This document shows, one piece after another, positions 1-64,000 of a stretch of DNA of 64,000 bases. The notes beneath the pieces were generated by a model. That model had not been told where the DNA came from. It ran no database searches and was given only the letters and a program-made list of their open reading frames with translations. Positions within the stretch are counted from its first letter, which is position 1. Each line of letters opens with the position of its first letter. Made by a program: the position numbers and the translations under genes. The DNA comes from Streptomyces sp. NBC_01460 (GTDB lineage Bacteria; Actinomycetota; Actinomycetes; Streptomycetales; Streptomycetaceae): positions 6,572,001-6,636,000 of the forward strand of contig NZ_CP109473.1 of NCBI RefSeq assembly GCF_036227405.1, written 5' to 3'.

Positions 1-204
1 CTCGGCGGGATCTACCGCAACCTGATGCCCTGGCTGGAACAGTCCGCGGACGCCCAGCTCACCGCCCGGGTGGTCTCCGGCCGCTGGCACGAGAACGGGA
101 GCCGGCTGCGGGCGTCCTCCGTCTCCGGCGACGCGGCGCGGGGCGCGGCGGCCCGGGTGGTGCACGAGGTGCTGGAGAACCCGGCGGCGTACGCGGTGCG
201 GTGA
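1..204 (+). CDS. C-terminal fragment of an unrecognised protein
   Basis: The window opens inside a gene read in frame 1, and 67 codons remain before a TGA. Codon use is typical of the rest of the window (GC-rich third positions), so this is real coding sequence. The fragment begins LGGIYRNLMPWLEQSAD and ends ENPAAYAVR. The style resembles the C-terminus of a short-chain or epimerase-type dehydrogenase, but no diagnostic motif is left, so I do not assign a function. It converges with the haloalkane dehalogenase gene, whose end lies 49 nt away. No strong terminator was seen in the gap. Confidence 0.7.
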   Translation, partial: LGGIYRNLMPWLEQSADAQLTARVVSGRWHENGSRLRASSVSGDAARGAAARVVHEVLENPAAYAVR

Positions 205-253
205 CGGTGGACGCCGTCGTGAGGCCCGCCCGTCGTGAGGCCCGCCCGGTGTT

Positions 254-1111
254 CTACCGCAGCCCCTGCCGGTCCGCCCAGGCGGAGATGGCCGCCGCGA
301 TCTCGGCGGGGCGGTCCTCCGGCGCGTGATGGCCGGCGGGCCCGCAGTGGACCGTTTCGAGCGAGGCCATGTGAGAGGCGCACCACTGTGCCGTCTCCGG
401 GCCGATCAGGAGGGTCGCTGACCCGTCGAACGTCATGAGCAGCTTGGGGACGTCCTCGCTCTTCGCGAGCCAGGCGTCGTACGCGTCGATACGGGCGACC
501 AGTTCCGCGGGGTCGCCGCCGAGCGGCATCTGGCGGGCCCACGCGAGCAGGGGCCGGCGGCTCTCGCGGGTCGGGTACGGGGCCAGGTAGGCGGCCAGGT
601 CGGCCTCGCCCACCGGTGTGAGGACCCCGCCGGTGAAGGCCTGGCGGACGAGCAGGTCCTGGTCCAGGACCAGTTCCTCGCCCCTGCCCGGTGTGCGGAG
701 GGTCTCGGAGCGCTTGCGCGCCTGCGGGGAGAGCTCCTCCCAGGCCATGGGCTTGACGATGCTCTCCAGGAAGGCGACGCCGAGCACCCTGTCCGGGTGC
801 CGGGCCGCCCAGTCGAAGGCGAGGGCGCCGCCCCAGTCGTGCCCGACCAGCACCACCCGGTCGAGCCGGAGGGCGTCGAACCAGGCGTCGAGATAGCGGG
901 CGTGGTCGTCGAAGCGGTAGGCGATGTCCGGCTTGCCGGAGCGGCCCATCCCGATGAGGTCCGGCGTCAGGAGACGGCCGGGGCCGATGCCGGGCAGCAC
1001 GTTCCTCCACACGTGGGAGGAGCCCGGGTTCCCGTGGAGGAGGACGAAGGCCGTCCCGCTCCCCGTCTCCTCGTGGTGCAGGGTCGAGTCCAGTACGCGT
1101 AATGCGGGCAT
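254..1111 (-). CDS. Haloalkane dehalogenase-like alpha/beta hydrolase
   Basis: A 285-residue alpha/beta hydrolase starting MPALRVLD. It has the oxyanion segment HGNPGSS (26-32) and the nucleophile elbow GHDWGG (90-95), where D92 takes the place of serine and is followed by W93. There is an acidic residue in FLES (E116) and a C-terminal His in AGHHAPED (261/262). Asp nucleophile, adjacent Trp, Asn28 and the E116 catalytic acid match the DhaA/LinB (HLD-II) group of haloalkane dehalogenases, which hydrolyse carbon-halogen bonds in the cytoplasm. The start gives the normal family length (about 290-300). It lies 17 nt downstream of a MarR gene on the same strand, so the two are probably co-transcribed and autoregulated. 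The true substrate is unknown. An epoxide hydrolase or fluoroacetate-type role is less likely given the Trp/Asn pattern. Confidence 0.85.
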   Translation of the reverse strand: MPALRVLDSTLHHEETGSGTAFVLLHGNPGSSHVWRNVLPGIGPGRLLTPDLIGMGRSGKPDIAYRFDDHARYLDAWFDALRLDRVVLVGHDWGGALAFDWAARHPDRVLGVAFLESIVKPMAWEELSPQARKRSETLRTPGRGEELVLDQDLLVRQAFTGGVLTPVGEADLAAYLAPYPTRESRRPLLAWARQMPLGGDPAELVARIDAYDAWLAKSEDVPKLLMTFDGSATLLIGPETAQWCASHMASLETVHCGPAGHHAPEDRPAEIAAAISAWADRQGLR

Positions 1112-1128
1112 GCCGGGCGGTCCTTCCG

Positions 1129-1590
1129 TCAGGGCGAGGGTTCGAGGGGGGCGTTCAGGAGGGCTGTGAGGTCGCGGACCAGGTCGGCGGTGCGCTGATC
1201 GTCCATGCCGCCCAGCGGGGCGAGGAGCCGGCCGTGCAACGCCTCGACGCGGAGGATGGCCGGACGGACCGCCTCGCGTCCGTCGCCGGTGAGCTCCAGC
1301 CGCACGACGCGGGTGTCCTCGGCGTCGCGCGTCCGCCGGAGGAACCCGGCCGCCTCCAGCGAGCGGGCCAGCTTGGAGACGTACAGCGCCTCCAGGCCCG
1401 TGTGGTCGGCGAGTTCGCGCTGGCTCGGCCGCAGGCCGGAGCGCTCCATGCCGAAGAGGGAGGAGAGGGCGACGTACTGCGCGTGCGTCAGGTGCAGCGG
1501 CGCCAGGGCCTGGTCCACGGCGACACGCCACTTGTTCGACAGACGCCAGACCAGATAGCCGGGCGTCACCCACTGCGGAACGTCACTCAT
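1129..1590 (-). CDS. MarR-family transcriptional regulator
   Basis: A 153-residue protein with the MarR winged-helix layout: an N-terminal dimerisation helix (VWRLSNKWRVAVDQAL), then the HTH RPSQRELADHTGLEALYVSKLARSL (about 54-78, interrupted here only by description), the wing TRDAEDTRVVRLELT and a C-terminal dimer helix. MarR proteins are dimeric repressors released by small phenolic or lipophilic ligands. It is the first gene of a two-gene operon with the dehalogenase. A palindromic box begins 15 bp upstream of its ATG, as expected for autorepression. The DNA-binding family is certain. The ligand is unknown. Confidence 0.9.
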   Translation of the reverse strand: MSDVPQWVTPGYLVWRLSNKWRVAVDQALAPLHLTHAQYVALSSLFGMERSGLRPSQRELADHTGLEALYVSKLARSLEAAGFLRRTRDAEDTRVVRLELTGDGREAVRPAILRVEALHGRLLAPLGGMDDQRTADLVRDLTALLNAPLEPSP

Positions 1591-1604
1591 GAAAAATAAT
1601 GTAC

Positions 1605-1621
1605 ATGGATACTGTGTCCAT
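1605..1621. promoter_or_regulatory. Candidate MarR operator
   Basis: ATGGATA-CTG-TGTCCAT: two 7-nt arms with 6 of 7 positions complementary, lying 15 bp upstream of the marR ATG in locally AT-rich DNA. Position, spacing and symmetry fit an autoregulatory MarR operator that would control both marR and the dehalogenase gene. Inferred from sequence only. Confidence 0.5.
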
Positions 1622-1665
1622 GGCTACTAAAACCGGAGACCGCTCCGGGGCGGACGGAACGCGTG

Positions 1666-1715
1666 CGGCCCGGGGGCGTACGCGCGCGGGACGGAACGCG
1701 TACGCCCCCGGGCCG
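1666..1715 (-). terminator. Strong hairpin terminator after the GH1 gene
   Basis: Arms 1666-1684 and 1697-1715 form a perfect 19-bp GC stem with a 12-nt loop. It lies 15 nt past the stop of the beta-glucosidase gene and would block read-through toward marR. There is no clear U-tract, as is common in Streptomyces. Confidence 0.8.
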
Positions 1716-1730
1716 GGGGAATCGGGTGGA

Positions 1731-3110
1731 TCAGGCCCGGTGGGCGGCGATCAGCTGCTGATACCAGCGGTAGCTGTCCTTCGGGGTGCGCTCCAGGGTG
1801 TCGTAGTCGACGCGGATGATGCCGAACCGCTTCGCATAGCCCAGGGCCCACTCGAAGTTGTCCAGCAGCGACCAGACGTAGTAGCCGCGCACGTCGACAC
1901 CGGCGTCCATGGCCGCGCGCAGCGCCGTCAGGTGGGTGCGCAGGTACTCCACCCGGTCCGCGTCGTGGATGGTGCCGTCCGCCTCGACGCTGTCGAACTC
2001 CGCCGAGCCGTTCTCCGTGATGTGCACCGGAGGCAGGGCGTCGCCGTACGTCTGCTTCAGCACGGTCAGCAGATCGGTGAACGACTCCGGGACGACCGGC
2101 CAGCCCATGGCGGTCCTGCGGACGTCCGGATACGTCCCCTCCGCGTACCGGTTGTCCGTGGCCACGCGCAGCGCCGGGTCCGCCTCGCGGTGCGGTGCGG
2201 CGGCGACGACGATCGGGCGGTAGTAGTTGATGCCCAGGAAGTCCATCGGCTGGGAGATCAGCTCCAGGTCGCCCTCGCGGCGGAAGTCCTGGCCGGTGAT
2301 GAGCTCGCCCCAGGTCTCCTCCTCGGTGGCCGGGTAGCGGCCCGCGAGGAGCGGCTCCGTCCACACGAGGTTGTGCTGGGTGTCCGCACGGACGACGGCC
2401 GCGAGGTCGGCGTCCGACTCGGTGGCCGGGACGTTGCGGTCCAGGTTGAGCGTGATGCCCGCCTCCCGGACGCCCGCCGCGCGCAGCGCGTTCATGGCGT
2501 GCCCATGGCCGACCAGCAGGTGGTGCGCGGCGGCCAGGGCCCCGCGGCCCTCCTTGGCGCCCGGCGCGTGCCGGCCCACCGAGTAGCCGAGGAAGGCGCT
2601 GCACCAGGGCTCGTTCAGGGTGATCCAGCGCGGCACGCGGTCGCCCAGGTGCTCGGCGACGACCGCCGTGTACTCGCCGAAGCGCTCCGCCGTCTCCCGC
2701 ACGCGCCAGCCGCCCTTGTCCTCCAGGGCCTGCGGCAGGTCCCAGTGGTAGAGCGTGGCGGCCGGCTCGATGCCCGCCTCCAGGAGCGAGTCCACGAGCC
2801 GGGAGTAGAAGTCGAGCCCCTTGGGGTTGACCGCCCCGCTGCCCGTCGCCTGGATACGGGACCAGGCGATCGAGAAGCGGTACGACTCGACACCCAGGTC
2901 GCGCAGCAGGGCCACGTCCTCCGGGTAGCGGTGGTAGTGGTCGCAGGCGACGTCACCCGTGTCGCCGCCGTCGGTCCTGCCGGGCGTGTGGCTGTAGGTG
3001 TCCCAGATGGACGGGCCGCGGCCGTCTTCCTCCACGGCGCCCTCGATCTGGTACGAGGCCGTGGCCGCGCCGAAGACGAATCCGGGCGGGAAGACCGGGA
3101 AGTCACTCAT
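1731..3110 (-). CDS. GH1 beta-glucosidase (BglC-type)
   Basis: A 459-residue, complete family GH1 enzyme that hydrolyses beta-glucosides such as cellobiose with retention. The N-terminus FVFGAATASYQIEGA is the family signature. The acid/base glutamate is E167 in TLNEPW, the nucleophile is E366 in ITENG, and the aglycone-region WSLLDNFEW follows. There is no signal peptide, so it acts in the cytoplasm on imported sugar. The ATG lies 8 nt downstream of the stop of the preceding permease, so it is the last gene of a binding protein-permease-permease-glucosidase operon, the same order as cebEFG-bglC. A strong hairpin follows it. Confidence 0.93.
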   Translation of the reverse strand: MSDFPVFPPGFVFGAATASYQIEGAVEEDGRGPSIWDTYSHTPGRTDGGDTGDVACDHYHRYPEDVALLRDLGVESYRFSIAWSRIQATGSGAVNPKGLDFYSRLVDSLLEAGIEPAATLYHWDLPQALEDKGGWRVRETAERFGEYTAVVAEHLGDRVPRWITLNEPWCSAFLGYSVGRHAPGAKEGRGALAAAHHLLVGHGHAMNALRAAGVREAGITLNLDRNVPATESDADLAAVVRADTQHNLVWTEPLLAGRYPATEEETWGELITGQDFRREGDLELISQPMDFLGINYYRPIVVAAAPHREADPALRVATDNRYAEGTYPDVRRTAMGWPVVPESFTDLLTVLKQTYGDALPPVHITENGSAEFDSVEADGTIHDADRVEYLRTHLTALRAAMDAGVDVRGYYVWSLLDNFEWALGYAKRFGIIRVDYDTLERTPKDSYRWYQQLIAAHRA

Positions 3111-3118
3111 GGGAACCC

Positions 3119-3973
3119 TTACTTGACCGAGCCGCCGGTGATCCCGGCGGCGATGTACTTCTGGGACAGGACGAGGAGGACCGCGGCGGGCACCGCGGAG
3201 AGCACGGAGGCGGCCATCACGGAGCCCCAGTCGCCGACGTGCGCGCCGATGTACTGGTAGATGCCGAGCGTGATCGGCTTGACGTCGTCCGTCGTGTTCA
3301 GCGTGAGCGCGAACATGAAGTCGCTCCACGCGTAGAGGAACGAGAACAGCCCGGCGGTGATCAGCGAGTTCCGGCTCATCGGCAGGACGACCTGGACGAA
3401 CGTACGGATCCGGCCCGCGCCGTCGACCTCGGCCGCCTCGATGACCTCGCGGGGGATCGACACCATGAACGACCGCATCAGCACGATCGCGAAGGGGATG
3501 CCCAGCGAGGCGTCCGCCAGCATGAGGCCGAAGTAGGAGTTGACGAGGCCGAGGTCCACGTAGGCGCTGTACAGCGCGTTCGCGATGACGATGCCCGGCA
3601 CCATCTGGGTGATGAGCGTGCCGAAGACGATCGTCTTGCTGCCCCGCAGCTTGAACTGCGCCAGTCCGTACGCCGCCGGCGCGGAGATCGCCAGGCAGAT
3701 GGCCACGGCGCCGAGCGCCACGGCCAGCGAGGTCAGCAGGTTGCCGCCCTGCGCGGTGAGGGCGGATGTGAAGCCGGAGAAGTCGATGCCCGTGGGGACC
3801 GGGCCCACGTCGACGAGACTCGCGTCCGGCTGCAGCGCGGTGTTGATCATCCAGTACAGCGGGAACAGCATGACCGCGAGCACGACGACGCCGAAGACGG
3901 TCGCACCCCAGCGGCGCTTGGGCCGGTGGACCGCGGGAGCCGGGGCGGCGGGGATCTGGGTGGTGGTCGCCAT
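3119..3973 (-). CDS. Carbohydrate ABC transporter permease (CebG/MalG-type)
   Basis: 284 residues, six predicted membrane helices. The cytoplasmic EAA loop (IEAAEVDGAGRIRTFVQVVLP) contacts the ATPase. It belongs to the MalG-like inner-membrane subunit family of sugar importers (CUT1). A Pro/Ala-rich cytoplasmic N-terminus precedes the first helix. The ATG, preceded by GGAAG, lies 5 nt after the stop of its partner permease. No ATPase gene is in the operon. CUT1 importers of Streptomyces usually share the multitasking ATPase MsiK encoded elsewhere. Beta-glucoside or cellobiose specificity is inferred from the downstream GH1 gene and the upstream CebR-like box. Confidence 0.9.
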   Translation of the reverse strand: MATTTQIPAAPAPAVHRPKRRWGATVFGVVVLAVMLFPLYWMINTALQPDASLVDVGPVPTGIDFSGFTSALTAQGGNLLTSLAVALGAVAICLAISAPAAYGLAQFKLRGSKTIVFGTLITQMVPGIVIANALYSAYVDLGLVNSYFGLMLADASLGIPFAIVLMRSFMVSIPREVIEAAEVDGAGRIRTFVQVVLPMSRNSLITAGLFSFLYAWSDFMFALTLNTTDDVKPITLGIYQYIGAHVGDWGSVMAASVLSAVPAAVLLVLSQKYIAAGITGGSVK

Positions 3974-3978
3974 GCCGG

Positions 3979-4941
3979 TCACTTCCCCTCGTTGCGGTTG
4001 ACCCGCAGGTAGAACACCGCGAAGACGGCGGAGATCAGGATCAGGATGTTGCCGACCACGGCACCGGCTCCGAAGTCCATCTGGACGAAGGAGTTCTGGT
4101 ACGTGAGCGTGCCCAGCGTCTGGGTGGAGTCGGCGGGGCCGCCGTCGGTGAGGGCGAGGACCAGGTCGAGGATCTTGACCGTCGACATGAAGCCGAGCAC
4201 CAGCACCACGGTGATGACGGGCTTGAGCATGGGCAGGGTGACCGAGCGGAACGTGCGCCAGGCGGAGGCGCCGTCGAGCGCGGCGGCCTCGTTCAGCTCC
4301 TTGGGGACCTCCTGGAGGCCGCCGTAGAGGATCACCATGTTGAACGGGATGCCGATCCAGATGTTCACCAGGATCACCGAGATCAGCGCCATGCTCGTGC
4401 TCGTCAGCCACGGTGTGTCACCGGGGAGGCCGACGGTGCCCAGGAAGGAGTTGAGGACGCCGGTGTCCTGGTCGAAGATGCGGCGCCAGACGATGCCGGA
4501 GACCACCATCGGGACCAGCCACGGCAGCAGGATCAGCGAGCGCAGGATGCCGTTCAGCGGGAAGCGGCGGGTGAAGAAGACGGCGAGCGCGAGACCGATG
4601 CAGAACTGGCCGACGAGCGATCCGACGGTGAAGAGGATCGTCTGCCAGAGGGCCTTGCCGAACAGCCCGTCGCTGAAGACGTTGTTCCAGTTGTCGAGGC
4701 CGTTGAACGGCGCCTCGCCGGTGAAGAAGGTGGACGGCGAGTAGTCCTGGAAGCTCATCACGATGTTGCGGACGAGCGGGTAGCCGAAGAACAGCGCCAT
4801 GAAGATCACGGCGGGGGCGATGAACCCCCACTGGGCGAGCGTCCTGCGCCGCTGGGCGCTGCGCGGGTTCACGGGCTTCCCGGCCGCGGGGGCCTTCGGG
4901 CCGGCGGGCGGCGCGGCGGCCGAGGCAGTGGTGGATGACAT
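3979..4941 (-). CDS. Carbohydrate ABC transporter permease (CebF/MalF-type)
   Basis: 320 residues with an Ala/Pro-rich cytoplasmic N-terminus of about 45 residues and then six membrane helices. The EAA motif is LNEAAALDGASAWRTFRSVT. It is the MalF-like partner of the neighbouring permease in a CUT1 oligosaccharide importer. The ATG lies 11 nt past the stop of the binding-protein gene and the next gene follows after 5 nt, so translation is probably coupled. Substrate as for the operon: probably cellobiose or related beta-glucosides. Confidence 0.9.
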   Translation of the reverse strand: MSSTTASAAAPPAGPKAPAAGKPVNPRSAQRRRTLAQWGFIAPAVIFMALFFGYPLVRNIVMSFQDYSPSTFFTGEAPFNGLDNWNNVFSDGLFGKALWQTILFTVGSLVGQFCIGLALAVFFTRRFPLNGILRSLILLPWLVPMVVSGIVWRRIFDQDTGVLNSFLGTVGLPGDTPWLTSTSMALISVILVNIWIGIPFNMVILYGGLQEVPKELNEAAALDGASAWRTFRSVTLPMLKPVITVVLVLGFMSTVKILDLVLALTDGGPADSTQTLGTLTYQNSFVQMDFGAGAVVGNILILISAVFAVFYLRVNRNEGK

Positions 4942-4952
4942 GGTTCGTTACC

Positions 4953-6215
4953 TCAGTTCCCGCTCGTGACCTGCTGCTGGGCACGCTTCAGAGCGGCCTC
5001 GCTGGACTCGCCGGTGAGCGCGGACTGGAAGGCGCTCTGCAGGGCGAGCGACACCGACGACCACTGAGCGCCGACCTTCGCGGTACGGGAACGGGCCGTG
5101 GCGACCTGGTCGGCCAGCGCCGCCAGCTCGGGGGTCTTCTTCCGCCAGATGTCGGCCGCCTTGGTGTTGGCCGGGACCATCCAGCTGTTGATGGCGTAGG
5201 AGATCTCCTCCTGCTCGCCCGACATACAGCCGATGATCTTGGCGGACACCTTCTCGCGCTCGGTGTCACCGGTGTTGGGCACGGTGAGCACGCCGCCGCC
5301 CAGCGGGCCGACCGAGTCGTCGCCGGCCTCGGGGACGGGGATCTCGGCGATGCCCCAGTCGAGGCCCTTCTTGGAGTTCAGGGTCTCGACCTGCCACGGG
5401 CCGTTGATCATCATGGCCGCGTTGCCGGCCATGAACTGGTCGTTCACGTCGGCCTGCGTCCAGTTGACCGTGGACTTGGAGAGCGAGCCGTCCTTCAGGA
5501 GCGCCTTCCAGTAGTCCAGGGCTCCGGCGACCTCGGGGGTGTCGAGCTTCGACTCGTCACCGCCGTTGGACCACATGAACGGGGTGAACTGGAAGACGCC
5601 GTCCTCCGCGCCGCCCGCGCTGAGCGCCAGGCCGTACCGCTTGCCCTGGGTCAGCTTCTTGGCGGTCGACTGCATCTCGGCCCAGGTGGTGGGCACCTCC
5701 AGCCCCGCCTTGGCGAGGGTGTCCTTGTTGTAGAACAGCGCCAGGGTGTTCACCGTGCGCGCGGCCCCGTAGTACGTCCCGTCGAACGAACCGAAGTCGA
5801 CGATCCCCTCGGGGATGTCCGTCGTGGTGAGCCCGAGGTCCTTGAGCGGTATCAGCCCGCCCGCCTCGGCGAACGTCGGCATCTCGGAGGCGTCCAGCTG
5901 GAGGACGTCCGGCAGGGACTTCGAGGACGCCATGCGCAGCGCCTTCGTCATCAGCTGCGCGGCCGGCACGCTCTGCTGCTCGATGGTGACGCCGAGCTCC
6001 TTGCTGCAGCGCTTGAGGGTGTCACCGTCCCAGCGGTGGTACGACTCGTCGGTCGAGGAGTTCATGACGGTGTAGACGTCCTCGTCCCGCTGCTGCCCGC
6101 AGCCCGACAGAACGGTGCCGGCGACGATCGCGGAGACGACGGTGAAGGGGACGACGATCCGCCTGGTGCGGCGGCCGGGGCGTCGGATCCGTCCGTCCGG
6201 GGAGGGTTCTGTCAC
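4953..6215 (-). CDS. Sugar-binding lipoprotein of the beta-glucoside importer
   Basis: 420 residues. The Arg-rich N-terminus is followed by a hydrophobic stretch ending in the lipobox LSGC (Cys39), so the mature protein is anchored on the outer face of the membrane. The remainder has the type-1 extracellular solute-binding fold (FYNKDTLAKAGLEVPTTW; a C-terminal lobe with INGPWQVE). The start is GTG at 6215, chosen because AAGGG lies 7 nt upstream and the lipoprotein signal follows correctly. First gene of the operon with two permeases and a GH1 glucosidase. A LacI-type palindrome lies 38 nt upstream. It could be the cellobiose/cellotriose receptor (CebE-like) or a paralogue for another disaccharide. 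Confidence 0.88.
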   Translation of the reverse strand: MTEPSPDGRIRRPGRRTRRIVVPFTVVSAIVAGTVLSGCGQQRDEDVYTVMNSSTDESYHRWDGDTLKRCSKELGVTIEQQSVPAAQLMTKALRMASSKSLPDVLQLDASEMPTFAEAGGLIPLKDLGLTTTDIPEGIVDFGSFDGTYYGAARTVNTLALFYNKDTLAKAGLEVPTTWAEMQSTAKKLTQGKRYGLALSAGGAEDGVFQFTPFMWSNGGDESKLDTPEVAGALDYWKALLKDGSLSKSTVNWTQADVNDQFMAGNAAMMINGPWQVETLNSKKGLDWGIAEIPVPEAGDDSVGPLGGGVLTVPNTGDTEREKVSAKIIGCMSGEQEEISYAINSWMVPANTKAADIWRKKTPELAALADQVATARSRTAKVGAQWSSVSLALQSAFQSALTGESSEAALKRAQQQVTSGN

Positions 6216-6252
6216 GGTGGTGCCCTTGCGGTGAGAGGGGGGCCGGGGTCCA

Positions 6253-6266
6253 TGGGAACGCTCCCA
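6253..6266. promoter_or_regulatory. CebR/LacI-type operator
   Basis: TGGGAACGCTCCCA is a 14-bp palindrome with one asymmetric pair. It differs by one base from TGGGAGCGCTCCCA, the published binding site of the cellobiose-responsive LacI repressor CebR of Streptomyces. It sits 38 nt before the binding-protein start codon, which suits repression of the transporter-glucosidase operon until cello-oligosaccharide is present. No cebR gene is in the window. Confidence 0.75.
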
Positions 6267-6364
6267 CGGGCTGGTGGTCAAGACCCTGCGCGGATTCGGC
6301 GTGGTCACGGCAGGGAGGTCCGGGGCGCCCGGTGGTGGTGTGCCGGGTGCCCCGGGGGGGTGGG

Positions 6365-7534
6365 TCAGCGGACGCTGAGGAGGTGTTCCATGGCGAGCTG
6401 GTCGAGGGCTTCGAAGGCCATGGAGCGTTCGGCTGCGGCGGTGGCGTCGAAGGTCTCGTAGGCGGTGGTGTCGGCGAGGAGTGCCTTGAGGCCGTCGGCG
6501 GCGGTGGGCTGGGCGAGTTCGTGCAGGCGGGAGGCGGTGAGGGCTTCCTGGACGGCGGGGTCGGCGCGGAAGGCGAGGGCGCGTTCCTTGAGGATGAGGT
6601 AGTTGCGCATGCAGTTCTTCGCGGACTCCCACACGCCGTCGATGCCGTCGGTGCGTACGGGCTTGAAGTCGAAGTGGAGGGATCCGGTGTAGTCGGAGGT
6701 CTCCAGGAGGTCGACGAGCCAGAAGGCCTGGCGCAGGTCGCCGGCGCCGAAGCGGAAGTCCTGGTCGTACTTGATGCCGGACTGGCCGTTGAGGTCGATG
6801 TGGAAGAGCTTGCCGGCCCACAGGGCCTGGGCGATGCCGTGGGGGAAGTTGAGTCCGGCCATCTGCTCGTGGCCGGTCTCCGGGTTCACGCCGACCATCT
6901 CGGGGCGCTCGAGGCGCTCGATGAAGGCCAGGGCGTGGCCGATGGTGGGCAGGAGGATGTCGCCGCGGGGCTCGTTGGGCTTGGGCTCGATCGCGAAGCG
7001 CAGGTCGTAGCCCTGCTCTGTGACGTAGTCGCCCAGCAGGTCGAAGGCTTCCTTCATGCGGTCCAGGGCGATACGGACGTCCTTCGCGCCGCCGGACTCC
7101 GCTCCCTCGCGTCCGCCCCAGGCGACGTAGGTGGTGGCGCCGAGCTCGGCGGCCAGGTCGATGTTGCGCATGACCTTGCGCAGGGCGAAGCGGCGTACGT
7201 CGCGGTCGTTCGCGGTGAACCCGCCGTCCTTGAACACCGGGTGCGTGAAGAGGTTGGTCGTGGCCATCGGGACCTTCATCCCGGTGCGGTCCAGTGCGTC
7301 CTTGAACCGGCCGATCAGCCGGGCCCGCTCCGCCTCGTCGGACCCGAACGGGATCAGGTCGTCGTCGTGGAACGTCACCCCGTGCGCGCCGAGTTCCGCG
7401 AGCCGCTCCACGGACTCGACCGGGTCCAGCGCGGGACGCGTCGGCTCACCGAACGGGTCGTTGCCACGCCAGCCCACGGTCCACAGACCGAAGGTGAACC
7501 TGTCCGCAGGGGTGGGAGTGAAGCGGTCCGACAT
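6365..7534 (-). CDS. xylA: Xylose isomerase
   Basis: 389 residues, a full-length class I (actinobacterial) xylose/glucose isomerase that interconverts D-xylose and D-xylulose in the cytoplasm. Visible active-site elements are the catalytic His56 in FHDDDL, the lysine/glutamate segment [11 protein letters not shown] that binds the first metal, and [11 protein letters not shown] for the second metal. The ATG is preceded by GAGG 9 nt upstream. It is transcribed divergently from a GH31 alpha-xylosidase gene, so xylose released from xyloglucan or isoprimeverose would feed directly into it. No xylulokinase gene is present in the window. Confidence 0.97.
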
Positions 7535-7863
7535 TGCACAGCCTCTTCGTCGACGTGGGGCCCGGACGACAGCTCCGCCGGACCGGCCAATTTGTTTGCT
7601 TGCAGTACTAATACGCCATCCCGGCGATGGTTTCTAGAGCATTTCCGTGACATTGCCGTCACGTGGCGTCAGAATGGCTGTTCCGGGGTGACTCTCCGCG
7701 CTCCAGTTACTCGGGCAAACCGGAAATTCTCGAAGCTCGACGCCCCTGTCGGTCATATTTGTTTTGTGTACGATCAAAAGTGAGAGGACCCGCAGCCGCG
7801 CTCGCCGCAGGCGTCCGGACGTCCCGCAGTCCAGCACCACCTGATCGGTTAAGGACCACCCCC
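7535..7863. promoter_or_regulatory. Divergent control region xylA / alpha-xylosidase
   Basis: A 329-nt region richer in A and T than its surroundings. Near each gene there is a related stretch: AATTTGTTTGC at 7589-7599 and ATATTTGTTTTG at 7755-7766. Between them is the inverted repeat CGTGAC(6 nt)GTCACG at 7646-7663. These are plausible operators for a xylose-responsive regulator (ROK/XylR or LacI type), but no motif matches a published site exactly. The alpha-xylosidase start is preceded by AAGGA. Confidence 0.4.
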
Positions 7864-10092
7864 ATGAAGTTCACCGACGGCTTCTGGCAGTTGCGCAGCG
7901 GTGTGCACGCCTCGTACGCCACGGAAGTCCGCGATGTCCGCCTCGACGACGACCGTCTCGCCGCCTACGCCGCCGTCAAGCGCGTCGAGCGCCGAGGCGA
8001 CACCCTGAACGCCCCGCTGATCACCGTGGAGGCGCACGCCCCGGCCGAAGGCGTCATCGCGGTGCGCCTCACCCACCACGCCGGCAAGCGCCGCAAGGGC
8101 CCCGACTTCGAGATGCCGGGCGCCGCGGCGCAGTCCGCGGCCGTCACCCGGACGCAGGGCGCCACCGCCGAGCTGACCAGCGGGCCGCTCACCCTCCGGC
8201 TGCCCACCGAAGGCACCTTCGGCCTGGAGTTCCTCGACGGCGACGGCCGGGTCCTCACCTCCGCCGGCCGCAAGGGCAGCGCCTTCGCCACCCTCGACGA
8301 CGGCAGCCACCACATGCTCGCCCAACTCGCCCTGGGGGTCGGCGAGACCGTCCACGGCCTCGGTGAGCGCTTCACGCCCTACGTGAAGAACGGCCAGACC
8401 GTCGACATGTGGCAGGCCGACGGGGGCACCAGCAGCGAGCAGGCGTACAAGAACATCCCGTTCTACCTCTCCTCGCGCGGCTACGGCGTGTTCGTCAACC
8501 ACCCCGGCAAGGTCTCCTTCGAGGTCGGCTCCGAGGCCGTCGGCCAGGTGCAGTTCAGCGTCGAGGACCAGACGCTGGAGTACTTCGTCATCGCGGGCCC
8601 CACACCGAAGGACGTCCTCGCGCGCTACACCGCCCTCTCCGGCCGCCCGGCCCTCCCGCCGGCCTGGTCGTTCGGCCTCTGGCTGACGACGTCCTTCACC
8701 ACCTCGTACGACGAGGCCACCGTCACCTCCTTCGTCGACGGCATGGCCGAGCGCGGGATCCCGCTGAGCGTCTTCCACTTCGACTGCTTCTGGATGCGCG
8801 AGTACCAGTGGTGCGACTTCGAGTGGGACCCGGCGGTCTTCCCCGACCCGGAGGGCATGATCGCCCGGCTCAAGGACAAGGGCCTCAAGATCTGCGTCTG
8901 GATCAACCCGTACATCGGGCAGAAGAGCGCCCTGTACGAAGAGGGCGTCCGCGAGGGCTACTTCGTGCAGACGCCCGAAGGCGACATCTGGCAGTGGGAC
9001 AAGTGGCAGGCCGGCATGGCGCTGGTCGACTTCACCAACCCCGCGGCCACCGCCTGGTTCCAGGGCAAGCTGAAGGTCCTCCTCGACCAGGGTGTCGACG
9101 GCTTCAAGACCGACTTCGGCGAGCGCATCCCCACGGACGTCGTCTGGCACGACGGCTCCGACCAGGAGCGCATGCACAACTACTACACGCACCTCTACAA
9201 CAAGGCCGTCTTCGAGCTCCTGGAGGAGGAGCGCGGCCAGGGCGAGGCCGTCCTCTTCGCCCGTTCCGCCGCCGCCGGCGGCCAGCAGTACCCGGTGCAC
9301 TGGGGCGGAGACTGCTGGTCCTCCTTCGAGGCCATGGCGGAGTCCCTGCGCGGCGGCCTCTCCCTGTCGCTGTCCGGCTTCGGCTTCTGGAGCCACGACA
9401 TCGGCGGCTTCGAGGGCACCCCCGACCCGGCGGTCTTCAAGCGCTGGCTCGCCTTCGGGCTGCTCTCCTCGCACAGCCGCCTGCACGGCTCGTCGTCGTA
9501 CCGCGTGCCGTGGGAGTTCGGTGACGAAGCGGTGGACGTGGCCCGGCAGTTCACCCGGCTCAAGCACCGCCTCATGCCGTACCTGTACGGCACCGCCGTC
9601 GAGACGCACCGTACGGGCGTCCCGACGATGCGCCCGCTGCTCCTGGAGTTCCCGGACGACCCGACGGCCCGGGTGGCGGACCGGCAGTACCTGCTGGGTC
9701 CGGACGTCCTGGTCGCGCCGGTCTTCTCCGAGGACGGCACCGTCGAGTACTACGTCCCCGAGGGCACCTGGACCCATCTGCTGACGGGTGACACGGTCAC
9801 GGGCCCGGCCTGGCGCCAGGAGACGCACGGCTTCGACAGCCTGCCGCTGCTGGTCCGTCAGGGCGCGGTCCTGGCGCTCGGCGCCGACGAGTCCCGTCCG
9901 GACGGCGAGTGGCTCGACGACCTCGAACTCCGCGTGTTCGCCCCCGCCGGCACGGGCGACTTCACCCGCACGGTGACCGTCCCCGACCGCACGGGCGCGG
10001 TGGCGGCGACGTACGAGGTGGTCCGCGAGGGCGGCGAGGTCCGCGTCACGACGGACACGGACCGGCCGTACACGGTCACGATCGTGGGCTGA
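7864..10092 (+). CDS. yicI: GH31 alpha-xylosidase (YicI-type)
   Basis: A 742-residue cytoplasmic GH31 enzyme that removes alpha-linked xylose from xyloglucan oligosaccharides or isoprimeverose. Domain order is N-terminal beta-sandwich, (beta/alpha)8 barrel, C-terminal beta-sandwiches. The nucleophile is D417 in FKTDFGERIP and the acid/base is D483 in WGGDCW, one residue off the E. coli YicI numbering (D416/D482). The FHFDCFWMR segment is typical of alpha-xylosidases rather than alpha-glucosidases. The ATG follows AAGGA by 9 nt. It is divergent from xylA and ends before a strong hairpin. No signal peptide. Confidence 0.93.
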   Translation: MKFTDGFWQLRSGVHASYATEVRDVRLDDDRLAAYAAVKRVERRGDTLNAPLITVEAHAPAEGVIAVRLTHHAGKRRKGPDFEMPGAAAQSAAVTRTQGATAELTSGPLTLRLPTEGTFGLEFLDGDGRVLTSAGRKGSAFATLDDGSHHMLAQLALGVGETVHGLGERFTPYVKNGQTVDMWQADGGTSSEQAYKNIPFYLSSRGYGVFVNHPGKVSFEVGSEAVGQVQFSVEDQTLEYFVIAGPTPKDVLARYTALSGRPALPPAWSFGLWLTTSFTTSYDEATVTSFVDGMAERGIPLSVFHFDCFWMREYQWCDFEWDPAVFPDPEGMIARLKDKGLKICVWINPYIGQKSALYEEGVREGYFVQTPEGDIWQWDKWQAGMALVDFTNPAATAWFQGKLKVLLDQGVDGFKTDFGERIPTDVVWHDGSDQERMHNYYTHLYNKAVFELLEEERGQGEAVLFARSAAAGGQQYPVHWGGDCWSSFEAMAESLRGGLSLSLSGFGFWSHDIGGFEGTPDPAVFKRWLAFGLLSSHSRLHGSSSYRVPWEFGDEAVDVARQFTRLKHRLMPYLYGTAVETHRTGVPTMRPLLLEFPDDPTARVADRQYLLGPDVLVAPVFSEDGTVEYYVPEGTWTHLLTGDTVTGPAWRQETHGFDSLPLLVRQGAVLALGADESRPDGEWLDDLELRVFAPAGTGDFTRTVTVPDRTGAVAATYEVVREGGEVRVTTDTDRPYTVTIVG

Positions 10093-10102
10093 CAGGAGAC
10101 AC

Positions 10103-10153
10103 CGGCCCCTTCCCCCCCGGGCCCGCCGGCCGGACCCGGGGGTGAAGGGGCCG
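10103..10153 (+). terminator. Hairpin terminator after the alpha-xylosidase gene
   Basis: CGGCCCCTTC (10103-10112) pairs with GAAGGGGCCG (10144-10153). The inner C-rich and G-rich runs extend the stem. It begins 10 nt past the stop codon. Confidence 0.75.
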
Positions 10154-11409
10154 AGCGGCGGGGTGTGCGAGGGGGGCCGCTCCACGGAGCCCGCCGCCGG
10201 GGCGCGGCGAAGGCCGCCATGGCGCGGCGAAGGCGTCGACAGCTGTGACCGCCGGCCGACAGCGCCCACAACCGGGCAGCCTCGTTGGGGCCGGTCGGGT
10301 GGGAGCGCACACCCCCTTCCGTGCCCTCGCCGGCCGGCTCGCCGATGTCACGAACGGCGCCGTGGCGGTCATGGGCCGTCCTGCCCGTACGCATCCCACC
10401 TGTCCTGGACGTGCTCCTACCGCACGCCGTCCCAGCGGGTGCTCTTTTCCGGGCGTCGACGCCCGATCGGATTCCGTCCTCCTCCCGGTCCTGATCCGGG
10501 TGACGAGGATCACCATGTGACAGAGCGTGTTCCGCATCGTTCTCAGCCCTCACCGGGTCACTCACCGAGCCGCCGTTCACATGGCCGAAACCGCAGTTCC
10601 GAGCAAGTCGCCGCAGGTGTCGCACCGGACCCGGACGGCATGTGCTCCGACGCCGGAACGGTTGCGGAGGGGCGGTTGCGGCGTCACGTTCCTCGGCAGC
10701 CGGGATCCAGGCCAGCTGGCCGAAAAGCACTCCTCGTCCTGTGTCTTCTTCCCAATTCGGAAAACGCATCATGTCCACGGCAAAGGTCGCGCATATGGTG
10801 ACAGCCAGGATCACTGCTGGTCATCCGTCCTCGCGCGCGTCCGTGCGGCCACCCCTCTATCTCGTTGCGCCGGTGGATCCCTTCCCTTAGGTTGCAGCCG
10901 CCGCTTGTCGCGAGGTTCGGCGGCCGAACGTGTCACTCACATTCCGCGCGTCACACCTCGTCGATCGATGTCCAGTGGGGGATGACGTGATGGGGTTCGG
11001 TCCGGATGGCAGCGGCTCTGGATGTCGCGCCTGATGCACCAGGAGTGCGGCGAACGGCGATCGGCCCGTCCGGGCTGCCACCCCGTTCCCTTCCTTGACG
11101 CATCCGCCCGGTGTGCGACCGCGCGTGTGCACGGCGACGACGTGTCGCGTGACCCGGTCCGGGGTACCGGCAGCGGCCCGACCGGCGCACCGCCGCCCTG
11201 ATGGCGCCTGCCGGCCGGGCAGGGGCAGCGCACACACGCCGTCCGCCCGGCCGCTGCGGTCACCTGGCACGTCCGAAGCCCAGGCAGCGGACCGGACGAC
11301 GCACGTCCCTGCCGAACGGAATCCGGCGTGCGGCGAGCGCCTTCCGGACCACCCATGTGAACAGCCCTATGTGCCGCACCCGGTGCGGTGGAAAGAGAGA
11401 TCCGAGGTG
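10154..11409. other. 1.26-kb stretch with no supportable gene
   Basis: No reading frame here has the codon bias of its neighbours together with a ribosome site and a recognisable product. The stretch is less uniformly GC-rich than its flanks, especially between about 10,450 and 10,970. It contains a 13-nt direct repeat (GCGCGGCGAAGGC near 10,202 and 10,221) next to the terminator. It may be a decayed accessory insertion, or carry a small RNA and the distal promoter of the secreted-protein operon. Nothing definite can be named. The last 20 nt carry GAGAGA, the ribosome site of the next gene. Confidence 0.4.
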
Positions 11410-11964
11410 ATGAATGTGCTCGGAGTGCGTAGATGGGGGCCGGCCGCGGCCGCCCTGACGCTACTGACCGGAGCCTTCCAGGGGATGCAGGCCTCGCCTG
11501 CCGCCGCAGTGGACTGCTTCCGTGCCACCTGTGCCGGCAAGGACCCCATCCAGATGGGGTGTGACAACGATGCCGAGATCCTCCAGCAGGTGACCGAGGC
11601 GGACGAGTCGGTCTCCGTCCGGCTGATGTGGTCCTACATGTGCCAGGGGGTCTGGATGAAGATCTCGCGCGATCTCGACACCTCCCCGGACTACGTGTAC
11701 GGGACGCTCTGGACCACTCGTGCTCCGGACGGCGGAATCCAGCAGTCCGACACGACCGGTCTTCTCTCCGACGGTGTGGCGGGTGCCTACACCAAGATGC
11801 AGAACTGGAAGAAGACGAGCGCGAAGGCGTGCTGGAACGACGTCGACGCCCGGTACGACCCCTTCCCGGGGAAGTACACCATGCAAGATCCCAGCGCCAG
11901 CGGGGACAAACCTGTCGACGCGAGTCTGCCGCAGCTGCACGGCTCCTGCACGGACTGGCTGTGA
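11410..11964 (+). CDS. Secreted DUF2690-type protein
   Basis: 184 residues with a Sec signal (cleavage likely after ASPAAA, residue 33). The mature part carries paired cysteines (C36, C41, C51, C78 and two more near the C-terminus). The pattern C-x4-C-x-GKDP-x4-GC-x-NDAE, followed by VRLMWSYMCQGVWMKI, resembles DUF2690, a small extracellular domain of unknown role in actinobacteria. The ATG at 11410 is preceded by GAGAGA; a GTG one codon earlier is an alternative. It ends 8 nt before the large SLT-domain protein, so it is the first gene of a three-gene secreted-protein operon. Confidence 0.72.
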   Translation: MNVLGVRRWGPAAAALTLLTGAFQGMQASPAAAVDCFRATCAGKDPIQMGCDNDAEILQQVTEADESVSVRLMWSYMCQGVWMKISRDLDTSPDYVYGTLWTTRAPDGGIQQSDTTGLLSDGVAGAYTKMQNWKKTSAKACWNDVDARYDPFPGKYTMQDPSASGDKPVDASLPQLHGSCTDWL

Positions 11965-11972
11965 GGAAGGCA

Positions 11973-14900
11973 ATGCGCAAGAGACGTCTCCGGAAGTACT
12001 TCTCCTTCAATCCGCTGATAGCCATGAGCGTGGTGGCGGCGTCGGTGGCCCTGGTCCCGCAGGTCTCCGCGGACACCACGGAACGGACCGCCACCGCGGC
12101 CGCGGACAGCACGTCGCCCCGGCTCTTCTCGGCGCCCGGTGAGCAGTTGGGGTCGGGTTACACAGCGTCGCCGGACTCGATCGTCCAGGCCACGGGTGAC
12201 GCGGAGGGCCTGCACATCCTGGCGGCGAAGGAGAGCGACGGGTTCTCCTTCTACGAGATCGCCCGCCTCAACCGCAAGGAACTGTCCGACACCGGCCCGT
12301 GGACGGGGTACGTCTGCACCACGGGATCCGGGAACTACGCGGCGGCGGTCTACGCACCGTCGGCCTGGTCCAACGAGCCCGGCGCGTACGGCGGCGGCGC
12401 GTTCGCCGCGGTGATCCGGCTCTCCGACGGCAAGGTCACCGACGTTCCCGACCGGGTCCAGCTGGCGTACTTCACCCCGGGCTGCGGAACGGGCGACGAG
12501 GTGGCCTTCACCTCCAGTTCGGCCACCGACACCTCCGCCGGGTCGACGACGGTGATATCGGTCGACGCGGCCACGGGCTCGGTCTCCTCCCGCCGCACGG
12601 TCGAGGGCCACCTGACGCACGTCACCCCCACCCAGAAGTCCACGGTCGGCGTACTCGACGGCAACCTCGTCGACCTGAAGGGCGACGGCAAGAAGCTGTC
12701 CGCGCGCAAGCTCGCGGCGATGCCCGGCCCGCTGTTCGCGCTGACCGCTTCGAATGACGGAAGCGTGGACGTCGGCACGGTCGAGGGCGACAAGAGCGTC
12801 ATCTCCCGGTTCGACGGAAAGGCACTCACCGAACTGGGCCGTGCCCCCAAGGGCAAGGTGAAACTCCTTCGCGTGGCGGACGGTGCGGCCGTCGTCGGTG
12901 AGGTGAAGGGCATCGACACCGGCAAGGCCCCGGGTCTGTCGAAGCATGCGGTGGCGGGACAGGTGGCCGGGATCTCCCGCCAGGGCCACATGGTCACCAA
13001 CTCGGTGTTCTCCGAGCAGATGAAGGGCATCACCGCCAGTGTCGGCTCGGCCTCCAAGGAGGGAGCGGGCACGCTGACGGTCAAGGCGACCGCGCTCAGG
13101 ACGGGTGCCGAAGCCACCACCCTGGTGGACGCCGATCGCAAGCGGCCCCGCTCCAAGGCCTGGCCGTCGGTGGACCCGGTCGCGTACACCGTGGCCGGCC
13201 CCGACGACGTGGACCCCGCCACCTGCGGTGAGGGCATGCCCGAGACGCAGTGCATCTCCGGATCCGGTGCGCAGATCCGGGGCGAGGTGTGGGACATGGA
13301 GACCCCGTGCATCGTCAAGCGCAACGACCCCAAGCGCCAGGCTCTCCAGGCCAGCGCGAACATGGTGGAGTGGGCGGTCGACCAGGCGGTCCACGGTGAG
13401 CTGAACGTCTCCCGCCCGCAGAACTGGCACTCCACCGGCCTGGCCGCGTACACCCCGCAGGGCCTGTTCCCCAAGCCGAAGCTGACCGGCGGGGGTGAGA
13501 TTCCCGCGCAGGTCATGCTGGGGATCCTCGCCCAGGAGTCCAACTTCAAGCAGGCGTCCTGGCACTCCATGAACGGGGACTCCGGCAACGTCACCAAGTC
13601 CGACTGGTACGGCAACGAGAACGGCACCCACAACTACCCCAACAAGAGCAGGGCCGACTGCGGCTACGGCATCGCCCAGGTGACGACCGGTATGTCGGAG
13701 TTGCACAACCCGACTTTCGACACCCTGCACGCAGGCGCCGTCACCACCGACTACGCGGCCAACATCGCCGCGGGCCTGGGTATCCTGGCCGAGAAGTGGA
13801 ACCAGCTCAAGACGCTGGGCATGCAGACCAACAACGGCAGTCCGGCCTACATCGAGAACTGGTACACGGCGCTCTGGGGCTACAACTCCGGCGTCTACAT
13901 GCCCGGTGTCGAGAACCCCTCCGGCGTCGTCGGCCTGGGCTACTTCAACAACCCGGCCAACCCGGACTACCCGGCCGACCGGCAGCCGTTCCTGCGCTAC
14001 AGCTACAACGACGCCTCCCGGCCCGGTGAGTGGAGCTACCAGGAGAAGATCTTCGGCTGGGCGGAAGTCCCGCAGATGACCTGGGACGGAGAGGAGTCGT
14101 ACTCCGAGCCGGAGATGCCCTTGGGAGTCATCAAGGTCGCCCCGCGCACCCTGTTCTGCAACCCGTCGATCAACGCGTGCGACCCGGGCGCAGCAGACCC
14201 GTGCCCCAGCTGGGACGAGCAGTGCCGCTGGGACGGCAGCGTGGACTGGATGGGCTCGCAGAGCACCGGGAACTCCAGCACCGAGCACCTCAGCTACTCG
14301 CTCGGATCAGGAGAGCCCGCGCTCCAGAGCAAGTACGATCACGGCCCCTGCATCGACCATCCGAGCGTGTACACCAACGCCATCATCGTCGATGACCTCG
14401 GTGAGCACGAGGACACCTACGGATGCGGGGACTTCGAGGCGGCGGACGACGGGAAGTTCACCCTTCAGGCCGGCGACAACATCACCATGGAGAGGGAGGA
14501 CGGCAGCTTCCGGGCATCGCCCTACATCGCTCCCATCGACCTCCACCAGCTCGGCGCCGGCTACGACCACCACGTCTACTTCACGCACAGCTACGACTAC
14601 ACCGGTCAGCCCTTCCACCGGGTCACCGGCCGGTGGCAGGTCAACCCGCACAAGCTCCCCTCCGGCGACCAGCCCGGCCAGCGCTACAAGGTGTACCTCC
14701 ACCTGCCCAGCCACGGCGCGGAAGCGGTCGTACGGTACGACTTCGTACCCGGCGACAACACGGCGGGGGCAAAGCCCGACTACTGCAACGTGAACCAGGG
14801 AACTCGCAGCGCGGGCAAGAACACCTGGTTCGAGATGGGGACCTTCAGCTTCTGGAAGGGCGGCTACATCGAGGCCGACAACATCCAGAAGGGCGGCACC

Positions 14901-14993
14901 GGGGACGACAACGTGGTGTTCGACGCGATCGCCTTCGTTCCGTACAACTACGCCGAGCCCGGCGCGTGCGCCCTCGTCGACGGCGGCCTGTGA
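11973..14993 (+). CDS. Large secreted protein with SLT-type transglycosylase and golvesin-like domains
   Basis: 1006 residues. The signal peptide ends about VSA33. Residues 50-400 form a beta-rich region with repeated short strands, possibly a propeller. Residues 510-640 hold a lysozyme-like SLT domain: ILAQESNF with candidate catalytic E522, then CGYGIAQVT (563-571), the Gly-Tyr-Gly-Ile-Ala-Gln motif of lytic transglycosylases. Residues about 860-1005 resemble the golvesin/Xly-type beta domain (KVYLHLPSHGAE; FWKGGYIEADNI; VVFDAIAFVPY). It may cleave peptidoglycan at the surface or in a released form. GAGGAAGG precedes the ATG. Its TGA overlaps the ATG of the next lipoprotein gene by one base. 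Catalysis is inferred from motifs only. Confidence 0.75.
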   Translation: MRKRRLRKYFSFNPLIAMSVVAASVALVPQVSADTTERTATAAADSTSPRLFSAPGEQLGSGYTASPDSIVQATGDAEGLHILAAKESDGFSFYEIARLNRKELSDTGPWTGYVCTTGSGNYAAAVYAPSAWSNEPGAYGGGAFAAVIRLSDGKVTDVPDRVQLAYFTPGCGTGDEVAFTSSSATDTSAGSTTVISVDAATGSVSSRRTVEGHLTHVTPTQKSTVGVLDGNLVDLKGDGKKLSARKLAAMPGPLFALTASNDGSVDVGTVEGDKSVISRFDGKALTELGRAPKGKVKLLRVADGAAVVGEVKGIDTGKAPGLSKHAVAGQVAGISRQGHMVTNSVFSEQMKGITASVGSASKEGAGTLTVKATALRTGAEATTLVDADRKRPRSKAWPSVDPVAYTVAGPDDVDPATCGEGMPETQCISGSGAQIRGEVWDMETPCIVKRNDPKRQALQASANMVEWAVDQAVHGELNVSRPQNWHSTGLAAYTPQGLFPKPKLTGGGEIPAQVMLGILAQESNFKQASWHSMNGDSGNVTKSDWYGNENGTHNYPNKSRADCGYGIAQVTTGMSELHNPTFDTLHAGAVTTDYAANIAAGLGILAEKWNQLKTLGMQTNNGSPAYIENWYTALWGYNSGVYMPGVENPSGVVGLGYFNNPANPDYPADRQPFLRYSYNDASRPGEWSYQEKIFGWAEVPQMTWDGEESYSEPEMPLGVIKVAPRTLFCNPSINACDPGAADPCPSWDEQCRWDGSVDWMGSQSTGNSSTEHLSYSLGSGEPALQSKYDHGPCIDHPSVYTNAIIVDDLGEHEDTYGCGDFEAADDGKFTLQAGDNITMEREDGSFRASPYIAPIDLHQLGAGYDHHVYFTHSYDYTGQPFHRVTGRWQVNPHKLPSGDQPGQRYKVYLHLPSHGAEAVVRYDFVPGDNTAGAKPDYCNVNQGTRSAGKNTWFEMGTFSFWKGGYIEADNIQKGGTGDDNVVFDAIAFVPYNYAEPGACALVDGGL

Positions 14994-15715
14994 TGCGCGC
15001 CGCCTTCCGGATCCCCGCCGTGCTGATGACCCTCGTGATCGGCACCGCGGGAGTCACTTCCTGTGCTGCTGATGACGCCCCCGGTACGACGGCCTCCGAG
15101 CGTCCGAAGGCGGCGGCCACCCGGTCCGGTCAGGCAGGAGAAGGGACCGCGGGGGAACGGACCGCGGGGGAACGGACCGCGCCCCAGGTCGCCGATCTCC
15201 CGAAGCACGCGGTCACCAGCGACAAGAAACCCAGCTTCGGCGCGGCGGACACGATGGCCTCCGGATACACCGGGGAGGACTTTCTCGCCACGCTCTCGAA
15301 GAGGTGGAAGCTGGAGCTGGACAAGCCCGTCGAACAGGAGATGCCCGACGGGAAGAAGAGGACCTACGTACACGGGCGGGCGGAGGACGGAGCGTCGGTC
15401 TCGGCCGGTTACTCCGATCACCGGAACCTGTCCTCCCTGCTGTGCAGGACCGGCACGGAGCGGGACACCGCTCTCGACTTCCTCGATTCCTGCACCGGGC
15501 TCGATGTCCCGGGAGTCGACCACGCCGGCGCGCGTTCCTGGCTCAGGCAGGCGAAGAAGGAGACCGATTCCCTGTACGGGAAGAAAGTCGTCGAGACGGG
15601 GAACAAGAAGGAGTACGTCATCAGTGGCGTCTACTCCTCCGGTCCGGTGACGATGGTTCTGCACCGGGCGTACGACAAGTACTCGCTCAGGATTCTCGGC
15701 GGCGCGGTGGCGTGA
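14993..15715 (+). CDS. Lipoprotein of unknown function, coupled to the SLT protein
   Basis: 240 residues with a type II signal, lipobox GVTSC (Cys24), so it is exported and membrane-anchored. A low-complexity linker with a tandem 15-nt repeat encoding GERTA/AGERT follows (about 45-65), then a compact domain from about 90 to 240 with two cysteines (in LLCRTG and DSCTGL). I do not recognise the domain. Its start overlaps the stop of the SLT protein gene (TGATG), so the two are translationally coupled, which suggests a partner or immunity/anchor role. That role is inference. A terminator follows 28 nt after the stop. Confidence 0.75.
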   Translation: MRAAFRIPAVLMTLVIGTAGVTSCAADDAPGTTASERPKAAATRSGQAGEGTAGERTAGERTAPQVADLPKHAVTSDKKPSFGAADTMASGYTGEDFLATLSKRWKLELDKPVEQEMPDGKKRTYVHGRAEDGASVSAGYSDHRNLSSLLCRTGTERDTALDFLDSCTGLDVPGVDHAGARSWLRQAKKETDSLYGKKVVETGNKKEYVISGVYSSGPVTMVLHRAYDKYSLRILGGAVA

Positions 15716-15742
15716 ACCGGCTGCCCTGATTTCCGGAAGTAC

Positions 15743-15774
15743 GAAGGCCCCTGCCGGATTCGGCAGGGGCCTTC
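15743..15774. terminator. Bidirectional terminator
   Basis: A perfect 14-bp stem (15743-15756 with 15761-15774) and a 4-nt loop between two convergent lipoprotein genes. Confidence 0.88.
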
Positions 15775-15786
15775 TGCCCGAGGAGC

Positions 15787-16113
15787 TCAGCAGACGAGTT
15801 CTGCGGACTTCCTTTTGTAGTCCTGCATCTCGCCCGCCTCGTAGCCGGCTTCCTTGAGGCTCTTCATCAGGGCCGCCGTGTCGCCGCACAGACGGGGGCG
15901 CTGCTGATCGAGATAGGACTTGACGCCGTCGGCCGGCAGTTGTTCCCACGTCCGCTTGACGTCCTCGTTCTTCTCGTGCGCGTAGGAGAACTCGACCCAC
16001 TCCCTCTCCCGGTCCGTCAGGCGAGACGTGTCGGGGGATCCGCCACCGCTACTGCAGGAGGCAGCCATGAGAGTGCACGCCACCACCGCGAGACTTATGC
16101 GCACTTTTCTCAC
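15787..16113 (-). CDS. Small lipoprotein, unknown function
   Basis: 108 residues from a GTG at 16113, chosen because GAGGG lies 5 nt upstream and the lipoprotein signal follows at once (lipobox MAASC, Cys20). The mature part is charged and helical (LTDREREWVEFSYAHEKNEDV). It carries two cysteines, one central and one as the last residue, that could form a disulphide. No family recognised. It converges with the three-gene secreted operon, separated by a bidirectional terminator. A longer form starting at an upstream ATG would bury the signal peptide and is less likely. Confidence 0.72.
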   Translation of the reverse strand: MRKVRISLAVVACTLMAASCSSGGGSPDTSRLTDREREWVEFSYAHEKNEDVKRTWEQLPADGVKSYLDQQRPRLCGDTAALMKSLKEAGYEAGEMQDYKRKSAELVC

Positions 16114-16424
16114 AAGGCCCTCTTCCCGTTGGATTTCCATAATTGTCCAGCCCCACGGAGTACGCCGACGAGCATCTGAGGACTGGCCCACACGAAATCG
16201 GCCCGGCGCCGGAACCGACGGCGCACAGTTTACGGCGTAGAATATGACGGCGCGTCAGGTGGGTGGCTCCAAGGCATCATGGCCTCTGCGGAACGGGGCG
16301 CGTCGTCTCCGGGTGGCGCCCGGAGGAATGCGATCGTGGCTCGGCGGGTTGACACCGGCGGTACCGCGGGTCGATAGCCGACGGCACCGCACGGACGAGC
16401 ACGGCGTACAGAGCGGAAGTCTTC

Positions 16425-17048
16425 ATGGGTGAGTTGATCCTGATCCGGCACGGCGAGACCGAGTGGTCACGGTCCGGGCAGCACACGAGCTGGACCGACC
16501 TGCCCCTGACCGAGCTGGGGGAGCGCCAGGCCCGCGCCCTCGTGCCGCTGCTCGCGGAGCGCGAGATCGGTCTCACCCTGGTCAGCCCCTATCTCCGGGC
16601 CCGTCGCACCGCCGAACTGGCGGGCCTCTCCGCGCCCCGCGAGACGCCGGATCTGCGGGAGTGGGACTACGGGGCGTACGAGGGCGTGACCACGGTCGAC
16701 ATCCGCCGCACCCGCCCGGACTGGAACCTCTGGACCGACGGCGTCGCGCCCGGCCCGACGGAGCACCCGGGGGAGAGTCCGCAGGAGGTGGGCGCCCGCG
16801 CGGACCGGATCCTGGCGGAGGTCAAGGCGGCGGCGTCCCGTCTCGGCGACGCGGACATCGCGCTGGTGGCCCACTCACACTTCCTGCGGGTGCTCACCGC
16901 GCGCTACCTGCGGCTGACGCCGGCGAGCGGCGAACTGTTCCAGCTCCACACCGGCTCGGTCTCCCGCCTCGGCACGGAGCATGACAAGCCGGTCGTCACC
17001 GCGCTGAACATGGCCCTCCCGGAGCGCTTGTTCAACGCCATCGGCTGA
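16425..17048 (+). CDS. Histidine phosphatase (phosphoglycerate mutase-like)
   Basis: 207 residues of the histidine acid phosphatase branch 1. The phospho-histidine motif is LIRHGETEW (6-14). The second arginine/histidine set is SPYLRARRTAEL and ALVAHSHFLRVL. Members remove phosphate from small metabolites or act as phosphoglycerate mutases. The lack of an extended insert favours a broad-specificity cytoplasmic phosphatase. The ATG is at 16425 behind GGAAG. A possible -35 TTGACA lies at 16349, with only a weak -10. Single-gene unit: the lipoprotein gene upstream is divergent and a hairpin follows. Confidence 0.9.
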   Translation: MGELILIRHGETEWSRSGQHTSWTDLPLTELGERQARALVPLLAEREIGLTLVSPYLRARRTAELAGLSAPRETPDLREWDYGAYEGVTTVDIRRTRPDWNLWTDGVAPGPTEHPGESPQEVGARADRILAEVKAAASRLGDADIALVAHSHFLRVLTARYLRLTPASGELFQLHTGSVSRLGTEHDKPVVTALNMALPERLFNAIG

Positions 17049-17200
17049 TGCCGGCGGGGCGCCCGCGCGGGGTCGGAGAGCGCCGCTCCTGCTCGCTGGA
17101 CCCCGGTGGATCCACGACCTTCGGGTGCGTCACCAATGGAGGCGCCCCGGATCCCTCGCCGCAACTCGGCTGCGGAGTGGGGTAGGAGCAGGAGAGCGGC

Positions 17201-17229
17201 GGCCGACCCCTCCTGACGAGGCGTCGGCC
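17201..17229 (+). terminator. Hairpin terminator
   Basis: GGCCGACCCCTC and GAGGCGTCGGCC pair with one mismatch around a 5-nt loop, 150 nt past the histidine phosphatase stop. Confidence 0.55.
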
Positions 17230-17439
17230 GCTCGCAGGTGCTGCCGTCCGCCGGCGCACCGTGGAGTCGCCAACTGTGTGTTTCGACAGCGGATATGACG
17301 TGTAGTCAATCAACCTTCGTAGTCACCCTGGAGCGCCTCCGGCATCGTGTGGAAGCCGTTGCGCGTCCCCTTGCCCCGGTAGCATGACGCGTCGAACAAC
17401 CAGGCGAATCGTGTGGCACCTGACGGAGGGCCGGGAAGC

Positions 17440-19173
17440 ATGGACGCGCAGACTCAGGGAGGTTCGGACGGGATCGACCCCGCGGACCAGTGGGTGCTCA
17501 ACCCCGACACCGGTACGTACGAACTGCGCCCGGACGGTCCTCCCGCCCCACGTTCTCGCAGCGGGCTCCGCCCCGAAGCCCCCTTCGCTTCCGCTTCCGC
17601 GTCCGGTGACGGTGGCGGCGACCGCACCGCCGCCCCCGCCACCGCTCCGGCCCGCGTCCCCCGGCAGCGCGGCCGCCGCGACGCGCCCGCTCCGGGCGCC
17701 GCATCCGCGCCCAGCCGGCGCAAGCGAAGAAGAGGGGCCCGCAAGAAGGTGCTGCTGTGGACAGGGGGCACCCTCGCGACGGTCCTCGTGGGTACGTCGG
17801 CGTACGCGTACTACTGGTACGAGCGCCTCGACGGGAACATCAGCACCGTCGACGTCGGCGACGTGGGGAGTGACAGTGTCCTTACGGACGGGCCGGTCAA
17901 CATCCTGATCATCGGTAACGACGTACGCGTCGGCAAGGGCAACGAGGCCTACGGGAACCGGACCAACGTCACCGGCCACGCCGACACCACCCTCCTGTTC
18001 CACATAGCCGAGGACCGCTCCAACGCCACCGTGGTGAGCATCCCCAGGGACCTCATGATCAGCATCCCGGACTGTGGGACCCGGCAGTCCGACGGCTCGA
18101 CCAAGGTGATCGCGGGCTCGGAGATCCCCACCAGGTTCAACGAGTCCTTCGGGGTGAAGGGCCGGGATCCGGGCTGCACCATGCGGACGGTCGAGGGCAT
18201 CACGGACCTCGAGGTCGACCACTTCATGATGTTCGACTTCAACGCGGTCAAGACGCTGTCCACCGCGGTCGGCGGCGTCAAGGTGTGTCTCAAGGCGCCC
18301 ATCAAGGACCTCGACGGAGGGACCGATCTCGACCTGCCGGCCGGAGAGAGCAGGATCGCGGGCGAGGACGCGCTGTCGTTCCTCCGGAACCGGCACGGTC
18401 TCAAGAACGAGAGCGACCTCGACCGGATCGAGATGCAGCAGCAGTTCGTCGCGTCGATGATGCGGCAGCTGAAGGAGGACACGCTGAGCAGTCCCGGCAA
18501 GATGCTCGATGTCGCCGAGGCCGCCACCAACGCCCTCACCGTGGACAAGGGGATAGGCAGCGCGGGAAAGCTCGTCACCCTCGCCAGGGAGCTCGGCAAG
18601 ATCGACCTGAAGAACATCACCTTGATGACGGTGCCGGTGATCGACAACCCGGCCGAGCCCACGCCCGTCACCGTCGTCCTGAACCCGGTCGAGGCGCCGA
18701 AGCTCTTCAGCATGATGCAGGGCGACGTGTCCTTCACCGAGGTGAAGAAGAAGCAGAAGGCGGCCAAGGACAAGCAGGCCGCGCTGCTGGAAGGTCCCCG
18801 GGCGGAGGCCTCCGCCGTGCGCGTCGACCTCACCAACGGCGGCGCGCCGCGCGGATCGGCGAGTGCCGTCCTGGAGTGGCTGCAGAACGCGAAGGGCGTG
18901 TCGAAGTCCAGCAACACCGGCAACGCTCCGGAGAAGGCGGCCAGGACGACGCTCGAGTACGCGCCGAACCAGGCGGACCAGGCGCGGGAGCTCGCGGACC
19001 TCATGGGCCTGCCCGCCTCGGCGCTGAAGCCCGGTACGAAGGACGCCGCCGGGACGGAGCCGATGAGGCTCGTCCTCGGTGCGGACTTCAAGGAGGCCGG
19101 CACCCCTGTCGCCGCGCCCACGAAGGTGGACGTCAAGCAGTCCCGGGCCGACGAGGGCGAGTGCGCCCGGTGA
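17440..19173 (+). CDS. LytR-CpsA-Psr (LCP) protein with LytR_C domain
   Basis: 577 residues. A Pro/Ala-rich cytoplasmic tail of about 100 residues precedes one membrane helix (about 104-126). The extracellular LCP domain has ILIIGNDVR, HADTTLLFHI and VVSIPRDL, with conserved Asp/Arg residues that bind polyprenyl pyrophosphate, and FLRNRHGLKNESDLDRIEMQQQF given here only as landmarks. The last 110 residues form a LytR_C domain (VRVDLTNGGA). LCP enzymes transfer teichoic-acid-like or other glycopolymers from lipid carriers to peptidoglycan. Start chosen at MDAQTQGG rather than an upstream GTG because GGGAAG is better placed. Terminated by a hairpin shared with the convergent sortase gene. Confidence 0.92.
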   Translation: MDAQTQGGSDGIDPADQWVLNPDTGTYELRPDGPPAPRSRSGLRPEAPFASASASGDGGGDRTAAPATAPARVPRQRGRRDAPAPGAASAPSRRKRRRGARKKVLLWTGGTLATVLVGTSAYAYYWYERLDGNISTVDVGDVGSDSVLTDGPVNILIIGNDVRVGKGNEAYGNRTNVTGHADTTLLFHIAEDRSNATVVSIPRDLMISIPDCGTRQSDGSTKVIAGSEIPTRFNESFGVKGRDPGCTMRTVEGITDLEVDHFMMFDFNAVKTLSTAVGGVKVCLKAPIKDLDGGTDLDLPAGESRIAGEDALSFLRNRHGLKNESDLDRIEMQQQFVASMMRQLKEDTLSSPGKMLDVAEAATNALTVDKGIGSAGKLVTLARELGKIDLKNITLMTVPVIDNPAEPTPVTVVLNPVEAPKLFSMMQGDVSFTEVKKKQKAAKDKQAALLEGPRAEASAVRVDLTNGGAPRGSASAVLEWLQNAKGVSKSSNTGNAPEKAARTTLEYAPNQADQARELADLMGLPASALKPGTKDAAGTEPMRLVLGADFKEAGTPVAAPTKVDVKQSRADEGECAR

Positions 19174-19216
19174 ACACCCCTGGAGTGCGGCCCCATGCGC
19201 CCCCGGGCAAGGCGAA

Positions 19217-19248
19217 CGGCCGGTACCTCGCCCCCGAGGTACCGGCCG
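19217..19248. terminator. Bidirectional terminator
   Basis: A perfect 14-bp stem (19217-19230 with 19235-19248) and a CCCC loop between the convergent LCP and sortase genes. Confidence 0.88.
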
Positions 19249-19270
19249 GTTCCGTGTGGCGTGCCCCGGA

Positions 19271-19990
19271 TCAGGCCGCCTTCTTCAGTGAGGTGAGGTG
19301 GGCGAAGACGACGACGTTGGCGGAGTACCCGCCCTTCTTGTCGAAGCGTCCACCGCACGTCAGGAGTCTGAGCTCCGGTCGCCCGGTCGCCCCGTACACC
19401 TTCTCGTCGGGGAACTTGTCCTTCGTGTAGGTCTTCACCTCGTCGACGGTGAAGACCGCGGTCCGCCGGTCCGCCCGGGTGACCTTGACGGTGTCACCCC
19501 GGCGCAGGACGTTGAGATTGAGGAAGATCGCCGGGCCCGTCGCGGTGTCCCGGTGGCCGACGAGCAGGGACGTTCCCGCTTCCCCGGGGGACGGTCCCTT
19601 CGCGTACCACCCCACCAGCTTGGGCTTGCTCAGCGGTGGGGCGCCGAGCCGGCCCTTCTTGTCGAGGCCGAGGCCGGTGACGGGAGCCTCGATGAAGATG
19701 GCCGGGACGGCGACCTTCACCGGACGGGAATGCACCAGCGGGGCGTGCGAGGCAGGCACCTTCTTCTGAGGCCTGTGCGGTGCACGCCGGAAGGGCGGTG
19801 CCCCGCCGCCCGCGGCGTCGCTGCCGCGGGCGGCGGTGACCGGCGAGGCGTCCTCGGACGAATCCGAGCTCGCCCACACGATGCCGGTCACCAGCGAGAA
19901 GGTCACGCAGAGGGTCATCGTGAGCCGGCATGCCCGGCTCGGACCCCGTCGTCGCCGTCGGCCGCGCGTGTCAGGCCTCGTTGCGGGCAC
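19271..19990 (-). CDS. Class E/F sortase
   Basis: 239 residues. A very basic N-terminus (RGRRRRRG) is followed by one membrane helix (about 24-40). The catalytic domain has His146 in LVGHRDT and Cys212 in LLTCGG, with a nearby arginine in GGRF, the sortase triad. Sortases join surface proteins to the cell wall at a C-terminal sorting motif. It starts with GTG at 19990 inside the end of the preceding surface-protein gene (20-nt overlap, no separate ribosome site), so the two are translationally coupled. That coupling suggests the neighbour is its substrate or partner, although the neighbour has no LPXTG-type motif. Confidence 0.88.
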   Translation of the reverse strand: MPATRPDTRGRRRRRGPSRACRLTMTLCVTFSLVTGIVWASSDSSEDASPVTAARGSDAAGGGAPPFRRAPHRPQKKVPASHAPLVHSRPVKVAVPAIFIEAPVTGLGLDKKGRLGAPPLSKPKLVGWYAKGPSPGEAGTSLLVGHRDTATGPAIFLNLNVLRRGDTVKVTRADRRTAVFTVDEVKTYTKDKFPDEKVYGATGRPELRLLTCGGRFDKKGGYSANVVVFAHLTSLKKAA

Positions 19991-20696
19991 GACGACGTGC
20001 GGAACGACGCACCACGATCAGCCCGGCGATTCCGGCGGCACCCGCGACCACGGCGGCCGAGGTCCCGATGCCCGAACCGCTCTCGGAGCTGACGCCCTCC
20101 ATCTCCGGGACTCCGCCGCCGCCCGCGGGGACCGCGCCGGACGGCTTGTCGTAGATCTCGGCGGTGGCCTTCTCGCTGCTCTTCTCGGCGCTCTTGTCCG
20201 CCTGGGTGCCCGCCTCGGACGACTCCCGGCCGCCGGCCTCCTCGCGGTTGCCGTTCTGGCCTCCGCCCTGGCCTCCGCCCTGGCCGGGACGCGAGCAGTC
20301 GACCTCGAAGCTCTTCTGCTTCGGGACGGGCCCGGCGGTCCAGGTCAGCTGGTACGTGCCCTCAGGGAGCAGGTACTCCTGGCTGCGGGCCTTGCCCTCG
20401 ACGAGCGGGAGGGTGTTCGTCAGCGTGTTCCCCGGGGGGCGCTCGGTGATCGTCCACACGAGCTGGGGGAGCTCCCCGAAGTTGTTGGCCACGAGGACGA
20501 ACTGGCAGACCTCCACGCCGTTGCGGTCACCGCGCGAGTGCCAGCTGACGGAACGGATGTCGATGTCGCCGCTCTCGCCGATGGCGAGCGCGGCCGGGGC
20601 TCCGGCCACCAGGGCGGCGCCCGCGACGGCGACCGCGGCAGCCACCTTGGTGCCCGTACGGACACTGCGGGAGCGGAGGGAAGCGGAAATGCGCAT
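19971..20696 (-). CDS. Cell-surface protein coupled to sortase
   Basis: 241 residues. The Sec signal ends about ALA38. Residues 40-145 form a beta-rich domain (DIDIRSVSWHSRGDRNGVEV onward) with two cysteines. A Gly/Gln/Ser/Glu-rich linker (about 150-205) leads to a C-terminal membrane helix and a basic tail (RRSARRRARNEA). This is the architecture of a wall-spanning, membrane-anchored surface protein. The hydrophobic segment and basic tail look like a sorting signal, but no LPXTG/LAXTG pentapeptide precedes them. The ATG at 20696 has AAGGAG 6 nt upstream. The sortase gene starts within its last codons. Domain function unknown. Confidence 0.8.
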   Translation of the reverse strand: MRISASLRSRSVRTGTKVAAAVAVAGAALVAGAPAALAIGESGDIDIRSVSWHSRGDRNGVEVCQFVLVANNFGELPQLVWTITERPPGNTLTNTLPLVEGKARSQEYLLPEGTYQLTWTAGPVPKQKSFEVDCSRPGQGGGQGGGQNGNREEAGGRESSEAGTQADKSAEKSSEKATAEIYDKPSGAVPAGGGGVPEMEGVSSESGSGIGTSAAVVAGAAGIAGLIVVRRSARRRARNEA

Positions 20697-20875
20697 GGAG
20701 GGCTCCTTCAAGCCGGGATGATTGTCGTACTGATCACCTGATCGCCTAAGGGATGCCATGGATCTTCAGAAGAGTGTGTCGGGACACCGCAAAAACGCGC
20801 AAAAGTACCCTGACTAGCCGATAGCGGTCACCAGGGCGGCGGGGGCGGACGCCTCCCGAGGGCGGGAGAAAGCGC

Positions 20876-20911
20876 GACGGGCCATCCCCACGTGCGGGTG
20901 GGTGGCCCGTC
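20876..20911 (-). terminator. Hairpin after the Ig-like surface protein gene
   Basis: GACGGGCCA (20876-20884) pairs with the GGCCCGTC end (to 20911). Inner bases pair imperfectly. It lies 30 nt past the stop of the gene that ends at 20942. Confidence 0.6.
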
Positions 20912-20941
20912 AGTCGCCTGGGGGCCGGGTGGGCCGGGCTC

Positions 20942-22414
20942 TCAGCCGGCCCTTCCCCGCCGTTGCCGGAGTCGTCGCCGGCCCACGGTCACCAGCGCGA
21001 CCGCGGCTCCGACCGCCACGGCGATCGCGGCCCAGGCCGTCGGGCGCGTGAGGGACCGGTAGGCCGGTGCGGGCGATGCCTCCAGCGGGATGACGGCCGT
21101 GTCGTTGCCGGGCGTGCGGTCGTACGGCTGGTACGTCCGGATGGTGCCCCGCGCGCCCGCGACCTGCCGGTCGATGCGGACGCGGAACACGATGTCCGCC
21201 GTCCCGTTCTGGGCGAAGGCCTCACCGCCGAGGTCGCAGACGAAGGCTCCGCCGGGGCTCTCCGGCCGCGCGCACCCCCATGTGTGGTCCGCCTCCTCGA
21301 AGGCGTACGGAATGGAGGTGACCGTGGTGCCCTCGGGCGGGACCACCTCGAAGCGGCCCTTCACCTCCTCGCCCTCCAGCTGTCCGGGGCCCAGGTCACG
21401 CGCCCCCAGCCGCACCTCCACCGTGTCGCCGACGCGTCCCCGGACGGTCCCGGTGACCGGCCTGTAGTCGGCCTGGACCGTGGTTTCCACCTCCACGGTG
21501 CCGTTGACGGCGTCGAAGCCACCATCCTTCGTGCGGACCAGGGCCACCGGGGCGCCCGTACCGCGCACCGTGTGGCCGGCGGGCCTCTCCGGCGAGGCCG
21601 ACCAGCTGTAGGAGAGCGTGCCGGAGAGCTCCTCCCCGGCCGCGACGTACGCGAGGGGTGTGCCGGTCCGGTACGCGGTGCCCGGTGCGGCCTTCGTGGG
21701 GAACACGCACCACGCCGACGTGGGCGGGGCGCCCGCGTAGGAGCAGTTGCTGTGACGGGCCCGCAGCGTGAGGCCGCCGCTCGCGCCGAGGTGCAGGGCC
21801 ACGCCCCGGCCGGCGGCGAACCGTGTGTGGTTGGCGAACTCCGGTGTCACCGGGGCGGGTCGGCCCGGCTCCACCCCGCTCACCTTCACGTCCTTGCCGG
21901 GGGCGCCCAGGGTCGGCCCGCCGACGACCATGCGGGTGGTGCCGGTGACGGGCGCCGCGTTGGCGGCGCGCGCCGTGTAGGTGACCGTGCCGCTGTCTCC
22001 CGGCTCGACACCGTCCACCCCGACGATGCGGAAGGGGGCGTTGCTCTCGCCGTCGTTCCGCAGGGTGCCGTAGTCGCAGGTGAACACCCAGCCCTTGCCC
22101 GAGCAGTTGCCGTAACCGCCCGGGACGACGCGGGCGACGCCCTTCAGCCCCGAGGCGTCGACGGTGACCGTGATGTCCCGGGCAGGTTCCGTGTTCCCCG
22201 GGACGACGGCGACGGGCACCTGGAAGTCCTCGTTCGTCCCCTCGGTGCCCTCGTCCGCGGCGTACATGACCATGGTGCGCGGGACGTCCTCAAGGGTCAG
22301 CGCGACCCTGCCCGAGGCGGTGGCCGGAGCCGGTGCGAGCAGCAGGGCGAGCACGGTCGCGAGGCTCGCGGTCACTGCCGCCGCGCGTCCGGGGATCCGT
22401 ATCCGTGGGGGCAT
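20942..22414 (-). CDS. Secreted multi-domain surface protein, membrane-anchored
   Basis: 490 residues. The signal peptide ends about ATA33. The long extracellular part has repeated immunoglobulin-like beta segments (ITVTVDASGLKGVARV; GDSGTVTYTARAAN; GDTVEVRLGARDLGP) with several cysteine pairs. A C-terminal helix and a basic tail (GRRRLRQRRGRAG) follow. No LPXTG motif is visible. The build resembles DUF11/Ig-like adhesin-type proteins of actinobacteria. ATG at 22414; a GTG three codons earlier with GGTGG nearby is possible. It is encoded upstream of the sortase pair on the same strand but separated from it by a hairpin. Confidence 0.72.
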   Translation of the reverse strand: MPPRIRIPGRAAAVTASLATVLALLLAPAPATASGRVALTLEDVPRTMVMYAADEGTEGTNEDFQVPVAVVPGNTEPARDITVTVDASGLKGVARVVPGGYGNCSGKGWVFTCDYGTLRNDGESNAPFRIVGVDGVEPGDSGTVTYTARAANAAPVTGTTRMVVGGPTLGAPGKDVKVSGVEPGRPAPVTPEFANHTRFAAGRGVALHLGASGGLTLRARHSNCSYAGAPPTSAWCVFPTKAAPGTAYRTGTPLAYVAAGEELSGTLSYSWSASPERPAGHTVRGTGAPVALVRTKDGGFDAVNGTVEVETTVQADYRPVTGTVRGRVGDTVEVRLGARDLGPGQLEGEEVKGRFEVVPPEGTTVTSIPYAFEEADHTWGCARPESPGGAFVCDLGGEAFAQNGTADIVFRVRIDRQVAGARGTIRTYQPYDRTPGNDTAVIPLEASPAPAYRSLTRPTAWAAIAVAVGAAVALVTVGRRRLRQRRGRAG

Positions 22415-22430
22415 GCGGAGCACTATGCCA

Positions 22431-22470
22431 CCGGGGGCGGCCACCCGTCCGTGCGGGTGGCCGCCCCCGG
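22431..22470 (-). terminator. Terminator hairpin between GH92 and the surface protein gene
   Basis: A perfect 17-bp stem (22431-22447 with 22454-22470) and a 6-nt loop. Only 79 nt separate the GH92 stop from the next start, so the hairpin also sits directly upstream of that gene's ribosome site. Confidence 0.85.
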
Positions 22471-22493
22471 CCGTCTCAACTCCGGTCAGGTGT

Positions 22494-25400
22494 TCAGGAG
22501 ATCAGCTCGATCTCCGCCAGCGTCGCCGCCGACGTGCTCACCAGCCGGTACTTCGCGTACGCCTTGGGCGCCTGCACCGAGAAGACCCGGGTCTGCTTGT
22601 CCCAGGCGAACGTCTGGCCGGACCGCTTGTCGAGGTCCTTCCAGGCCGTGCCGTCCGTCGATCCCTGCAGCACCCAGCCCGTGGGGGCCTTGTCCGCCGT
22701 GGCCGAGGTCAGCGTGTACTGGACCGCCTTCGTGCCCGCGGCTGCCGGCAGCTCCACCGACTCGACCGTGGCCGAGGTCGCCGAGGTGTTGTCGTACAGC
22801 GCGCCGTCACCCTTGAGCACGTCGCCCCTGGGCGCCGGCACCTTGTCGTCCTGGGTGAGGGAGACGGGGGCCGCGTCCTTGCCGGTGCCCCACGCCGAGG
22901 GCTCGGAGCCCATGTCGAACTCCAGCACGCCGCCCTTGGCCAGCAGGTCGTGCGGCAGCGACGTGGAGGTCCACTTCTTGCCGTTGACCTTCAGGCCCTG
23001 GACGTAGATGTTCGTGGAGCTGTTCTTCGGCGCCTTGACGACGAGGTCACGGCCGTTCTCCAGGTGCACCGTCGTCTTCGTGAAGAGCGGCGAGCCGATG
23101 GCGTACTCCCCGCTGCCCATGACCAGCGGGTAGAAGCCGAGCGAGGAGAAGAGGAACCAGGCCGACTGCTCGCCGTTGTCCTCGTCGCCGTGGTAGCCCT
23201 GGCCGATCTCGCTGCCCGTGTACAGGCGGCCGAGGACCTCGCGGACCTTCTCCTGCGTCTTCCAGGGCTGCGAGGCCGCGTCGTACATGTAGGTGGCGTG
23301 GTGCGCGACCTGGTTGCTGTGGCCGTACTGGCCCATCCGCACGTCGCGTGCCTCGGTCATCTCGTGGATCACTCCGCCGTACGAGCCGGTGAACTCCTTG
23401 CCGGCCGTCTCCGGCGTCGAGAAGTAGGTGTCCAGCTTCTTCGCCAGGCCGTCACGCCCGCCGTAGAGGTTGGCCAGGCCCCGGCTGTCCTGCGGGGCGG
23501 TGAAGGCGTAGCCCCAGCCGTTGGTCTCCGTGTAGTCGTAGCCCCAGACACGGGGGTCGAACTGGTCCGAGGGAAGGCGCCAGTCACCGTTCGGCTTCTT
23601 GCCCTGGAAGAAGCCGGCCTTGTCGTCGAAGAGCTTGACGTAGTTCTGCGCGCGGTTGAGGAAGTACGCGGCCTCCTCCTTGTAGCGCTGCTTCTTCGTC
23701 TTCTTGTAGAGGGCCTGGCCCATCTGCGCGATGCCGTAGTCGTTGAGGTAGCCCTCCAGCGACCAGGAGAGACCCTCGTGCGTCTCGGTGTTCGCGTAGC
23801 CGGTGAAGACCGAGGTCTCCATGCCCTTGCGTCCCACGCCCGAGGAGGGCGGGGTCACCGTGGCGTTCTTGACCGCCGCGTCGTAGGCCGCCTCGGCGTC
23901 GAAGTCGACGCCCTTGACGTAGGCGTCGGCGAAGGCGACGTCGGAGCTGGTGCCGGTCATCAGGTCGGAGTAGCCGGGGGAGGACCAGCGCGAGATCCAG
24001 CCACCGTCCTTGTACTGCTGGACGAAGCCGTCGACCATCTTCCCGGCCTGCTTCGGGCTGAGGAAGGAGTACGCCGGCCAGGTCGTCCGGTAGGTGTCCC
24101 AGAAGCCGTTGTTGACGTAGACCTCACCCTTGACGATCTTCGCGCCGGTGTGGGTCGGGGTGTCCGTACCCGTCTGCGGCGAGAAGGGGCTCGCGTAGGT
24201 GCTCTTCCCGTCGACCTGCTCGAAGCCGGAGTTCGGGTAGAGGTAGAGCCGGTAGAGGCTGGAGTAGAGCGTGGTCAGCTGGTCGGCGTTCGCGCCCTCG
24301 ACCTCGACCTTGCCGAGGATCTTGTCCCAGGCCTTCTGCGCGTTCCTCTCCACCGTGTCGAAGGAGGTCTTCGCGGGCAGCTCCATGGCGAGGTTCTTCT
24401 TCGCCTGGTCGACGCTGATCAGCGAGGTGGCCAGGCGCAGGTTCACCGTCCGGTCCTTGCCCGCGTCGAAGCGGAAGAAGCCGGTCACGTCGTCACCGCC
24501 GCCGCCCTTCAGCTTGCCGCTGTCGGTGACCGGTGCGTCGAAGGAGCCGTATACGAAGAGCCGGGTGGCGCCGGTGGAGCCGCCGCTCTTCACGTCGGAG
24601 TAGCCGGTGAACGAGCCGGTCTTCGGGTCGAGGGTGAGACCGCCGTCGTTGGAGACGTTGTCGAAGACGAGGCTCGCGTCGTCACCGGGGTAGGTGAAGC
24701 GCATCCGTGCCGCGTGGTCGGTCGGCGCCATCTCGGCCTTGAGGCCGTTCTCGAACGTCACCCCGTAGTAGTGCGGCGTCGCCGTCTCGTTCTCGTGGCG
24801 GAACGGCAGCGCACGGGCCGTGCGGGAGGCGTCCGGGGTGCCGGAGGCCGCCGACGGCATCATCTGGAAGGTCTGGCGGTCCCCCATCCAGGGGCTCGGC
24901 TCGTGGCTCGCGCCGAAGGCCTGCAGGGTGGGCAGGTTGTCCTCGTTGTTGCCCCGGGAGTAGTCGTACAGCCAGCTCGTGGAGCCCGCGTTGGTGACCG
25001 GCGTCCAGAAGTTGAAGCCGTGCGGCACCGCGGTCGCGGGGAAGGTGTTGCCGCGCGAGAAGCCGCCGCTGGAGTTGGTGCCGCGGACGGTCGACGCGTA
25101 GTCCGAGAGGTGCGCCTTGCGCTTCTCGGGGGCCTTCGGGGCGATCGCGATGTCGTCGATCCACCCCTGGAACTTCGAGGGGCCCTTGGGGGAGTCGTAC
25201 GCCACCAGGATGCGGTCGACGGTCTTGCCGGCGGCGACCGAGCCGATCCGCGAGGCGACCTTGTTCCACTGGTTCACGTACAGCCGCTTGGCGTCGGCCT
25301 GGCCCTGCGGGGTGAGCAGTCCGCCGTGGCTGTCGGTGGCCTTCAGCTCGCTCAGGTAGGTCCCGTCGGTGAAGGCCAGGTCCACCGCCACGTGGGTCGC

Positions 25401-26342
25401 GGGGTAGGCGAGGTCCGTCTCGCCCATCTGCGGGTAGACCAGGTAGGACAGCTGGGTGTCCTTCGTGATCGCCGTGTCGACGTCGAAGACCTTGTTGTAC
25501 GAGTAGGCGTGGCCTTCGGACTTGTGCGTACCCGCGTAGCGCAGCGCCTTCTTCCCGGTGAACCCGGCGCCCTGCTTGGCCGTCGGGGACCCCGAAGGGC
25601 CCCGGTCGGGCTGGGTGCGCATGTCGTCGGGCGCGGGGGTGGAGGTGTCGCCGTTCGAGAACTGGACGTCGGCGAGCTGGATCGCGTCGGACGCGCCGTT
25701 GTTCTTCGTGATCTCCAGCCGGAAGTGCTGGTAGGCGGTGCCCGTGGTGAAGTCGAACGACTTGGTCTGGTGGCGCTCGGAGAAGGCCTGGCCCGTGCGG
25801 GTGTCGAGGTCCGTCCAGGTCTTGCCGTCGGCGGAGCCCTTCAGGGTCCAGTCCTTGGGGTCCCGCTCGTCGTGGTCGTTGGCCGACGTCAGGGCGTAGG
25901 TCACGACCTTGGTGGGCTCGGCGAGGTCGAACTCGACCCAGCCCGTGGCCTGGAAGGCCAGCCACTTGGAGCCGGGCTCCACGTCGACCAGGTTCTCCTT
26001 GCCCTCGCCGCCGCCGGAGTTCTCGCTGCTGGCGCGGACGTCCGTGACCTGGTCGGTGACGTTGCCGGGTATTCCGTCGGCGAAGCCACCGTCGATGCCC
26101 GACGCCCGCTTCTTCCCGTCGGCGTCCTCCTCGACGGTGCTGCGCCAGTCCGGCTGCTTCTGGTCGGCCTCGAAGGAGGAGCTGAACGAGGTGTCGCCGG
26201 ACGGCTTCCGCGCCGCGCCGGACGGCTGGGCGAGGGCCGCGGTGGGGGCCGCCAGGGCCATGACGAGAGAGGCCGCGAGGACCGCGGCGGAGCGGTTGTG
26301 TCTGTGGCGCGAGCCGTGCTGGGGACCACGTAGGGGCTGCAT
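22494..26342 (-). CDS. Secreted GH92 alpha-mannosidase with discoidin domains
   Basis: 1282 residues. The signal peptide ends about ALAQ. An F5/8C-type discoidin module lies near the N-terminus (WLAFQATGWVEFDLAEPTKV; QHFRLEITKNNGASDAIQLA) and a second, shorter one at the C-terminus (AKYRLVSTSAATLAEIELIS). In between lie a beta-sandwich and the GH92 catalytic (alpha/alpha)6 domain, with TGYANTETHEGLSWSLEGYL, MGQYGHSNQVAHHATYMY and YHGDEDNGEQSAWF, the motifs of calcium-dependent exo-alpha-1,2-mannosidases. It probably trims fungal or yeast mannans outside the cell. ATG at 26342. A LacI-like palindrome lies 32 nt upstream. Divergent from ngcE. Confidence 0.93.
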   Translation of the reverse strand: MQPLRGPQHGSRHRHNRSAAVLAASLVMALAAPTAALAQPSGAARKPSGDTSFSSSFEADQKQPDWRSTVEEDADGKKRASGIDGGFADGIPGNVTDQVTDVRASSENSGGGEGKENLVDVEPGSKWLAFQATGWVEFDLAEPTKVVTYALTSANDHDERDPKDWTLKGSADGKTWTDLDTRTGQAFSERHQTKSFDFTTGTAYQHFRLEITKNNGASDAIQLADVQFSNGDTSTPAPDDMRTQPDRGPSGSPTAKQGAGFTGKKALRYAGTHKSEGHAYSYNKVFDVDTAITKDTQLSYLVYPQMGETDLAYPATHVAVDLAFTDGTYLSELKATDSHGGLLTPQGQADAKRLYVNQWNKVASRIGSVAAGKTVDRILVAYDSPKGPSKFQGWIDDIAIAPKAPEKRKAHLSDYASTVRGTNSSGGFSRGNTFPATAVPHGFNFWTPVTNAGSTSWLYDYSRGNNEDNLPTLQAFGASHEPSPWMGDRQTFQMMPSAASGTPDASRTARALPFRHENETATPHYYGVTFENGLKAEMAPTDHAARMRFTYPGDDASLVFDNVSNDGGLTLDPKTGSFTGYSDVKSGGSTGATRLFVYGSFDAPVTDSGKLKGGGGDDVTGFFRFDAGKDRTVNLRLATSLISVDQAKKNLAMELPAKTSFDTVERNAQKAWDKILGKVEVEGANADQLTTLYSSLYRLYLYPNSGFEQVDGKSTYASPFSPQTGTDTPTHTGAKIVKGEVYVNNGFWDTYRTTWPAYSFLSPKQAGKMVDGFVQQYKDGGWISRWSSPGYSDLMTGTSSDVAFADAYVKGVDFDAEAAYDAAVKNATVTPPSSGVGRKGMETSVFTGYANTETHEGLSWSLEGYLNDYGIAQMGQALYKKTKKQRYKEEAAYFLNRAQNYVKLFDDKAGFFQGKKPNGDWRLPSDQFDPRVWGYDYTETNGWGYAFTAPQDSRGLANLYGGRDGLAKKLDTYFSTPETAGKEFTGSYGGVIHEMTEARDVRMGQYGHSNQVAHHATYMYDAASQPWKTQEKVREVLGRLYTGSEIGQGYHGDEDNGEQSAWFLFSSLGFYPLVMGSGEYAIGSPLFTKTTVHLENGRDLVVKAPKNSSTNIYVQGLKVNGKKWTSTSLPHDLLAKGGVLEFDMGSEPSAWGTGKDAAPVSLTQDDKVPAPRGDVLKGDGALYDNTSATSATVESVELPAAAGTKAVQYTLTSATADKAPTGWVLQGSTDGTAWKDLDKRSGQTFAWDKQTRVFSVQAPKAYAKYRLVSTSAATLAEIELIS

Positions 26343-26373
26343 ACGGAGCCGTTCCTCCCGGGGACATGCTCTG

Positions 26374-26385
26374 GACAACGTTGTC
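26374..26385. promoter_or_regulatory. LacI/ROK-like operator of the GH92 gene
   Basis: GACAACGTTGTC, a perfect 12-bp palindrome 32 nt upstream of the GH92 start. Its right half extends to CGTTGTCAT, which recurs in front of xylF. Probably a repressor site for carbon-source control. Confidence 0.6.
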
Positions 26386-26586
26386 ATTGTGGGGCGCGGG
26401 TACCAGTAGGGAGCCAAGTGACTGGATGTGTCAAGGGTGTTGCACGGGGTCGACGCCGGTGATTCGACCGTATTGCGGAATACGCCGTTTCCGTGCGGAG
26501 GCACGCGGTGCCGAGGTGACCGGGAGGTCTCAACTCGGGAAAGACTGCCGCTCAACCCTGCATTCGATCTTGCTCAGTTGGCGGCA

Positions 26587-26602
26587 AGTGGACTATACCT
26601 GT
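26587..26602. promoter_or_regulatory. dre-like (DasR) box in the ngcE promoter
   Basis: AGTGGACTATACCTGT agrees at 13 of 16 positions with the DasR consensus A-G/A-TGGTCTAGACCA-G/C-T. It overlaps a potential -10 TATACC (26594-26599) that lies 18 nt after TTGCTC (26570-26575). The rest of the 492-nt divergent region (26343-26834) shows only the GH92 palindrome and a 14-bp palindrome, TTCGCCTAGGCGAA, at 26765-26778 just before the ngcE ribosome site. Confidence 0.45.
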
Positions 26603-26834
26603 CGGCGTCTGCACAGCCGCTTCACAACGGCGCGCGGGCACGGGGGAGGGGGAACGGCTGTGGGCGCGCGAGCGTCTGCCGCACGGCCCCGCAACTCCTC
26701 CACTGCATCTGGAAATCCGGCACATTGCACGACCCAAGCGCAACTGACCGCGGTGGCGGGGCCCTTCGCCTAGGCGAATTCCTTACGGGTGACCGGTACA
26801 CCGCCTGAGTCCTGGAGAAGGCGAGGACTTGAGC

Positions 26835-28283
26835 ATGGGATCCACCTCAGGCCGCACGAACGAAGGCCTTGGCCGTCGCGATCTGATCAAGCGTTCTGCC
26901 GCACTCGGCCTGATCGCTGTTCCGACGATGAGCTTCCTGTCCGCCTGCGCGAGCAGTGACAGCGGAACTGACGAGAAGGTCGAAAAGGGCACCAAGAGCG
27001 CGAAGAACCCGCTCGGTGTCAATGAGACCGCCGCCCTCGAGGTGGTCATCTTCAACGGCGGCTTCGGCGAGCAGTACGCCATCGACGCCGAGAAGAAGTA
27101 CAACGCGGCCTTCCCCAAGGCGCCGAAGGTCAAGCACGCCGCGACCGAGAAGATCCAGTCGACGCTGCAGCCGCGCTTCAACGGTGGCACCCCGCCGGAC
27201 CTGATCGACAACTCGGGCGCCGAGCAGATGGACATGGGTGTCCTGGTCGGCAAGAAGCAGCTGCTCGACCTCACGCCCCTGATGGACGCCCCGTCCTACG
27301 ACGACCCGGCGAAGAAGGTCCGCGACACGCTGCGCCCGGGTGTCCTGGAGATGGGCCAGTTCGACGGCGACCCGGTCTGGATCATGTACTACGCGTACAC
27401 GGTCTACGGCGTCTGGTACTCCCAGACCAACCTGGAGAAGCTCGACGCGGCGTACCCGGAGACCTGGGACGACATGCTCGCGCTCTGCGCGAAGGCGAAG
27501 AAGAAGGGCATCGCCGGCTGGACGTACCCCGGCAAGTACCCGTACTACCTGCCGTTCTCGCTGTACCCCTTCATCGGCAAGATCGGTGGCCGCGAGGTCC
27601 TCGACAAGATCGACAACCTGGAGCCGAACGCCTGGAAGGACCCGGCCGTCAAGGCCGCCTTCGAGGCGTACTACGAGCTCTTCCAGAAGGGCTACATCCT
27701 CAAGGGCACGCCCGGTCTGACCCACATCCAGTCGCAGACCGAGTGGACCAAGGGCAAGGCGCTCTTCATCCCGAACGGCTCATGGGTGGAGAACGAGGCC
27801 GCGCCCACCACGCCCGAGGACTTCAAGATGATGGTCGGCGCGCCGTCCAGCCTCGACTCGTCCGACAAGCTGCCCTACGGCACCATCTGGGCGTCCGGAG
27901 GCGAGCCGTTCGTCGTGCCCGCGAAGGCGAAGAACCCCGAGGGGGGCATGGAGCAGCTGCGCATCATGCTCAGCGAGGAGTCCTCCAAGAACTTCACCAA
28001 GTCGGTGAAGTCCCTCAGCGCCTTCAACGGCGGCACCGACGGCCTCACGCTGTCCACCGCCATGCAGTCCGGTGTCGACGTGCTGAAGAAGGCCGGCGAC
28101 AACGTGGTGAACCCGCGGCTGCAGGACTGGTACGTCAAGCTCCAGAAGGAACAGATCGGTATCGCCGGAATCGGCGAGATGATGGCCGGCCGCGCGACCC
28201 CGGCGGAGACCATCAAGAAGATCCAGGCCTTCGCGGACGCGGCGGCCAAGGACCAGTCCATCAAGCACTACAAGCACCAGTGA
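26835..28283 (+). CDS. ngcE: GlcNAc/diacetylchitobiose-binding lipoprotein NgcE
   Basis: 482 residues. The N-terminus carries a Tat signal (GRRDLIKRS, R14-R15) ending in the lipobox LSAC (Cys38), so it is exported folded and lipid-anchored. The mature protein is a type-1 solute-binding protein. Features such as IFNGGFGEQYAIDAEKKY and FIPNGSWVENE match the NgcE group that binds N-acetylglucosamine and chitobiose. ATG at 26835 has GCGAGGA 7 nt upstream; the in-frame TTG two codons earlier is less likely. First gene of ngcEFG. It imports chitin breakdown products, which act as DasR effectors after phosphorylation. Confidence 0.92.
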   Translation: MGSTSGRTNEGLGRRDLIKRSAALGLIAVPTMSFLSACASSDSGTDEKVEKGTKSAKNPLGVNETAALEVVIFNGGFGEQYAIDAEKKYNAAFPKAPKVKHAATEKIQSTLQPRFNGGTPPDLIDNSGAEQMDMGVLVGKKQLLDLTPLMDAPSYDDPAKKVRDTLRPGVLEMGQFDGDPVWIMYYAYTVYGVWYSQTNLEKLDAAYPETWDDMLALCAKAKKKGIAGWTYPGKYPYYLPFSLYPFIGKIGGREVLDKIDNLEPNAWKDPAVKAAFEAYYELFQKGYILKGTPGLTHIQSQTEWTKGKALFIPNGSWVENEAAPTTPEDFKMMVGAPSSLDSSDKLPYGTIWASGGEPFVVPAKAKNPEGGMEQLRIMLSEESSKNFTKSVKSLSAFNGGTDGLTLSTAMQSGVDVLKKAGDNVVNPRLQDWYVKLQKEQIGIAGIGEMMAGRATPAETIKKIQAFADAAAKDQSIKHYKHQ

Positions 28284-28333
28284 GCCACCGTCACCAGCGG
28301 CGGCACCCGCTCAGAAATCGGGGTCGTTAAACG

Positions 28334-29257
28334 ATGCAGCACGGCAAGTACCGGTTCATCGTGGGGTTTCTCGTAGCCCCACTGGCGTTGTACGCCATCT
28401 TCGTCATCTGGCCCTTCGTCCAGTCGATCTACTACTCGTTCACGGACTGGACCGGTCTGAGCCCCGACTTCCAGATGGTCGGCTTCGACAACTACAGCCG
28501 GATGCTCGGCGACAACATCTTCTGGAAGTCCCTGCAGCACAGTGTGCTGCTCGCCCTGCTGCTGCCGCTGGTGACGCTGGGCCTCGCACTCTTCTTCGCC
28601 TTCATGCTCAATGTCGGCGGCCGTCGGCGGAAGAACGCCGCGATTTCCGGAGTGCGGGGCTCCTCCTTCTACAAGGTCGCCTACTTCTTCCCTCAGGTGC
28701 TGTCGATCGTGATCGTGGCCCTGCTGTTCCAGTTCGCGTTCAACCCGTCGTCCGGAATGCTGAACGAGACGCTGAAGGCGGTCGGACTCAAGAGCCTCCA
28801 GCCGGACTGGCTCGGCGATCCCGACCTGGCGCTGTACTGCGTGATGGTCGTGCTGATCTGGTCGACGGTCGGATTCTTCGTCGTCCTCTTCTCCGCCGGG
28901 ATGGCGTCCATCCCGAAGGACTTCTACGAGGCCGCCCTGCTCGACGGGGCCAGCCGCATCACGACGTTCTTCAAGATCACACTGCCGCTGCTCTGGGACA
29001 CCGTGCAGTCCGGCTGGGTCTACATGGGCATCCTGGCGCTCGGCGTGGAGGCCTTCACCGCCGTACAGGTCATGACGGTCGGACCGGGTGGTCCCGACTA
29101 CTCCACCACCGTCCTGCCGCTGTACGTCTACCAGACGGCCTTCCGCGACGCCCAGGCCGGCTACGCGACCACCATCGGAGTCGGGCTGCTCATCGTCACC
29201 ATGCTCTTCGCGGGCATCGTGATGCGCCTCGGCCGGCGCGAGCGGCTGGAGTTCTGA
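28334..29257 (+). CDS. ngcF: GlcNAc/chitobiose ABC permease NgcF
   Basis: 307 residues with six membrane helices. The EAA loop YEAALLDGASRITTFFKITL contacts the shared ATPase (MsiK in Streptomyces, not in this window). MalF-like CUT1 permease. The first periplasmic loop (YYSFTDWTGLSPDFQMVGFD) is typical of the NgcF/LacF group. It lies 50 nt after ngcE with only a weak purine-rich ribosome site, and is followed by ngcG after 97 nt, all on the same strand with no terminator between them. Confidence 0.92.
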   Translation: MQHGKYRFIVGFLVAPLALYAIFVIWPFVQSIYYSFTDWTGLSPDFQMVGFDNYSRMLGDNIFWKSLQHSVLLALLLPLVTLGLALFFAFMLNVGGRRRKNAAISGVRGSSFYKVAYFFPQVLSIVIVALLFQFAFNPSSGMLNETLKAVGLKSLQPDWLGDPDLALYCVMVVLIWSTVGFFVVLFSAGMASIPKDFYEAALLDGASRITTFFKITLPLLWDTVQSGWVYMGILALGVEAFTAVQVMTVGPGGPDYSTTVLPLYVYQTAFRDAQAGYATTIGVGLLIVTMLFAGIVMRLGRRERLEF

Positions 29258-29354
29258 TGCCGCTCTCCCCGAGGTTCCGCGACCGGACGGCCGGATGCGC
29301 GCAGATCAGTTCGGTCCCGGTGGCCGGCCCGACAGTTGTACGAGGTGAGCACAC

Positions 29355-30272
29355 GTGAAGGTCACTGAGACTCCGCCCGCCGTCCCGGCCCCGCGCTCGC
29401 CGGTGACGAAGACGGACGCCCCGGCTGTCGAGGCGGCGAAGAGCAGCGAGGGCAAGGTCCTCAACGTCTTCTCGCACGGGGTGCTCATCATCTGGGCCGT
29501 GCTCGTCGTCATGCCGCTGCTCTGGGCGGTGATGGCGTCGTTCAAGACCGACGACTCCATCCTCTCGACCCCCTGGGCGCTGCCGGACAAGCTGCACTTC
29601 GAGAACTGGTCACGGGCCTGGAACCAGGCCCACATGAGCGACTACTTCCTGAACACCATCCTGGTGGTCGGAGGTTCACTCATCGGCACGCTGCTGCTGG
29701 GCTCGATGGCGGCGTACGTCCTGGCACGGTTCGACTTCCCCGGGAACCGCTTCATCTACTTCCTCTTCATCGGAGGGATGAGCTTCCCGATCATCCTGGC
29801 GCTGGTCCCGCTGTTCTTCGTCATGAACAACATGGGCCTGCTGAACTCGGTGCACGGGCTGATCCTGGTCTACATCGCCTACTCGCTCCCGTTCACCGTC
29901 TTCTTCCTCACCTCGTTCTTCCGGACGCTGCCGACCTCGATCGCGGAAGCGGCCATGCTCGACGGCGCCTCGCACACCCGGACGTTCTTCCAGGTGATGC
30001 TGCCGATGGCCAAGCCGGGCCTGATCAGCGTCGGCATCTTCAACTTCCTCGGGCAGTGGAACCAGTACATGCTGCCGACGGTGCTGAACACCGACCCGGA
30101 GGGCAAGGTGCTGTCCCAGGGTCTGGTCGAACTGGCCACCAGCCAGGGGTACAAGGGGGACTGGTCGGGTCTCTTCGCCGGGCTGGTCATGGCGATGCTG
30201 CCGGTGCTCCTCGCCTACATCGTCTTCCAGCGGCAGGTCGTCGCCGGTCTGACGGCGGGGGCGCTCAAGTAG
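29355..30272 (+). CDS. ngcG: GlcNAc/chitobiose ABC permease NgcG
   Basis: 305 residues from a GTG start preceded by GAGGTGAG. The cytoplasmic tail of about 35 residues is followed by six membrane helices. The EAA loop is IAEAAMLDGASHTRTFFQVM. MalG-like CUT1 subunit, partner of NgcF. The 97-nt gap after ngcF holds no hairpin strong enough to be called. The operon ends with a 21-bp hairpin 26 nt after this stop. Confidence 0.92.
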   Translation: MKVTETPPAVPAPRSPVTKTDAPAVEAAKSSEGKVLNVFSHGVLIIWAVLVVMPLLWAVMASFKTDDSILSTPWALPDKLHFENWSRAWNQAHMSDYFLNTILVVGGSLIGTLLLGSMAAYVLARFDFPGNRFIYFLFIGGMSFPIILALVPLFFVMNNMGLLNSVHGLILVYIAYSLPFTVFFLTSFFRTLPTSIAEAAMLDGASHTRTFFQVMLPMAKPGLISVGIFNFLGQWNQYMLPTVLNTDPEGKVLSQGLVELATSQGYKGDWSGLFAGLVMAMLPVLLAYIVFQRQVVAGLTAGALK

Positions 30273-30298
30273 GGAAGCCCGGAGCGTCCGCGGGACGT

Positions 30299-30344
30299 GC
30301 CGAAGGGGCGCTTCCGTCCGGCCGGACGGAAGCGCCCCTTCGGC
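30299..30344. terminator. Bidirectional terminator after ngcG
   Basis: A perfect 21-bp stem (30299-30319 with 30324-30344) around GGCC. It serves ngcG and the convergent YaaH-family gene whose stop is at 30348. Confidence 0.92.
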
Positions 30345-30347
30345 GTC

Positions 30348-31070
30348 TCACAGCGTGCGCCGCACCCCTGCCTGGCGTTCCAGGTCGCGCAGCTGCACCG
30401 CGAGATCGCCCTCGACCGCGGTGTGGGCGGGGCCGCTGCGCCCGATGGGCAGGACCTCCTCGCTCCGCATGTCCTCCAGCATCAGGGCGAAGGCCGCGTA
30501 CATCGCGACGATCGCCACGAGGAACCCGAAGCCCCCGGCCGTGTACCTGAGCCATTCGGCCCCGGTCAGCCCGGCGAGGCCGGTGGCCGCCCAGCGGGGC
30601 AGCGAGACGACCAGGACGAGCCAGAGGGCGCGCTTGGGCCGGGTCACGGCGACCATGAGCGCCCCGAAGCACAGGAACGCCAGGTTGAAGACGCCGAGAA
30701 CCCGGGCTTCCCCGGCCACGCCCGTACCCATGACGAGGGCGTACGCCAGCCAGCTGCCGGCGAACGTGCCCATGAGGGTCGCCGCGATCACGTCCCGGGC
30801 GCCGAAGGCCAGGTGGCTCACCAGGAGCTGGAGGACGAAGGCGGGCAGCACGCACAGGGCGACGGCGGTGCGGTCCGCGGTGTCGAAGACCCCGAGCTGG
30901 AGGCAGGCCGTCATCACGGAGGCGATCGCCACCGTGAAGAAGCCCAGCGGCATCGGCGAGGCGATGGGGCGGAGGTTGATGCGCGTCATCGACCGGAGGT
31001 CCGCTTCGAAACGGCGGCCCGGGGACGCGTCCGGGCTCTGGTCCGGCCCGGCGGCGGGTGCGGTACTCAT
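30348..31070 (-). CDS. GPR1/FUN34/YaaH-family membrane transporter
   Basis: 240 residues with about six membrane helices. NLRPIASPMPLGFFTVA near residue 35 matches the N-P-x-P-L-G-L signature of the acetate/succinate channel family (YaaH/SatP in bacteria), although Ala replaces one proline. The hydrophilic C-terminal tail of about 45 residues is longer than in SatP. ATG at 31070 behind GAGGGA, 17 nt after the amidohydrolase stop, so it is the last gene of a three-gene operon with an esterase and an amidohydrolase. It may export or import the short organic acid released by those enzymes. Transport specificity is not proven by sequence. Confidence 0.7.
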   Translation of the reverse strand: MSTAPAAGPDQSPDASPGRRFEADLRSMTRINLRPIASPMPLGFFTVAIASVMTACLQLGVFDTADRTAVALCVLPAFVLQLLVSHLAFGARDVIAATLMGTFAGSWLAYALVMGTGVAGEARVLGVFNLAFLCFGALMVAVTRPKRALWLVLVVSLPRWAATGLAGLTGAEWLRYTAGGFGFLVAIVAMYAAFALMLEDMRSEEVLPIGRSGPAHTAVEGDLAVQLRDLERQAGVRRTL

Positions 31071-31087
31071 CTGATGGTTCCCTCGGG

Positions 31088-32974
31088 TCAGTGTGCGAAG
31101 CAGGGGTCGACGAAGGGCGGGGGGACAGGGGGCGTGTCGCCACGGGTGGCGCGCCACAGGCGGTGGTCCTCCGACTCGGCCACGGCCCCGGCCATGAGCA
31201 GGGCCTGGCGCGCTCCGGTGGAGGCGTATCCGCCGAAGTGGGCCACCGGGCTCCACGCGGGGCTGACCGGCGGGACGGCTTCGTCGAGCCCCTCGTACTC
31301 CGCGCTCGCGTGGACGATCCGTCCGCCGACGACGGTGAGCACGGATTCGATGGAGGGGATGGCGGCCTCGGGCACGGTCAGGAAGTCGTGCGACAGGATC
31401 GCGAGGTCACCGTAGAAGCCCTCCCGCAGGATGCCCTTGACGTCCTGCTCGCCCGTCAGCCGGGCACCACCCCGGGTGTAGAGGCCCAGGGCGGTCTCCC
31501 GGTCGATCAGCTCCCCGGCGGGCCGCAGCGCCGTGCCGCCGACGGTGCGGCCGCTCACCAGCCAGTGGAGCGCGACCCACGGGTTGTACGAGGACACACG
31601 TGTGGCGTCGGTTCCGGCGGCTACGGTCAGTCCCCGGTCGAGCATGGCCCGCACCGGCGGGGCGTGGGAGGCGGCCTCGGGCCCGTAGCGGTCGAGGAAC
31701 GCCGAGCCCTGGAAGGACATGCGGTTCTGTACGGACACGGCGCCGCCCAGCGCCGCGATCCGGTCCAGGCTGTGCGCCGAGACCGTCTCCGCGTGGTCGA
31801 AGAGCCAGCGGTTGCCGTCGGGGAAGAGTCCCTCGGCCGCGAGCTTCTCGAAGACGGCCAGGTCGCGGCCGATGGTCTCGTCGTAGGTGGCGTGGAGCCG
31901 GAAGCCCCAGCCGTTCTCCATCAGCAGCCGTACCGCCTGCTCGAACTCCGCCTCGTACCCCTCGGCGAGTTCCGGGCGGGGCTCGGAGAAGTTCTCGAAG
32001 TCGGCCGCGGCCCAGACCAGGTTCTCGCCCGCGCCGTTGAGGCGGAGCCACTCGTCCCCGTCCTCGGGACGGACCGTCGCGGTCCAGCGTCTCAGGTCGG
32101 CGATCTCCTGCCCGGCGGTCTGCGGGAACAGGTGGTAGGCGATCCGCAGCGACAGTTCCCCCGACCTGGCCAGGTCGATGACGGTGGCGTAGTGGTCGGG
32201 GAAGTTCTGGAAGCCGCCGGCGGCGTCCACGGCCGAGGTCAGACCGAAGCGGTTGAGCTCGCGCAGGAAGTGCAGGGTCGATGTCCGCTTGTCGGCGTCG
32301 TCCAGGGCCGGCGCCTTGGCCAGGGTGGAGTACAGGACGAGGGCGCTCGGCGCCGCCAGCAGCACCCCGTTGGGTTGGCCGTCCCGCCCCCGCACGATCT
32401 GCCCGCCGCGAGGGTCCGGGGTCTCACGGGTGAACCCCGCGGCCCGTACGGCGGCCCTGTTCATCAGCGCGGACTGGTAGAGGTGCAGGACGAAGACGGG
32501 TGTGTCGGGTGCGGCGGCGTTCAGCTCCGCCACGGTCGGCATCCGGCGTTCGGTGAACTGCTCGGCGGTCCAGCCGCCCACGACGCGGATCCACTGCCCC
32601 GTCGGTGTGCGGCCGGCCTGCTCCCGCAGCATGGCCAGGGCCTGGCGGAGACTGCGTACGCCGTCCCAGCGCAGTTCGAGGACGTAGTTCAGGCCACCCC
32701 TGATGACGTGCAGGTGCGAGTCGTTGAGCCCGGGGATCACACGTCGGCCGAGCGCGTCGACGACCTCGGTCGCAGGGCCCACGAGCGCGGCGAGGTCGTG
32801 GTCGTCGCCGACGCCCACCACCCTGCCGTCGCGCAGGGCGACGGCCCGGGCCTCGGGGCGCGCGGGGTCGCCGGTGAACACCTTCGCGTTACGGACCAGG
32901 AGGTCCGCCGGCGGGTGTTCCGCATGCTCGGCGGGGAGTACGCCGGCGACGGGCATGCTCGTCGTGCCGGTCAT
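31088..32974 (-). CDS. Metal-dependent amidohydrolase (YtcJ-like)
   Basis: 628 residues of the amidohydrolase superfamily, subgroup amidohydrolase_3. The N-terminal beta-sandwich (DLLVRNAKVFTGD) leads to the barrel with the HxH metal motif in NDSHLHVIRGG. Later metal ligands are GFRLHATYDETI and LFDHAETVSAH, then the aspartate in VAAGTDATRV. The C-terminal IESVLTVVGGRIVHASAEY closes the sandwich. Related proteins hydrolyse N-acyl or cyclic amide bonds, but the substrate is not predictable. Its ATG overlaps the upstream esterase stop (ATGA), so they are coupled, and a YaaH-type transporter follows. Confidence 0.87.
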   Translation of the reverse strand: MTGTTSMPVAGVLPAEHAEHPPADLLVRNAKVFTGDPARPEARAVALRDGRVVGVGDDHDLAALVGPATEVVDALGRRVIPGLNDSHLHVIRGGLNYVLELRWDGVRSLRQALAMLREQAGRTPTGQWIRVVGGWTAEQFTERRMPTVAELNAAAPDTPVFVLHLYQSALMNRAAVRAAGFTRETPDPRGGQIVRGRDGQPNGVLLAAPSALVLYSTLAKAPALDDADKRTSTLHFLRELNRFGLTSAVDAAGGFQNFPDHYATVIDLARSGELSLRIAYHLFPQTAGQEIADLRRWTATVRPEDGDEWLRLNGAGENLVWAAADFENFSEPRPELAEGYEAEFEQAVRLLMENGWGFRLHATYDETIGRDLAVFEKLAAEGLFPDGNRWLFDHAETVSAHSLDRIAALGGAVSVQNRMSFQGSAFLDRYGPEAASHAPPVRAMLDRGLTVAAGTDATRVSSYNPWVALHWLVSGRTVGGTALRPAGELIDRETALGLYTRGGARLTGEQDVKGILREGFYGDLAILSHDFLTVPEAAIPSIESVLTVVGGRIVHASAEYEGLDEAVPPVSPAWSPVAHFGGYASTGARQALLMAGAVAESEDHRLWRATRGDTPPVPPPFVDPCFAH

Positions 32975-33924
32975 GCCAGGGCCTTGCACAGGGTGTCGGC
33001 GGCGAGACCGATGGCGAGCTCCGCCGCCCGGGTCCCGCGCAGCGCGTTCAGCATGACGAAGTCGTGGATGGTCCCCTCGACGCGCAGGGCGGTCACCGGG
33101 ACTCCCGCCGCCCGGAGCTTCGCCGCGTAGGCCTCGCCCTCGTCGCGCAGGACGTCGGCCTCGGCGGTGATCACCAGGGCGGGCGGCAGGCCGGCCAGTT
33201 CGTCGAGGGAGGCGCGCAGCGGTGAGGCGGTGATCCGCGCCCGCTCGGTCCCGTCGGTCGTGTACTGGTCCCAGAACCAGCGCATGGCGTCGCGGCGCAG
33301 GAAGTAGCCCTCGGCGAACCGCTCGTACGACTCGGTGTCGAAGGAGGCGTCGGTGACCGGGTAGAAGAGGACCTGGTGGGCGAAGCTGACGTCGCCGCGC
33401 TCCTTGGCCATCAGGGTGAGGGCGGCAGTCATGTTCCCGCCGACCGAGTCGCCGGCTACGGCGATCCGGCCTCCGTCGAGGCCCTTGAGGTGCCCCTCCC
33501 GGGTGATCCACCGGGCCACGCCGTAGTTCTGCTCGATGGCGACGGGGTAGCGGGCCTCGGGCGAGAGGTCGTACTCGGGGAAGACCACGGCCGCTCCGGT
33601 GGCGACCGTGAGCTCGCGTACGAGCCGGTCGTGGGTGTGGGCGTTGCCGAACACCCAGCCCGCGCCGTGGAGGTAGAGGATGACGGGGAGGGGGCCCGTG
33701 ACACCGCGGGGGCGGACCAGCCGGGCGCGGACGTCCCCGGCGGGGCCCCCGTCGACGGTGATCCACTCCTCGTCGACGGCGGGCAGGTCGACACCCTCGT
33801 CGCTCTGGACGTCGTCCACGGCCTTGCGGCCGTCCGCCACGGGGATCTGGAAGAGGTACGGCGGCCGGGCCGTGGCATCGGCGAAGGCCTGGGCGGCGGG
33901 CTCGAGTACCGGGTGGTCGGACAT
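32971..33924 (-). CDS. Alpha/beta hydrolase, hormone-sensitive-lipase type
   Basis: 317 residues. LYLHGAGWVFG (84-94) is the HGGG-like oxyanion motif of the HSL family, and AGDSVGGN (158-165) carries nucleophile Ser160. The acidic residue is in ITAEADVLRDEGE and the histidine in GTIHDFVM. Cytoplasmic esterase for short acyl esters. ATG at 33924 has GAAGGAG upstream. First gene of an operon with an amidohydrolase (4-nt overlap) and a YaaH-family transporter. Upstream, 33925-34116 holds no gene, only G-rich direct repeats. Confidence 0.88.
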   Translation of the reverse strand: MSDHPVLEPAAQAFADATARPPYLFQIPVADGRKAVDDVQSDEGVDLPAVDEEWITVDGGPAGDVRARLVRPRGVTGPLPVILYLHGAGWVFGNAHTHDRLVRELTVATGAAVVFPEYDLSPEARYPVAIEQNYGVARWITREGHLKGLDGGRIAVAGDSVGGNMTAALTLMAKERGDVSFAHQVLFYPVTDASFDTESYERFAEGYFLRRDAMRWFWDQYTTDGTERARITASPLRASLDELAGLPPALVITAEADVLRDEGEAYAAKLRAAGVPVTALRVEGTIHDFVMLNALRGTRAAELAIGLAADTLCKALA

Positions 33925-34116
33925 GGCGGGGCTCTCCTTCGGAGGGAACACGGGGAACAGGGGGAACAACGGGTGGGAAGGCGGCGAGGCCGGTCCACTC
34001 AGGCGACGCCGGTCCGCTCAGCTGAGGCCGGCGAGCGGCGCGGCGTCGACATCGGCGGCGTGGGTCAGGATCGGACCGTGCGGGCCGCATCGGCGCCGGG
34101 ACGGGTGTCGCGTCCG

Positions 34117-34704
34117 TCAGACGCGCACCAGGGGTGTGTCGACGAGGTGTTCGGCCAGGAACCAGACCTGTGCCTCACCGGTGCGGACGATCTGGGAGAC
34201 GAGCAGGTCGTTGCTGCCTTCGTCGCCCTCGGCCGACAGCCGGGCCGCGGCGTCCCGGGCGTCGATCAGGATCCGCTCGTGCGCGTCGAGGAGACGCGAG
34301 AGCATGACGGGCACCTTCTCGACGCCGTCGGGCGGCCGGGGTACGGAGGTCAGCTCCGCGACGTGGCGTGGATCTCCGACAGCGACCCCGCCGAGGCTCT
34401 GGACCCGCTCGGCGAGCGCGTCCACGAGGGCCAGCTGCTCGTCGGCGTGCTTGTCCAGCATCAGGTGGAGTGAGTAGAAGGTGGCTCCGCGCATGAGCCA
34501 GTGGTGCTTCTTATAGAGCGAGTACAGGATCTGTGTGTCGGCGAGCACGCGGTTCAGCCGCTGACAGGCGTACATCCGGGTGTCGTGGCCGAGCCCGACC
34601 GGAAGCTGCTTGAGGGTTCCGAAAGGCTGGGTCTCCGCGCCCGTCTGATGCAGCAGAGGCTGGCCGGTGTCGTGCGGGAGCGTGGGGGCGGGGGCGGTCT
34701 GCAT
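34117..34704 (-). CDS. dps: Dps-family ferritin-like protein
   Basis: 195 residues. Residues 48-190 form the four-helix Dps bundle. The ferroxidase ligands that sit at subunit interfaces are visible in KKHHWLMRGATFYSLHLMLD (H67/H68, H80, D84) and LVDALAER (D95, E99). Dps dodecamers oxidise and store iron and bind DNA under stress. The N-terminal tail of about 40 residues has few basic residues, so DNA binding may be weak. ATG at 34704 behind AGGAG. The gap of 117 nt to the DoxX gene upstream contains GC-rich inverted repeats. Confidence 0.9.
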   Translation of the reverse strand: MQTAPAPTLPHDTGQPLLHQTGAETQPFGTLKQLPVGLGHDTRMYACQRLNRVLADTQILYSLYKKHHWLMRGATFYSLHLMLDKHADEQLALVDALAERVQSLGGVAVGDPRHVAELTSVPRPPDGVEKVPVMLSRLLDAHERILIDARDAAARLSAEGDEGSNDLLVSQIVRTGEAQVWFLAEHLVDTPLVRV

Positions 34705-34821
34705 CGAGTGCTCCTGATCATGGACCGGCCGGGCGGCCGGCCCGGGGGTGTGGCGGGCCCGGGTGTCCGCGTGGAAAGGGGTGTACGCGGACGGACCGGG
34801 CCCGCGGCGTGCGTCCGGCGC

Positions 34822-35352
34822 TCAGCGCCGGAAGGCGGGCTCCGTCGCTGGGGCGGCGGGCTCCGTCGCCGGGCCGCGGTGCAGGACCAGCCGGGCGAGC
34901 AGCCCGCTGCCGACGCCCACCGCGAGGACCGGCGCCGCCCACCAGAGCGGATACGTCGCCAGGCCGAGCGGGGCGTCGAGCGACCATGTCCCGGGGCCGG
35001 TCGCGGACAGGGCGGCGGCGGTGACGATCAGGACGAGGGGGTACTCGTACCCGTCGTTCTGCACCCACAGGCCGTTGTGCCGTTTCACGGTGAGGGCGAC
35101 GGTCATGACCCCGATCGTCCCGGCGGCGGCGAGCGGGGTGAGGAGCCCGGAGGCCAGCAGGAGGCCCGATCCGATCTGGCCGCCTCCTGCCGCGAGGGCG
35201 GTCAGGACCCCGCCGCGGAATCCGTCGGCGCGGAACTCCTCGGCCCCTCCGTCGAGTCCGTTGCCGCCGAGGTGCGAGCTGATCTTCTGGACGCCGTGCG
35301 CGGCGACGAGCAGGCCCACCAGCAGACGCAGGACCAGGATGCCGGTGTCCAA
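34822..35352 (-). CDS. DoxX-family membrane protein
   Basis: 176 residues with about four membrane helices. It begins DTGILVLRLLVGLLVAAHGVQK, the DoxX start, and has GLWVQNDGYEYPLVLI, typical of DoxX/DoxD-like quinone-related membrane proteins. The start is probably TTG at 35352, 5 nt after the isochorismatase stop. No ATG or GTG exists in the right place, and translation is likely coupled. Two imperfect copies of PATEPA end the protein. Co-transcribed with an isochorismatase-type hydrolase. The function of such pairs in redox stress is not settled. Confidence 0.8.
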   Translation of the reverse strand: MDTGILVLRLLVGLLVAAHGVQKISSHLGGNGLDGGAEEFRADGFRGGVLTALAAGGGQIGSGLLLASGLLTPLAAAGTIGVMTVALTVKRHNGLWVQNDGYEYPLVLIVTAAALSATGPGTWSLDAPLGLATYPLWWAAPVLAVGVGSGLLARLVLHRGPATEPAAPATEPAFRR

Positions 35353-35357
35353 GGACG

Positions 35358-36020
35358 TCAGCCGGCCGCGTGGGCGCCGATGACGGCCTGCGCGTACACG
35401 ACGCCCAGCCCGTACGCTCCGGCGTGCTCCTTGACGATCTCCATCACGGCGCCGTAGGTCTCCTGGCGCGCCCAGTCGCGCTGGAGCTCCAGAAGCACCT
35501 GCACCCAGGTCACGGGCACGGCGCCGGCGGCCAGCATCCGCTGCAGGGCGTGCTCGTGCGCGGCCGGACTGACCCCGGCGGAGGCGTCGGAGACCACGTA
35601 GACCTCGTAGCCCTGCTCCAGCGCGGACAGCGCCGGCAGGACGAGGCAGACCTCGGTCCACAGGCCCGCCAGGATGATCTTCCTGCGTCCCGTCGCCCTG
35701 ACCGCCGCCACGAGCGCCTCGTCCTCCCACGCGTTCATGGAGGTGCGGTCGATGACGTCCGCCTCGGGGAAGACCTCGGCGAGCTGCGGCAGCAGCGGCC
35801 CGGAGAAGGACTCGGCGGCGACCGTGGTCAGGACGGCCGGCACCTCGAACGCCCGGGCCGCCTTCGCGAGCCCGACCGTGCTGTTGATGACCGCCGCGCG
35901 GTCGCCGCTCCCGGCACCGAAGAACATCTGCGGCTGGTGGTCCACGAAGAGCATGACCGAGTTCTCGGGCGTGAGCAGGTCTCCGCTCGGAGCAGCCTGC
36001 ACCTGGGTGATGTCGAACAC
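35358..36020 (-). CDS. Isochorismatase-family cysteine hydrolase (YcaC-like)
   Basis: 220 residues. The catalytic triad is visible: Asp27 in LFVDHQP, Lys114 in RRKIILAG and Cys125 in LWTEVC. The extended C-terminus and NAWED segment resemble YcaC-type hydrolases rather than true isochorismatases. The substrate is an unknown amide or ester. ATG at 36020. First gene of an operon with a DoxX protein. It is divergent from an AraC-type regulator relic, which in a working form would be its likely regulator. Confidence 0.88.
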   Translation of the reverse strand: MFDITQVQAAPSGDLLTPENSVMLFVDHQPQMFFGAGSGDRAAVINSTVGLAKAARAFEVPAVLTTVAAESFSGPLLPQLAEVFPEADVIDRTSMNAWEDEALVAAVRATGRRKIILAGLWTEVCLVLPALSALEQGYEVYVVSDASAGVSPAAHEHALQRMLAAGAVPVTWVQVLLELQRDWARQETYGAVMEIVKEHAGAYGLGVVYAQAVIGAHAAG

Positions 36021-36179
36021 GGGGGTGTCCTCTCGGAACAGTCAGGGGTGGGCGCCGGCCGCAGGGCGCGGCCGGTCAGGGACTGAAGCTACGGCCGGGG
36101 AGACAGGCCGTTTTGACTTCCCGCGCACAGCCGCTGCACGACAGCGCACTACCGGTGAACTCCTTCGTTCGCGACGCCG

Positions 36180-36640
36180 GCGCCGCACGCGGCGAGTGGT
36201 GCGGCCGACGGGTTCCCGGACGGACAGCTGCTCGTGGACCTGCGGGGCACCCACGACTCGACGGGGCGCGCGCACCTGCTCGCGCGGATCCGGGCCCACA
36301 TCGACGACCACCTCGCCGACCCCGGTCTGTCACCGGGCACCGTGGCGCGGGCGCACCACATCTCCGTGTGCTACCTGCACCGGCTCTTCGGGGCCGAGGG
36401 CATCACGGTGGCCCGTTTCATCAGGCAGCGGAGGCTGGACCGGTGCGCACGGGAGCCGGCGCGCGGCAGCCCGTCGCCTCGACGGTGTCCTCCATCGCCG
36501 GGCGGCGAGGGTCCGTCGACGCGGCCCACCTCAGCCGTACGTTCCGTGCCGTCCACGGCCGTTCCCCGGTGCAGTGGCGCGTTCTTCGCACGGCGACGGA
36601 GCCGCGCGTTCTTCGCACGGCGACGGAGCGGCAGGCCGTA
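36180..36640 (+). pseudogene. Truncated, frameshifted AraC-family regulator
   Basis: Only the DNA-binding domain survives. One frame gives LLARIRAHIDDHLADPGLS and VARAHHISVCYLHRLFGAEG, followed by VARFIRQRRLDRCARE, the first HTH of AraC proteins. After about 36,465 the homology moves to another frame (VDAAHLSRTFRAVHGRSPVQW), the second HTH. The usual ligand-binding N-terminal domain of about 200 residues is absent. Just upstream, in the first frame, is FPDGQLLVDLRG, a phrase typical of NB-ARC/SARP proteins and out of place here. A 27-nt tandem duplication follows the second HTH. A sequencing error could explain the frameshift but not the missing N-terminus. Confidence 0.7.
36578..36629 (+). 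repeat. 27-nt tandem duplication
   Basis: The 25 bases at 36578-36602 recur exactly at 36605-36629, a period of 27 nt (nine codons). It lies at the 3' end of the AraC relic. Confidence 0.9.
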
Positions 36641-36739
36641 CAGCTCACCGGACCGGCCGGGCGGGACCGAGGACGCCGCACACGGTCCGGACCCGGCCGC
36701 TGGGGGCCGTACGCCGCGTGAGTGGGGAAGCCCGGCGCG

Positions 36740-37315
36740 TCACCCCGTCACGATGCGGTCGACCGCCGCTTCGACCAGCCGGTCGCGCTCGGCCTCGGAG
36801 AACACGTCCGGCAGCGTGAGCTGCTCGACGATGAGCCAGTTGAACGTCAGGATGAGCAGGCGGACCGCGGTGGCGTCGCCCGGCAGTCCCGAGGCCTCGT
36901 GGTAGGCCACGTTGGCCTCGACGTCCGCGCGCACCTGCTCGGTCAGCACGGCCCGCAGCGCCGGGCGCCGGGTGGATTCGAGGCGCAGTTCGAGCAGGGC
37001 CAGGTAGCCGGTGCGGAAGGCGCTGATCCGGCCGATCAGTTCCCGCATGAGCACCGTGTAGGTCTCGCGGTCCCTCGGGGCGGACCGCTGGCGTTCGACC
37101 GTCGCCTCGTCGGGCTGGAGCCGTTCGTAGACCCGTGCGGCCGCCTGGGTGAGCAGGTCGTCACGGTTGGCGAAGTAGTTGGAAGCCGTGCCCGTGGGCA
37201 CGGCGGCCTCGGCGTCCACCGCCCTGAAGGTCAGCCCGCGGGCCCCCTCCCTGGCCAGCACCTCGATCGAGGCGTCGACGAGGGAGGCCCGTCGCGCGTC
37301 GTTCCTGCGCACCAT
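36740..37315 (-). CDS. TetR-family transcriptional regulator
   Basis: 191 residues. The N-terminal HTH is ASIEVLAREGARGLTFRAVD then VPTGTASNYFANRDDLL, the TetR pattern. The helical C-terminal domain binds an unknown ligand. ATG at 37315 (start MVRRNDARR) behind GGAG. Divergent from a DHFR-like reductase with only 52 nt between the starts. Two inverted copies of TAGTACT-R-Y-GG lie in that gap, so it probably represses itself and the reductase. Confidence 0.9.
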   Translation of the reverse strand: MVRRNDARRASLVDASIEVLAREGARGLTFRAVDAEAAVPTGTASNYFANRDDLLTQAAARVYERLQPDEATVERQRSAPRDRETYTVLMRELIGRISAFRTGYLALLELRLESTRRPALRAVLTEQVRADVEANVAYHEASGLPGDATAVRLLILTFNWLIVEQLTLPDVFSEAERDRLVEAAVDRIVTG

Positions 37316-37332
37316 TGACACCACTCCATCTG

Positions 37333-37368
37333 TAGTACTACGGTCTAACCACTTCAACCACAGTACTA
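37333..37368. promoter_or_regulatory. Paired TetR operators
   Basis: TAGTACTACGG at 37333-37343 on the plus strand and TAGTACTGTGG at 37368-37358 on the minus strand face each other. The first lies within the perfect palindrome GTAGTACTAC (37332-37341). The second touches the first base of the reductase start codon, so binding would block both promoters. Confidence 0.6.
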
Positions 37369-37970
37369 TGAATGGATCGCCCTTGCGAAAGCTCGTGTAC
37401 TACGTCGCGGTCACCATCGACGGCTACATCGCCGGCCCGGGGGGAGAGTTCGACTTCTATCCCCAGGGGGACGAGGCCCAGGCGGCTGCCTACATGAAGT
37501 CGATGAACACCCGCTATCCCGAGACCGTCCCCACCTTCGCCCGGGCGGGAGTGGGCCTCACGGACGCGCCCAACCTGCGGTTCGACACCGTGCTGATGGG
37601 ACTCGGCTCGTACCGTCCCGGCCTGGACGCGGGTTTCACCAGCCCTTACGCCCACCTGCGCCAGTACGTCGTGTCGACGACGCTGGCGCCGGACACCGAC
37701 CCGGCCGTCACCGTGGTCCCCGGGGACCCGCTCGCGCTGGTGCGCGAACTCAAGAAGGAGGAGGGTCAGGACATCTGGCTCTGCGGCGGCGGTCTTCTCG
37801 CCGGCGCGCTGCTGCCCGAGATCGACGAGCTGATCATCAAGAGCTATCCGGTCGTCGCGGGATCCGGGATCCCGGCGTTCAACGGAGCGTTCGACCCCAC
37901 GCTCTTCGAGGTCACCGAGCGCACCTCGTTCGACAACGACGTGGCCGTCACCTGGTTCACCCGGCGCTGA
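37368..37970 (+). CDS. Dihydrofolate reductase-like (RibD_C) protein
   Basis: 200 residues. LVYYVAVTIDGYIAGPGGEFDFY is the start of the DHFR/RibD C-terminal fold, FDTVLMGLGSYRPGL follows, and DIWLCGGGLLAGALLPEIDEL binds NADPH. Such small proteins in Streptomyces are probable NADPH reductases of unknown substrate, not essential folate enzymes. The ATG at 37368 has no ribosome site and sits at the edge of the operator, so the mRNA may be leaderless; a TTG at 37383 is an alternative. Divergent from its probable TetR repressor. A hairpin follows the stop. Confidence 0.85.
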   Translation: MNGSPLRKLVYYVAVTIDGYIAGPGGEFDFYPQGDEAQAAAYMKSMNTRYPETVPTFARAGVGLTDAPNLRFDTVLMGLGSYRPGLDAGFTSPYAHLRQYVVSTTLAPDTDPAVTVVPGDPLALVRELKKEEGQDIWLCGGGLLAGALLPEIDELIIKSYPVVAGSGIPAFNGAFDPTLFEVTERTSFDNDVAVTWFTRR

Positions 37971-37979
37971 CGAGCAGGT

Positions 37980-38005
37980 GTGCCGCCCCGCCCTGGGGGC
38001 GGCAC
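37980..38005 (+). terminator. Hairpin terminator
   Basis: A 10-bp stem (37980-37989 with 37996-38005) and a 6-nt loop, 10 nt past the DHFR-like stop. The rest of the 285-nt gap to the ROK gene shows no further gene. Confidence 0.65.
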
Positions 38006-38255
38006 CGGGGCGTCCACGGGGCGGCGCTCGGCCCGGCCCCCGCTGCTCTTGCCTTCACCCGGACAACAACTGTCACCAGGAGTGAACAGGCCCCGCTGTG
38101 GCCTGAACCGCCTCCCGGCCCCGGTCGGTCGGCGGTTCGCGCCGTTTCCTGGGCTTTTGCCGCTGTCCGGATATGGAGGCCCGGTGCTCATCGGAGGCTC
38201 CGACTGCTCAAGGTCTTGACGGGGGGCACCCCAAAACGCTCAGCTTAGGGTTCAC

Positions 38256-39488
38256 ATGTTAGAGAAAACGGCAGGAGTGAGTGAGTCGATGGAGACTCCC
38301 GGGTCGCAGACATCTCTGCATAGGGCCAACCTCGAGCGGGTCGTACGTGCCGTAAGGATGGCGGGCTCCCTGACCCAGGCCGAGATCGCCAGAAGCACCG
38401 GGCTCTCCGCAGCCACCGTCTCCAACATCGTCCGTGAGCTCAAGGAGGGCGGCACGGTCGAGGTGACCCCCACCTCGGCGGGTGGGCGCCGTGCCAGGAG
38501 CGTCTCCCTGAGCGGGGACGCGGGCATCGTCATCGGTGTGGACTTCGGGCACACGCACCTCCGGGTGGCCGTCGGCAACCTGGCCCACCAGGTGCTGGCC
38601 GAGGAGTCCGAGCCACTCGATGTGGACGCCTCCTCCGCGCAGGGCTTCGGCCGGGCGGAACAGCTGGTCAACCGCCTGATCGAGACCACCGGGATCAGTC
38701 CCGAGAAGGTGATCGGCGTGGGCCTCGGTGTACCGGGCCCGATCGACGTCGAATCCGGCACGCTGGGCTCCACCTCGATCCTGCCGGGCTGGACGGGCAT
38801 CAATCCCAGCCAGGAGCTCGCCGGGCGTCTCGGGGTGCCCGTCTACGTCGACAACGATGCCAACCTCGGGGCGCTCGGAGAGCTCGTCTGGGGCAGCGGG
38901 AGGGGCGTCAGGGACCTCGCGTACATCAAGGTCGCCAGCGGTGTCGGCGCAGGTCTGGTGATCGACGGGACCATCTACCGGGGGCCCGGCGGCACGGCCG
39001 GCGAGATCGGCCACATCACCCTCGACGAGTCCGGCCCCGTCTGCCGCTGCGGCAACCGCGGCTGCCTGGAGACCTTCACCGCGGCCCGGTACGTCCTGCC
39101 GCTGCTGAAGCCCAGCCACGGACCGGATCTCACCATGGAGCGGATGGTCCAGCTGGCCCGTGAGGGCGATCCAGGCTGCCGCAGAGTCATCGGGGACGTC
39201 GGCCGGCACATCGGCAGCGGTGTGGCGAACCTGTGCAACCTGCTCAACCCGAGCCGGGTCGTGCTCGGGGGATCCCTCGCGGAGGCGGGGGAGTTGGTGC
39301 TCGCGCCCATCCGCGACTCGGTCTCGCGCTACGCCATTCCCAGCGCCGCACGACAGCTCTCCGTGCTTCCCGGGGCGCTCGGCGGACGGGCCGAGGTGCT
39401 GGGCGCGCTGGCCCTCGTGCTCAGCGAGATGGGGGATTCAACCCTTTTGGAGAGCACCCTCCCTGCCGCGACGCCTGCCTTCACTTAG
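38256..39488 (+). CDS. rok7B7: ROK-family regulator (Rok7B7-type)
   Basis: 410 residues. The N-terminal winged helix (AGSLTQAEIARSTGLSAATV) precedes the ROK sugar-kinase fold with GVDFGHTHLRVAVG (phosphate loop), GVGLGVPGPID, VDNDANLGALGE and the zinc-binding CRCGNRGC (C263, C265, C270). It lies upstream of xylFGH. In S. coelicolor the ROK protein Rok7B7 (SCO6008) in the same position controls the xyl transporter and affects carbon catabolite control and antibiotics. If ATG 38256 is the start (AGGG 6 nt upstream), codon 2 is the rare leucine codon TTA, which needs the bldA tRNA. A GTG at 38277 or ATG at 38289 would avoid it. Confidence 0.88.
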   Translation: MLEKTAGVSESMETPGSQTSLHRANLERVVRAVRMAGSLTQAEIARSTGLSAATVSNIVRELKEGGTVEVTPTSAGGRRARSVSLSGDAGIVIGVDFGHTHLRVAVGNLAHQVLAEESEPLDVDASSAQGFGRAEQLVNRLIETTGISPEKVIGVGLGVPGPIDVESGTLGSTSILPGWTGINPSQELAGRLGVPVYVDNDANLGALGELVWGSGRGVRDLAYIKVASGVGAGLVIDGTIYRGPGGTAGEIGHITLDESGPVCRCGNRGCLETFTAARYVLPLLKPSHGPDLTMERMVQLAREGDPGCRRVIGDVGRHIGSGVANLCNLLNPSRVVLGGSLAEAGELVLAPIRDSVSRYAIPSAARQLSVLPGALGGRAEVLGALALVLSEMGDSTLLESTLPAATPAFT

Positions 39489-39490
39489 AT

Positions 39491-39517
39491 AACGAATGGC
39501 ACCGTTGTCATCTCGTT
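39491..39517. promoter_or_regulatory. Operator-like inverted repeat upstream of xylF
   Basis: Nested inverted repeats: AACGA (39491) with TCGTT (to 39517), and ATGGCA (39496-39501) with TGTCAT (39506-39511), centred on CCGT. It starts 2 nt after the ROK stop and 91 nt before xylF. It shares CGTTGTCAT with the GH92 operator. Likely site for the ROK regulator or a LacI protein. Confidence 0.55.
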
Positions 39518-39607
39518 AAGGATTTACTCCTTGACGCTGACGAAGCGGCCGAGTTGACTTCGAGCCACCTCGGCCGCAACGTCGCGGCCTCGTCAGGGAG
39601 GTTCGAA

Positions 39608-40717
39608 ATGAACACGCGTATGCGTCGTGCCGCCGTTGCCGTTGCCGCCACCACCATGGCCGTCTCGCTCGCAGCGTGCGGAAGCGCCAAGGAGTCCGGC
39701 GACAAGGCCAGCACCGACTCGGGCAAGAAGGGCGACGCCCTCAAGATCGGTCTGCTCCTTCCCGAGAACGTCACGGCTCGTTACGAGAAGTTCGACAAGC
39801 CGATCATCGAGAAGAAGGTCAGCGAGCTGACCGGCGGCAAGGCGGAGGTCGTCTACGCCAACGCCCGCCAGGATGCCACGCTGCAGGCGCAGCAGGTCGA
39901 CTCGATGATCACGAACAAGGTCGACGCGCTCATCGTCGACGCCGTCGACGCCAAGGCCATCGAGAACAGCGTCAAGAAGGCCAAGGACCAGGGCATCCCG
40001 GTCGTCGCCTTCGACCGCCTCGCCGAGGGCCCGATCGACGCCTACACCTCCTTCGACAACGAAGAGGTCGGCCGCGTGCAGGGCAAGGCCCTGCTGGAGG
40101 CCCTGGGCGACGCCGCCAAGCCCACCATCGTGATGATGAACGGCTCGATCACCGACCCGAACGCCAAGCTCTTCAAGCAGGGCGCCAAGTCGGTCCTCGA
40201 CGGCAAGGTCACGTACGGCAAGGAGTACGACACCAAGGAGTGGAAGCCGGAGAACGCCAACTCCAACATGGAGGGCGCGATCACGGCGCTCGGCAAGGAC
40301 AAGATCGCCGGCGTCTACTCCGCCAACGACGGCATGGCGGGCGGCATCATCCAGGCCCTCAAGTCGGCCGGTCTCTCCAAGCTCCCGCCGGTCACCGGCC
40401 AGGACGCCGAACTCGCCGGTGTGCAGCGCATCCTCACCGGTGAGCAGTTCATGAGCGTCTACAAGTCGTACCCGCAGGAGGGCATCGTCGCCGCGGAGAT
40501 GGCCGTCGCGCTCGCCAAGGGCGAGAAGCTCGACACCATCGCCACGTCCAAGGTCGACAACGCCGGCACGAAGGGCATCGCCACCGTCCTCGTCCCGGTC
40601 GTCTCGCTGACCAAGGACAACATCAAGGACACCGTCATCAAGGACGGGATCTACACGCTCGACGAGATCTGCACGGCCAAGTACAAGGCCGCCTGCACCT
40701 CCGCGGGCCTGCAGTAG
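39608..40717 (+). CDS. xylF: Xylose-type sugar-binding lipoprotein XylF
   Basis: 369 residues. Lipobox LAAC (Cys24) anchors it outside the membrane. Periplasmic-binding-protein-like fold of the ribose/xylose class: LKIGLLLPENVTARYEKFD, VDALIVDAVDAKAIENSV, GIPVVAFDRLAEGPIDAYT and VTGQDAELAGVQRIL are XylF hallmarks. It captures D-xylose (or a related pentose) for the XylGH importer. First gene of the transporter operon after the ROK regulator. An 11-bp hairpin separates it from the ATPase gene and may keep binding-protein mRNA more abundant. Confidence 0.93.
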   Translation: MNTRMRRAAVAVAATTMAVSLAACGSAKESGDKASTDSGKKGDALKIGLLLPENVTARYEKFDKPIIEKKVSELTGGKAEVVYANARQDATLQAQQVDSMITNKVDALIVDAVDAKAIENSVKKAKDQGIPVVAFDRLAEGPIDAYTSFDNEEVGRVQGKALLEALGDAAKPTIVMMNGSITDPNAKLFKQGAKSVLDGKVTYGKEYDTKEWKPENANSNMEGAITALGKDKIAGVYSANDGMAGGIIQALKSAGLSKLPPVTGQDAELAGVQRILTGEQFMSVYKSYPQEGIVAAEMAVALAKGEKLDTIATSKVDNAGTKGIATVLVPVVSLTKDNIKDTVIKDGIYTLDEICTAKYKAACTSAGLQ

Positions 40718-40723
40718 GCCCCT

Positions 40724-40756
40724 CCGCCCGGCCGGCCCCACGGGGCGGCCGGGCGG
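40724..40756 (+). terminator. Intra-operon hairpin between xylF and xylG
   Basis: An 11-bp stem (40724-40734 with 40746-40756). The loop GCCCCACGGGG can pair further. No U-tract. Probably an attenuator or RNase barrier, giving more xylF than xylGH transcript. Confidence 0.55.
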
Positions 40757-40914
40757 GCCCCGAAGCCTGTCCGGCGCCCGGCCCACCAACTGTCCCGCTA
40801 CCGGGCCGGGCGTCGGACGGAACGCTTCTGCTGTTTCTCACTTCTGCTCAACCACCGCACCTCCCCCCAGGTGCGGTATCCCCGCCGGGTCAGGCGGCGA
40901 AGGAGATGGTTCAC

Positions 40915-41690
40915 GTGTCCGCTACGCCCGTGTTGGCGTTGCGAGGGGTCTCGAAGCGATTCGGTGCCGTCCAGGCGCTCACCGACGTAGAGCTCGAGGT
41001 CCACGCCGGTGAGGTGGTCGCCCTGGTGGGTGACAACGGCGCCGGTAAATCAACGCTGGTCAAGACGATCGCCGGGGTGCACCCCATCGATGACGGAGTC
41101 ATCGAGTGGGACGGCCGCCCGGTCCAGATCAACAAGCCGCACGATGCCCAGAACCTGGGGATCGCGACCGTCTACCAGGACCTCGCGCTCTGCGACAACA
41201 TCGACGTCGTCGGCAACCTCTACCTCGGCAGGGAGCTCCGCAAGTTCGGGATCCTCGACGAGGTCGAGATGGAGCGGCGCTCCCGCGAGCTCCTGAGCAC
41301 GCTGTCGATCCGCATCCCCAGCGTCCGCATACCGATCGCGTCGCTCTCCGGCGGTCAGCGCCAGACCGTCGCCATCGCGCGTTCGATGCTGGGCGAGCCC
41401 AAGCTCGTCATCCTCGACGAGCCCACCGCCGCGCTCGGCGTCGAGCAGACCGCCCAGGTCCTCGACCTCGTCGAGCGGCTGCGCGAGCGGGGCCACGCGG
41501 TCATCCTCATCAGCCACAACATGGCCGATGTGAAGGCCGTCGCCGACAAGGTCGCGGTGCTCCGGCTGGGCCGGAACAACGGGGTCTTCGACGTGAAGAC
41601 CACCTCGCAGGAACAGATCATCTCCGCCATCACGGGTGCCACGGAGAACGCCGTGACCCGTCGTGCGGCGCGCAACGCGGAGGCCCAGAA

Positions 41691-41694
<4 letters not shown>
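40915..41694 (+). CDS. xylG: Xylose ABC transporter ATPase XylG
   Basis: 259 residues from a GTG chosen because GAAGGAG lies 9 nt upstream; an earlier ATG abuts that site. Walker A GDNGAGKS (39-46), signature LSGGQ (144-148), Walker B ILDEP (166-170) and the switch histidine in LISHN are all present. It has a single ABC module, whereas XylG/RbsA of E. coli have two, so it must work as a homodimer as usual in actinobacteria. Its TGA overlaps the xylH GTG (GTGA). Confidence 0.93.
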
Positions 41695-42968
<1,274 letters not shown>

Positions 42969-42987
42969 CCGTCGTACCTGCACAGAG

Positions 42988-43017
42988 GTGCCCGGCATCG
43001 TCCGCGATGCCGGGCAC
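42988..43017 (+). terminator. Terminator of the xylFGH operon
   Basis: A perfect 13-bp stem (42988-43000 with 43005-43017) around TCCG. Confidence 0.9.
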
Positions 43018-43141
43018 TCGCACGTCCGCCGCGCCCCGGCGCGGCGCGGCGGAATGCGCCGCCCGATGACCGGGGCCGCCGGCGGAACATTAGACTCATC
43101 GGATCGACACGCTCGACCAGCTCACAAGCAAGGAGGCACGG

Positions 43142-45055
43142 GTGGACCTGCTGACCCGCATCAAGGGACCGCGTGACCTGGACCGGCTCGGCCTCGAGCA
43201 GCTCGACCAGCTCGCCGGGGAGATCCGTACCTTCCTCGTCGAGGAGGTGTCCAAGACCGGCGGCCACCTCGGCCCGAACCTCGGCGTGGTCGAGCTGACC
43301 ATCGCCCTGCACCGGGTCTTCGAGTCCCCGCAGGACAAGGTCCTCTTCGACACGGGCCACCAGAGCTACGTGCACAAGCTGCTCACCGGCCGGCAGGACT
43401 TCTCGAAGCTCAAGAGCAAGGGCGGCCTCTCCGGGTACCCGTCCCGCGCCGAGTCCGAGCACGACGTCATCGAGAACTCGCACGCCTCGACGGTGCTCGG
43501 CTGGGCCGACGGCCTCGCCAAGGCCAACGAGGTCCTGAAGAAGGACGACCACGTCGTCGCCGTGATCGGTGACGGCGCGCTCACGGGCGGTATGGCCTGG
43601 GAGGCGCTGAACAACATCGCCGCCGCCAAGGACCGCCCCCTCGTCATCGTCGTCAACGACAACGAGCGCTCCTACGCCCCGACCATCGGCGGCCTCGCGA
43701 ACCACCTCGCCACCCTCCGCACCACCGACGGGTACGAGCGGTTCCTGGCCCGTGGCAAGGACCTCCTGGAGCGCACGCCCGTCGTCGGCAGGCCGCTGTA
43801 CGAGACCCTGCACGGCGCCAAGAAGGGCCTCAAGGACTTCATCGCCCCGCAGGGCATGTTCGAGGACCTCGGTCTCAAGTACGTCGGCCCCATCGACGGC
43901 CACGACATCGAGGCCCTGGAGTCCGCGCTCCAGCGGGCCAAGCGCTTCGGCGGCCCGGTCATCGTGCACTGCCTCACCGAGAAGGGCCGCGGCTACACCC
44001 CCGCCCTCCAGGACGAGGCGGACCGCTTCCACGCGGTCGGCAAGATCCACCCGGACACCGGCCTGCCCATCTCCACCTCCGGCCTCGACTGGACCTCGGT
44101 CTTCGGCGAGGAGATGGTCAAGCTCGGCCACGAGCGCGAGGACATCGTCGCCATCACGGCGGCCATGCTCCAGCCCGTGGGCCTCGGGAAGTTCGAGGAG
44201 GCGTTCCCGGACCGGATCTACGACGTCGGGATCGCCGAGCAGCACGGCGCGGTCTCCGCGGCCGGTCTGGCCACCGGCGGGCTGCACCCCGTCTTCGCGG
44301 TCTACGCGACCTTCCTGAACCGCGCGTTCGACCAGGTCCTGATGGACGTCGCCCTGCACAGGTGCGGAGTGACCTTCGTCCTGGACCGGGCCGGCGTCAC
44401 CGGCACGGACGGCGCCTCGCACAACGGCATGTGGGACATGTCGATCCTCCAGTGCGTGCCGACCCTGCGCATCGCCGCCCCGCGCGACGCCGACCAGGTC
44501 CGCGCCCAGCTGCGCGAGGCCGTCGCCGTGGACGACGCGCCCACCGTCGTGCGCTTCTCCAAGGGCGCGGTCGGCCCCGCGGTCAAGGCCGTCGGGACGG
44601 CCGGCGGCATGGACATCCTGCGTGCGGCGGGCACGGACGCCCCGGACGTCCTCCTGGTCTCCGTCGGCGCCCTGGCCCCGATGTGCCTGGAGATCGCCGC
44701 CCTGCTCGACGCCCAGGGCATCTCCACCACCGTGGTCGACCCGCGCTGGGTCAAGCCGGTCGACGAGGCGCTCGCCCCGCTCGCCGCGGAGCACCGGGTC
44801 GTCGTCACCGTCGAGGACAACAGCAGGGCCGGCGGTGTCGGCTCCGCCGTCGCCCAGGCGCTGCGCGACGCCGGCGTCGACGTACCGCTGCGCGACTTCG
44901 GCATCCCGCCGGTCTTCCTGGACCACGCCTCGCGCGGCGAGGTCCTGGCCGAGATCGGGCTGACCGCACCGGACATCGCCCGGCAGGTCACCGGCCTGGT
45001 CGCCAAGCTGGACGGCCGGTACGAGAGCCGCACCGCGGAGCCCGTCCGCGACTGA
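43142..45055 (+). CDS. dxs: 1-deoxy-D-xylulose-5-phosphate synthase
   Basis: 637 residues, full length. Condenses pyruvate and glyceraldehyde 3-phosphate to DXP with thiamine diphosphate, the first step of the MEP isoprenoid pathway and a source for thiamine and pyridoxal. TPP/Mg motif [16 protein letters not shown] (from G143) and NDNERS are present, as are the central pyrimidine domain with [16 protein letters not shown] and the transketolase C domain. GTG start with AAGGAGG 5 nt upstream. It stands alone between the xyl terminator and another hairpin. Streptomyces often carry two dxs genes, so this may be one of a pair. Confidence 0.96.
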
Positions 45056-45071
45056 TCCACGCGCGTGTCCC

Positions 45072-45115
45072 ATGGGCCGGCCGGTCACCCCACTCGGGTG
45101 GTCCGACCGGCCCAT
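45072..45115 (+). terminator. Terminator after dxs
   Basis: ATGGGCCGG (45072-45080) pairs with CCGGCCCAT (45107-45115). An inner CACC/GGTG pairing tightens the hairpin. Confidence 0.75.
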
Positions 45116-45200
45116 TCGCGTGAAATCGGGCCGGGCGGGGCGTGCCGGGGCGGCCCGTTCCGAATCATGGCGTGCACGACGAGTGCGTGGAGGTACGCCG

Positions 45201-46703
45201 GTGAGCACGCAGCAGGACACGCCCCCCAGCGGAAAGGGACTGTTCCGGACCAAGACGGTCGAACAGTCCATCCGTGATACCGAAGAACCGGAGCACGCGC
45301 TCAAGAAATCGCTCTCCGCGCTGGACCTCACGGTGTTCGGCGTGGGTGTCATCATCGGCACCGGGATCTTCGTCCTCACGGGCAAGGTCGCCAAGGAGAC
45401 GGCGGGCCCCGCCACGGCCCTCGCCTTCGTCGCGGCGGGCATCGTCTGTGCCCTGGCCGCACTCTGCTACGCCGAGTTCGCCTCCACCGTGCCGGTGGCC
45501 GGATCGGCGTACACCTTCTCGTACGCCTCGCTGGGCGAGCTGGTCGCCTGGATCATCGGCTGGGACCTGGTGCTGGAATTCGCGCTGGGCACCGCGGTGG
45601 TCGCCGTCGGCTGGTCCGGCTACGTGCGTTCACTCATGGACAACATCGGCTGGACGATGCCCGAGATCCTCTCCGGTCCCGATGTGGCGAGCGGATTCGG
45701 CTTCGACATCCTGGCGTTCGCCCTCGTGCTGATCCTGACGGTGATCCTCGTCCTCGGGATGAAGCTGTCCGCCCGGGTGACCACGGTCGTCGTCGCCATC
45801 AAGCTCGCGGTCGTGGCCATCGTGATCATCGCCGGCGCCTTCTTCATCAAGTCGGCCAACTACTCGCCCTTCATCCCCGAAGCGGAGAAGCAGGCCGGCG
45901 GATCCGGCCTGGACGCGCCGCTGGTCCAGCTGATCTTCGGCTACGAGCCGACGAACTTCGGCGTCATGGGCATCTTCACCGCGGCGTCCATCGTCTTCTT
46001 CGCCTTCATCGGCTTCGACGTCGTGGCCACCGCGGCCGAGGAGACCAAGCTCCCGCAGCGGGACATGCCGAGGGGGATCCTCGCCTCCCTCGTCATCTGC
46101 ACCCTGCTCTACGTCGCCGTGTCGATCGTCGTCACCGGCATGCAGAACTACTCCGAACTCTCCGTCAGCGCCCCGCTCGCCGACGCCTTCAAGGCCGTCG
46201 GGCACCCCTTCTACGCGGGCGTCATCAGCTTCGGCGCGGCGGTCGGGCTCACCACGGTCTGCATGATCCTGCTGCTCGGCCAGACCCGGGTGTTCTTCGC
46301 GATGAGCCGTGACGGGCTGCTCCCGAGGTTCTTCTCGGTGACGCACCCGCGCTTCGGGACCCCGTACCGTCCGACGATCCTGCTCGGCGTGATCATCGCG
46401 ATCGTGGCCGGCTTCACGAGCATCAACGAGCTGGCGACCCTGGTGAACATCGGCACGCTCTTCGCGTTCGTGGTCGTGGCCCTCGGCGTCATCGTCCTGC
46501 GCCGCACCCGGCCCGATCTCCACCGCGCCTTCCGCACCCCGTGGGTGCCGCTGCTCCCGATCGTGTCGGTGGCGGCCTCGGTCTGGCTGATGCTGAACCT
46601 GCCGGCCGAGACGTGGCTGCGGTTCGGGATCTGGATGGTGCTCGGCGTGATCATCTACTTCGTGTACGGGCGCCGCAACAGCCGTATGGCGAAGACCGGC
46701 TGA
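45201..46703 (+). CDS. APC-family amino-acid permease
   Basis: 500 residues with twelve membrane helices. The first helix carries GVGVIIGTGIFVLTG and helix 6 FFAFIGFDVVATAAEE, both substrate/sodium-site signatures of the cationic amino-acid transporter (CAT/YfnA) branch of the APC superfamily. Starts GTG at 45201 with GGAGG 7 nt upstream. It probably imports basic or branched amino acids; exact substrate unknown. It ends only 6 nt from the convergent NYN-domain gene, with no terminator between them. Confidence 0.9.
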   Translation: MSTQQDTPPSGKGLFRTKTVEQSIRDTEEPEHALKKSLSALDLTVFGVGVIIGTGIFVLTGKVAKETAGPATALAFVAAGIVCALAALCYAEFASTVPVAGSAYTFSYASLGELVAWIIGWDLVLEFALGTAVVAVGWSGYVRSLMDNIGWTMPEILSGPDVASGFGFDILAFALVLILTVILVLGMKLSARVTTVVVAIKLAVVAIVIIAGAFFIKSANYSPFIPEAEKQAGGSGLDAPLVQLIFGYEPTNFGVMGIFTAASIVFFAFIGFDVVATAAEETKLPQRDMPRGILASLVICTLLYVAVSIVVTGMQNYSELSVSAPLADAFKAVGHPFYAGVISFGAAVGLTTVCMILLLGQTRVFFAMSRDGLLPRFFSVTHPRFGTPYRPTILLGVIIAIVAGFTSINELATLVNIGTLFAFVVVALGVIVLRRTRPDLHRAFRTPWVPLLPIVSVAASVWLMLNLPAETWLRFGIWMVLGVIIYFVYGRRNSRMAKTG

Positions 46704-46709
46704 GCCCGG

Positions 46710-47108
46710 TCAGTCACGCCGCGGCGGCAGCGGTCGTACCGTGCGAGGGCCCGCGCACCGGGCCCCGTGCGCCTCGGCCCGCTGCCGCAGCTCGCGGTCG
46801 GCCGTGACCACGAGGCAGGACCGCGCTCCGCGTGCGGCGGCGGCCAGCGCGACGATCAGGTCGTCCCCGCTGCCCGGCGCCGCCTCCACCCGTACGCCCT
46901 GGACGGACGCGACCTCGCGCGCGGCGCCCTCCACGACCAGCACGATCTCGACGGGGCCGGCCTGCCCGGGCAGACCCTCCGCGGCGTACGGGACCAGTGA
47001 GTCCCGCAGCCGCTCGGCCGCCCCGCGCCGGTCCCGCCACCATCCATCAGGTACGGAGCCGACGACATTGGCGGCGTCGACGATCACGAGGGCCCTCTCA
47101 CCGGTCAT
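46710..47108 (-). CDS. NYN/PIN-like nuclease-fold protein
   Basis: 132 residues. ALVIVDAANVVG at the N-terminus and GSGDDLIVALAAAA then VVTADRELRQRA give the acidic residues of the NYN (PIN-like) fold, a family of metal-dependent RNases related to YacP/Rae1. Cytoplasmic. ATG at 47108, 17 nt downstream of the LCP gene stop, so probably co-transcribed with it. Short for the family but complete. Confidence 0.75.
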   Translation of the reverse strand: MTGERALVIVDAANVVGSVPDGWWRDRRGAAERLRDSLVPYAAEGLPGQAGPVEIVLVVEGAAREVASVQGVRVEAAPGSGDDLIVALAAAARGARSCLVVTADRELRQRAEAHGARCAGPRTVRPLPPRRD

Positions 47109-47125
47109 CCCCGAAGGATGACAGG

Positions 47126-48226
47126 TCAGCCGCCGGTCGCCGGCGACTTCTTGGCCGACTCGGGGATCGTGCCGTCCGTCCGGATGGCCTTCCAGAGGTC
47201 GCCGGCCTGGGGCTCGGAGGCCACCACGCGGTTGGGGTCCTGCTTGTCGTAGGCGACGGGCAGCATGATCGTCTCCATGGCGGAGGGATCGACGCCGTTC
47301 ATCGAGCGCGCGAACTCCGCGAGCGAGGTCAGGGAGGCGAGCCCCTCGTCGGTCGTGAGCGACTTGGTCGCGGAGTTGGCGATCTTGTAGGTGCTCGTCG
47401 GACTGCCCAGCAGGTCCTGCGACTTGATCTCCGTCAGCAGGGCGAGCAGGAACTGCTGCTGGAGCCCGATGCGGCCGAGGTCGCTGCCGTCGCCGACGCC
47501 GTGGCGGGTGCGGACGTAGGCGAGCGACTCGATGCCGTTCAGCCTGTGCGTGCCGGCGGTCAGGTCGAGGCCCGAGGCCTCGTCCTTGATCGGCTCCTCG
47601 ACCTTGACGGTGACCCCGCCTATCGCGTCGACGAGGTCCTTGAACCCGGCGAAGTTGATCTCCAGGTAGTGGTCGATCCGGACCCCGGACATCTTCTCCA
47701 CGGTCTTGACCACACAGGCCGGACCGATCTGCGAGTAGACGGAGTTGAACATGACCCGGTTCGCGGACGCCGTCTTCGAACCGTCGGCCTTGACGCACTC
47801 GGGCCGGGTCACCAGGGTGTCGCGCGGGATGGACACCGCCGTGGCCTCGGTGCGGCCCTCGGGTATGTGCACCACCAGTGCGGTGTCGGAGCGCGCCCCG
47901 CTGACGGCGCCGCCCCCGCCCAGCTCCTTGTTCTCCGCCCCGGCGCGCGAGTCGGAGCCGAGGACGAGCAGGTTCTGACCGGTGGTGGGGAGCTTCTCGG
48001 GGCGGTCCTCGCCGAGGGCCTTGTTGATGTCGACGCCCTTGATGTTGCCGTCGAGGTCCTGGTACATCCAGTACGCCGTGCCGCCGCCCGCGAGCAGGAG
48101 CACGAGGAGGACCCCGAGTGTGATCCTGAGTCCGCGGCGGCGCTTGCGTTCCTTCTTCCGGCCCCGCTTCGGAGCTTCCGCCCGTCGGGAGGCGCGCCGT
48201 CCTGGAGGCATGACGTCGTTGCTCAT
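47126..48226 (-). CDS. LytR-CpsA-Psr (LCP) protein, short form
   Basis: 366 residues. A very basic cytoplasmic N-terminus (KRGRKKERKRRRG) and one membrane helix (about 34-54) precede an extracellular LCP domain with LLVLGSDSR, RSDTALVVHI, VSIPRDT and YVRTRHG. The Arg/Asp set binds the polyprenyl pyrophosphate of the glycopolymer substrate. It lacks the LytR_C extension of the LCP protein at 17.4 kb. A -10-like TATAGT on the minus strand (48327-48322) lies about 100 nt upstream. It is adjacent to, and divergent from, a teichoic-acid-like locus, whose product it may ligate to peptidoglycan. Confidence 0.92.
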   Translation of the reverse strand: MSNDVMPPGRRASRRAEAPKRGRKKERKRRRGLRITLGVLLVLLLAGGGTAYWMYQDLDGNIKGVDINKALGEDRPEKLPTTGQNLLVLGSDSRAGAENKELGGGGAVSGARSDTALVVHIPEGRTEATAVSIPRDTLVTRPECVKADGSKTASANRVMFNSVYSQIGPACVVKTVEKMSGVRIDHYLEINFAGFKDLVDAIGGVTVKVEEPIKDEASGLDLTAGTHRLNGIESLAYVRTRHGVGDGSDLGRIGLQQQFLLALLTEIKSQDLLGSPTSTYKIANSATKSLTTDEGLASLTSLAEFARSMNGVDPSAMETIMLPVAYDKQDPNRVVASEPQAGDLWKAIRTDGTIPESAKKSPATGG

Positions 48227-48517
48227 CCTGTTCGAGTCCCTTGGTCTCGCGGCCCGGGAGGGCTGTGGGCGGGTTGGACTCGGGTGGGGGGAGGAGCCGG
48301 TCCGACTTCGGTGTGCGTAGCACTATAGACAGTCCGTCGAGCGTGCGTGCGAACACTGTGGGGCGTCATACGCGCCACAGCTCCCCCCGCGAAGCCGCCC
48401 ACCAGCACCGGGCCGTCACCATTCGGGCACTCAAAATTCTCTCATGTGAGGGACTAGTATGTGCCAGATTCGAAATCATGCGCGATGCGCCGGACGCCTG
48501 GAAAGGTGACTGCGGAA

Positions 48518-49603
48518 ATGCTCGGACAGGATGCCCGCGCGACCCCGAGGGTTGCTTCCGGGGCAGGCGCGTTGCAGGGCATCTGGCTCACCCGGGGCAA
48601 GGAGGGCCGTCTCACGGCGTACGCGTCGGCCGAGGGCGGACTCAGGCGCTGGACCGAGAGCCGGCCCGGGAGTCCGGACTGGGGGCGGTCCACGCTCGTC
48701 CCCATGCCAGGTCTCACCCATCTGTCCGTCACGCAGGACGACAGCGCCTACGTGCACTTCGTCGGACGCCGCGAGCGCAGAACCGCTGACCGTCGGACCG
48801 TCGTGGACATCGTGCACGCCCTTCAGTACCAGTCGGGGCGTCCGGTCACCGAGTGGCGTTCGCTGGGAAATCCGCACAAGGGTGCCGACGATGCCGCCAG
48901 GCTCGGCCCGCCGGCCGCGGTGGTGACGACCGCGGGAATGGTGCACATCTTCGTCCGGAACGCGGACGGTGGCCTGGCGCTCCGGCGGGAACAGAGCGAC
49001 GGCAAGTGGCGTGGCTGGGAGGACCGCAAGGGCGTGGCCGGCATCGAGGGGGGCCTCGCCGCCATCGCCCTTTCCTCGGGCCGTATCGAGTTGTTCGCGA
49101 CCACGGCCGACGGGACGCTGCACTGGTTCCAGAAGGAGGCCGGCGGAGGGCTGGGGGACGGGTACCCGTCACGTCTCGCGGTGTCCCAGGACACCTTGGC
49201 GGTCCTGGAGACCGGGCCCGACCGGCCCACTTTCTACTGGACCGATCCGGGTGGCCGTGGAGTTGTCGCCTACCGGGCGGGAGGGTGGCCCATGGCTCTG
49301 GGCGGCGCACCGGGCGAGGGCGCCCATGGGGCGGCCCGCGCCTTCCTGGACGGCTACGACTGCACGGTGCTGGCCCATCGCGGCGCGGAGGGGACCGCCG
49401 TGGTGGGGGTGGGTGTCACCGAGGGGGAGGACAACGGTGTGTGGTGGTCGGACACAGGGGTGCGATGTCTGGCCGCACCGGCGCTCGCACAGGACGCGTT
49501 CGGCAGGCTCGTGGTGGCGGTCATCGACGAGCAGGGAACCCCGAAGGTGGCCAGGCAGACAGACGGGCCGGGGCTGACGCTCTCGGAATGGTGCGCTCTC
49601 TGA
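48518..49603 (+). CDS. Beta-propeller (PLL-like) protein
   Basis: 361 residues built of repeated units with Gly-Trp-Trp-Asp/His spacing: LTAYASAEGGLRRWTES, VHIFVRNADGGLALRREQ, IELFATTADGTLHWFQKE, FYWTDPGGRGVVAYRAGG and VGVTEGEDNGVWWSD. This is the pattern of PLL/fucolectin-like seven-blade propellers, which bind sugars. No signal peptide, as in the genes downstream. ATG at 48518 is used; GTG at 48506 is possible. It precedes a GT2-glycerophosphotransferase gene by 342 nt with its own promoter, so it may be a separate unit. Sugar binding is inferred. Confidence 0.6.
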   Translation: MLGQDARATPRVASGAGALQGIWLTRGKEGRLTAYASAEGGLRRWTESRPGSPDWGRSTLVPMPGLTHLSVTQDDSAYVHFVGRRERRTADRRTVVDIVHALQYQSGRPVTEWRSLGNPHKGADDAARLGPPAAVVTTAGMVHIFVRNADGGLALRREQSDGKWRGWEDRKGVAGIEGGLAAIALSSGRIELFATTADGTLHWFQKEAGGGLGDGYPSRLAVSQDTLAVLETGPDRPTFYWTDPGGRGVVAYRAGGWPMALGGAPGEGAHGAARAFLDGYDCTVLAHRGAEGTAVVGVGVTEGEDNGVWWSDTGVRCLAAPALAQDAFGRLVVAVIDEQGTPKVARQTDGPGLTLSEWCAL

Positions 49604-49765
49604 CATCCGCACGGGCGGAACGTCCGGCCTCACGTCCGCGTCGCGGCGCTTGAGGCCTTCTCCGTCAGATCGACCGGCGGCATCTATGGTTGTGCGCCGG
49701 GGAGTATGGCGTGTGTCACGCGCTTCTGTCGAGAGCAATGCATGATCTTGTGCTGAATCTGCACA

Positions 49766-49793
49766 TTGACATCCTTTAATGTTCACTTAAGAT
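49766..49793 (+). promoter_or_regulatory. Sigma-70/HrdB-like promoter of the teichoic-acid-type operon
   Basis: TTGACA (49766-49771), a 16-nt spacer and TAAGAT (49788-49793), in AT-rich DNA rare in this window. It lies about 150 nt upstream of the GT2-TagF start. The remaining 5' part of the 342-nt gap shows nothing else recognisable. Confidence 0.6.
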
Positions 49794-49945
49794 TTGCGTT
49801 TGAAGCGACAGTTCGAGAGCTGAGCCGCGAGGCGCTCGACGGGGGTGCCCGATTGCGGGTCGAAGGCGACTCGACCGGGCGGTGCGCGGAAGCTGGGAAT
49901 CGAAGGGGTGCAGGTGCTCTCCTGCCTCGAACTGGAGTGTGAATA

Positions 49946-52900
49946 ATGGATGCTGGGCTGCCCCGCTTGAGTGTCATCGTCCCGTTCCAGGACGTGGAGA
50001 TCTACCTCGCGGAGTGCCTGGAGTCCATTGCGCGGCAGACGTTCCGCGACTTCGAAGTGATCATGGTCGACGACGGATCGACGGACTCGTCCACGGCGAT
50101 AGCGGAGGGGTTCTGCGCCGAGGACCCCCGCTTCCGGCTGATACGCCAGGAGGCGAACGGCCCCGGGCACGCGCGCAACACCGGGCTGCGCGCGATGCAT
50201 CCGGCCGGCGAGTTCCTGGTGTTCGCCGACGGCGACGACGTCATTCCCGAGTACGCCTACGAACTGCTCATCCGCACACTCTCCGAGTCCGGATCGGATT
50301 TCGTCTCCGGAAACGTGCAGATGATGAATTCCACGACGAAGTGGCAATCCCCCCTCCACAAGGGGCCGATGCAGCGGGACCGCAAGGGCACCCACATCAC
50401 GCGCTTCGAGGCGCTCATCTATGACCGCACCGTCTGGAACAAGGTGTTCCGGAGGAGCTTCTGGGACTACCACTTCATCCAGTTCCCCGAAGGGGTTCTC
50501 TACGAGGACTCCTGGGTCAACATGTTCGCTCACTTCAAGGCCGCCAAGGTCGATGTCATCACCGACATCGTCTACTTCTGGCGAAGACGGGACGGCGGAG
50601 CCGCCCCGTCGATCACCCAGAGACACACCGAGCTCAGCAACCTCCAGGACCGTGTCGCGGCGGTCCAGTCCGTGAGCCGCTTCCTCGGGCAGCACCGCTC
50701 ACGCTCGTTCCGGGACCACAAGCGGAAGTACGACCTCGCCTGCCTGAAGTCGGACCTGATGCTGCACCTGAAGGTCCTTCCCGACGCCGACGAGGAGTAC
50801 CGGGACGCCTTCATGTACGCGGCCCAGGACTTCCTCGGTGAGGCTGACGACGACATCATCGACGAACTCCCGGCGGATGCCCGGGTCAAGTGGCTCCTCG
50901 TCCACCAGGGCCGGCTCGGCGAGCTCCTGGACGTTCTCGAGTTCGAACGGAAAGGCGGCCCGCTGCCTGTCCGCAGGCGGTTCCGCCGTTACCTGAACTA
51001 CCCTCATCTGGGCAACCGGGAGACGGGCCTCTACAAGCGCGACTACCGGCTCGACAAGGAGCTGTCGCCCTTCAGTTCGCTCACGGGCGCGCAGTGGAAG
51101 GGTGAGTGGCTCACCCTGACCGGATCCGCCTATGTGCGCTTCATCAACGTGCACAAGCGGCACATGTCCACGAAGATGCTGGCCCTGCGGAACAAGAAGA
51201 CGGGCAACACGCTCGTCAACCTGGCACGGACCGTCTACTACCCGCAGGCCACCGAGTACTCGAACCAGAACCGTTACTGCTACGACTGGGCAGGCTTCGA
51301 AAGCCGCTTCGACACCACGCGTCTCAAGAAGAAGGGTGAGTGGGTCGAGGGCACCTGGGACGTCGCGGCAGGTGTCTTCAGCCGCGGGCTGTTCCGCTAC
51401 AAGAGCATCGGACGCGGTGGGGCGGGCGTCGCCGCCAACCCGCCGATCCGCTATGTGGACAAGAACACGCGCATCGTGCCGCTCTTCGTCCAGGGCGGTC
51501 TCAAGATCCGCGTCGAGAGAGTGCGCTGCCGCATCACCAGGCACCGCGTGGCCGGCCAGTATCTCGAGCTGGGAGGCGTCTACCTCGGACCCAAGATCCC
51601 GGAGTGGGGAAAGCTCCGCGTCACCAGCATGAACGGTGCGGGGCGGCACGACGCCTGGATGTCCTTCCAGCCCGGCGGCGAGGGGTGGTGCACCTTCGTC
51701 GCCCGGATCCCCCTGAACAACCTGGTGCCCGGCTCGCGGGGATCGGGCGACGGATCCGTACCGCAGGCATGGACCATGGGAAGCAACGGCTGGAAGACGA
51801 CCGTCCATCTGGAAGGGCGTAAATCACCGCTGTACCCCGTGATGGCCGAGGACACGGACGACGGGCACTATCGGATGCCCGAAGGGCTGCAGACCGACGA
51901 CGGCGACCGCGAGATCGTCGCCCACCGCAACGGTTCGGGCTACGTGGTCCTCTTCGAGCGCTCCGCCCTGCCCCTGGTCACCGACTACTGCTGGCGCGAG
52001 GACGGTTCACTCGAGATCATCGGCCGGTACTCCTGTGCGGACCGGCTGACCCCGCACGAGAGGAGCGCCGCCCACCTGGTCGTACGGTCACGCGCCCATG
52101 GCGCCGAGCGCGCGGTGGCCGTCGAATGGGACGGTCCTCGCTTCCGCTGTGTGGTCACCCCCGCGGCGATGCGGACCCTCGCAGGGGCCATCCCGCTCGC
52201 CGCGGGCCGCTGGGACTTCTTCCTGCGTCGTCAGGACCCCTCCGAGGTGTCGCCGGACGAGCGCCTGCCGGACCTCATGCTCAAGATCGAGCAGAGCCTC
52301 ATCAGTACCTTTCCGCAGGAGGTCGAGACGCACGGCAGGGGGTACGACCTCCAGGCCGAGGCCTACGACCGGCTGTCGCTGCTCGTCCGCTCCGCGATGG
52401 CCGAGGACGCCCGGGGGCCGTACCGCCAGAAGCTGCTGCGCACCAGGAGCTACCCCCAGGCCCGTCGGCAGCCGATCAGGCCCGCCGTGCTGTTCGACGC
52501 CTTCAAGGGCACCCAGTACTCGGACAGTCCACGAGCCGTCCACGAGGAACTGGTCCGGCGCGGAGTCCCGCTGGAGCACCTGTGGGTGGTCCGCGACGAC
52601 CAGGTCCAGGTGCCTCCGACAGCGAGGGCCGTCCGCATGTGGTCGTCGGAGTGGTACGAGGCGCTGGCCACCTCCCGTTACGTCGTCGCGAACAACCATC
52701 TCCCCGACTGGTTCGAGAAGCGCGCGGAGCAGGTGGTCGTGCAGACCTGGCACGGCACCCCGCTCAAGAAGATCGGCCACGACATCGAGGCCGTCCACTT
52801 CGCCGACCAGCGCTATCTGGAACGGGTGGCGAAGGAGGTCCAGAACTGGGACATGCTGGTCTCCCCGAACAGCTTCTCCACGCCCATCCTCAAGCGGGCC

Positions 52901-53752
52901 TTCCAGTTCCCCGGGGAGATGGTCGAGTGCGGCTACCCCCGCAACGACATCCTGCGTCGCCCTGGCACGGAGCGGCGTGCGGAGGAGATCAGACAGCGCA
53001 TCGGACTGCCGGCGGGGAAGCGCATCATCATGTACGCACCCACCTGGCGCGACGACCAGTTCTACGCACCCGGCAAGTACAAGTTCGACTTCCGGATCGA
53101 CCTCGACGACGCCCGCAGACGCCTCGGTGACGATCACGTGCTGATGGTCCGCCGGCACCCCAACGTCGTGGACCCGGTCCCGGGCGCCGGGGACGGTTTC
53201 GTCTTCGACGTGTCCGACTACCCGGACATGGCGGATCTCTCCCTCATCACCGATGTGATGATCACGGACTACTCGTCCCTGATGTTCGACTTCGTCAACA
53301 CCGGACGTCCCATCCTGTTCTTCACCTACGACCTGGACCACTACCGGGACACGCTCCGGGGCTTCTACTTCGACTTCGAGCAGAGCGCTCCCGGGCCGCT
53401 GCTGTTCGAATCGGCTGAACTCATCTCCGCGATCGAGGACATCGACCGCATCCAGGAGGGGTACGCCGACCGCTACCAGTGGTTCCAGGAGGAGTTCTGC
53501 GACCTGGACGACGGGTACGCCTCCGCCCGCCTGGCGGATCACATCCTCGTCGCCGGAGGCGATCTCGACCCGTCCCGGCCCCAGGCCCCGGCGACGGAAG
53601 CGCACGGGCCCGCCGGCGACCGCGGGTTCCTGTCGCGGGCCGGCAACGACGCGGTGAGGGCGGTCCTGCATGCGGAGAGCGACGTACGGCAAGCCCCGTA
53701 CCCCCCGGCCGGATCGCAGTCCCAGGTGAGAATGGATTCCGCACATGTCTAA
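49946..53752 (+). CDS. GT2 glycosyltransferase-TagF/TagB glycerophosphotransferase fusion
   Basis: 1268 residues. Residues 7-230 are a GT-A family 2 glycosyltransferase (LSVIVPFQDVEIYLAECLES; VDDGST 41-46; FADGDD with the DxD at 95-97). Residues about 330-800 are beta-rich with no family I can name. Residues about 840-1200 form a CDP-glycerol glycerophosphotransferase (Glyphos_transf) domain, with TWHGTPLKKIG, MYAPTWRDDQFY, VRRHPN and MITDYSSLMFDF as the catalytic His/Asp motifs of TagB/TagF. It would build a poly(glycosyl)glycerol-phosphate wall polymer at the inner membrane face. ATG at 49946 behind GGAG. Its end overlaps the next gene by 8 nt (ATGTCTAA). Confidence 0.9.
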   Translation: MDAGLPRLSVIVPFQDVEIYLAECLESIARQTFRDFEVIMVDDGSTDSSTAIAEGFCAEDPRFRLIRQEANGPGHARNTGLRAMHPAGEFLVFADGDDVIPEYAYELLIRTLSESGSDFVSGNVQMMNSTTKWQSPLHKGPMQRDRKGTHITRFEALIYDRTVWNKVFRRSFWDYHFIQFPEGVLYEDSWVNMFAHFKAAKVDVITDIVYFWRRRDGGAAPSITQRHTELSNLQDRVAAVQSVSRFLGQHRSRSFRDHKRKYDLACLKSDLMLHLKVLPDADEEYRDAFMYAAQDFLGEADDDIIDELPADARVKWLLVHQGRLGELLDVLEFERKGGPLPVRRRFRRYLNYPHLGNRETGLYKRDYRLDKELSPFSSLTGAQWKGEWLTLTGSAYVRFINVHKRHMSTKMLALRNKKTGNTLVNLARTVYYPQATEYSNQNRYCYDWAGFESRFDTTRLKKKGEWVEGTWDVAAGVFSRGLFRYKSIGRGGAGVAANPPIRYVDKNTRIVPLFVQGGLKIRVERVRCRITRHRVAGQYLELGGVYLGPKIPEWGKLRVTSMNGAGRHDAWMSFQPGGEGWCTFVARIPLNNLVPGSRGSGDGSVPQAWTMGSNGWKTTVHLEGRKSPLYPVMAEDTDDGHYRMPEGLQTDDGDREIVAHRNGSGYVVLFERSALPLVTDYCWREDGSLEIIGRYSCADRLTPHERSAAHLVVRSRAHGAERAVAVEWDGPRFRCVVTPAAMRTLAGAIPLAAGRWDFFLRRQDPSEVSPDERLPDLMLKIEQSLISTFPQEVETHGRGYDLQAEAYDRLSLLVRSAMAEDARGPYRQKLLRTRSYPQARRQPIRPAVLFDAFKGTQYSDSPRAVHEELVRRGVPLEHLWVVRDDQVQVPPTARAVRMWSSEWYEALATSRYVVANNHLPDWFEKRAEQVVVQTWHGTPLKKIGHDIEAVHFADQRYLERVAKEVQNWDMLVSPNSFSTPILKRAFQFPGEMVECGYPRNDILRRPGTERRAEEIRQRIGLPAGKRIIMYAPTWRDDQFYAPGKYKFDFRIDLDDARRRLGDDHVLMVRRHPNVVDPVPGAGDGFVFDVSDYPDMADLSLITDVMITDYSSLMFDFVNTGRPILFFTYDLDHYRDTLRGFYFDFEQSAPGPLLFESAELISAIEDIDRIQEGYADRYQWFQEEFCDLDDGYASARLADHILVAGGDLDPSRPQAPATEAHGPAGDRGFLSRAGNDAVRAVLHAESDVRQAPYPPAGSQSQVRMDSAHV

Positions 53753-55292
53753 CGCAGCTCCGGCCGGCCGCAGAATCTTCACCGGTGTGGAAGCGTCGGG
53801 GAAGTTCCCCATCGACTACAAGTTCACGCATGCGAGAAACGGCAACCGGCGCCTGATGGTCGTCTTCGCCAACCTCAACGCGCCCGACGAGTACGGGTGG
53901 GGCAACGGAGTGCTCGACAAGACGCGGTCCAACATCCTCTGGATACGCGACAAGTTCGACGGTGTGAACAGTTACTACCTCTGCAAGGAGATGGACTTCT
54001 CGCTGGAGGAGTCCGTCATCGGTCTCATCTCCCGCGTCATGCACGCACTCGAACTGACCCCGGACGACTGCATCATGTTCGGCAGCTCGAAGGGCGGCAC
54101 GGCCGCCCTGTACTACGGCCTGAAGTACGGTTTCCGCGACATCGTCGCCAGCGTGCCCCAGTTCGCGATCGGCTCCTTCGTGAGGGAGCACATGAAGCCC
54201 ACCGCCCGCTTCATGATGGGCGAGGGAGTGCCGGAGCACAACGTCGAGATCATCGACTCGCTGCTCCCCGACACGGTGTGGCGGAGCAGTAACCGCAATG
54301 CCAACATCTACCTGATCTCCTCTCCGCAGGACGAGCAGTACAAGCAGCATGTCGAGCCGTACATCGGGCACTTCCGCGATTACACCAACTTCAACTTCAT
54401 CTACAACGACTCCCCCCTCATCGCCGGGCACGGCAAGGTGACCCTGCGGAACCTCCCCGTCATGCTGGGGCTGGCCAACCTCCTCGTCGACGGTGTCACC
54501 CCGCGCATCGGAACCATCCGCAACGGGTACGAGCAGCCGGACCGCAGCACCACGGGCATCGACGACTACCTCAAGTCGACGTCCCGGCTCAAGGACACGT
54601 TCACCGCGCCCACCGTCCACACGCCGGTATCGGGCGGGACGACACCCGGGCGGATGGTCGCGTTCACCGGATCGGCACCCGGCGCGGTGCGGGTGAGCCT
54701 CTGGGAGAACGGGAAGTTCCTGTCGTCCCCCCAGGTGGGGCCCGACGGTAACTGGAGCTGGGACCCGGACCGCGACTGGTCGGTGGGCAAGCATGTCATC
54801 CGCCTGTTCGCGGTGGACGCCGCCGGCTACCACTCCCCGCGGACCGAGGTCGTCTTCAGCGTCCCGGAGAGGAGTGCCGCTACGGTGCCGGCGGCTCCGA
54901 CTCCGGCTCCGGGCCGCGCGGAGGACCTGATGGGCACGGGCCCGCTGTTCTCCGCCCAGGCGCCGATGACGCCTCCCCTCGCACCGGTGGTCGCGGCACC
55001 GGCACCTGGCCAGCAACTGCCGGGAACCGCCGTCGCCTTCAGTGGCTATGCTCCTGGCGCGGTCCGGGTCGAGTTCGGCGAAGCCGGTGCGGCTCTGGGC
55101 GCCAGCCACGTCACGCCGGAGGGCACCTGGGTCTGGGAATCCGGCTGGGCGTGGGCCGAGGGCCCGCACACGGTCGAGTGCTTCTCCGTGGACGCGTCCG
55201 GCAACCCGTCCCGCCCGGTCCCGATCGCCTTCACCGTGGTGAACGTCTACGCCGTGCCGGCGAACGGCGCGTACCTCGACGGGCGTTACTGA
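53745..55292 (+). CDS. Asp2/XcbB-like alpha/beta hydrolase with two Ig-like domains (copy 1)
   Basis: 515 residues, no signal peptide. Residues 10-250 look like an alpha/beta hydrolase: nucleophile elbow GSSKGG (113-118) with Ser115, candidate Asp196 in SSPQDEQ and His229 in AGHGKV, a triad in correct order. The fold recalls Asp2 and XcbB/CpsF, which serve glycan acylation or capsule synthesis. Residues 289-376 and 413-505 are two Ig-like repeats (APGAVRVSLWENGK; APGAVRVEFGEAG). It overlaps the TagF-fusion gene by 8 nt, so they are coupled. A paralogue follows 42 nt later. Acyl transfer to the teichoic-acid-like polymer is inference. Confidence 0.72.
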   Translation: MSNAAPAGRRIFTGVEASGKFPIDYKFTHARNGNRRLMVVFANLNAPDEYGWGNGVLDKTRSNILWIRDKFDGVNSYYLCKEMDFSLEESVIGLISRVMHALELTPDDCIMFGSSKGGTAALYYGLKYGFRDIVASVPQFAIGSFVREHMKPTARFMMGEGVPEHNVEIIDSLLPDTVWRSSNRNANIYLISSPQDEQYKQHVEPYIGHFRDYTNFNFIYNDSPLIAGHGKVTLRNLPVMLGLANLLVDGVTPRIGTIRNGYEQPDRSTTGIDDYLKSTSRLKDTFTAPTVHTPVSGGTTPGRMVAFTGSAPGAVRVSLWENGKFLSSPQVGPDGNWSWDPDRDWSVGKHVIRLFAVDAAGYHSPRTEVVFSVPERSAATVPAAPTPAPGRAEDLMGTGPLFSAQAPMTPPLAPVVAAPAPGQQLPGTAVAFSGYAPGAVRVEFGEAGAALGASHVTPEGTWVWESGWAWAEGPHTVECFSVDASGNPSRPVPIAFTVVNVYAVPANGAYLDGRY

Positions 55293-55334
55293 CGCGGCTG
55301 CGCGGCCCCCCACCAGATCGGAGACTCCCGAACC

Positions 55335-56849
55335 ATGTCCACACCAGCTTCCGCCGGCGCCCCGCTCAGCGGCATCGAGACGTCCGGGACGTACCCGGTC
55401 CAGTATCGCTTCTCCCACGCGAAGAAGGGCAACCAGCACCTGGTGGTGGTCTTCGCCAACTTCGCCGCTCCTGATGACTACGGCTGGTCGAACGGGGTCT
55501 TCGGCAGCCTCCGGTCCAACATCCTGTGGATCCGGGACCAGTTCGACGGCCACAACAGTTACTACCTCTGCAAGGGTATGGACTTCGACCTGGAGCGGTC
55601 CGTCGTCACCCTGATATCGAACGTGATGACGTCGCTGGGCCTCACACCGGACCAGTGCACCATGTGGGGCGGCTCCAAGGGCGGCAGCGCGGCCCTCTAC
55701 TTCGGGCTGAAGTACGGGTTCCGCAACATCGTTTCGATCGTCCCGCAGTTCCGGATCGGCACCTACCTGGAAAAGCACCCGAAGGTCGCCGAGTACATGA
55801 TGGGACAGGTCACGGAGACCAACGTCCGCATTCTCGACAACGTGATCGCCGACCTGGCACGTGCCGGGGCGAACCGCGGTGCCAACATCTATGTGCTGTC
55901 CTCACCGCAGGACGAGCAGTGGCCGGTGCAGGTGGAGCCCTATCTCGGGCTGTTCAACGGCTACGAGAACTTCAACGTCATCTTCAGCGACTCCCCCCAC
56001 ATTCCCGATCACACCCAGGTGACCCGGCGGAACGTGCCGGTGCTCATGGGGTTGATCAACTTCCTCATCGACGGCATGGCTCCGCGCCTCGGCTTCGCCG
56101 TGAACGGCAGAGAACAGCCGGATGCCGACAGGTCCGGCATCGACCGCTACCTCGACGAGACGTCGCAGGTGCGCTCGTCCTTCCCCGCGCCGGTGGTCTT
56201 CACGCCTTCGCCAGGCCAGGTCCACGCACAGACCGCGCAGTTCACCGGCTCCGCGCCCGGCGCGGTGCGTGTCAGTTTCTGGGAACACGGCAAGTTCCTG
56301 GGATCGCCCAAGGTCGCGCCCGACGGCACATGGTCCTGGGACCTGGGCAGGCCCTGGTCCCAGGGCGACCACGCCGTTCGTGTCTTCGGTGTGGACGCCA
56401 CGGGTTTCGCCTCCCCGGCAGCCGACATCCCGTTCACCGTCCCGGCACCAGGATCCGCTCCGGTGGGCATGCTCCCTGAGCCCGGGCTCCCGGTACCGGC
56501 ACAACCCGGGACCGGTGTGGCCGCCCCGGGGCCGGTGATCTCGGTGCCGGCCGCCGGCCAGCAGATGCCGGGCCCGGTCATCGGACTCATGGGGTACGCG
56601 GCGGGCGCGGCGCAGGTGGAGTTCGTCGAGGACGGTATGCGGCTGGGGGCCGCGCCGGTCGAGCCTGACAGCAGGTGGTCCTGGGAATCCGGTTGGTCCT
56701 GGGCCGAGGGCCGGCACACCGTGGAGTGCTACGCGGTGGACATGCACGGCAACCTGTCCCAGCCTTCCGTGGTCACGTTCGGCGTGGTGTACGCCTACGC
56801 CTCACCGGCGGCTGATTCGCACCTCATGCAGGGGCACCGACCTGGATGA
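55335..56849 (+). CDS. Asp2/XcbB-like alpha/beta hydrolase with two Ig-like domains (copy 2)
   Basis: 504 residues, a tandem paralogue of the preceding protein along its whole length, roughly half identical in the hydrolase part. Nucleophile elbow GGSKGG (112-117), Ser114; Asp193 in SSPQDEQ; His226 in IPDHTQV. The same two C-terminal Ig-like modules follow (SAPGAVRVSFWEHGKF; DGTWSWDLGRPW). No signal peptide. ATG at 55335, 42 nt after copy 1, on the same strand. Its last 26 nt overlap the end of the convergent EEP gene. Duplicated catalytic genes suggest two related substrates or a hetero-oligomer. Confidence 0.72.
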   Translation: MSTPASAGAPLSGIETSGTYPVQYRFSHAKKGNQHLVVVFANFAAPDDYGWSNGVFGSLRSNILWIRDQFDGHNSYYLCKGMDFDLERSVVTLISNVMTSLGLTPDQCTMWGGSKGGSAALYFGLKYGFRNIVSIVPQFRIGTYLEKHPKVAEYMMGQVTETNVRILDNVIADLARAGANRGANIYVLSSPQDEQWPVQVEPYLGLFNGYENFNVIFSDSPHIPDHTQVTRRNVPVLMGLINFLIDGMAPRLGFAVNGREQPDADRSGIDRYLDETSQVRSSFPAPVVFTPSPGQVHAQTAQFTGSAPGAVRVSFWEHGKFLGSPKVAPDGTWSWDLGRPWSQGDHAVRVFGVDATGFASPAADIPFTVPAPGSAPVGMLPEPGLPVPAQPGTGVAAPGPVISVPAAGQQMPGPVIGLMGYAAGAAQVEFVEDGMRLGAAPVEPDSRWSWESGWSWAEGRHTVECYAVDMHGNLSQPSVVTFGVVYAYASPAADSHLMQGHRPG

Positions 56850-57732
56850 TCAGGGCCGAGTGGTCCGACGCCCCCGTGCCGCGGACGGAGCAGCCGGTCC
56901 TCGGCAACGCGGTGAACAGGTAATCGACCTTGTGGCCGGTGCTGTGCGTGGCCCTGCCCGCACGTGACGCGGGCGATCTCTGGTCGCATTCCCGGTAGGT
57001 CCGGTAGGCGGCGTACGGCCAGATCCAGCTGTCCCTGTCGGCGCTCCGCGGCGGTGCGCTGTTCAGGTCGCCGCCGAACACCGTGCGCTCATCCGCCGCA
57101 CCCACCAGTGACTTCAGCTGGTCGTCGCGGAACTCCCGGTCGGCATGCGCCCGGTCACCGTTCGGCAGACTGAGATGTGCGTTGCACACCCGCACGGCGA
57201 GGGCGGCCGCCGTCGCGCAGACGATCCCCCGGTGCAGCCCGACCGCCGGCTGCCGGGTGGACACCACCGACACCTCGGTGAGCGGAGAGAGCGCGAGAAG
57301 CGCCAGGCCCGCCGTCCCTCGGCGCGCTTCCGCGCACCGGACGGCGGTGCGCCGGCCCTCGGCGTCCTGGACGGCATAGGGCAGAAAGGTGCTGTGCCAG
57401 TCCTCTCCCAGCTCATTCCGGGCGTCGGTGAGGTCGCCGGCACAGACTTCCTGCAGCATCACCACGTCCGTGCGGTCGCTGCCGGCCAGCCGTTTCAGCG
57501 CACGGATCTTCTCGGTACGGGTTCCGGTGCTCTCACAGTTCCACTGCAGGACCCCGCACATGTTCCAGGTCGCGATACGCAGGTGCCCCGGCGCGGCGTC
57601 CGGGGCCCACGCCCGGGTGGCGTGCAGCGGCTGCGACAGCCCGAGGAGGAGGGCGCACACCGTCAGCACCGGCCACCTGCGGTGGAGCGGCGCTGCGGGG
57701 CCCTTCGGTAGCTTTCCGGCGCGACGCCGCAT
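56824..57732 (-). CDS. Secreted endonuclease/exonuclease/phosphatase-family protein
   Basis: 302 residues. The signal peptide (RRWPVLTVCALLLGLSQPL) is cleaved near ARAWA. The EEP fold is intact: Asn57 in ATWNMCG, Glu95 in MLQEVC, a histidine/asparagine pair in CNAHLSLPNGD, GGDLNSAPP and the final GTGASDHSALI. These are the metal-dependent active sites shared by DNase I-like nucleases, sphingomyelinases and phosphatases. Cys pairs suggest an extracellular, disulphide-stabilised enzyme. ATG at 57732 chosen so that the signal peptide is N-terminal. It could hydrolyse DNA, phospholipid or a phosphodiester polymer. Confidence 0.82.
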   Translation of the reverse strand: MRRRAGKLPKGPAAPLHRRWPVLTVCALLLGLSQPLHATRAWAPDAAPGHLRIATWNMCGVLQWNCESTGTRTEKIRALKRLAGSDRTDVVMLQEVCAGDLTDARNELGEDWHSTFLPYAVQDAEGRRTAVRCAEARRGTAGLALLALSPLTEVSVVSTRQPAVGLHRGIVCATAAALAVRVCNAHLSLPNGDRAHADREFRDDQLKSLVGAADERTVFGGDLNSAPPRSADRDSWIWPYAAYRTYRECDQRSPASRAGRATHSTGHKVDYLFTALPRTGCSVRGTGASDHSALIIQVGAPA

Positions 57733-57768
57733 GACCTGTTCTTCCCGCCTGCCCGAGCCCGAACGGGA

Positions 57769-57802
57769 ACGGGCCGTACGGAAATGATCCCGTACGGCCC
57801 GT
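57769..57802 (-). terminator. Terminator of the fadBA operon
   Basis: A perfect 13-bp stem (57769-57781 with 57790-57802) and an 8-nt loop, 19 nt past the fadB stop. Confidence 0.88.
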
Positions 57803-57820
57803 CCATGGAGAAATTCGCGG

Positions 57821-59950
57821 CTACGCCGGAACGCTCGCCACACCCTGCGCGAGGAACGGCTTGCCGTTCACCCGCTGCGAGACACCCTCGCGGTCCAGGT
57901 ACGGCGTGATGCCGCCCAGGTGGAAGGGCCAGCCGGCGCCCGTGATCAGGCAGAGGTCGATGTCCTGGGGCTCGGCGACGACGCCCTCGGCGAGCATCAG
58001 GCCGATCTCCTGCGCCACCGCGTCCAGGACGCGGTCACGGACCTGCTCCTCCGTCAGGACGGTGTCGCCCTGCTTCAGGAGGGCGGCGACCTCGGGGTCC
58101 AGCTCCGGCTTGCCGGAATCGTAGACGTAGAAGCCGCGCTTGCCGGCCTTGACGACCGCCGCGAGGTTCTCGGAGACCGTGAAGCGGTCCGGGAACGCGC
58201 GGTTCAGGGTCTCGGAGACGTGCAGACCGATCGCAGGGCCGACCAGCTCCAGGAGCACCAGCGGGGACATCGGCAGGCCGAGGGGCTCGATGGCCTTCTC
58301 CGCCGTCTCGACCGGGGTGCCCTCGTCGATGATGTTCTGGATCTCGCCCATGAAGCGGGTGAGGATGCGGTTGACGACGAACGCCGGGGCGTCCTTCACC
58401 AGGACCGCGGTCTTCTTCAGCTTGCGGGCGACACCGAAGGCCGTGGCCAGCGAGGCGTCGTCCGTCTGCTCGCCGCGGACGATCTCCAGGAGCGGGAGGA
58501 TCGCGACCGGGTTGAAGAAGTGGAAGCCGACGACCCGCTCGGGGTTCTTCAGCTTCGAGGCCATCTCGGTGACCGAGAGGGACGAGGTGTTCGTGGCGAG
58601 GATCGCGTGCGCCGGGGCGACCGCCTCGACCTCCGCGAACACCTGCTGCTTGACGCCGATCTCCTCGAAGACGGCCTCGATGATGAAGTCGGCGTCGGAG
58701 AAGCCCTCCGCCTTGTCCAGCACACCGGAGACCAGGGCCTTCAGGCGGTTGGCCTTGTCCTGGTTGATGCGGCCCTTGCCGAGCAGCTTGTCGATCTCGG
58801 CCTGGACGTAGCCCACACCCTTGTCGACACGCTCCTGGTCGATGTCCGTGAGGACGACCGGGACCTCCAGGCGGCGGAGGAAGAGCAGCGCGAGCTGGCT
58901 GGCCATCAGGCCCGCGCCCACGACGCCGACCTTGGTGACCGGACGGGCCAGGGCCTTGTCCGGTGCGCCGGCCGGGCGCTTGGCGCGCTTCTGGACCAGG
59001 TTGAAGGAGTAGATCCCGGAGCGCAGCTCGCCGCCCATGATCAGGTCCGCGAGGGCCTGGTCCTCGGCGTCGAAGCCGGCGCCCAGGTCACCGCTCTTGG
59101 CCGCGGCGATGATCTCCAGCGCGCGGTACGCGGCCGGGGCCGCCCCGTGCACCTTGGAGTCGGCGACGGCCTTACCGCGCGCGACGGCCTGGTCCCAGGC
59201 GTCACCGCGGTCGACCTCGGGCCGCTCGACCGCGATCTCGCCCTTGAGGACGGACGCGGTCCAGATCAGCGACTGCTCCAGGAAGTCCGCGCCCTCGAAG
59301 ATCGCGTCGGCGATCCCGAGCTCGAAGACCTGCTTGCCCTTGAGCTGACGGTTCTGGTTGAGCGAGTTCTCGATGATCACCGAGACGGCGCGGTCGGCGC
59401 CGATCAGGTTCGGGAGCAGCGCGCAGCCGCCCCAGCCGGGGACCAGGCCGAGGAAGACCTCGGGCAGCGAGAACGCCGGCAGCGCGCTGGAGACGGTGCG
59501 GTAGGAGCAGTGCAGACCGATCTCCACACCGCCGCCCATGGCCGCGCCGTTGTAGTACGCGAAGGTCGGGACCGCGAGGCCGGACAGGCGGCGGAAGACG
59601 TCGTGGCCGCCCTTGCCGATGGCCAGCGCGTCCTTGTGGTCCTTGAGGAGCTCGACGCCCTTGAGGTCCGCGCCGACCGCGAAGATGAACGGCTTGCCGG
59701 TCACACCGACGCCGACGATCGTGCCCTCGGCCGCCTCCTTCTCGACCTGGTCGACGGCGGCGTCCAGGTTCGCCAGCGACTGCGGGCCGATGGTGGTCGG
59801 CTTGGTGTGGTCGAAGCCGTTGTCCAGCGTGATGAGCGCGAAGCGCCCCGCACCGCCGGGCAGGTCGAGGTGGCGTACGTGCGCCTGCGTGACGACCTCG
59901 CCGGGGAACAGCTCGGCCGCACCCTTCAGAAGCTCAGTGGTGGAGCTCAC
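57821..59950 (-). CDS. fadB: Fatty-acid oxidation complex alpha subunit (enoyl-CoA hydratase/3-hydroxyacyl-CoA dehydrogenase)
   Basis: 709 residues. Residues 1-300 form a crotonase domain (AAMGGGVEIGLHCSY; LVPGWGG). Then comes the NAD-binding 3-hydroxyacyl-CoA dehydrogenase (VGVVGAGLMASQLAL near 330; ILATNTSSLSV; VVGFHFFNP with the catalytic histidine) and two C-terminal dehydrogenase modules. It performs the hydration and second oxidation of beta-oxidation. GTG start whose TGA-side overlaps the upstream thiolase stop by 4 nt (GTGA), so it is coupled to fadA. Terminated by a 13-bp hairpin. Confidence 0.95.
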   Translation of the reverse strand: MSSTTELLKGAAELFPGEVVTQAHVRHLDLPGGAGRFALITLDNGFDHTKPTTIGPQSLANLDAAVDQVEKEAAEGTIVGVGVTGKPFIFAVGADLKGVELLKDHKDALAIGKGGHDVFRRLSGLAVPTFAYYNGAAMGGGVEIGLHCSYRTVSSALPAFSLPEVFLGLVPGWGGCALLPNLIGADRAVSVIIENSLNQNRQLKGKQVFELGIADAIFEGADFLEQSLIWTASVLKGEIAVERPEVDRGDAWDQAVARGKAVADSKVHGAAPAAYRALEIIAAAKSGDLGAGFDAEDQALADLIMGGELRSGIYSFNLVQKRAKRPAGAPDKALARPVTKVGVVGAGLMASQLALLFLRRLEVPVVLTDIDQERVDKGVGYVQAEIDKLLGKGRINQDKANRLKALVSGVLDKAEGFSDADFIIEAVFEEIGVKQQVFAEVEAVAPAHAILATNTSSLSVTEMASKLKNPERVVGFHFFNPVAILPLLEIVRGEQTDDASLATAFGVARKLKKTAVLVKDAPAFVVNRILTRFMGEIQNIIDEGTPVETAEKAIEPLGLPMSPLVLLELVGPAIGLHVSETLNRAFPDRFTVSENLAAVVKAGKRGFYVYDSGKPELDPEVAALLKQGDTVLTEEQVRDRVLDAVAQEIGLMLAEGVVAEPQDIDLCLITGAGWPFHLGGITPYLDREGVSQRVNGKPFLAQGVASVPA

Positions 59951-61167
59951 TTGTTGCCTCCGTTGAAGTTCGGGTTCTCCCAGACGACCGTCGCGCCCAT
60001 GCCGAAGCCGACGCACATGGTCGTCAGGCCGTAGCGGACCTCCGGCTGCTCCTCGAACTGGCGGGCCAGCTGAGTCATCAGGCGGACGCCGGAGGAGGCG
60101 AGCGGGTGACCGTAGGCGATCGCGCCGCCGTACTGGTTGACGCGCTGGTCGTCGTCGGCGATGCCGTAGTGCTCCAGGAAGGCGAGCACCTGCACGGCGA
60201 AGGCCTCGTTGATCTCGAAGAGACCGATGTCCTCGATGGAGAGGCCGGCCTTGGCCAGGGCCTTCTCCGTCGCCGGGATCGGGCCGTAGCCCATGACCTC
60301 GGGCTCGACACCCGCGAAGGCGTACGACACGAGGCGCATCTTGACCGGGAGGCCCAGCTCGCGGGCGGTCTCCTCGGAGGCGAGCAGCGAGGCGGTGGCG
60401 CCGTCGTTGAGACCCGCGGCGTTACCGGCCGTCACGCGGCCGTGGGCGCGGAAGGGGGTCTTCAGACCGGCCAGGGACTCCAGTGTGGTGCCCGGGCGCA
60501 TCGGCTCGTCGGCGGTGACCAGGCCCCAGCCCGTCTCGCCCGCCTCGGCGTTGGTGCGGCGTACGGAGACCGGCACGAGGTCCTGCTGGATCTTGCCGTT
60601 GGCGTAGGCCTTGGCGGCCTTCTCCTGCGAGCGGACCGCGTACTCGTCGGCGCGCTGCTTGGTGATCGAGGGGTACCGGTCGTGCAGGTTCTCCGCGGTC
60701 ATGCCCATGAAGAGGGCGGACTCGTCGACCAGCTTCTCCGACACGAGGCGCGGGTTCGGGTCCACGCTCTCGCCCATCGGGTGGCGGCCCATGTGCTCGA
60801 CACCGCCCGCGATGACGACGTCGTACGCGCCGAAGGCGATGGAACCGGCCGTCGCGGTGACGGCGGTGAGGGCGCCCGCACACATGCGGTCGATGGAGTA
60901 ACCGGGCACCGACTGCGGCAGACCGGCCAGGATCCCGGCGGTGCGCCCGAGGGTGAGGCCCTGGTCGCCGATCTGGGTGGTCGCGGCGATGGCGACCTCG
61001 TCGATCTTCGCGGGGTCCAGGTCCGGGTTGCGGCGCAGCAGCTCCCGGATGGCCTTCACGACGAGATCGTCGGCGCGGGTCTCGTGGTAGATGCCCTTCG
61101 GGCCCGCTTTGCCGAACGGGGTGCGGACGCCGTCGACGAAGACGACGTCCCGGATGGTACGAGGCAC
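59947..61167 (-). CDS. fadA: Acetyl-CoA C-acyltransferase (thiolase)
   Basis: 406 residues. Nucleophile Cys96 in DRMCAGAL, second-site histidine in YGHPLASSG and acid/base cysteine in TMCVGFGMGA. It cleaves 3-ketoacyl-CoA to acetyl-CoA, the last step of beta-oxidation, as partner of FadB. GTG start at 61167 behind GGAGGAG. First gene of the fadA-fadB pair, with a 4-nt overlap between them. The 214-nt gap upstream holds its promoter and no other gene. Confidence 0.95.
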   Translation of the reverse strand: MPRTIRDVVFVDGVRTPFGKAGPKGIYHETRADDLVVKAIRELLRRNPDLDPAKIDEVAIAATTQIGDQGLTLGRTAGILAGLPQSVPGYSIDRMCAGALTAVTATAGSIAFGAYDVVIAGGVEHMGRHPMGESVDPNPRLVSEKLVDESALFMGMTAENLHDRYPSITKQRADEYAVRSQEKAAKAYANGKIQQDLVPVSVRRTNAEAGETGWGLVTADEPMRPGTTLESLAGLKTPFRAHGRVTAGNAAGLNDGATASLLASEETARELGLPVKMRLVSYAFAGVEPEVMGYGPIPATEKALAKAGLSIEDIGLFEINEAFAVQVLAFLEHYGIADDDQRVNQYGGAIAYGHPLASSGVRLMTQLARQFEEQPEVRYGLTTMCVGFGMGATVVWENPNFNGGNK

Positions 61168-61381
61168 GGTGGCTCTCCTCCAGGGTGCGGGATGGCACTG
61201 CTGCGGGCGCACGCATCGGCGCGCCACGACCCTCATGCTACTTGCGGGTAACCAGACTGCCCACCCCCCGTCGCCGGAGCGGCGAACGTCACACGGGGCG
61301 GGGGCCTCGCCGGCGCCCCGGGAGGTCCGGGTAACTGGCGTGAATTCGATCCTCCTGGACGGGGCGGTCCCCGGTGTGCTC

Positions 61382-61433
61382 CCGACACGCGTACGCCCCC
61401 CGCCGGATCCGGCGGGGGGCGTACGCGTGTCGG
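61382..61433 (-). terminator. Perfect 52-bp palindrome, terminator of rnd
   Basis: Every base from 61382 to 61433 pairs about the centre GGA/TCC. It lies 6 nt past the RNase D stop. One of the strongest hairpins in the window. Confidence 0.9.
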
Positions 61434-61439
61434 TCCGTC

Positions 61440-62714
61440 TCAGGCGCTGGTGTCCAGGGCCCGCAGCAGCAGCGGGCCGACCTGGGTGATCTGCCAGTGG
61501 CGCGCGCCGTGTCCGGCGAGGGCGTTCTCGACGGTGTCCGGGGTCAGGACCTTGGGCGGCTCCCAGCAGACCCGGCGCACGGTGTCGGGGGTGATCAGGT
61601 TCTCCTGCGGCAGGTGCAGCCGCTCGGCGAGCTCCGACACCGCGGTGCGGGCCGCCGACAGCCGGGCCGCGGCGGCCGGGTCCTTGTCGGCCCAGGAGCG
61701 GGGCGGCGGAGGGCCGGCGGGCTGCTGGCCGGGCTGCGGCAGCTCCGACTCGGGCAGCTCCTTGGCCCGGTCGACGGCCGCCTGCCACTGCTCCAGCTGA
61801 CGGCGCCCCATGCGGTGCCCGAAGCCGGGCAGCGCGGTGAGCGCCTGCACGTTCACCGGGAGGGCCAGGGCCGCCTCGATGATTGCGGCGTCGCCGAGCA
61901 CCTTGCCGGGCGAGATGTCACGCCGCTGCGCCACCTGGTCACGGGCGGTCCACAGCTCCCGTACGACCGCGATCTGGCGGCGGCGGCGCACCTTGTGCAT
62001 GCCGGAGGTGCGGCGCCAGGGATCCTTGCGCGGGGGAGCCGGCGGGGCCGAGGCGATCGCGTCGAACTCCTCCAGCGCCCACTCCAGCTTGCCCTGCCGG
62101 TCCAGCTCCTCCTCCAGGGCGTCGCGCAGGTCCACCAGCAGCTCGACGTCGAGCGCGGCGTAGCGCAGCCAGGGGTCGGGCAGGGGTCGGGTGGACCAGT
62201 CGACCGCCGAGTGGCCCTTCTCCAGGGCGTAGCCGAGGACGTTCTCCACTATGGCGCCCAGTCCGACGCGCGGGAATCCCGCCAGCCGTCCGGCGAGCTC
62301 CGTGTCGAAGAGCGAGGTCGGGGTCATGCCTATGTCGCGGAGGCAGGGCAGGTCCTGGGTGGCGGCGTGCAGGATCCACTCGGTGCCGGTGAGCGCCTGG
62401 CCGAGACCGGAGAGGTCGGGGCAGCCGACCGGGTCGATCAGCGCGCTCCCGGCGCCCTCGCGGCGCAGCTGCACGAGGTAGGCGCGCTGTCCGTAGCGGT
62501 AGCCCGAGGCGCGCTCGGCGTCGACGGCGACGGGGCCGGTGCCCGCGGCGAAGGCCGCGACCACCCGGGCCAGCGCGTCGTCGTCCGCCACCACCGGCGG
62601 GATGCCCTCGCGCGGTTCGAGCAAGGGGATCGGCGCCGGGGCGACGTCGTCCGGGGGAGCGCCCCCGGTGGTTCGCAGTGAGGTGTCTGCTGCGGTCTCT
62701 TGGGCGTCGGTCAC
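61440..62714 (-). CDS. rnd: Ribonuclease D
   Basis: 424 residues. The DEDD-type 3'-5' exonuclease domain has D65 and E67 (VAVDAERASG), D121 (HAATQDLPCL), and Y185/D189 (LRYAALDVEL). An HRDC domain (about 225-300) and a C-terminal extension with a proline-rich linker follow. It trims tRNA and other RNA 3' ends. GTG start at 62714 with only a weak ribosome site. Lies between two perfect-palindrome terminators, hence its own unit. Confidence 0.94.
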   Translation of the reverse strand: MTDAQETAADTSLRTTGGAPPDDVAPAPIPLLEPREGIPPVVADDDALARVVAAFAAGTGPVAVDAERASGYRYGQRAYLVQLRREGAGSALIDPVGCPDLSGLGQALTGTEWILHAATQDLPCLRDIGMTPTSLFDTELAGRLAGFPRVGLGAIVENVLGYALEKGHSAVDWSTRPLPDPWLRYAALDVELLVDLRDALEEELDRQGKLEWALEEFDAIASAPPAPPRKDPWRRTSGMHKVRRRRQIAVVRELWTARDQVAQRRDISPGKVLGDAAIIEAALALPVNVQALTALPGFGHRMGRRQLEQWQAAVDRAKELPESELPQPGQQPAGPPPPRSWADKDPAAAARLSAARTAVSELAERLHLPQENLITPDTVRRVCWEPPKVLTPDTVENALAGHGARHWQITQVGPLLLRALDTSA

Positions 62715-62742
62715 ATGCCAAGGGTATCTGTGTATGTGCGTC

Positions 62743-62772
62743 GCCCGCCGACGGAACGTTCCGTCGGCGGGC
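62743..62772 (-). terminator. Perfect 30-bp palindrome, terminator of the response-regulator gene
   Basis: GCCCGCCGACGGAAC followed directly by its reverse complement, 59 nt past the response-regulator stop. Confidence 0.85.
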
Positions 62773-62831
62773 GGGCATGCACGTAAACCGGCCGGATACG
62801 CATCCGCGCAGGTGCCGGCGGGGAGTGGGGG

Positions 62832-63494
62832 TCAGTGGATGATGCCCGTCCGCAGGGCCACGGCGACCATTCCGGCGCGGTCCCCGGTGCCGAGCTTGCG
62901 GGCGATGCGGGCGAGGTGGCTCTTCACGGTGAGTGCGGAGAGGCCCATCGAGACGCCGATGGCCTTGTTGGACTGGCCTTCGGCGACCAGGCGGAGCACC
63001 TCCACCTCACGGCCGGAGAGTTCGCGGTAGCCGCCCGGGTGGCTCGGGGAACCGGGGGGCCGACGGTGCATACGGGCGGCATTGGCGCCGATCGGGGCGA
63101 CGCCGGGACGGGTGGGGTGGCCGATGTTGGTACGGGTGCCGGTGACGACGTAGCCCTTCACGCCGCCCGCGAGGGCGTTGCGCACGGCGCCGATGTCATC
63201 GGCGGCGGAGAGGGCGAGGCCGTTCGGCCAGCCGGCGGCTCGGGTCTCGGACAGCAGGGTCAGCCCGGAACCGTCGGGCAGGTGGACGTCGGCAACGCAG
63301 ATGTCGCGCGGGTTGCCGACGCGGGGGCGGGCCTCCGCGATGGACGACGCCTCGATGACGTCACGAACTCCGAGGGCCCACAGATGGCGGGTGACGGTGG
63401 AACGGACGCGCGGGTCGGCCACGACGACCATGGCCGTCGGCTTGTTCGGGCGGTAGGCGACCAGGCTTGCGGGCTGCTCGAGGAGAACGGACAC
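62832..63494 (-). CDS. NarL/LuxR-type response regulator, orphan
   Basis: 220 residues. Receiver domain about 20-120: phosphoacceptor Asp69 (VADVHLPDGSG) and Lys113 (VKGYV) are present, but the usual acidic pair is reduced to one residue (VVADPR). C-terminal LuxR-type HTH (LSGREVEVLRLVAEGQSNKA; LTVKSHLARIARKL). GTG start at 63494 behind AGGAGG. No sensor kinase is adjacent. It may respond to a distant kinase or bind a ligand rather than be phosphorylated. The 5' region (63495-63670) has AT-rich DNA and no gene. Confidence 0.9.
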   Translation of the reverse strand: MSVLLEQPASLVAYRPNKPTAMVVVADPRVRSTVTRHLWALGVRDVIEASSIAEARPRVGNPRDICVADVHLPDGSGLTLLSETRAAGWPNGLALSAADDIGAVRNALAGGVKGYVVTGTRTNIGHPTRPGVAPIGANAARMHRRPPGSPSHPGGYRELSGREVEVLRLVAEGQSNKAIGVSMGLSALTVKSHLARIARKLGTGDRAGMVAVALRTGIIH

Positions 63495-63670
63495 CAGGCC
63501 TCCTGGGGAGTGGAGTGGCGGGACGGGCCGGCTCGGGGATGAAGCCGGGGCGAACCGTGCTTGAAGGGTCATTGACCTCTTCGGCAGCAGGTGCGTCCTC
63601 CTTTAGAGGAAGATCACGATTTAGTGAGTAACAATTCGGGCAAATAGGACGCGCGATCGATTGTACGAAA

Positions 63671-63701
63671 GGAGAGCCGGTCCCTGTGCGACCGGCTCTC
63701 C
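63671..63701 (-). terminator. Terminator of the DUF3000 gene
   Basis: An 11-bp stem (63671-63681 with 63691-63701) and a 9-nt loop. On the minus strand it is followed by CTTTCG. Confidence 0.8.
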
Positions 63702-63718
63702 TCAAATGTGACGCAGCG

Positions 63719-64000
63719 TCAGGAAACCTGCGGTCCGCGCCGCTGGGGCAGGGTCACCACCGCGGCGTCGCTCGTGCCGGACGGCGGCAGACCGGCGAGC
63801 TGGCAGAGCAGATCTCCCCAGGCGACCAGGTGCGCGCCCATGTCCGGCACCCCGCCGCGCCCCTCGCGCGGCGTCCACGAGGCCCGGATCTCGATCTGTG
63901 TCGCCGGGCGGCGCTCGGACAGTGCGCCGAAGTAGTGCGACCCGGCGCGCGTCACCGTCCCGCCGGCCTCCCCGTACGAGAGCCCCCGGGCGTCCAGTGC
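63719..64000 (-). CDS. DUF3000 family protein, C-terminal part
   Basis: 93 residues are in the window; the start is off the right edge. ALDARGLSYGEAGG, SHYFGALSERRPATQIEIR and WTPREGRGGVPDMGAHLVAW match the conserved C-terminal half of DUF3000, a small cytoplasmic actinobacterial protein of unknown function, usually encoded near hemE. Strand and terminator suggest an independent unit upstream of the response regulator. Confidence 0.85.
   Translation of the reverse strand, partial: ALDARGLSYGEAGGTVTRAGSHYFGALSERRPATQIEIRASWTPREGRGGVPDMGAHLVAWGDLLCQLAGLPPSGTSDAAVVTLPQRRGPQVS

What the first reader, a model, noticed from the sequence alone, without database searches (positions are those of the whole stretch)
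48518..56849. Possible new cell-wall glycopolymer locus: propeller, GT2-TagF fusion, paired hydrolases
A promoter drives a 1268-residue GT2/glycerophosphotransferase fusion that overlaps the first of two paralogous Asp2/XcbB-like proteins. A beta-propeller protein is upstream and an LCP ligase is divergent. Together these would make, modify and attach a polymer. Seen: domain order, overlap, duplication. Known: TagF and LCP roles in teichoic-acid synthesis and attachment. Inferred: that the hydrolases modify this polymer.
Basis: partly seen in the sequence, partly recalled or inferred. Interest (0 to 1): 0.75.

Follow-up and report, generated by a model that had tools for sequence, protein, structure and literature searches.

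The report
Swappable surface-polymer locus in Streptomyces
The genes look like one interchangeable kit for building, acetylating and attaching a sugar-phosphate wall polymer, sitting at a chromosomal spot where different Streptomyces carry quite different kits, much as capsule types are swapped in other bacteria.

The parts
47126..48226 (-). LCP (LytR-CpsA-Psr) phosphotransferase, 366 aa; left flank of the variable interval, probable ligase for the polymer
   Evidence: Pfam LytR_cpsA_psr E 4e-47; best matches of 63-100% identity in 52 of 150 Streptomyces, the rest at most 58%; directly upstream of and co-directional with the polymerase in six loci, five titled Kitasatospora and one Streptomyces sp. 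(56-62% identity, orthology not tested)
48518..49603 (+). PLL-type beta-propeller lectin-like protein, 361 aa; present at the site with and without polymer cassettes, so membership of the pathway is open
   Evidence: PDB 8q82 E 5e-7; PF26607/PLL names of relatives; AlphaFold2 pLDDT 89.4, first 22 Foldseek rows PLL/PHL lectins; start codon shared by relatives; in 44 of 51 LCP-positive and 28 of 40 LCP-negative stretches
49766..49793 (+). sigma-70-type promoter TTGACA-16-TAAGAT upstream of the polymerase
   Evidence: same pattern upstream of the polymerase in 10 of 18 type A loci, background 0.005 per 400 bp
49946..53752 (+). GT2 (GT-A) plus TagF-like glycerophosphotransferase polymerase, 1268 aa
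   Evidence: Pfam; PDB TagF 3l7i E 2e-101 and TagF-like capsule polymerase Cps3D E 2.5e-31
53745..55292 (+). H1: CsaC/Asp2-like alpha/beta-hydrolase-fold protein, probable O-acetyltransferase (about 1-260), plus two Big (Ig-like) domains; 515 aa, no hydrophobic N-terminus in a hydropathy scan
   Evidence: 8-nt overlap with the polymerase gene
55335..56849 (+). H2: paralogue of H1, same domain layout, 504 aa
   Evidence: falls in a different clade from H1 (quick tree)
56824..57843 (-). EEP (endonuclease/exonuclease/phosphatase) family protein; possible secreted phosphodiesterase; true start likely inside this ORF
   Evidence: Pfam Exo_endo_phos E 1.7e-17; beside the acetyltransferase in 45 of 51 named loci; N-terminal hydropathy above 2.0 in 9 of 16 and above 1.6 in 14 of 16; five active-site motifs (recalled) in the window protein, but the His motif as written in only 5 of 16 and the Glu motif in 15 of 16
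57821..60016 (-). FadB-like 3-hydroxyacyl-CoA dehydrogenase; right flank, not part of the pathway
   Evidence: Pfam; match at E 0 in 149 of 150 Streptomyces; next gene outward (a thiolase by Pfam) is of the same family in 44 of the 46 loci where the stretch reached it

Best explanation
The window carries one cassette (called type A here) of a swappable surface-polymer locus bounded by an LCP ligase gene and fadB. Proposed steps. (1) The GT2-TagF protein alternately adds a sugar (GT-A domain) and glycerol phosphate (TagF domain) to a lipid-linked primer, giving a poly(glycosyl-glycerol phosphate). [quoted passage not shown] (3) The polymer is exported by an ABC transporter coded elsewhere, for example the ABC-2 permease/ATPase pair in the genome's main TagF cluster. 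(4) The LCP protein attaches it to peptidoglycan. (5) The EEP enzyme, probably outside the cell, trims or recycles phosphodiesters. The PLL-like propeller may bind the glycan but is not shown to belong. Shown here: gene content, folds, catalytic residues, conserved linkage, cassette swapping. Inferred: every chemical step, substrate and location.
Against: No enzyme was assayed and no polymer is known. H1/H2 fall below the curated cut-offs of Asp2 (21.9 and 16.4 of 28 bits) and XcbB/CpsF (60.2 and 65.9 of 125 bits); CsaC's H201 and R148 are not kept. Ig-like domains are usual outside cells (general knowledge), and the absence of a signal peptide rests only on a hydropathy scan. Six of 18 type A loci mapped have no LCP in the stretch. 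PROP occurs in 28 of 40 LCP-negative stretches, 23 of them among the 34 without any polymer gene, so it does not track the cassette. A close relative by flanks, L211, does carry type A (LCP 95%, FadB 98%, polymerase 90%), and on the LCP tree types are more clustered than chance (28 changes, shuffled 35.0, 0 of 200 as low). No exporter, primer or CDP-glycerol gene was recognised in the cassette. G006, L223 and L224 lack PROP, EEP and LCP. The FadB tree is weakly resolved (10 of 52 branches starred).
Confidence: 0.7

Rival explanations
1. H1/H2 are esterases (hydrolases) that remove acyl groups, rather than transferases.
Against: The CsaC and Gap123 entries stand about 3 Z units above the esterases. 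The Gln that extends the CsaC triad is kept in 45 of 48 relatives. No hydrophobic N-terminus in 17 H1-like proteins; 7 of 12 H2-like ones reach 1.6 within the first 60 residues but none 2.0.
Confidence: 0.16
2. The pair modifies a surface glycoprotein (an Asp2-like role) or an unattached exopolysaccharide, not a wall polymer; the LCP gene is just a neighbour.
For: The Gap123 chain is an almost equal structural match; the LCP gene occurs in many genomes with other cassettes and is not near the cassette in 6 of 18 mapped type A loci and 13 of 51 named ones.
Against: The H genes overlap or follow a TagF polymerase. LCP is directly upstream of and co-directional with the polymerase in six Kitasatospora-type loci. 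LCP-positive loci hold polymer cassettes of any type far more often than LCP-negative ones.
Confidence: 0.14
3. This is a redundant copy of the ordinary wall teichoic acid polymerase; the diversity at the site is only neutral gene turnover.
For: The same genome has five more Glyphos_transf genes in one cluster at 3.34-3.36 Mb, four of them with a GT2 domain.
Against: The window polymerase forms its own group (63-100%; next full-length matches 47%). The replacements at the site are mostly again polymer-making sets (43 of 51 LCP-positive loci), while the outer neighbour of fadB is the same in 44 of 46 loci.
Confidence: 0.12

Closest known systems
CsaC/SacC, capsule O-acetyltransferase of Neisseria meningitidis serogroup A (PDB 6yuo; PMC7501274, abstract and passages seen)
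   Different: H201 is Tyr/Phe/Trp and R148 is not kept; two Big domains added; duplicated; beside a TagF polymerase
Asp2/Gap2 of the accessory Sec system (PDB 6oyc, Gap123 complex; that its chain B is the Asp2 homologue is recalled; PMC5578698 and PMC7948813, search listing only)
   Different: below the Asp2 Pfam cut-off; C-terminal Big domains; beside a polymerase
TagF-like capsule polymerases of Gram-negative bacteria (PMC8262930, abstract and passages seen)
   Same: GT-A domain N-terminal to a TagF domain in one protein
   Different: in a Gram-positive cassette beside LCP; donor and acceptor untested
utr/TUA locus of Streptomyces griseus, umbrella-toxin receptor (PMC13274773, sections 8 and 9 and passages seen)
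   Same: variable wall-glycan genes across Streptomyces; O-acetyl groups
   Different: different genes and site (beside ribosomal L21/L27 genes); sugar-acid polymer on ribitol teichoic acid
PLL/PHL lectins of Photorhabdus (PDB 8q82, 6rgr)
   Same: propeller fold; relatives carry PF26607
   Different: 16-20% identity over the top rows, sugar binding untested, in a polymer locus and in other loci fused to a PIG-L deacetylase
Capsule (cps/K) loci with constant flanks, such as in pneumococcus (recalled)
   Same: different polymer cassettes exchanged between fixed neighbours
   Different: flanks are an LCP ligase and a fatty-acid oxidation gene; in Streptomyces; wall polymer rather than free capsule expected

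Membership tests
TagF-like multidomain polymerase | Glyphos_transf domain above Pfam cut-off | tested here: met
   363.4 bits against cut-off 22.1
TagF-like multidomain polymerase | GT-A (GT2) domain N-terminal to TagF | tested here: met
   104.8 bits against 23.3, residues 9-171
TagF-like multidomain polymerase | makes poly(glycosylpolyol phosphate) in vitro | not testable with these tools
   needs enzyme assay
CsaC-type O-acetyltransferase | alpha/beta-hydrolase fold close to CsaC | tested here: met
CsaC-type O-acetyltransferase | Ser-His-Asp triad | tested here: met
   S115 48/48, D196 47/48, H229 48/48; Ser and Asp aligned with CsaC, His placed by its motif only
CsaC-type O-acetyltransferase | Gln and Tyr of the triad extension | tested here: met
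   Gln139 45/48, Tyr77 47/48, aligned with Q138 and Y79
CsaC-type O-acetyltransferase | His201 and Arg148 | tested here: not met
   Tyr/Phe/Trp at the His201 place; Arg not among the five commonest letters at the Arg148 place; so a relative, not a CsaC orthologue
XcbB/CpsF family (NF033892) | NCBIfam cut-off 125 bits | tested here: not met
   60.2 and 65.9 bits
Asp2 (PF16929) | Pfam cut-off 28 bits | tested here: not met
   21.9 and 16.4 bits
LCP phosphotransferase | LytR_cpsA_psr domain | tested here: met
   160.6 bits against 24.6
PLL lectin | PLL-type propeller fold | tested here: met
   top Foldseek row 6rgr E 3.4e-16, TM 0.76/0.80; PDB sequence hit E 5e-7
PLL lectin | sugar binding | not testable with these tools
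   needs glycan array
Variable surface-polymer (cps-like) locus | constant flanks with different polymer-gene sets between them | tested here: met
   six cassette types, a remnant or none among 51 LCP-positive loci; Pfam of one representative per family
Variable surface-polymer (cps-like) locus | cassette type not explained by descent of the flanks | tested here: met
   FadB tree 37 changes, shuffled 36.5, 131 of 200 as low; LCP tree 28 against 35.0, 0 of 200 as low, minimum 7, so weakly clustered there
utr/TUA locus | beside ribosomal L21/L27 genes | tested here: not met
   flanks here are APC permease, NYN-like, LCP, FadB and thiolase

The most novel reading that the evidence does not exclude
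The LCP-fadB interval is a general 'serotype' locus of Streptomyces: a fixed wall ligase serves whichever polymer cassette recombines in, and the cassette present sets sensitivity to phages and to lectin-guided umbrella toxins. Species reported to be umbrella targets although they lack the TUA genes would then be recognised through this polymer. One listed relative of H1, SAM40697_5228 (P0126), is from S. ambofaciens, a species named as such a target; its neighbourhood was not seen and the paper used another strain.
Probability: 0.35. Interest if true: 0.87.

Novelty: new variant of a known kind. Interest (0 to 1): 0.72.

Why it matters
Little is known about which wall polymers Streptomyces make and why they vary. 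A single interval with fixed flanks and interchangeable polymer kits would give a simple genomic read-out of surface type across the genus, a tractable place to change surface chemistry in laboratory strains, and a candidate for unknown receptors of phages and umbrella toxins. The acetyltransferase with Ig-like domains, and a PLL-like propeller fused to a PIG-L deacetylase in other cassettes, suggest that polymer-modifying enzymes carry glycan-binding modules, which can be tested directly.

Tried and rejected
Considered and dropped: (a) that the LCP gene is part of the type A cassette only: rejected, close matches are in 52 of 150 genomes, most of those fetched with other cassettes. (b) That the locus is the published utr/TUA locus: rejected by its flanks. 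(c) That the locus is the SCO2578 (PdtA) neighbourhood, my first guess from memory: rejected by the neighbours. SCO6020 as the orthologue of the LCP gene is recalled, not tested; a search for SCO6020-SCO6024 gave three papers, two on Cronobacter and one LCP review that lists SCO6020. (d) That Ig-only matches are members: of the 26 matching genomes, nine had only the Ig part and five only about 40% identity over the first 260-300 residues; both kinds were left out of the 12. (e) That the propeller is a cassette gene: not borne out (44 of 51 LCP-positive, 28 of 40 LCP-negative stretches).

In five LCP-positive loci (G046, G019, G074, G069, G115) the stretch did not reach FadB. 'Polymer gene' families were chosen by me from Pfam results on one representative each; the type D TagF-like representative hit is weak (31 bits) and the type B GDSL and Big_13 hits are below cut-off. 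The Fisher values (2e-16; 2.6e-11 with PGA counted) ignore kinship. G056 is counted among the 43 although it keeps only a 248-aa piece of the polymerase. My gene caller is home-made. The LCP tree has 51 loci plus 4 of a second draw; the FadB tree kept 55 of 57 labelled rows, left out six loci and added PGA and type F rows. The search across the class (197 genomes) and order (197 genomes) found no full-length relative outside the genus, although one search found Kitasatospora, so those draws are not exhaustive. Papers: searches listed nothing on this locus; I judged by titles and abstract starts, most subscription journals are not held, and two papers on SCO2997 and PdtA could not be read.
Full report
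OBSERVATION. The window lies in a genome of 8.8 Mb at G000:C1:6572001-6636000; its relatives are named Streptomyces. Gene order is APC permease, NYN-like protein (weak Pfam hit below cut-off), LCP (minus), PLL-like propeller (plus), GT2-TagF (plus), H1 (plus), H2 (plus), EEP (minus), FadB (minus), thiolase (minus).

THE POLYMERASE. The 1268-aa protein has Glycos_transf_2 at 9-171 and Glyphos_transf at 846-1201. PDB relatives are TagF (E 2e-101), the TagF-like capsule polymerase Cps3D and several GT2 enzymes. [quoted passage not shown] The window protein has the first layout, so a poly(beta-glycosyl-glycerol phosphate) is the natural prediction; donor sugar and linkage are untested.

CONSERVED UNIT. 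In 150 Streptomyces genomes, 26 match H1; 12 have full-length relatives. The same 12, and only they, have full-length polymerase matches of 63% or more. Eight lie between LCP and FadB; G053, G039, G042 and G006 carry the set elsewhere, and in the first three the LCP-FadB site holds no cassette. Of 60 loci of named genomes, 51 have the full-length or nearly full-length protein: polymerase in 50 (the 51st, L201, is cut by its contig), EEP in 45, PROP in 40, LCP in 38, FadB in 32. The other nine have only the N-terminal part; none has the polymerase at 55% or more, but all nine have FadB in the stretch. In six loci (five titled Kitasatospora, and L218 titled Streptomyces sp.) an LCP gene of 56-62% identity is directly upstream of and co-directional with the polymerase, without FadB or PROP, a different arrangement that argues for a functional tie. 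The promoter and the 8-nt overlap recur.

CASSETTE SWAPPING. In 51 loci with a close LCP match the interval holds: type A (this window; 8), type B with Stealth-type and GT4 transferases (14), type C with a CDP-alcohol phosphotransferase and a two-GT2 plus TagF protein, in part of them also GDSL, Big_9 and phosphodiester glycosidase genes (9), type D with a protein that weakly matches TagF and a propeller of the five-bladed phage type, in 5 of 7 also an IspD-SDR fusion of TarIJ-like layout (7), type E with polysialyltransferase-like and NeuB genes, in 2 of 3 a cytidylyltransferase of the CMP-sialate kind (3), type F with a chitin-synthase-like GT2 and a polysaccharide deacetylase (1), a polymerase remnant (1), or no polymer gene (8). 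Of 40 LCP-negative loci, 34 hold no polymer gene of my list, one has type F and five have PGA_cap, Mur-ligase-like and NlpC-type families (not every gene in each). Window LCP/FadB identity is 94/97% with G029 (type D), 93/98% with G071 (PROP only) and 91/95% with G064 (type B), but 83/93% with G126 (type A, polymerase 86%); L211, close by flanks (95/98%), has type A. On the LCP tree types change 28 times (shuffled 35.0, 0 of 200 as low, minimum 7); on the FadB tree 37 times (shuffled 36.5, 131 of 200 as low). So cassettes move independently of the right flank and are only weakly tied to the left one. Outward of FadB the neighbour is the thiolase family in 44 of 46 loci, inward it is one of 28 families.

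THE PROPELLER. It is at the site in 44 of 51 LCP-positive and in 28 of 40 LCP-negative stretches, so it does not track the cassette. Yet it accompanies type A where that set lies elsewhere in five genomes. Its role is open; a glycan-binding role is an inference from the PLL fold.

RECURRENT THEMES. Modifying enzymes differ, but their attachments recur: Ig-like domains on the CsaC-like protein (type A) and, with hits below cut-off, on a GDSL-like protein in some type B loci; a separate Big_9 protein beside GDSL (types C and D); a PLL-like propeller fused to a PIG-L deacetylase in five type B loci (one of them scanned). Enzymes of phosphodiester-acting families recur too: EEP in A and in two B loci, NAGPA in five C loci. 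I infer that the modules hold the glycan for modification and that the EEP and NAGPA enzymes remodel it.

MISSING STEPS. I recognised no exporter or linkage-unit gene in the cassette. The same genome has a TagF cluster with an ABC-2 permease and ATPase pair at about 3.36 Mb, a plausible exporter.

KNOWN AND NEW. A variable wall-glycan locus of Streptomyces, utr/TUA, is published as a receptor of umbrella toxins, beside ribosomal L21/L27 genes (PMC13274773, sections 8 and 9 and passages). That paper reports targets, S. ambofaciens and S. achromogenes, that lack TUA genes. One H1 relative is listed as SAM40697_5228 of S. ambofaciens (P0126); I did not see its neighbourhood, and the paper used another strain. 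The searches listed no paper on the LCP-fadB locus. As a kind, a swap locus with constant flanks is known from capsules (recalled); this one is new in its flanks, host and parts.

Noticed in passing
L007:7920-9224 (conjugative plasmid of Leclercia): Relatives of the CsaC-like domain (about 40% identity in the listed rows, annotated 'accessory Sec system protein Asp2') occur on 56 plasmid records, nearly all of enterobacteria; in the one read it sits near genes annotated as capsule biosynthesis, so the Asp2 label is probably wrong.
   Followed up: partly
L164:4877-8884, L143:7677-8891, L161:14818-15888: Five of 40 LCP-negative genomes have members of a PGA_cap, Mur-ligase-like, HAMP and NlpC/P60 set at the same site, which looks like a poly-gamma-glutamate-type capsule cassette.
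   Followed up: partly
L105:5523-7511: A PLL-like propeller fused to a PIG-L (GlcNAc-PI de-N-acetylase) domain; proteins of this length are in five type B loci.
   Followed up: no
L108:4586-12455, L120:8395-11387: Polysialyltransferase-like and NeuB genes between LCP and FadB in three Streptomyces genomes (type E).
   Followed up: partly
L087 (G056): A 248-aa piece of the GT2-TagF polymerase (85% identity) beside LCP, with no other type A gene between LCP and FadB: a decayed cassette.
   Followed up: no
L044:14920-15696: G131 carries a second, 40% identical CsaC-like gene beyond FadB in addition to the type A cassette.
   Followed up: no
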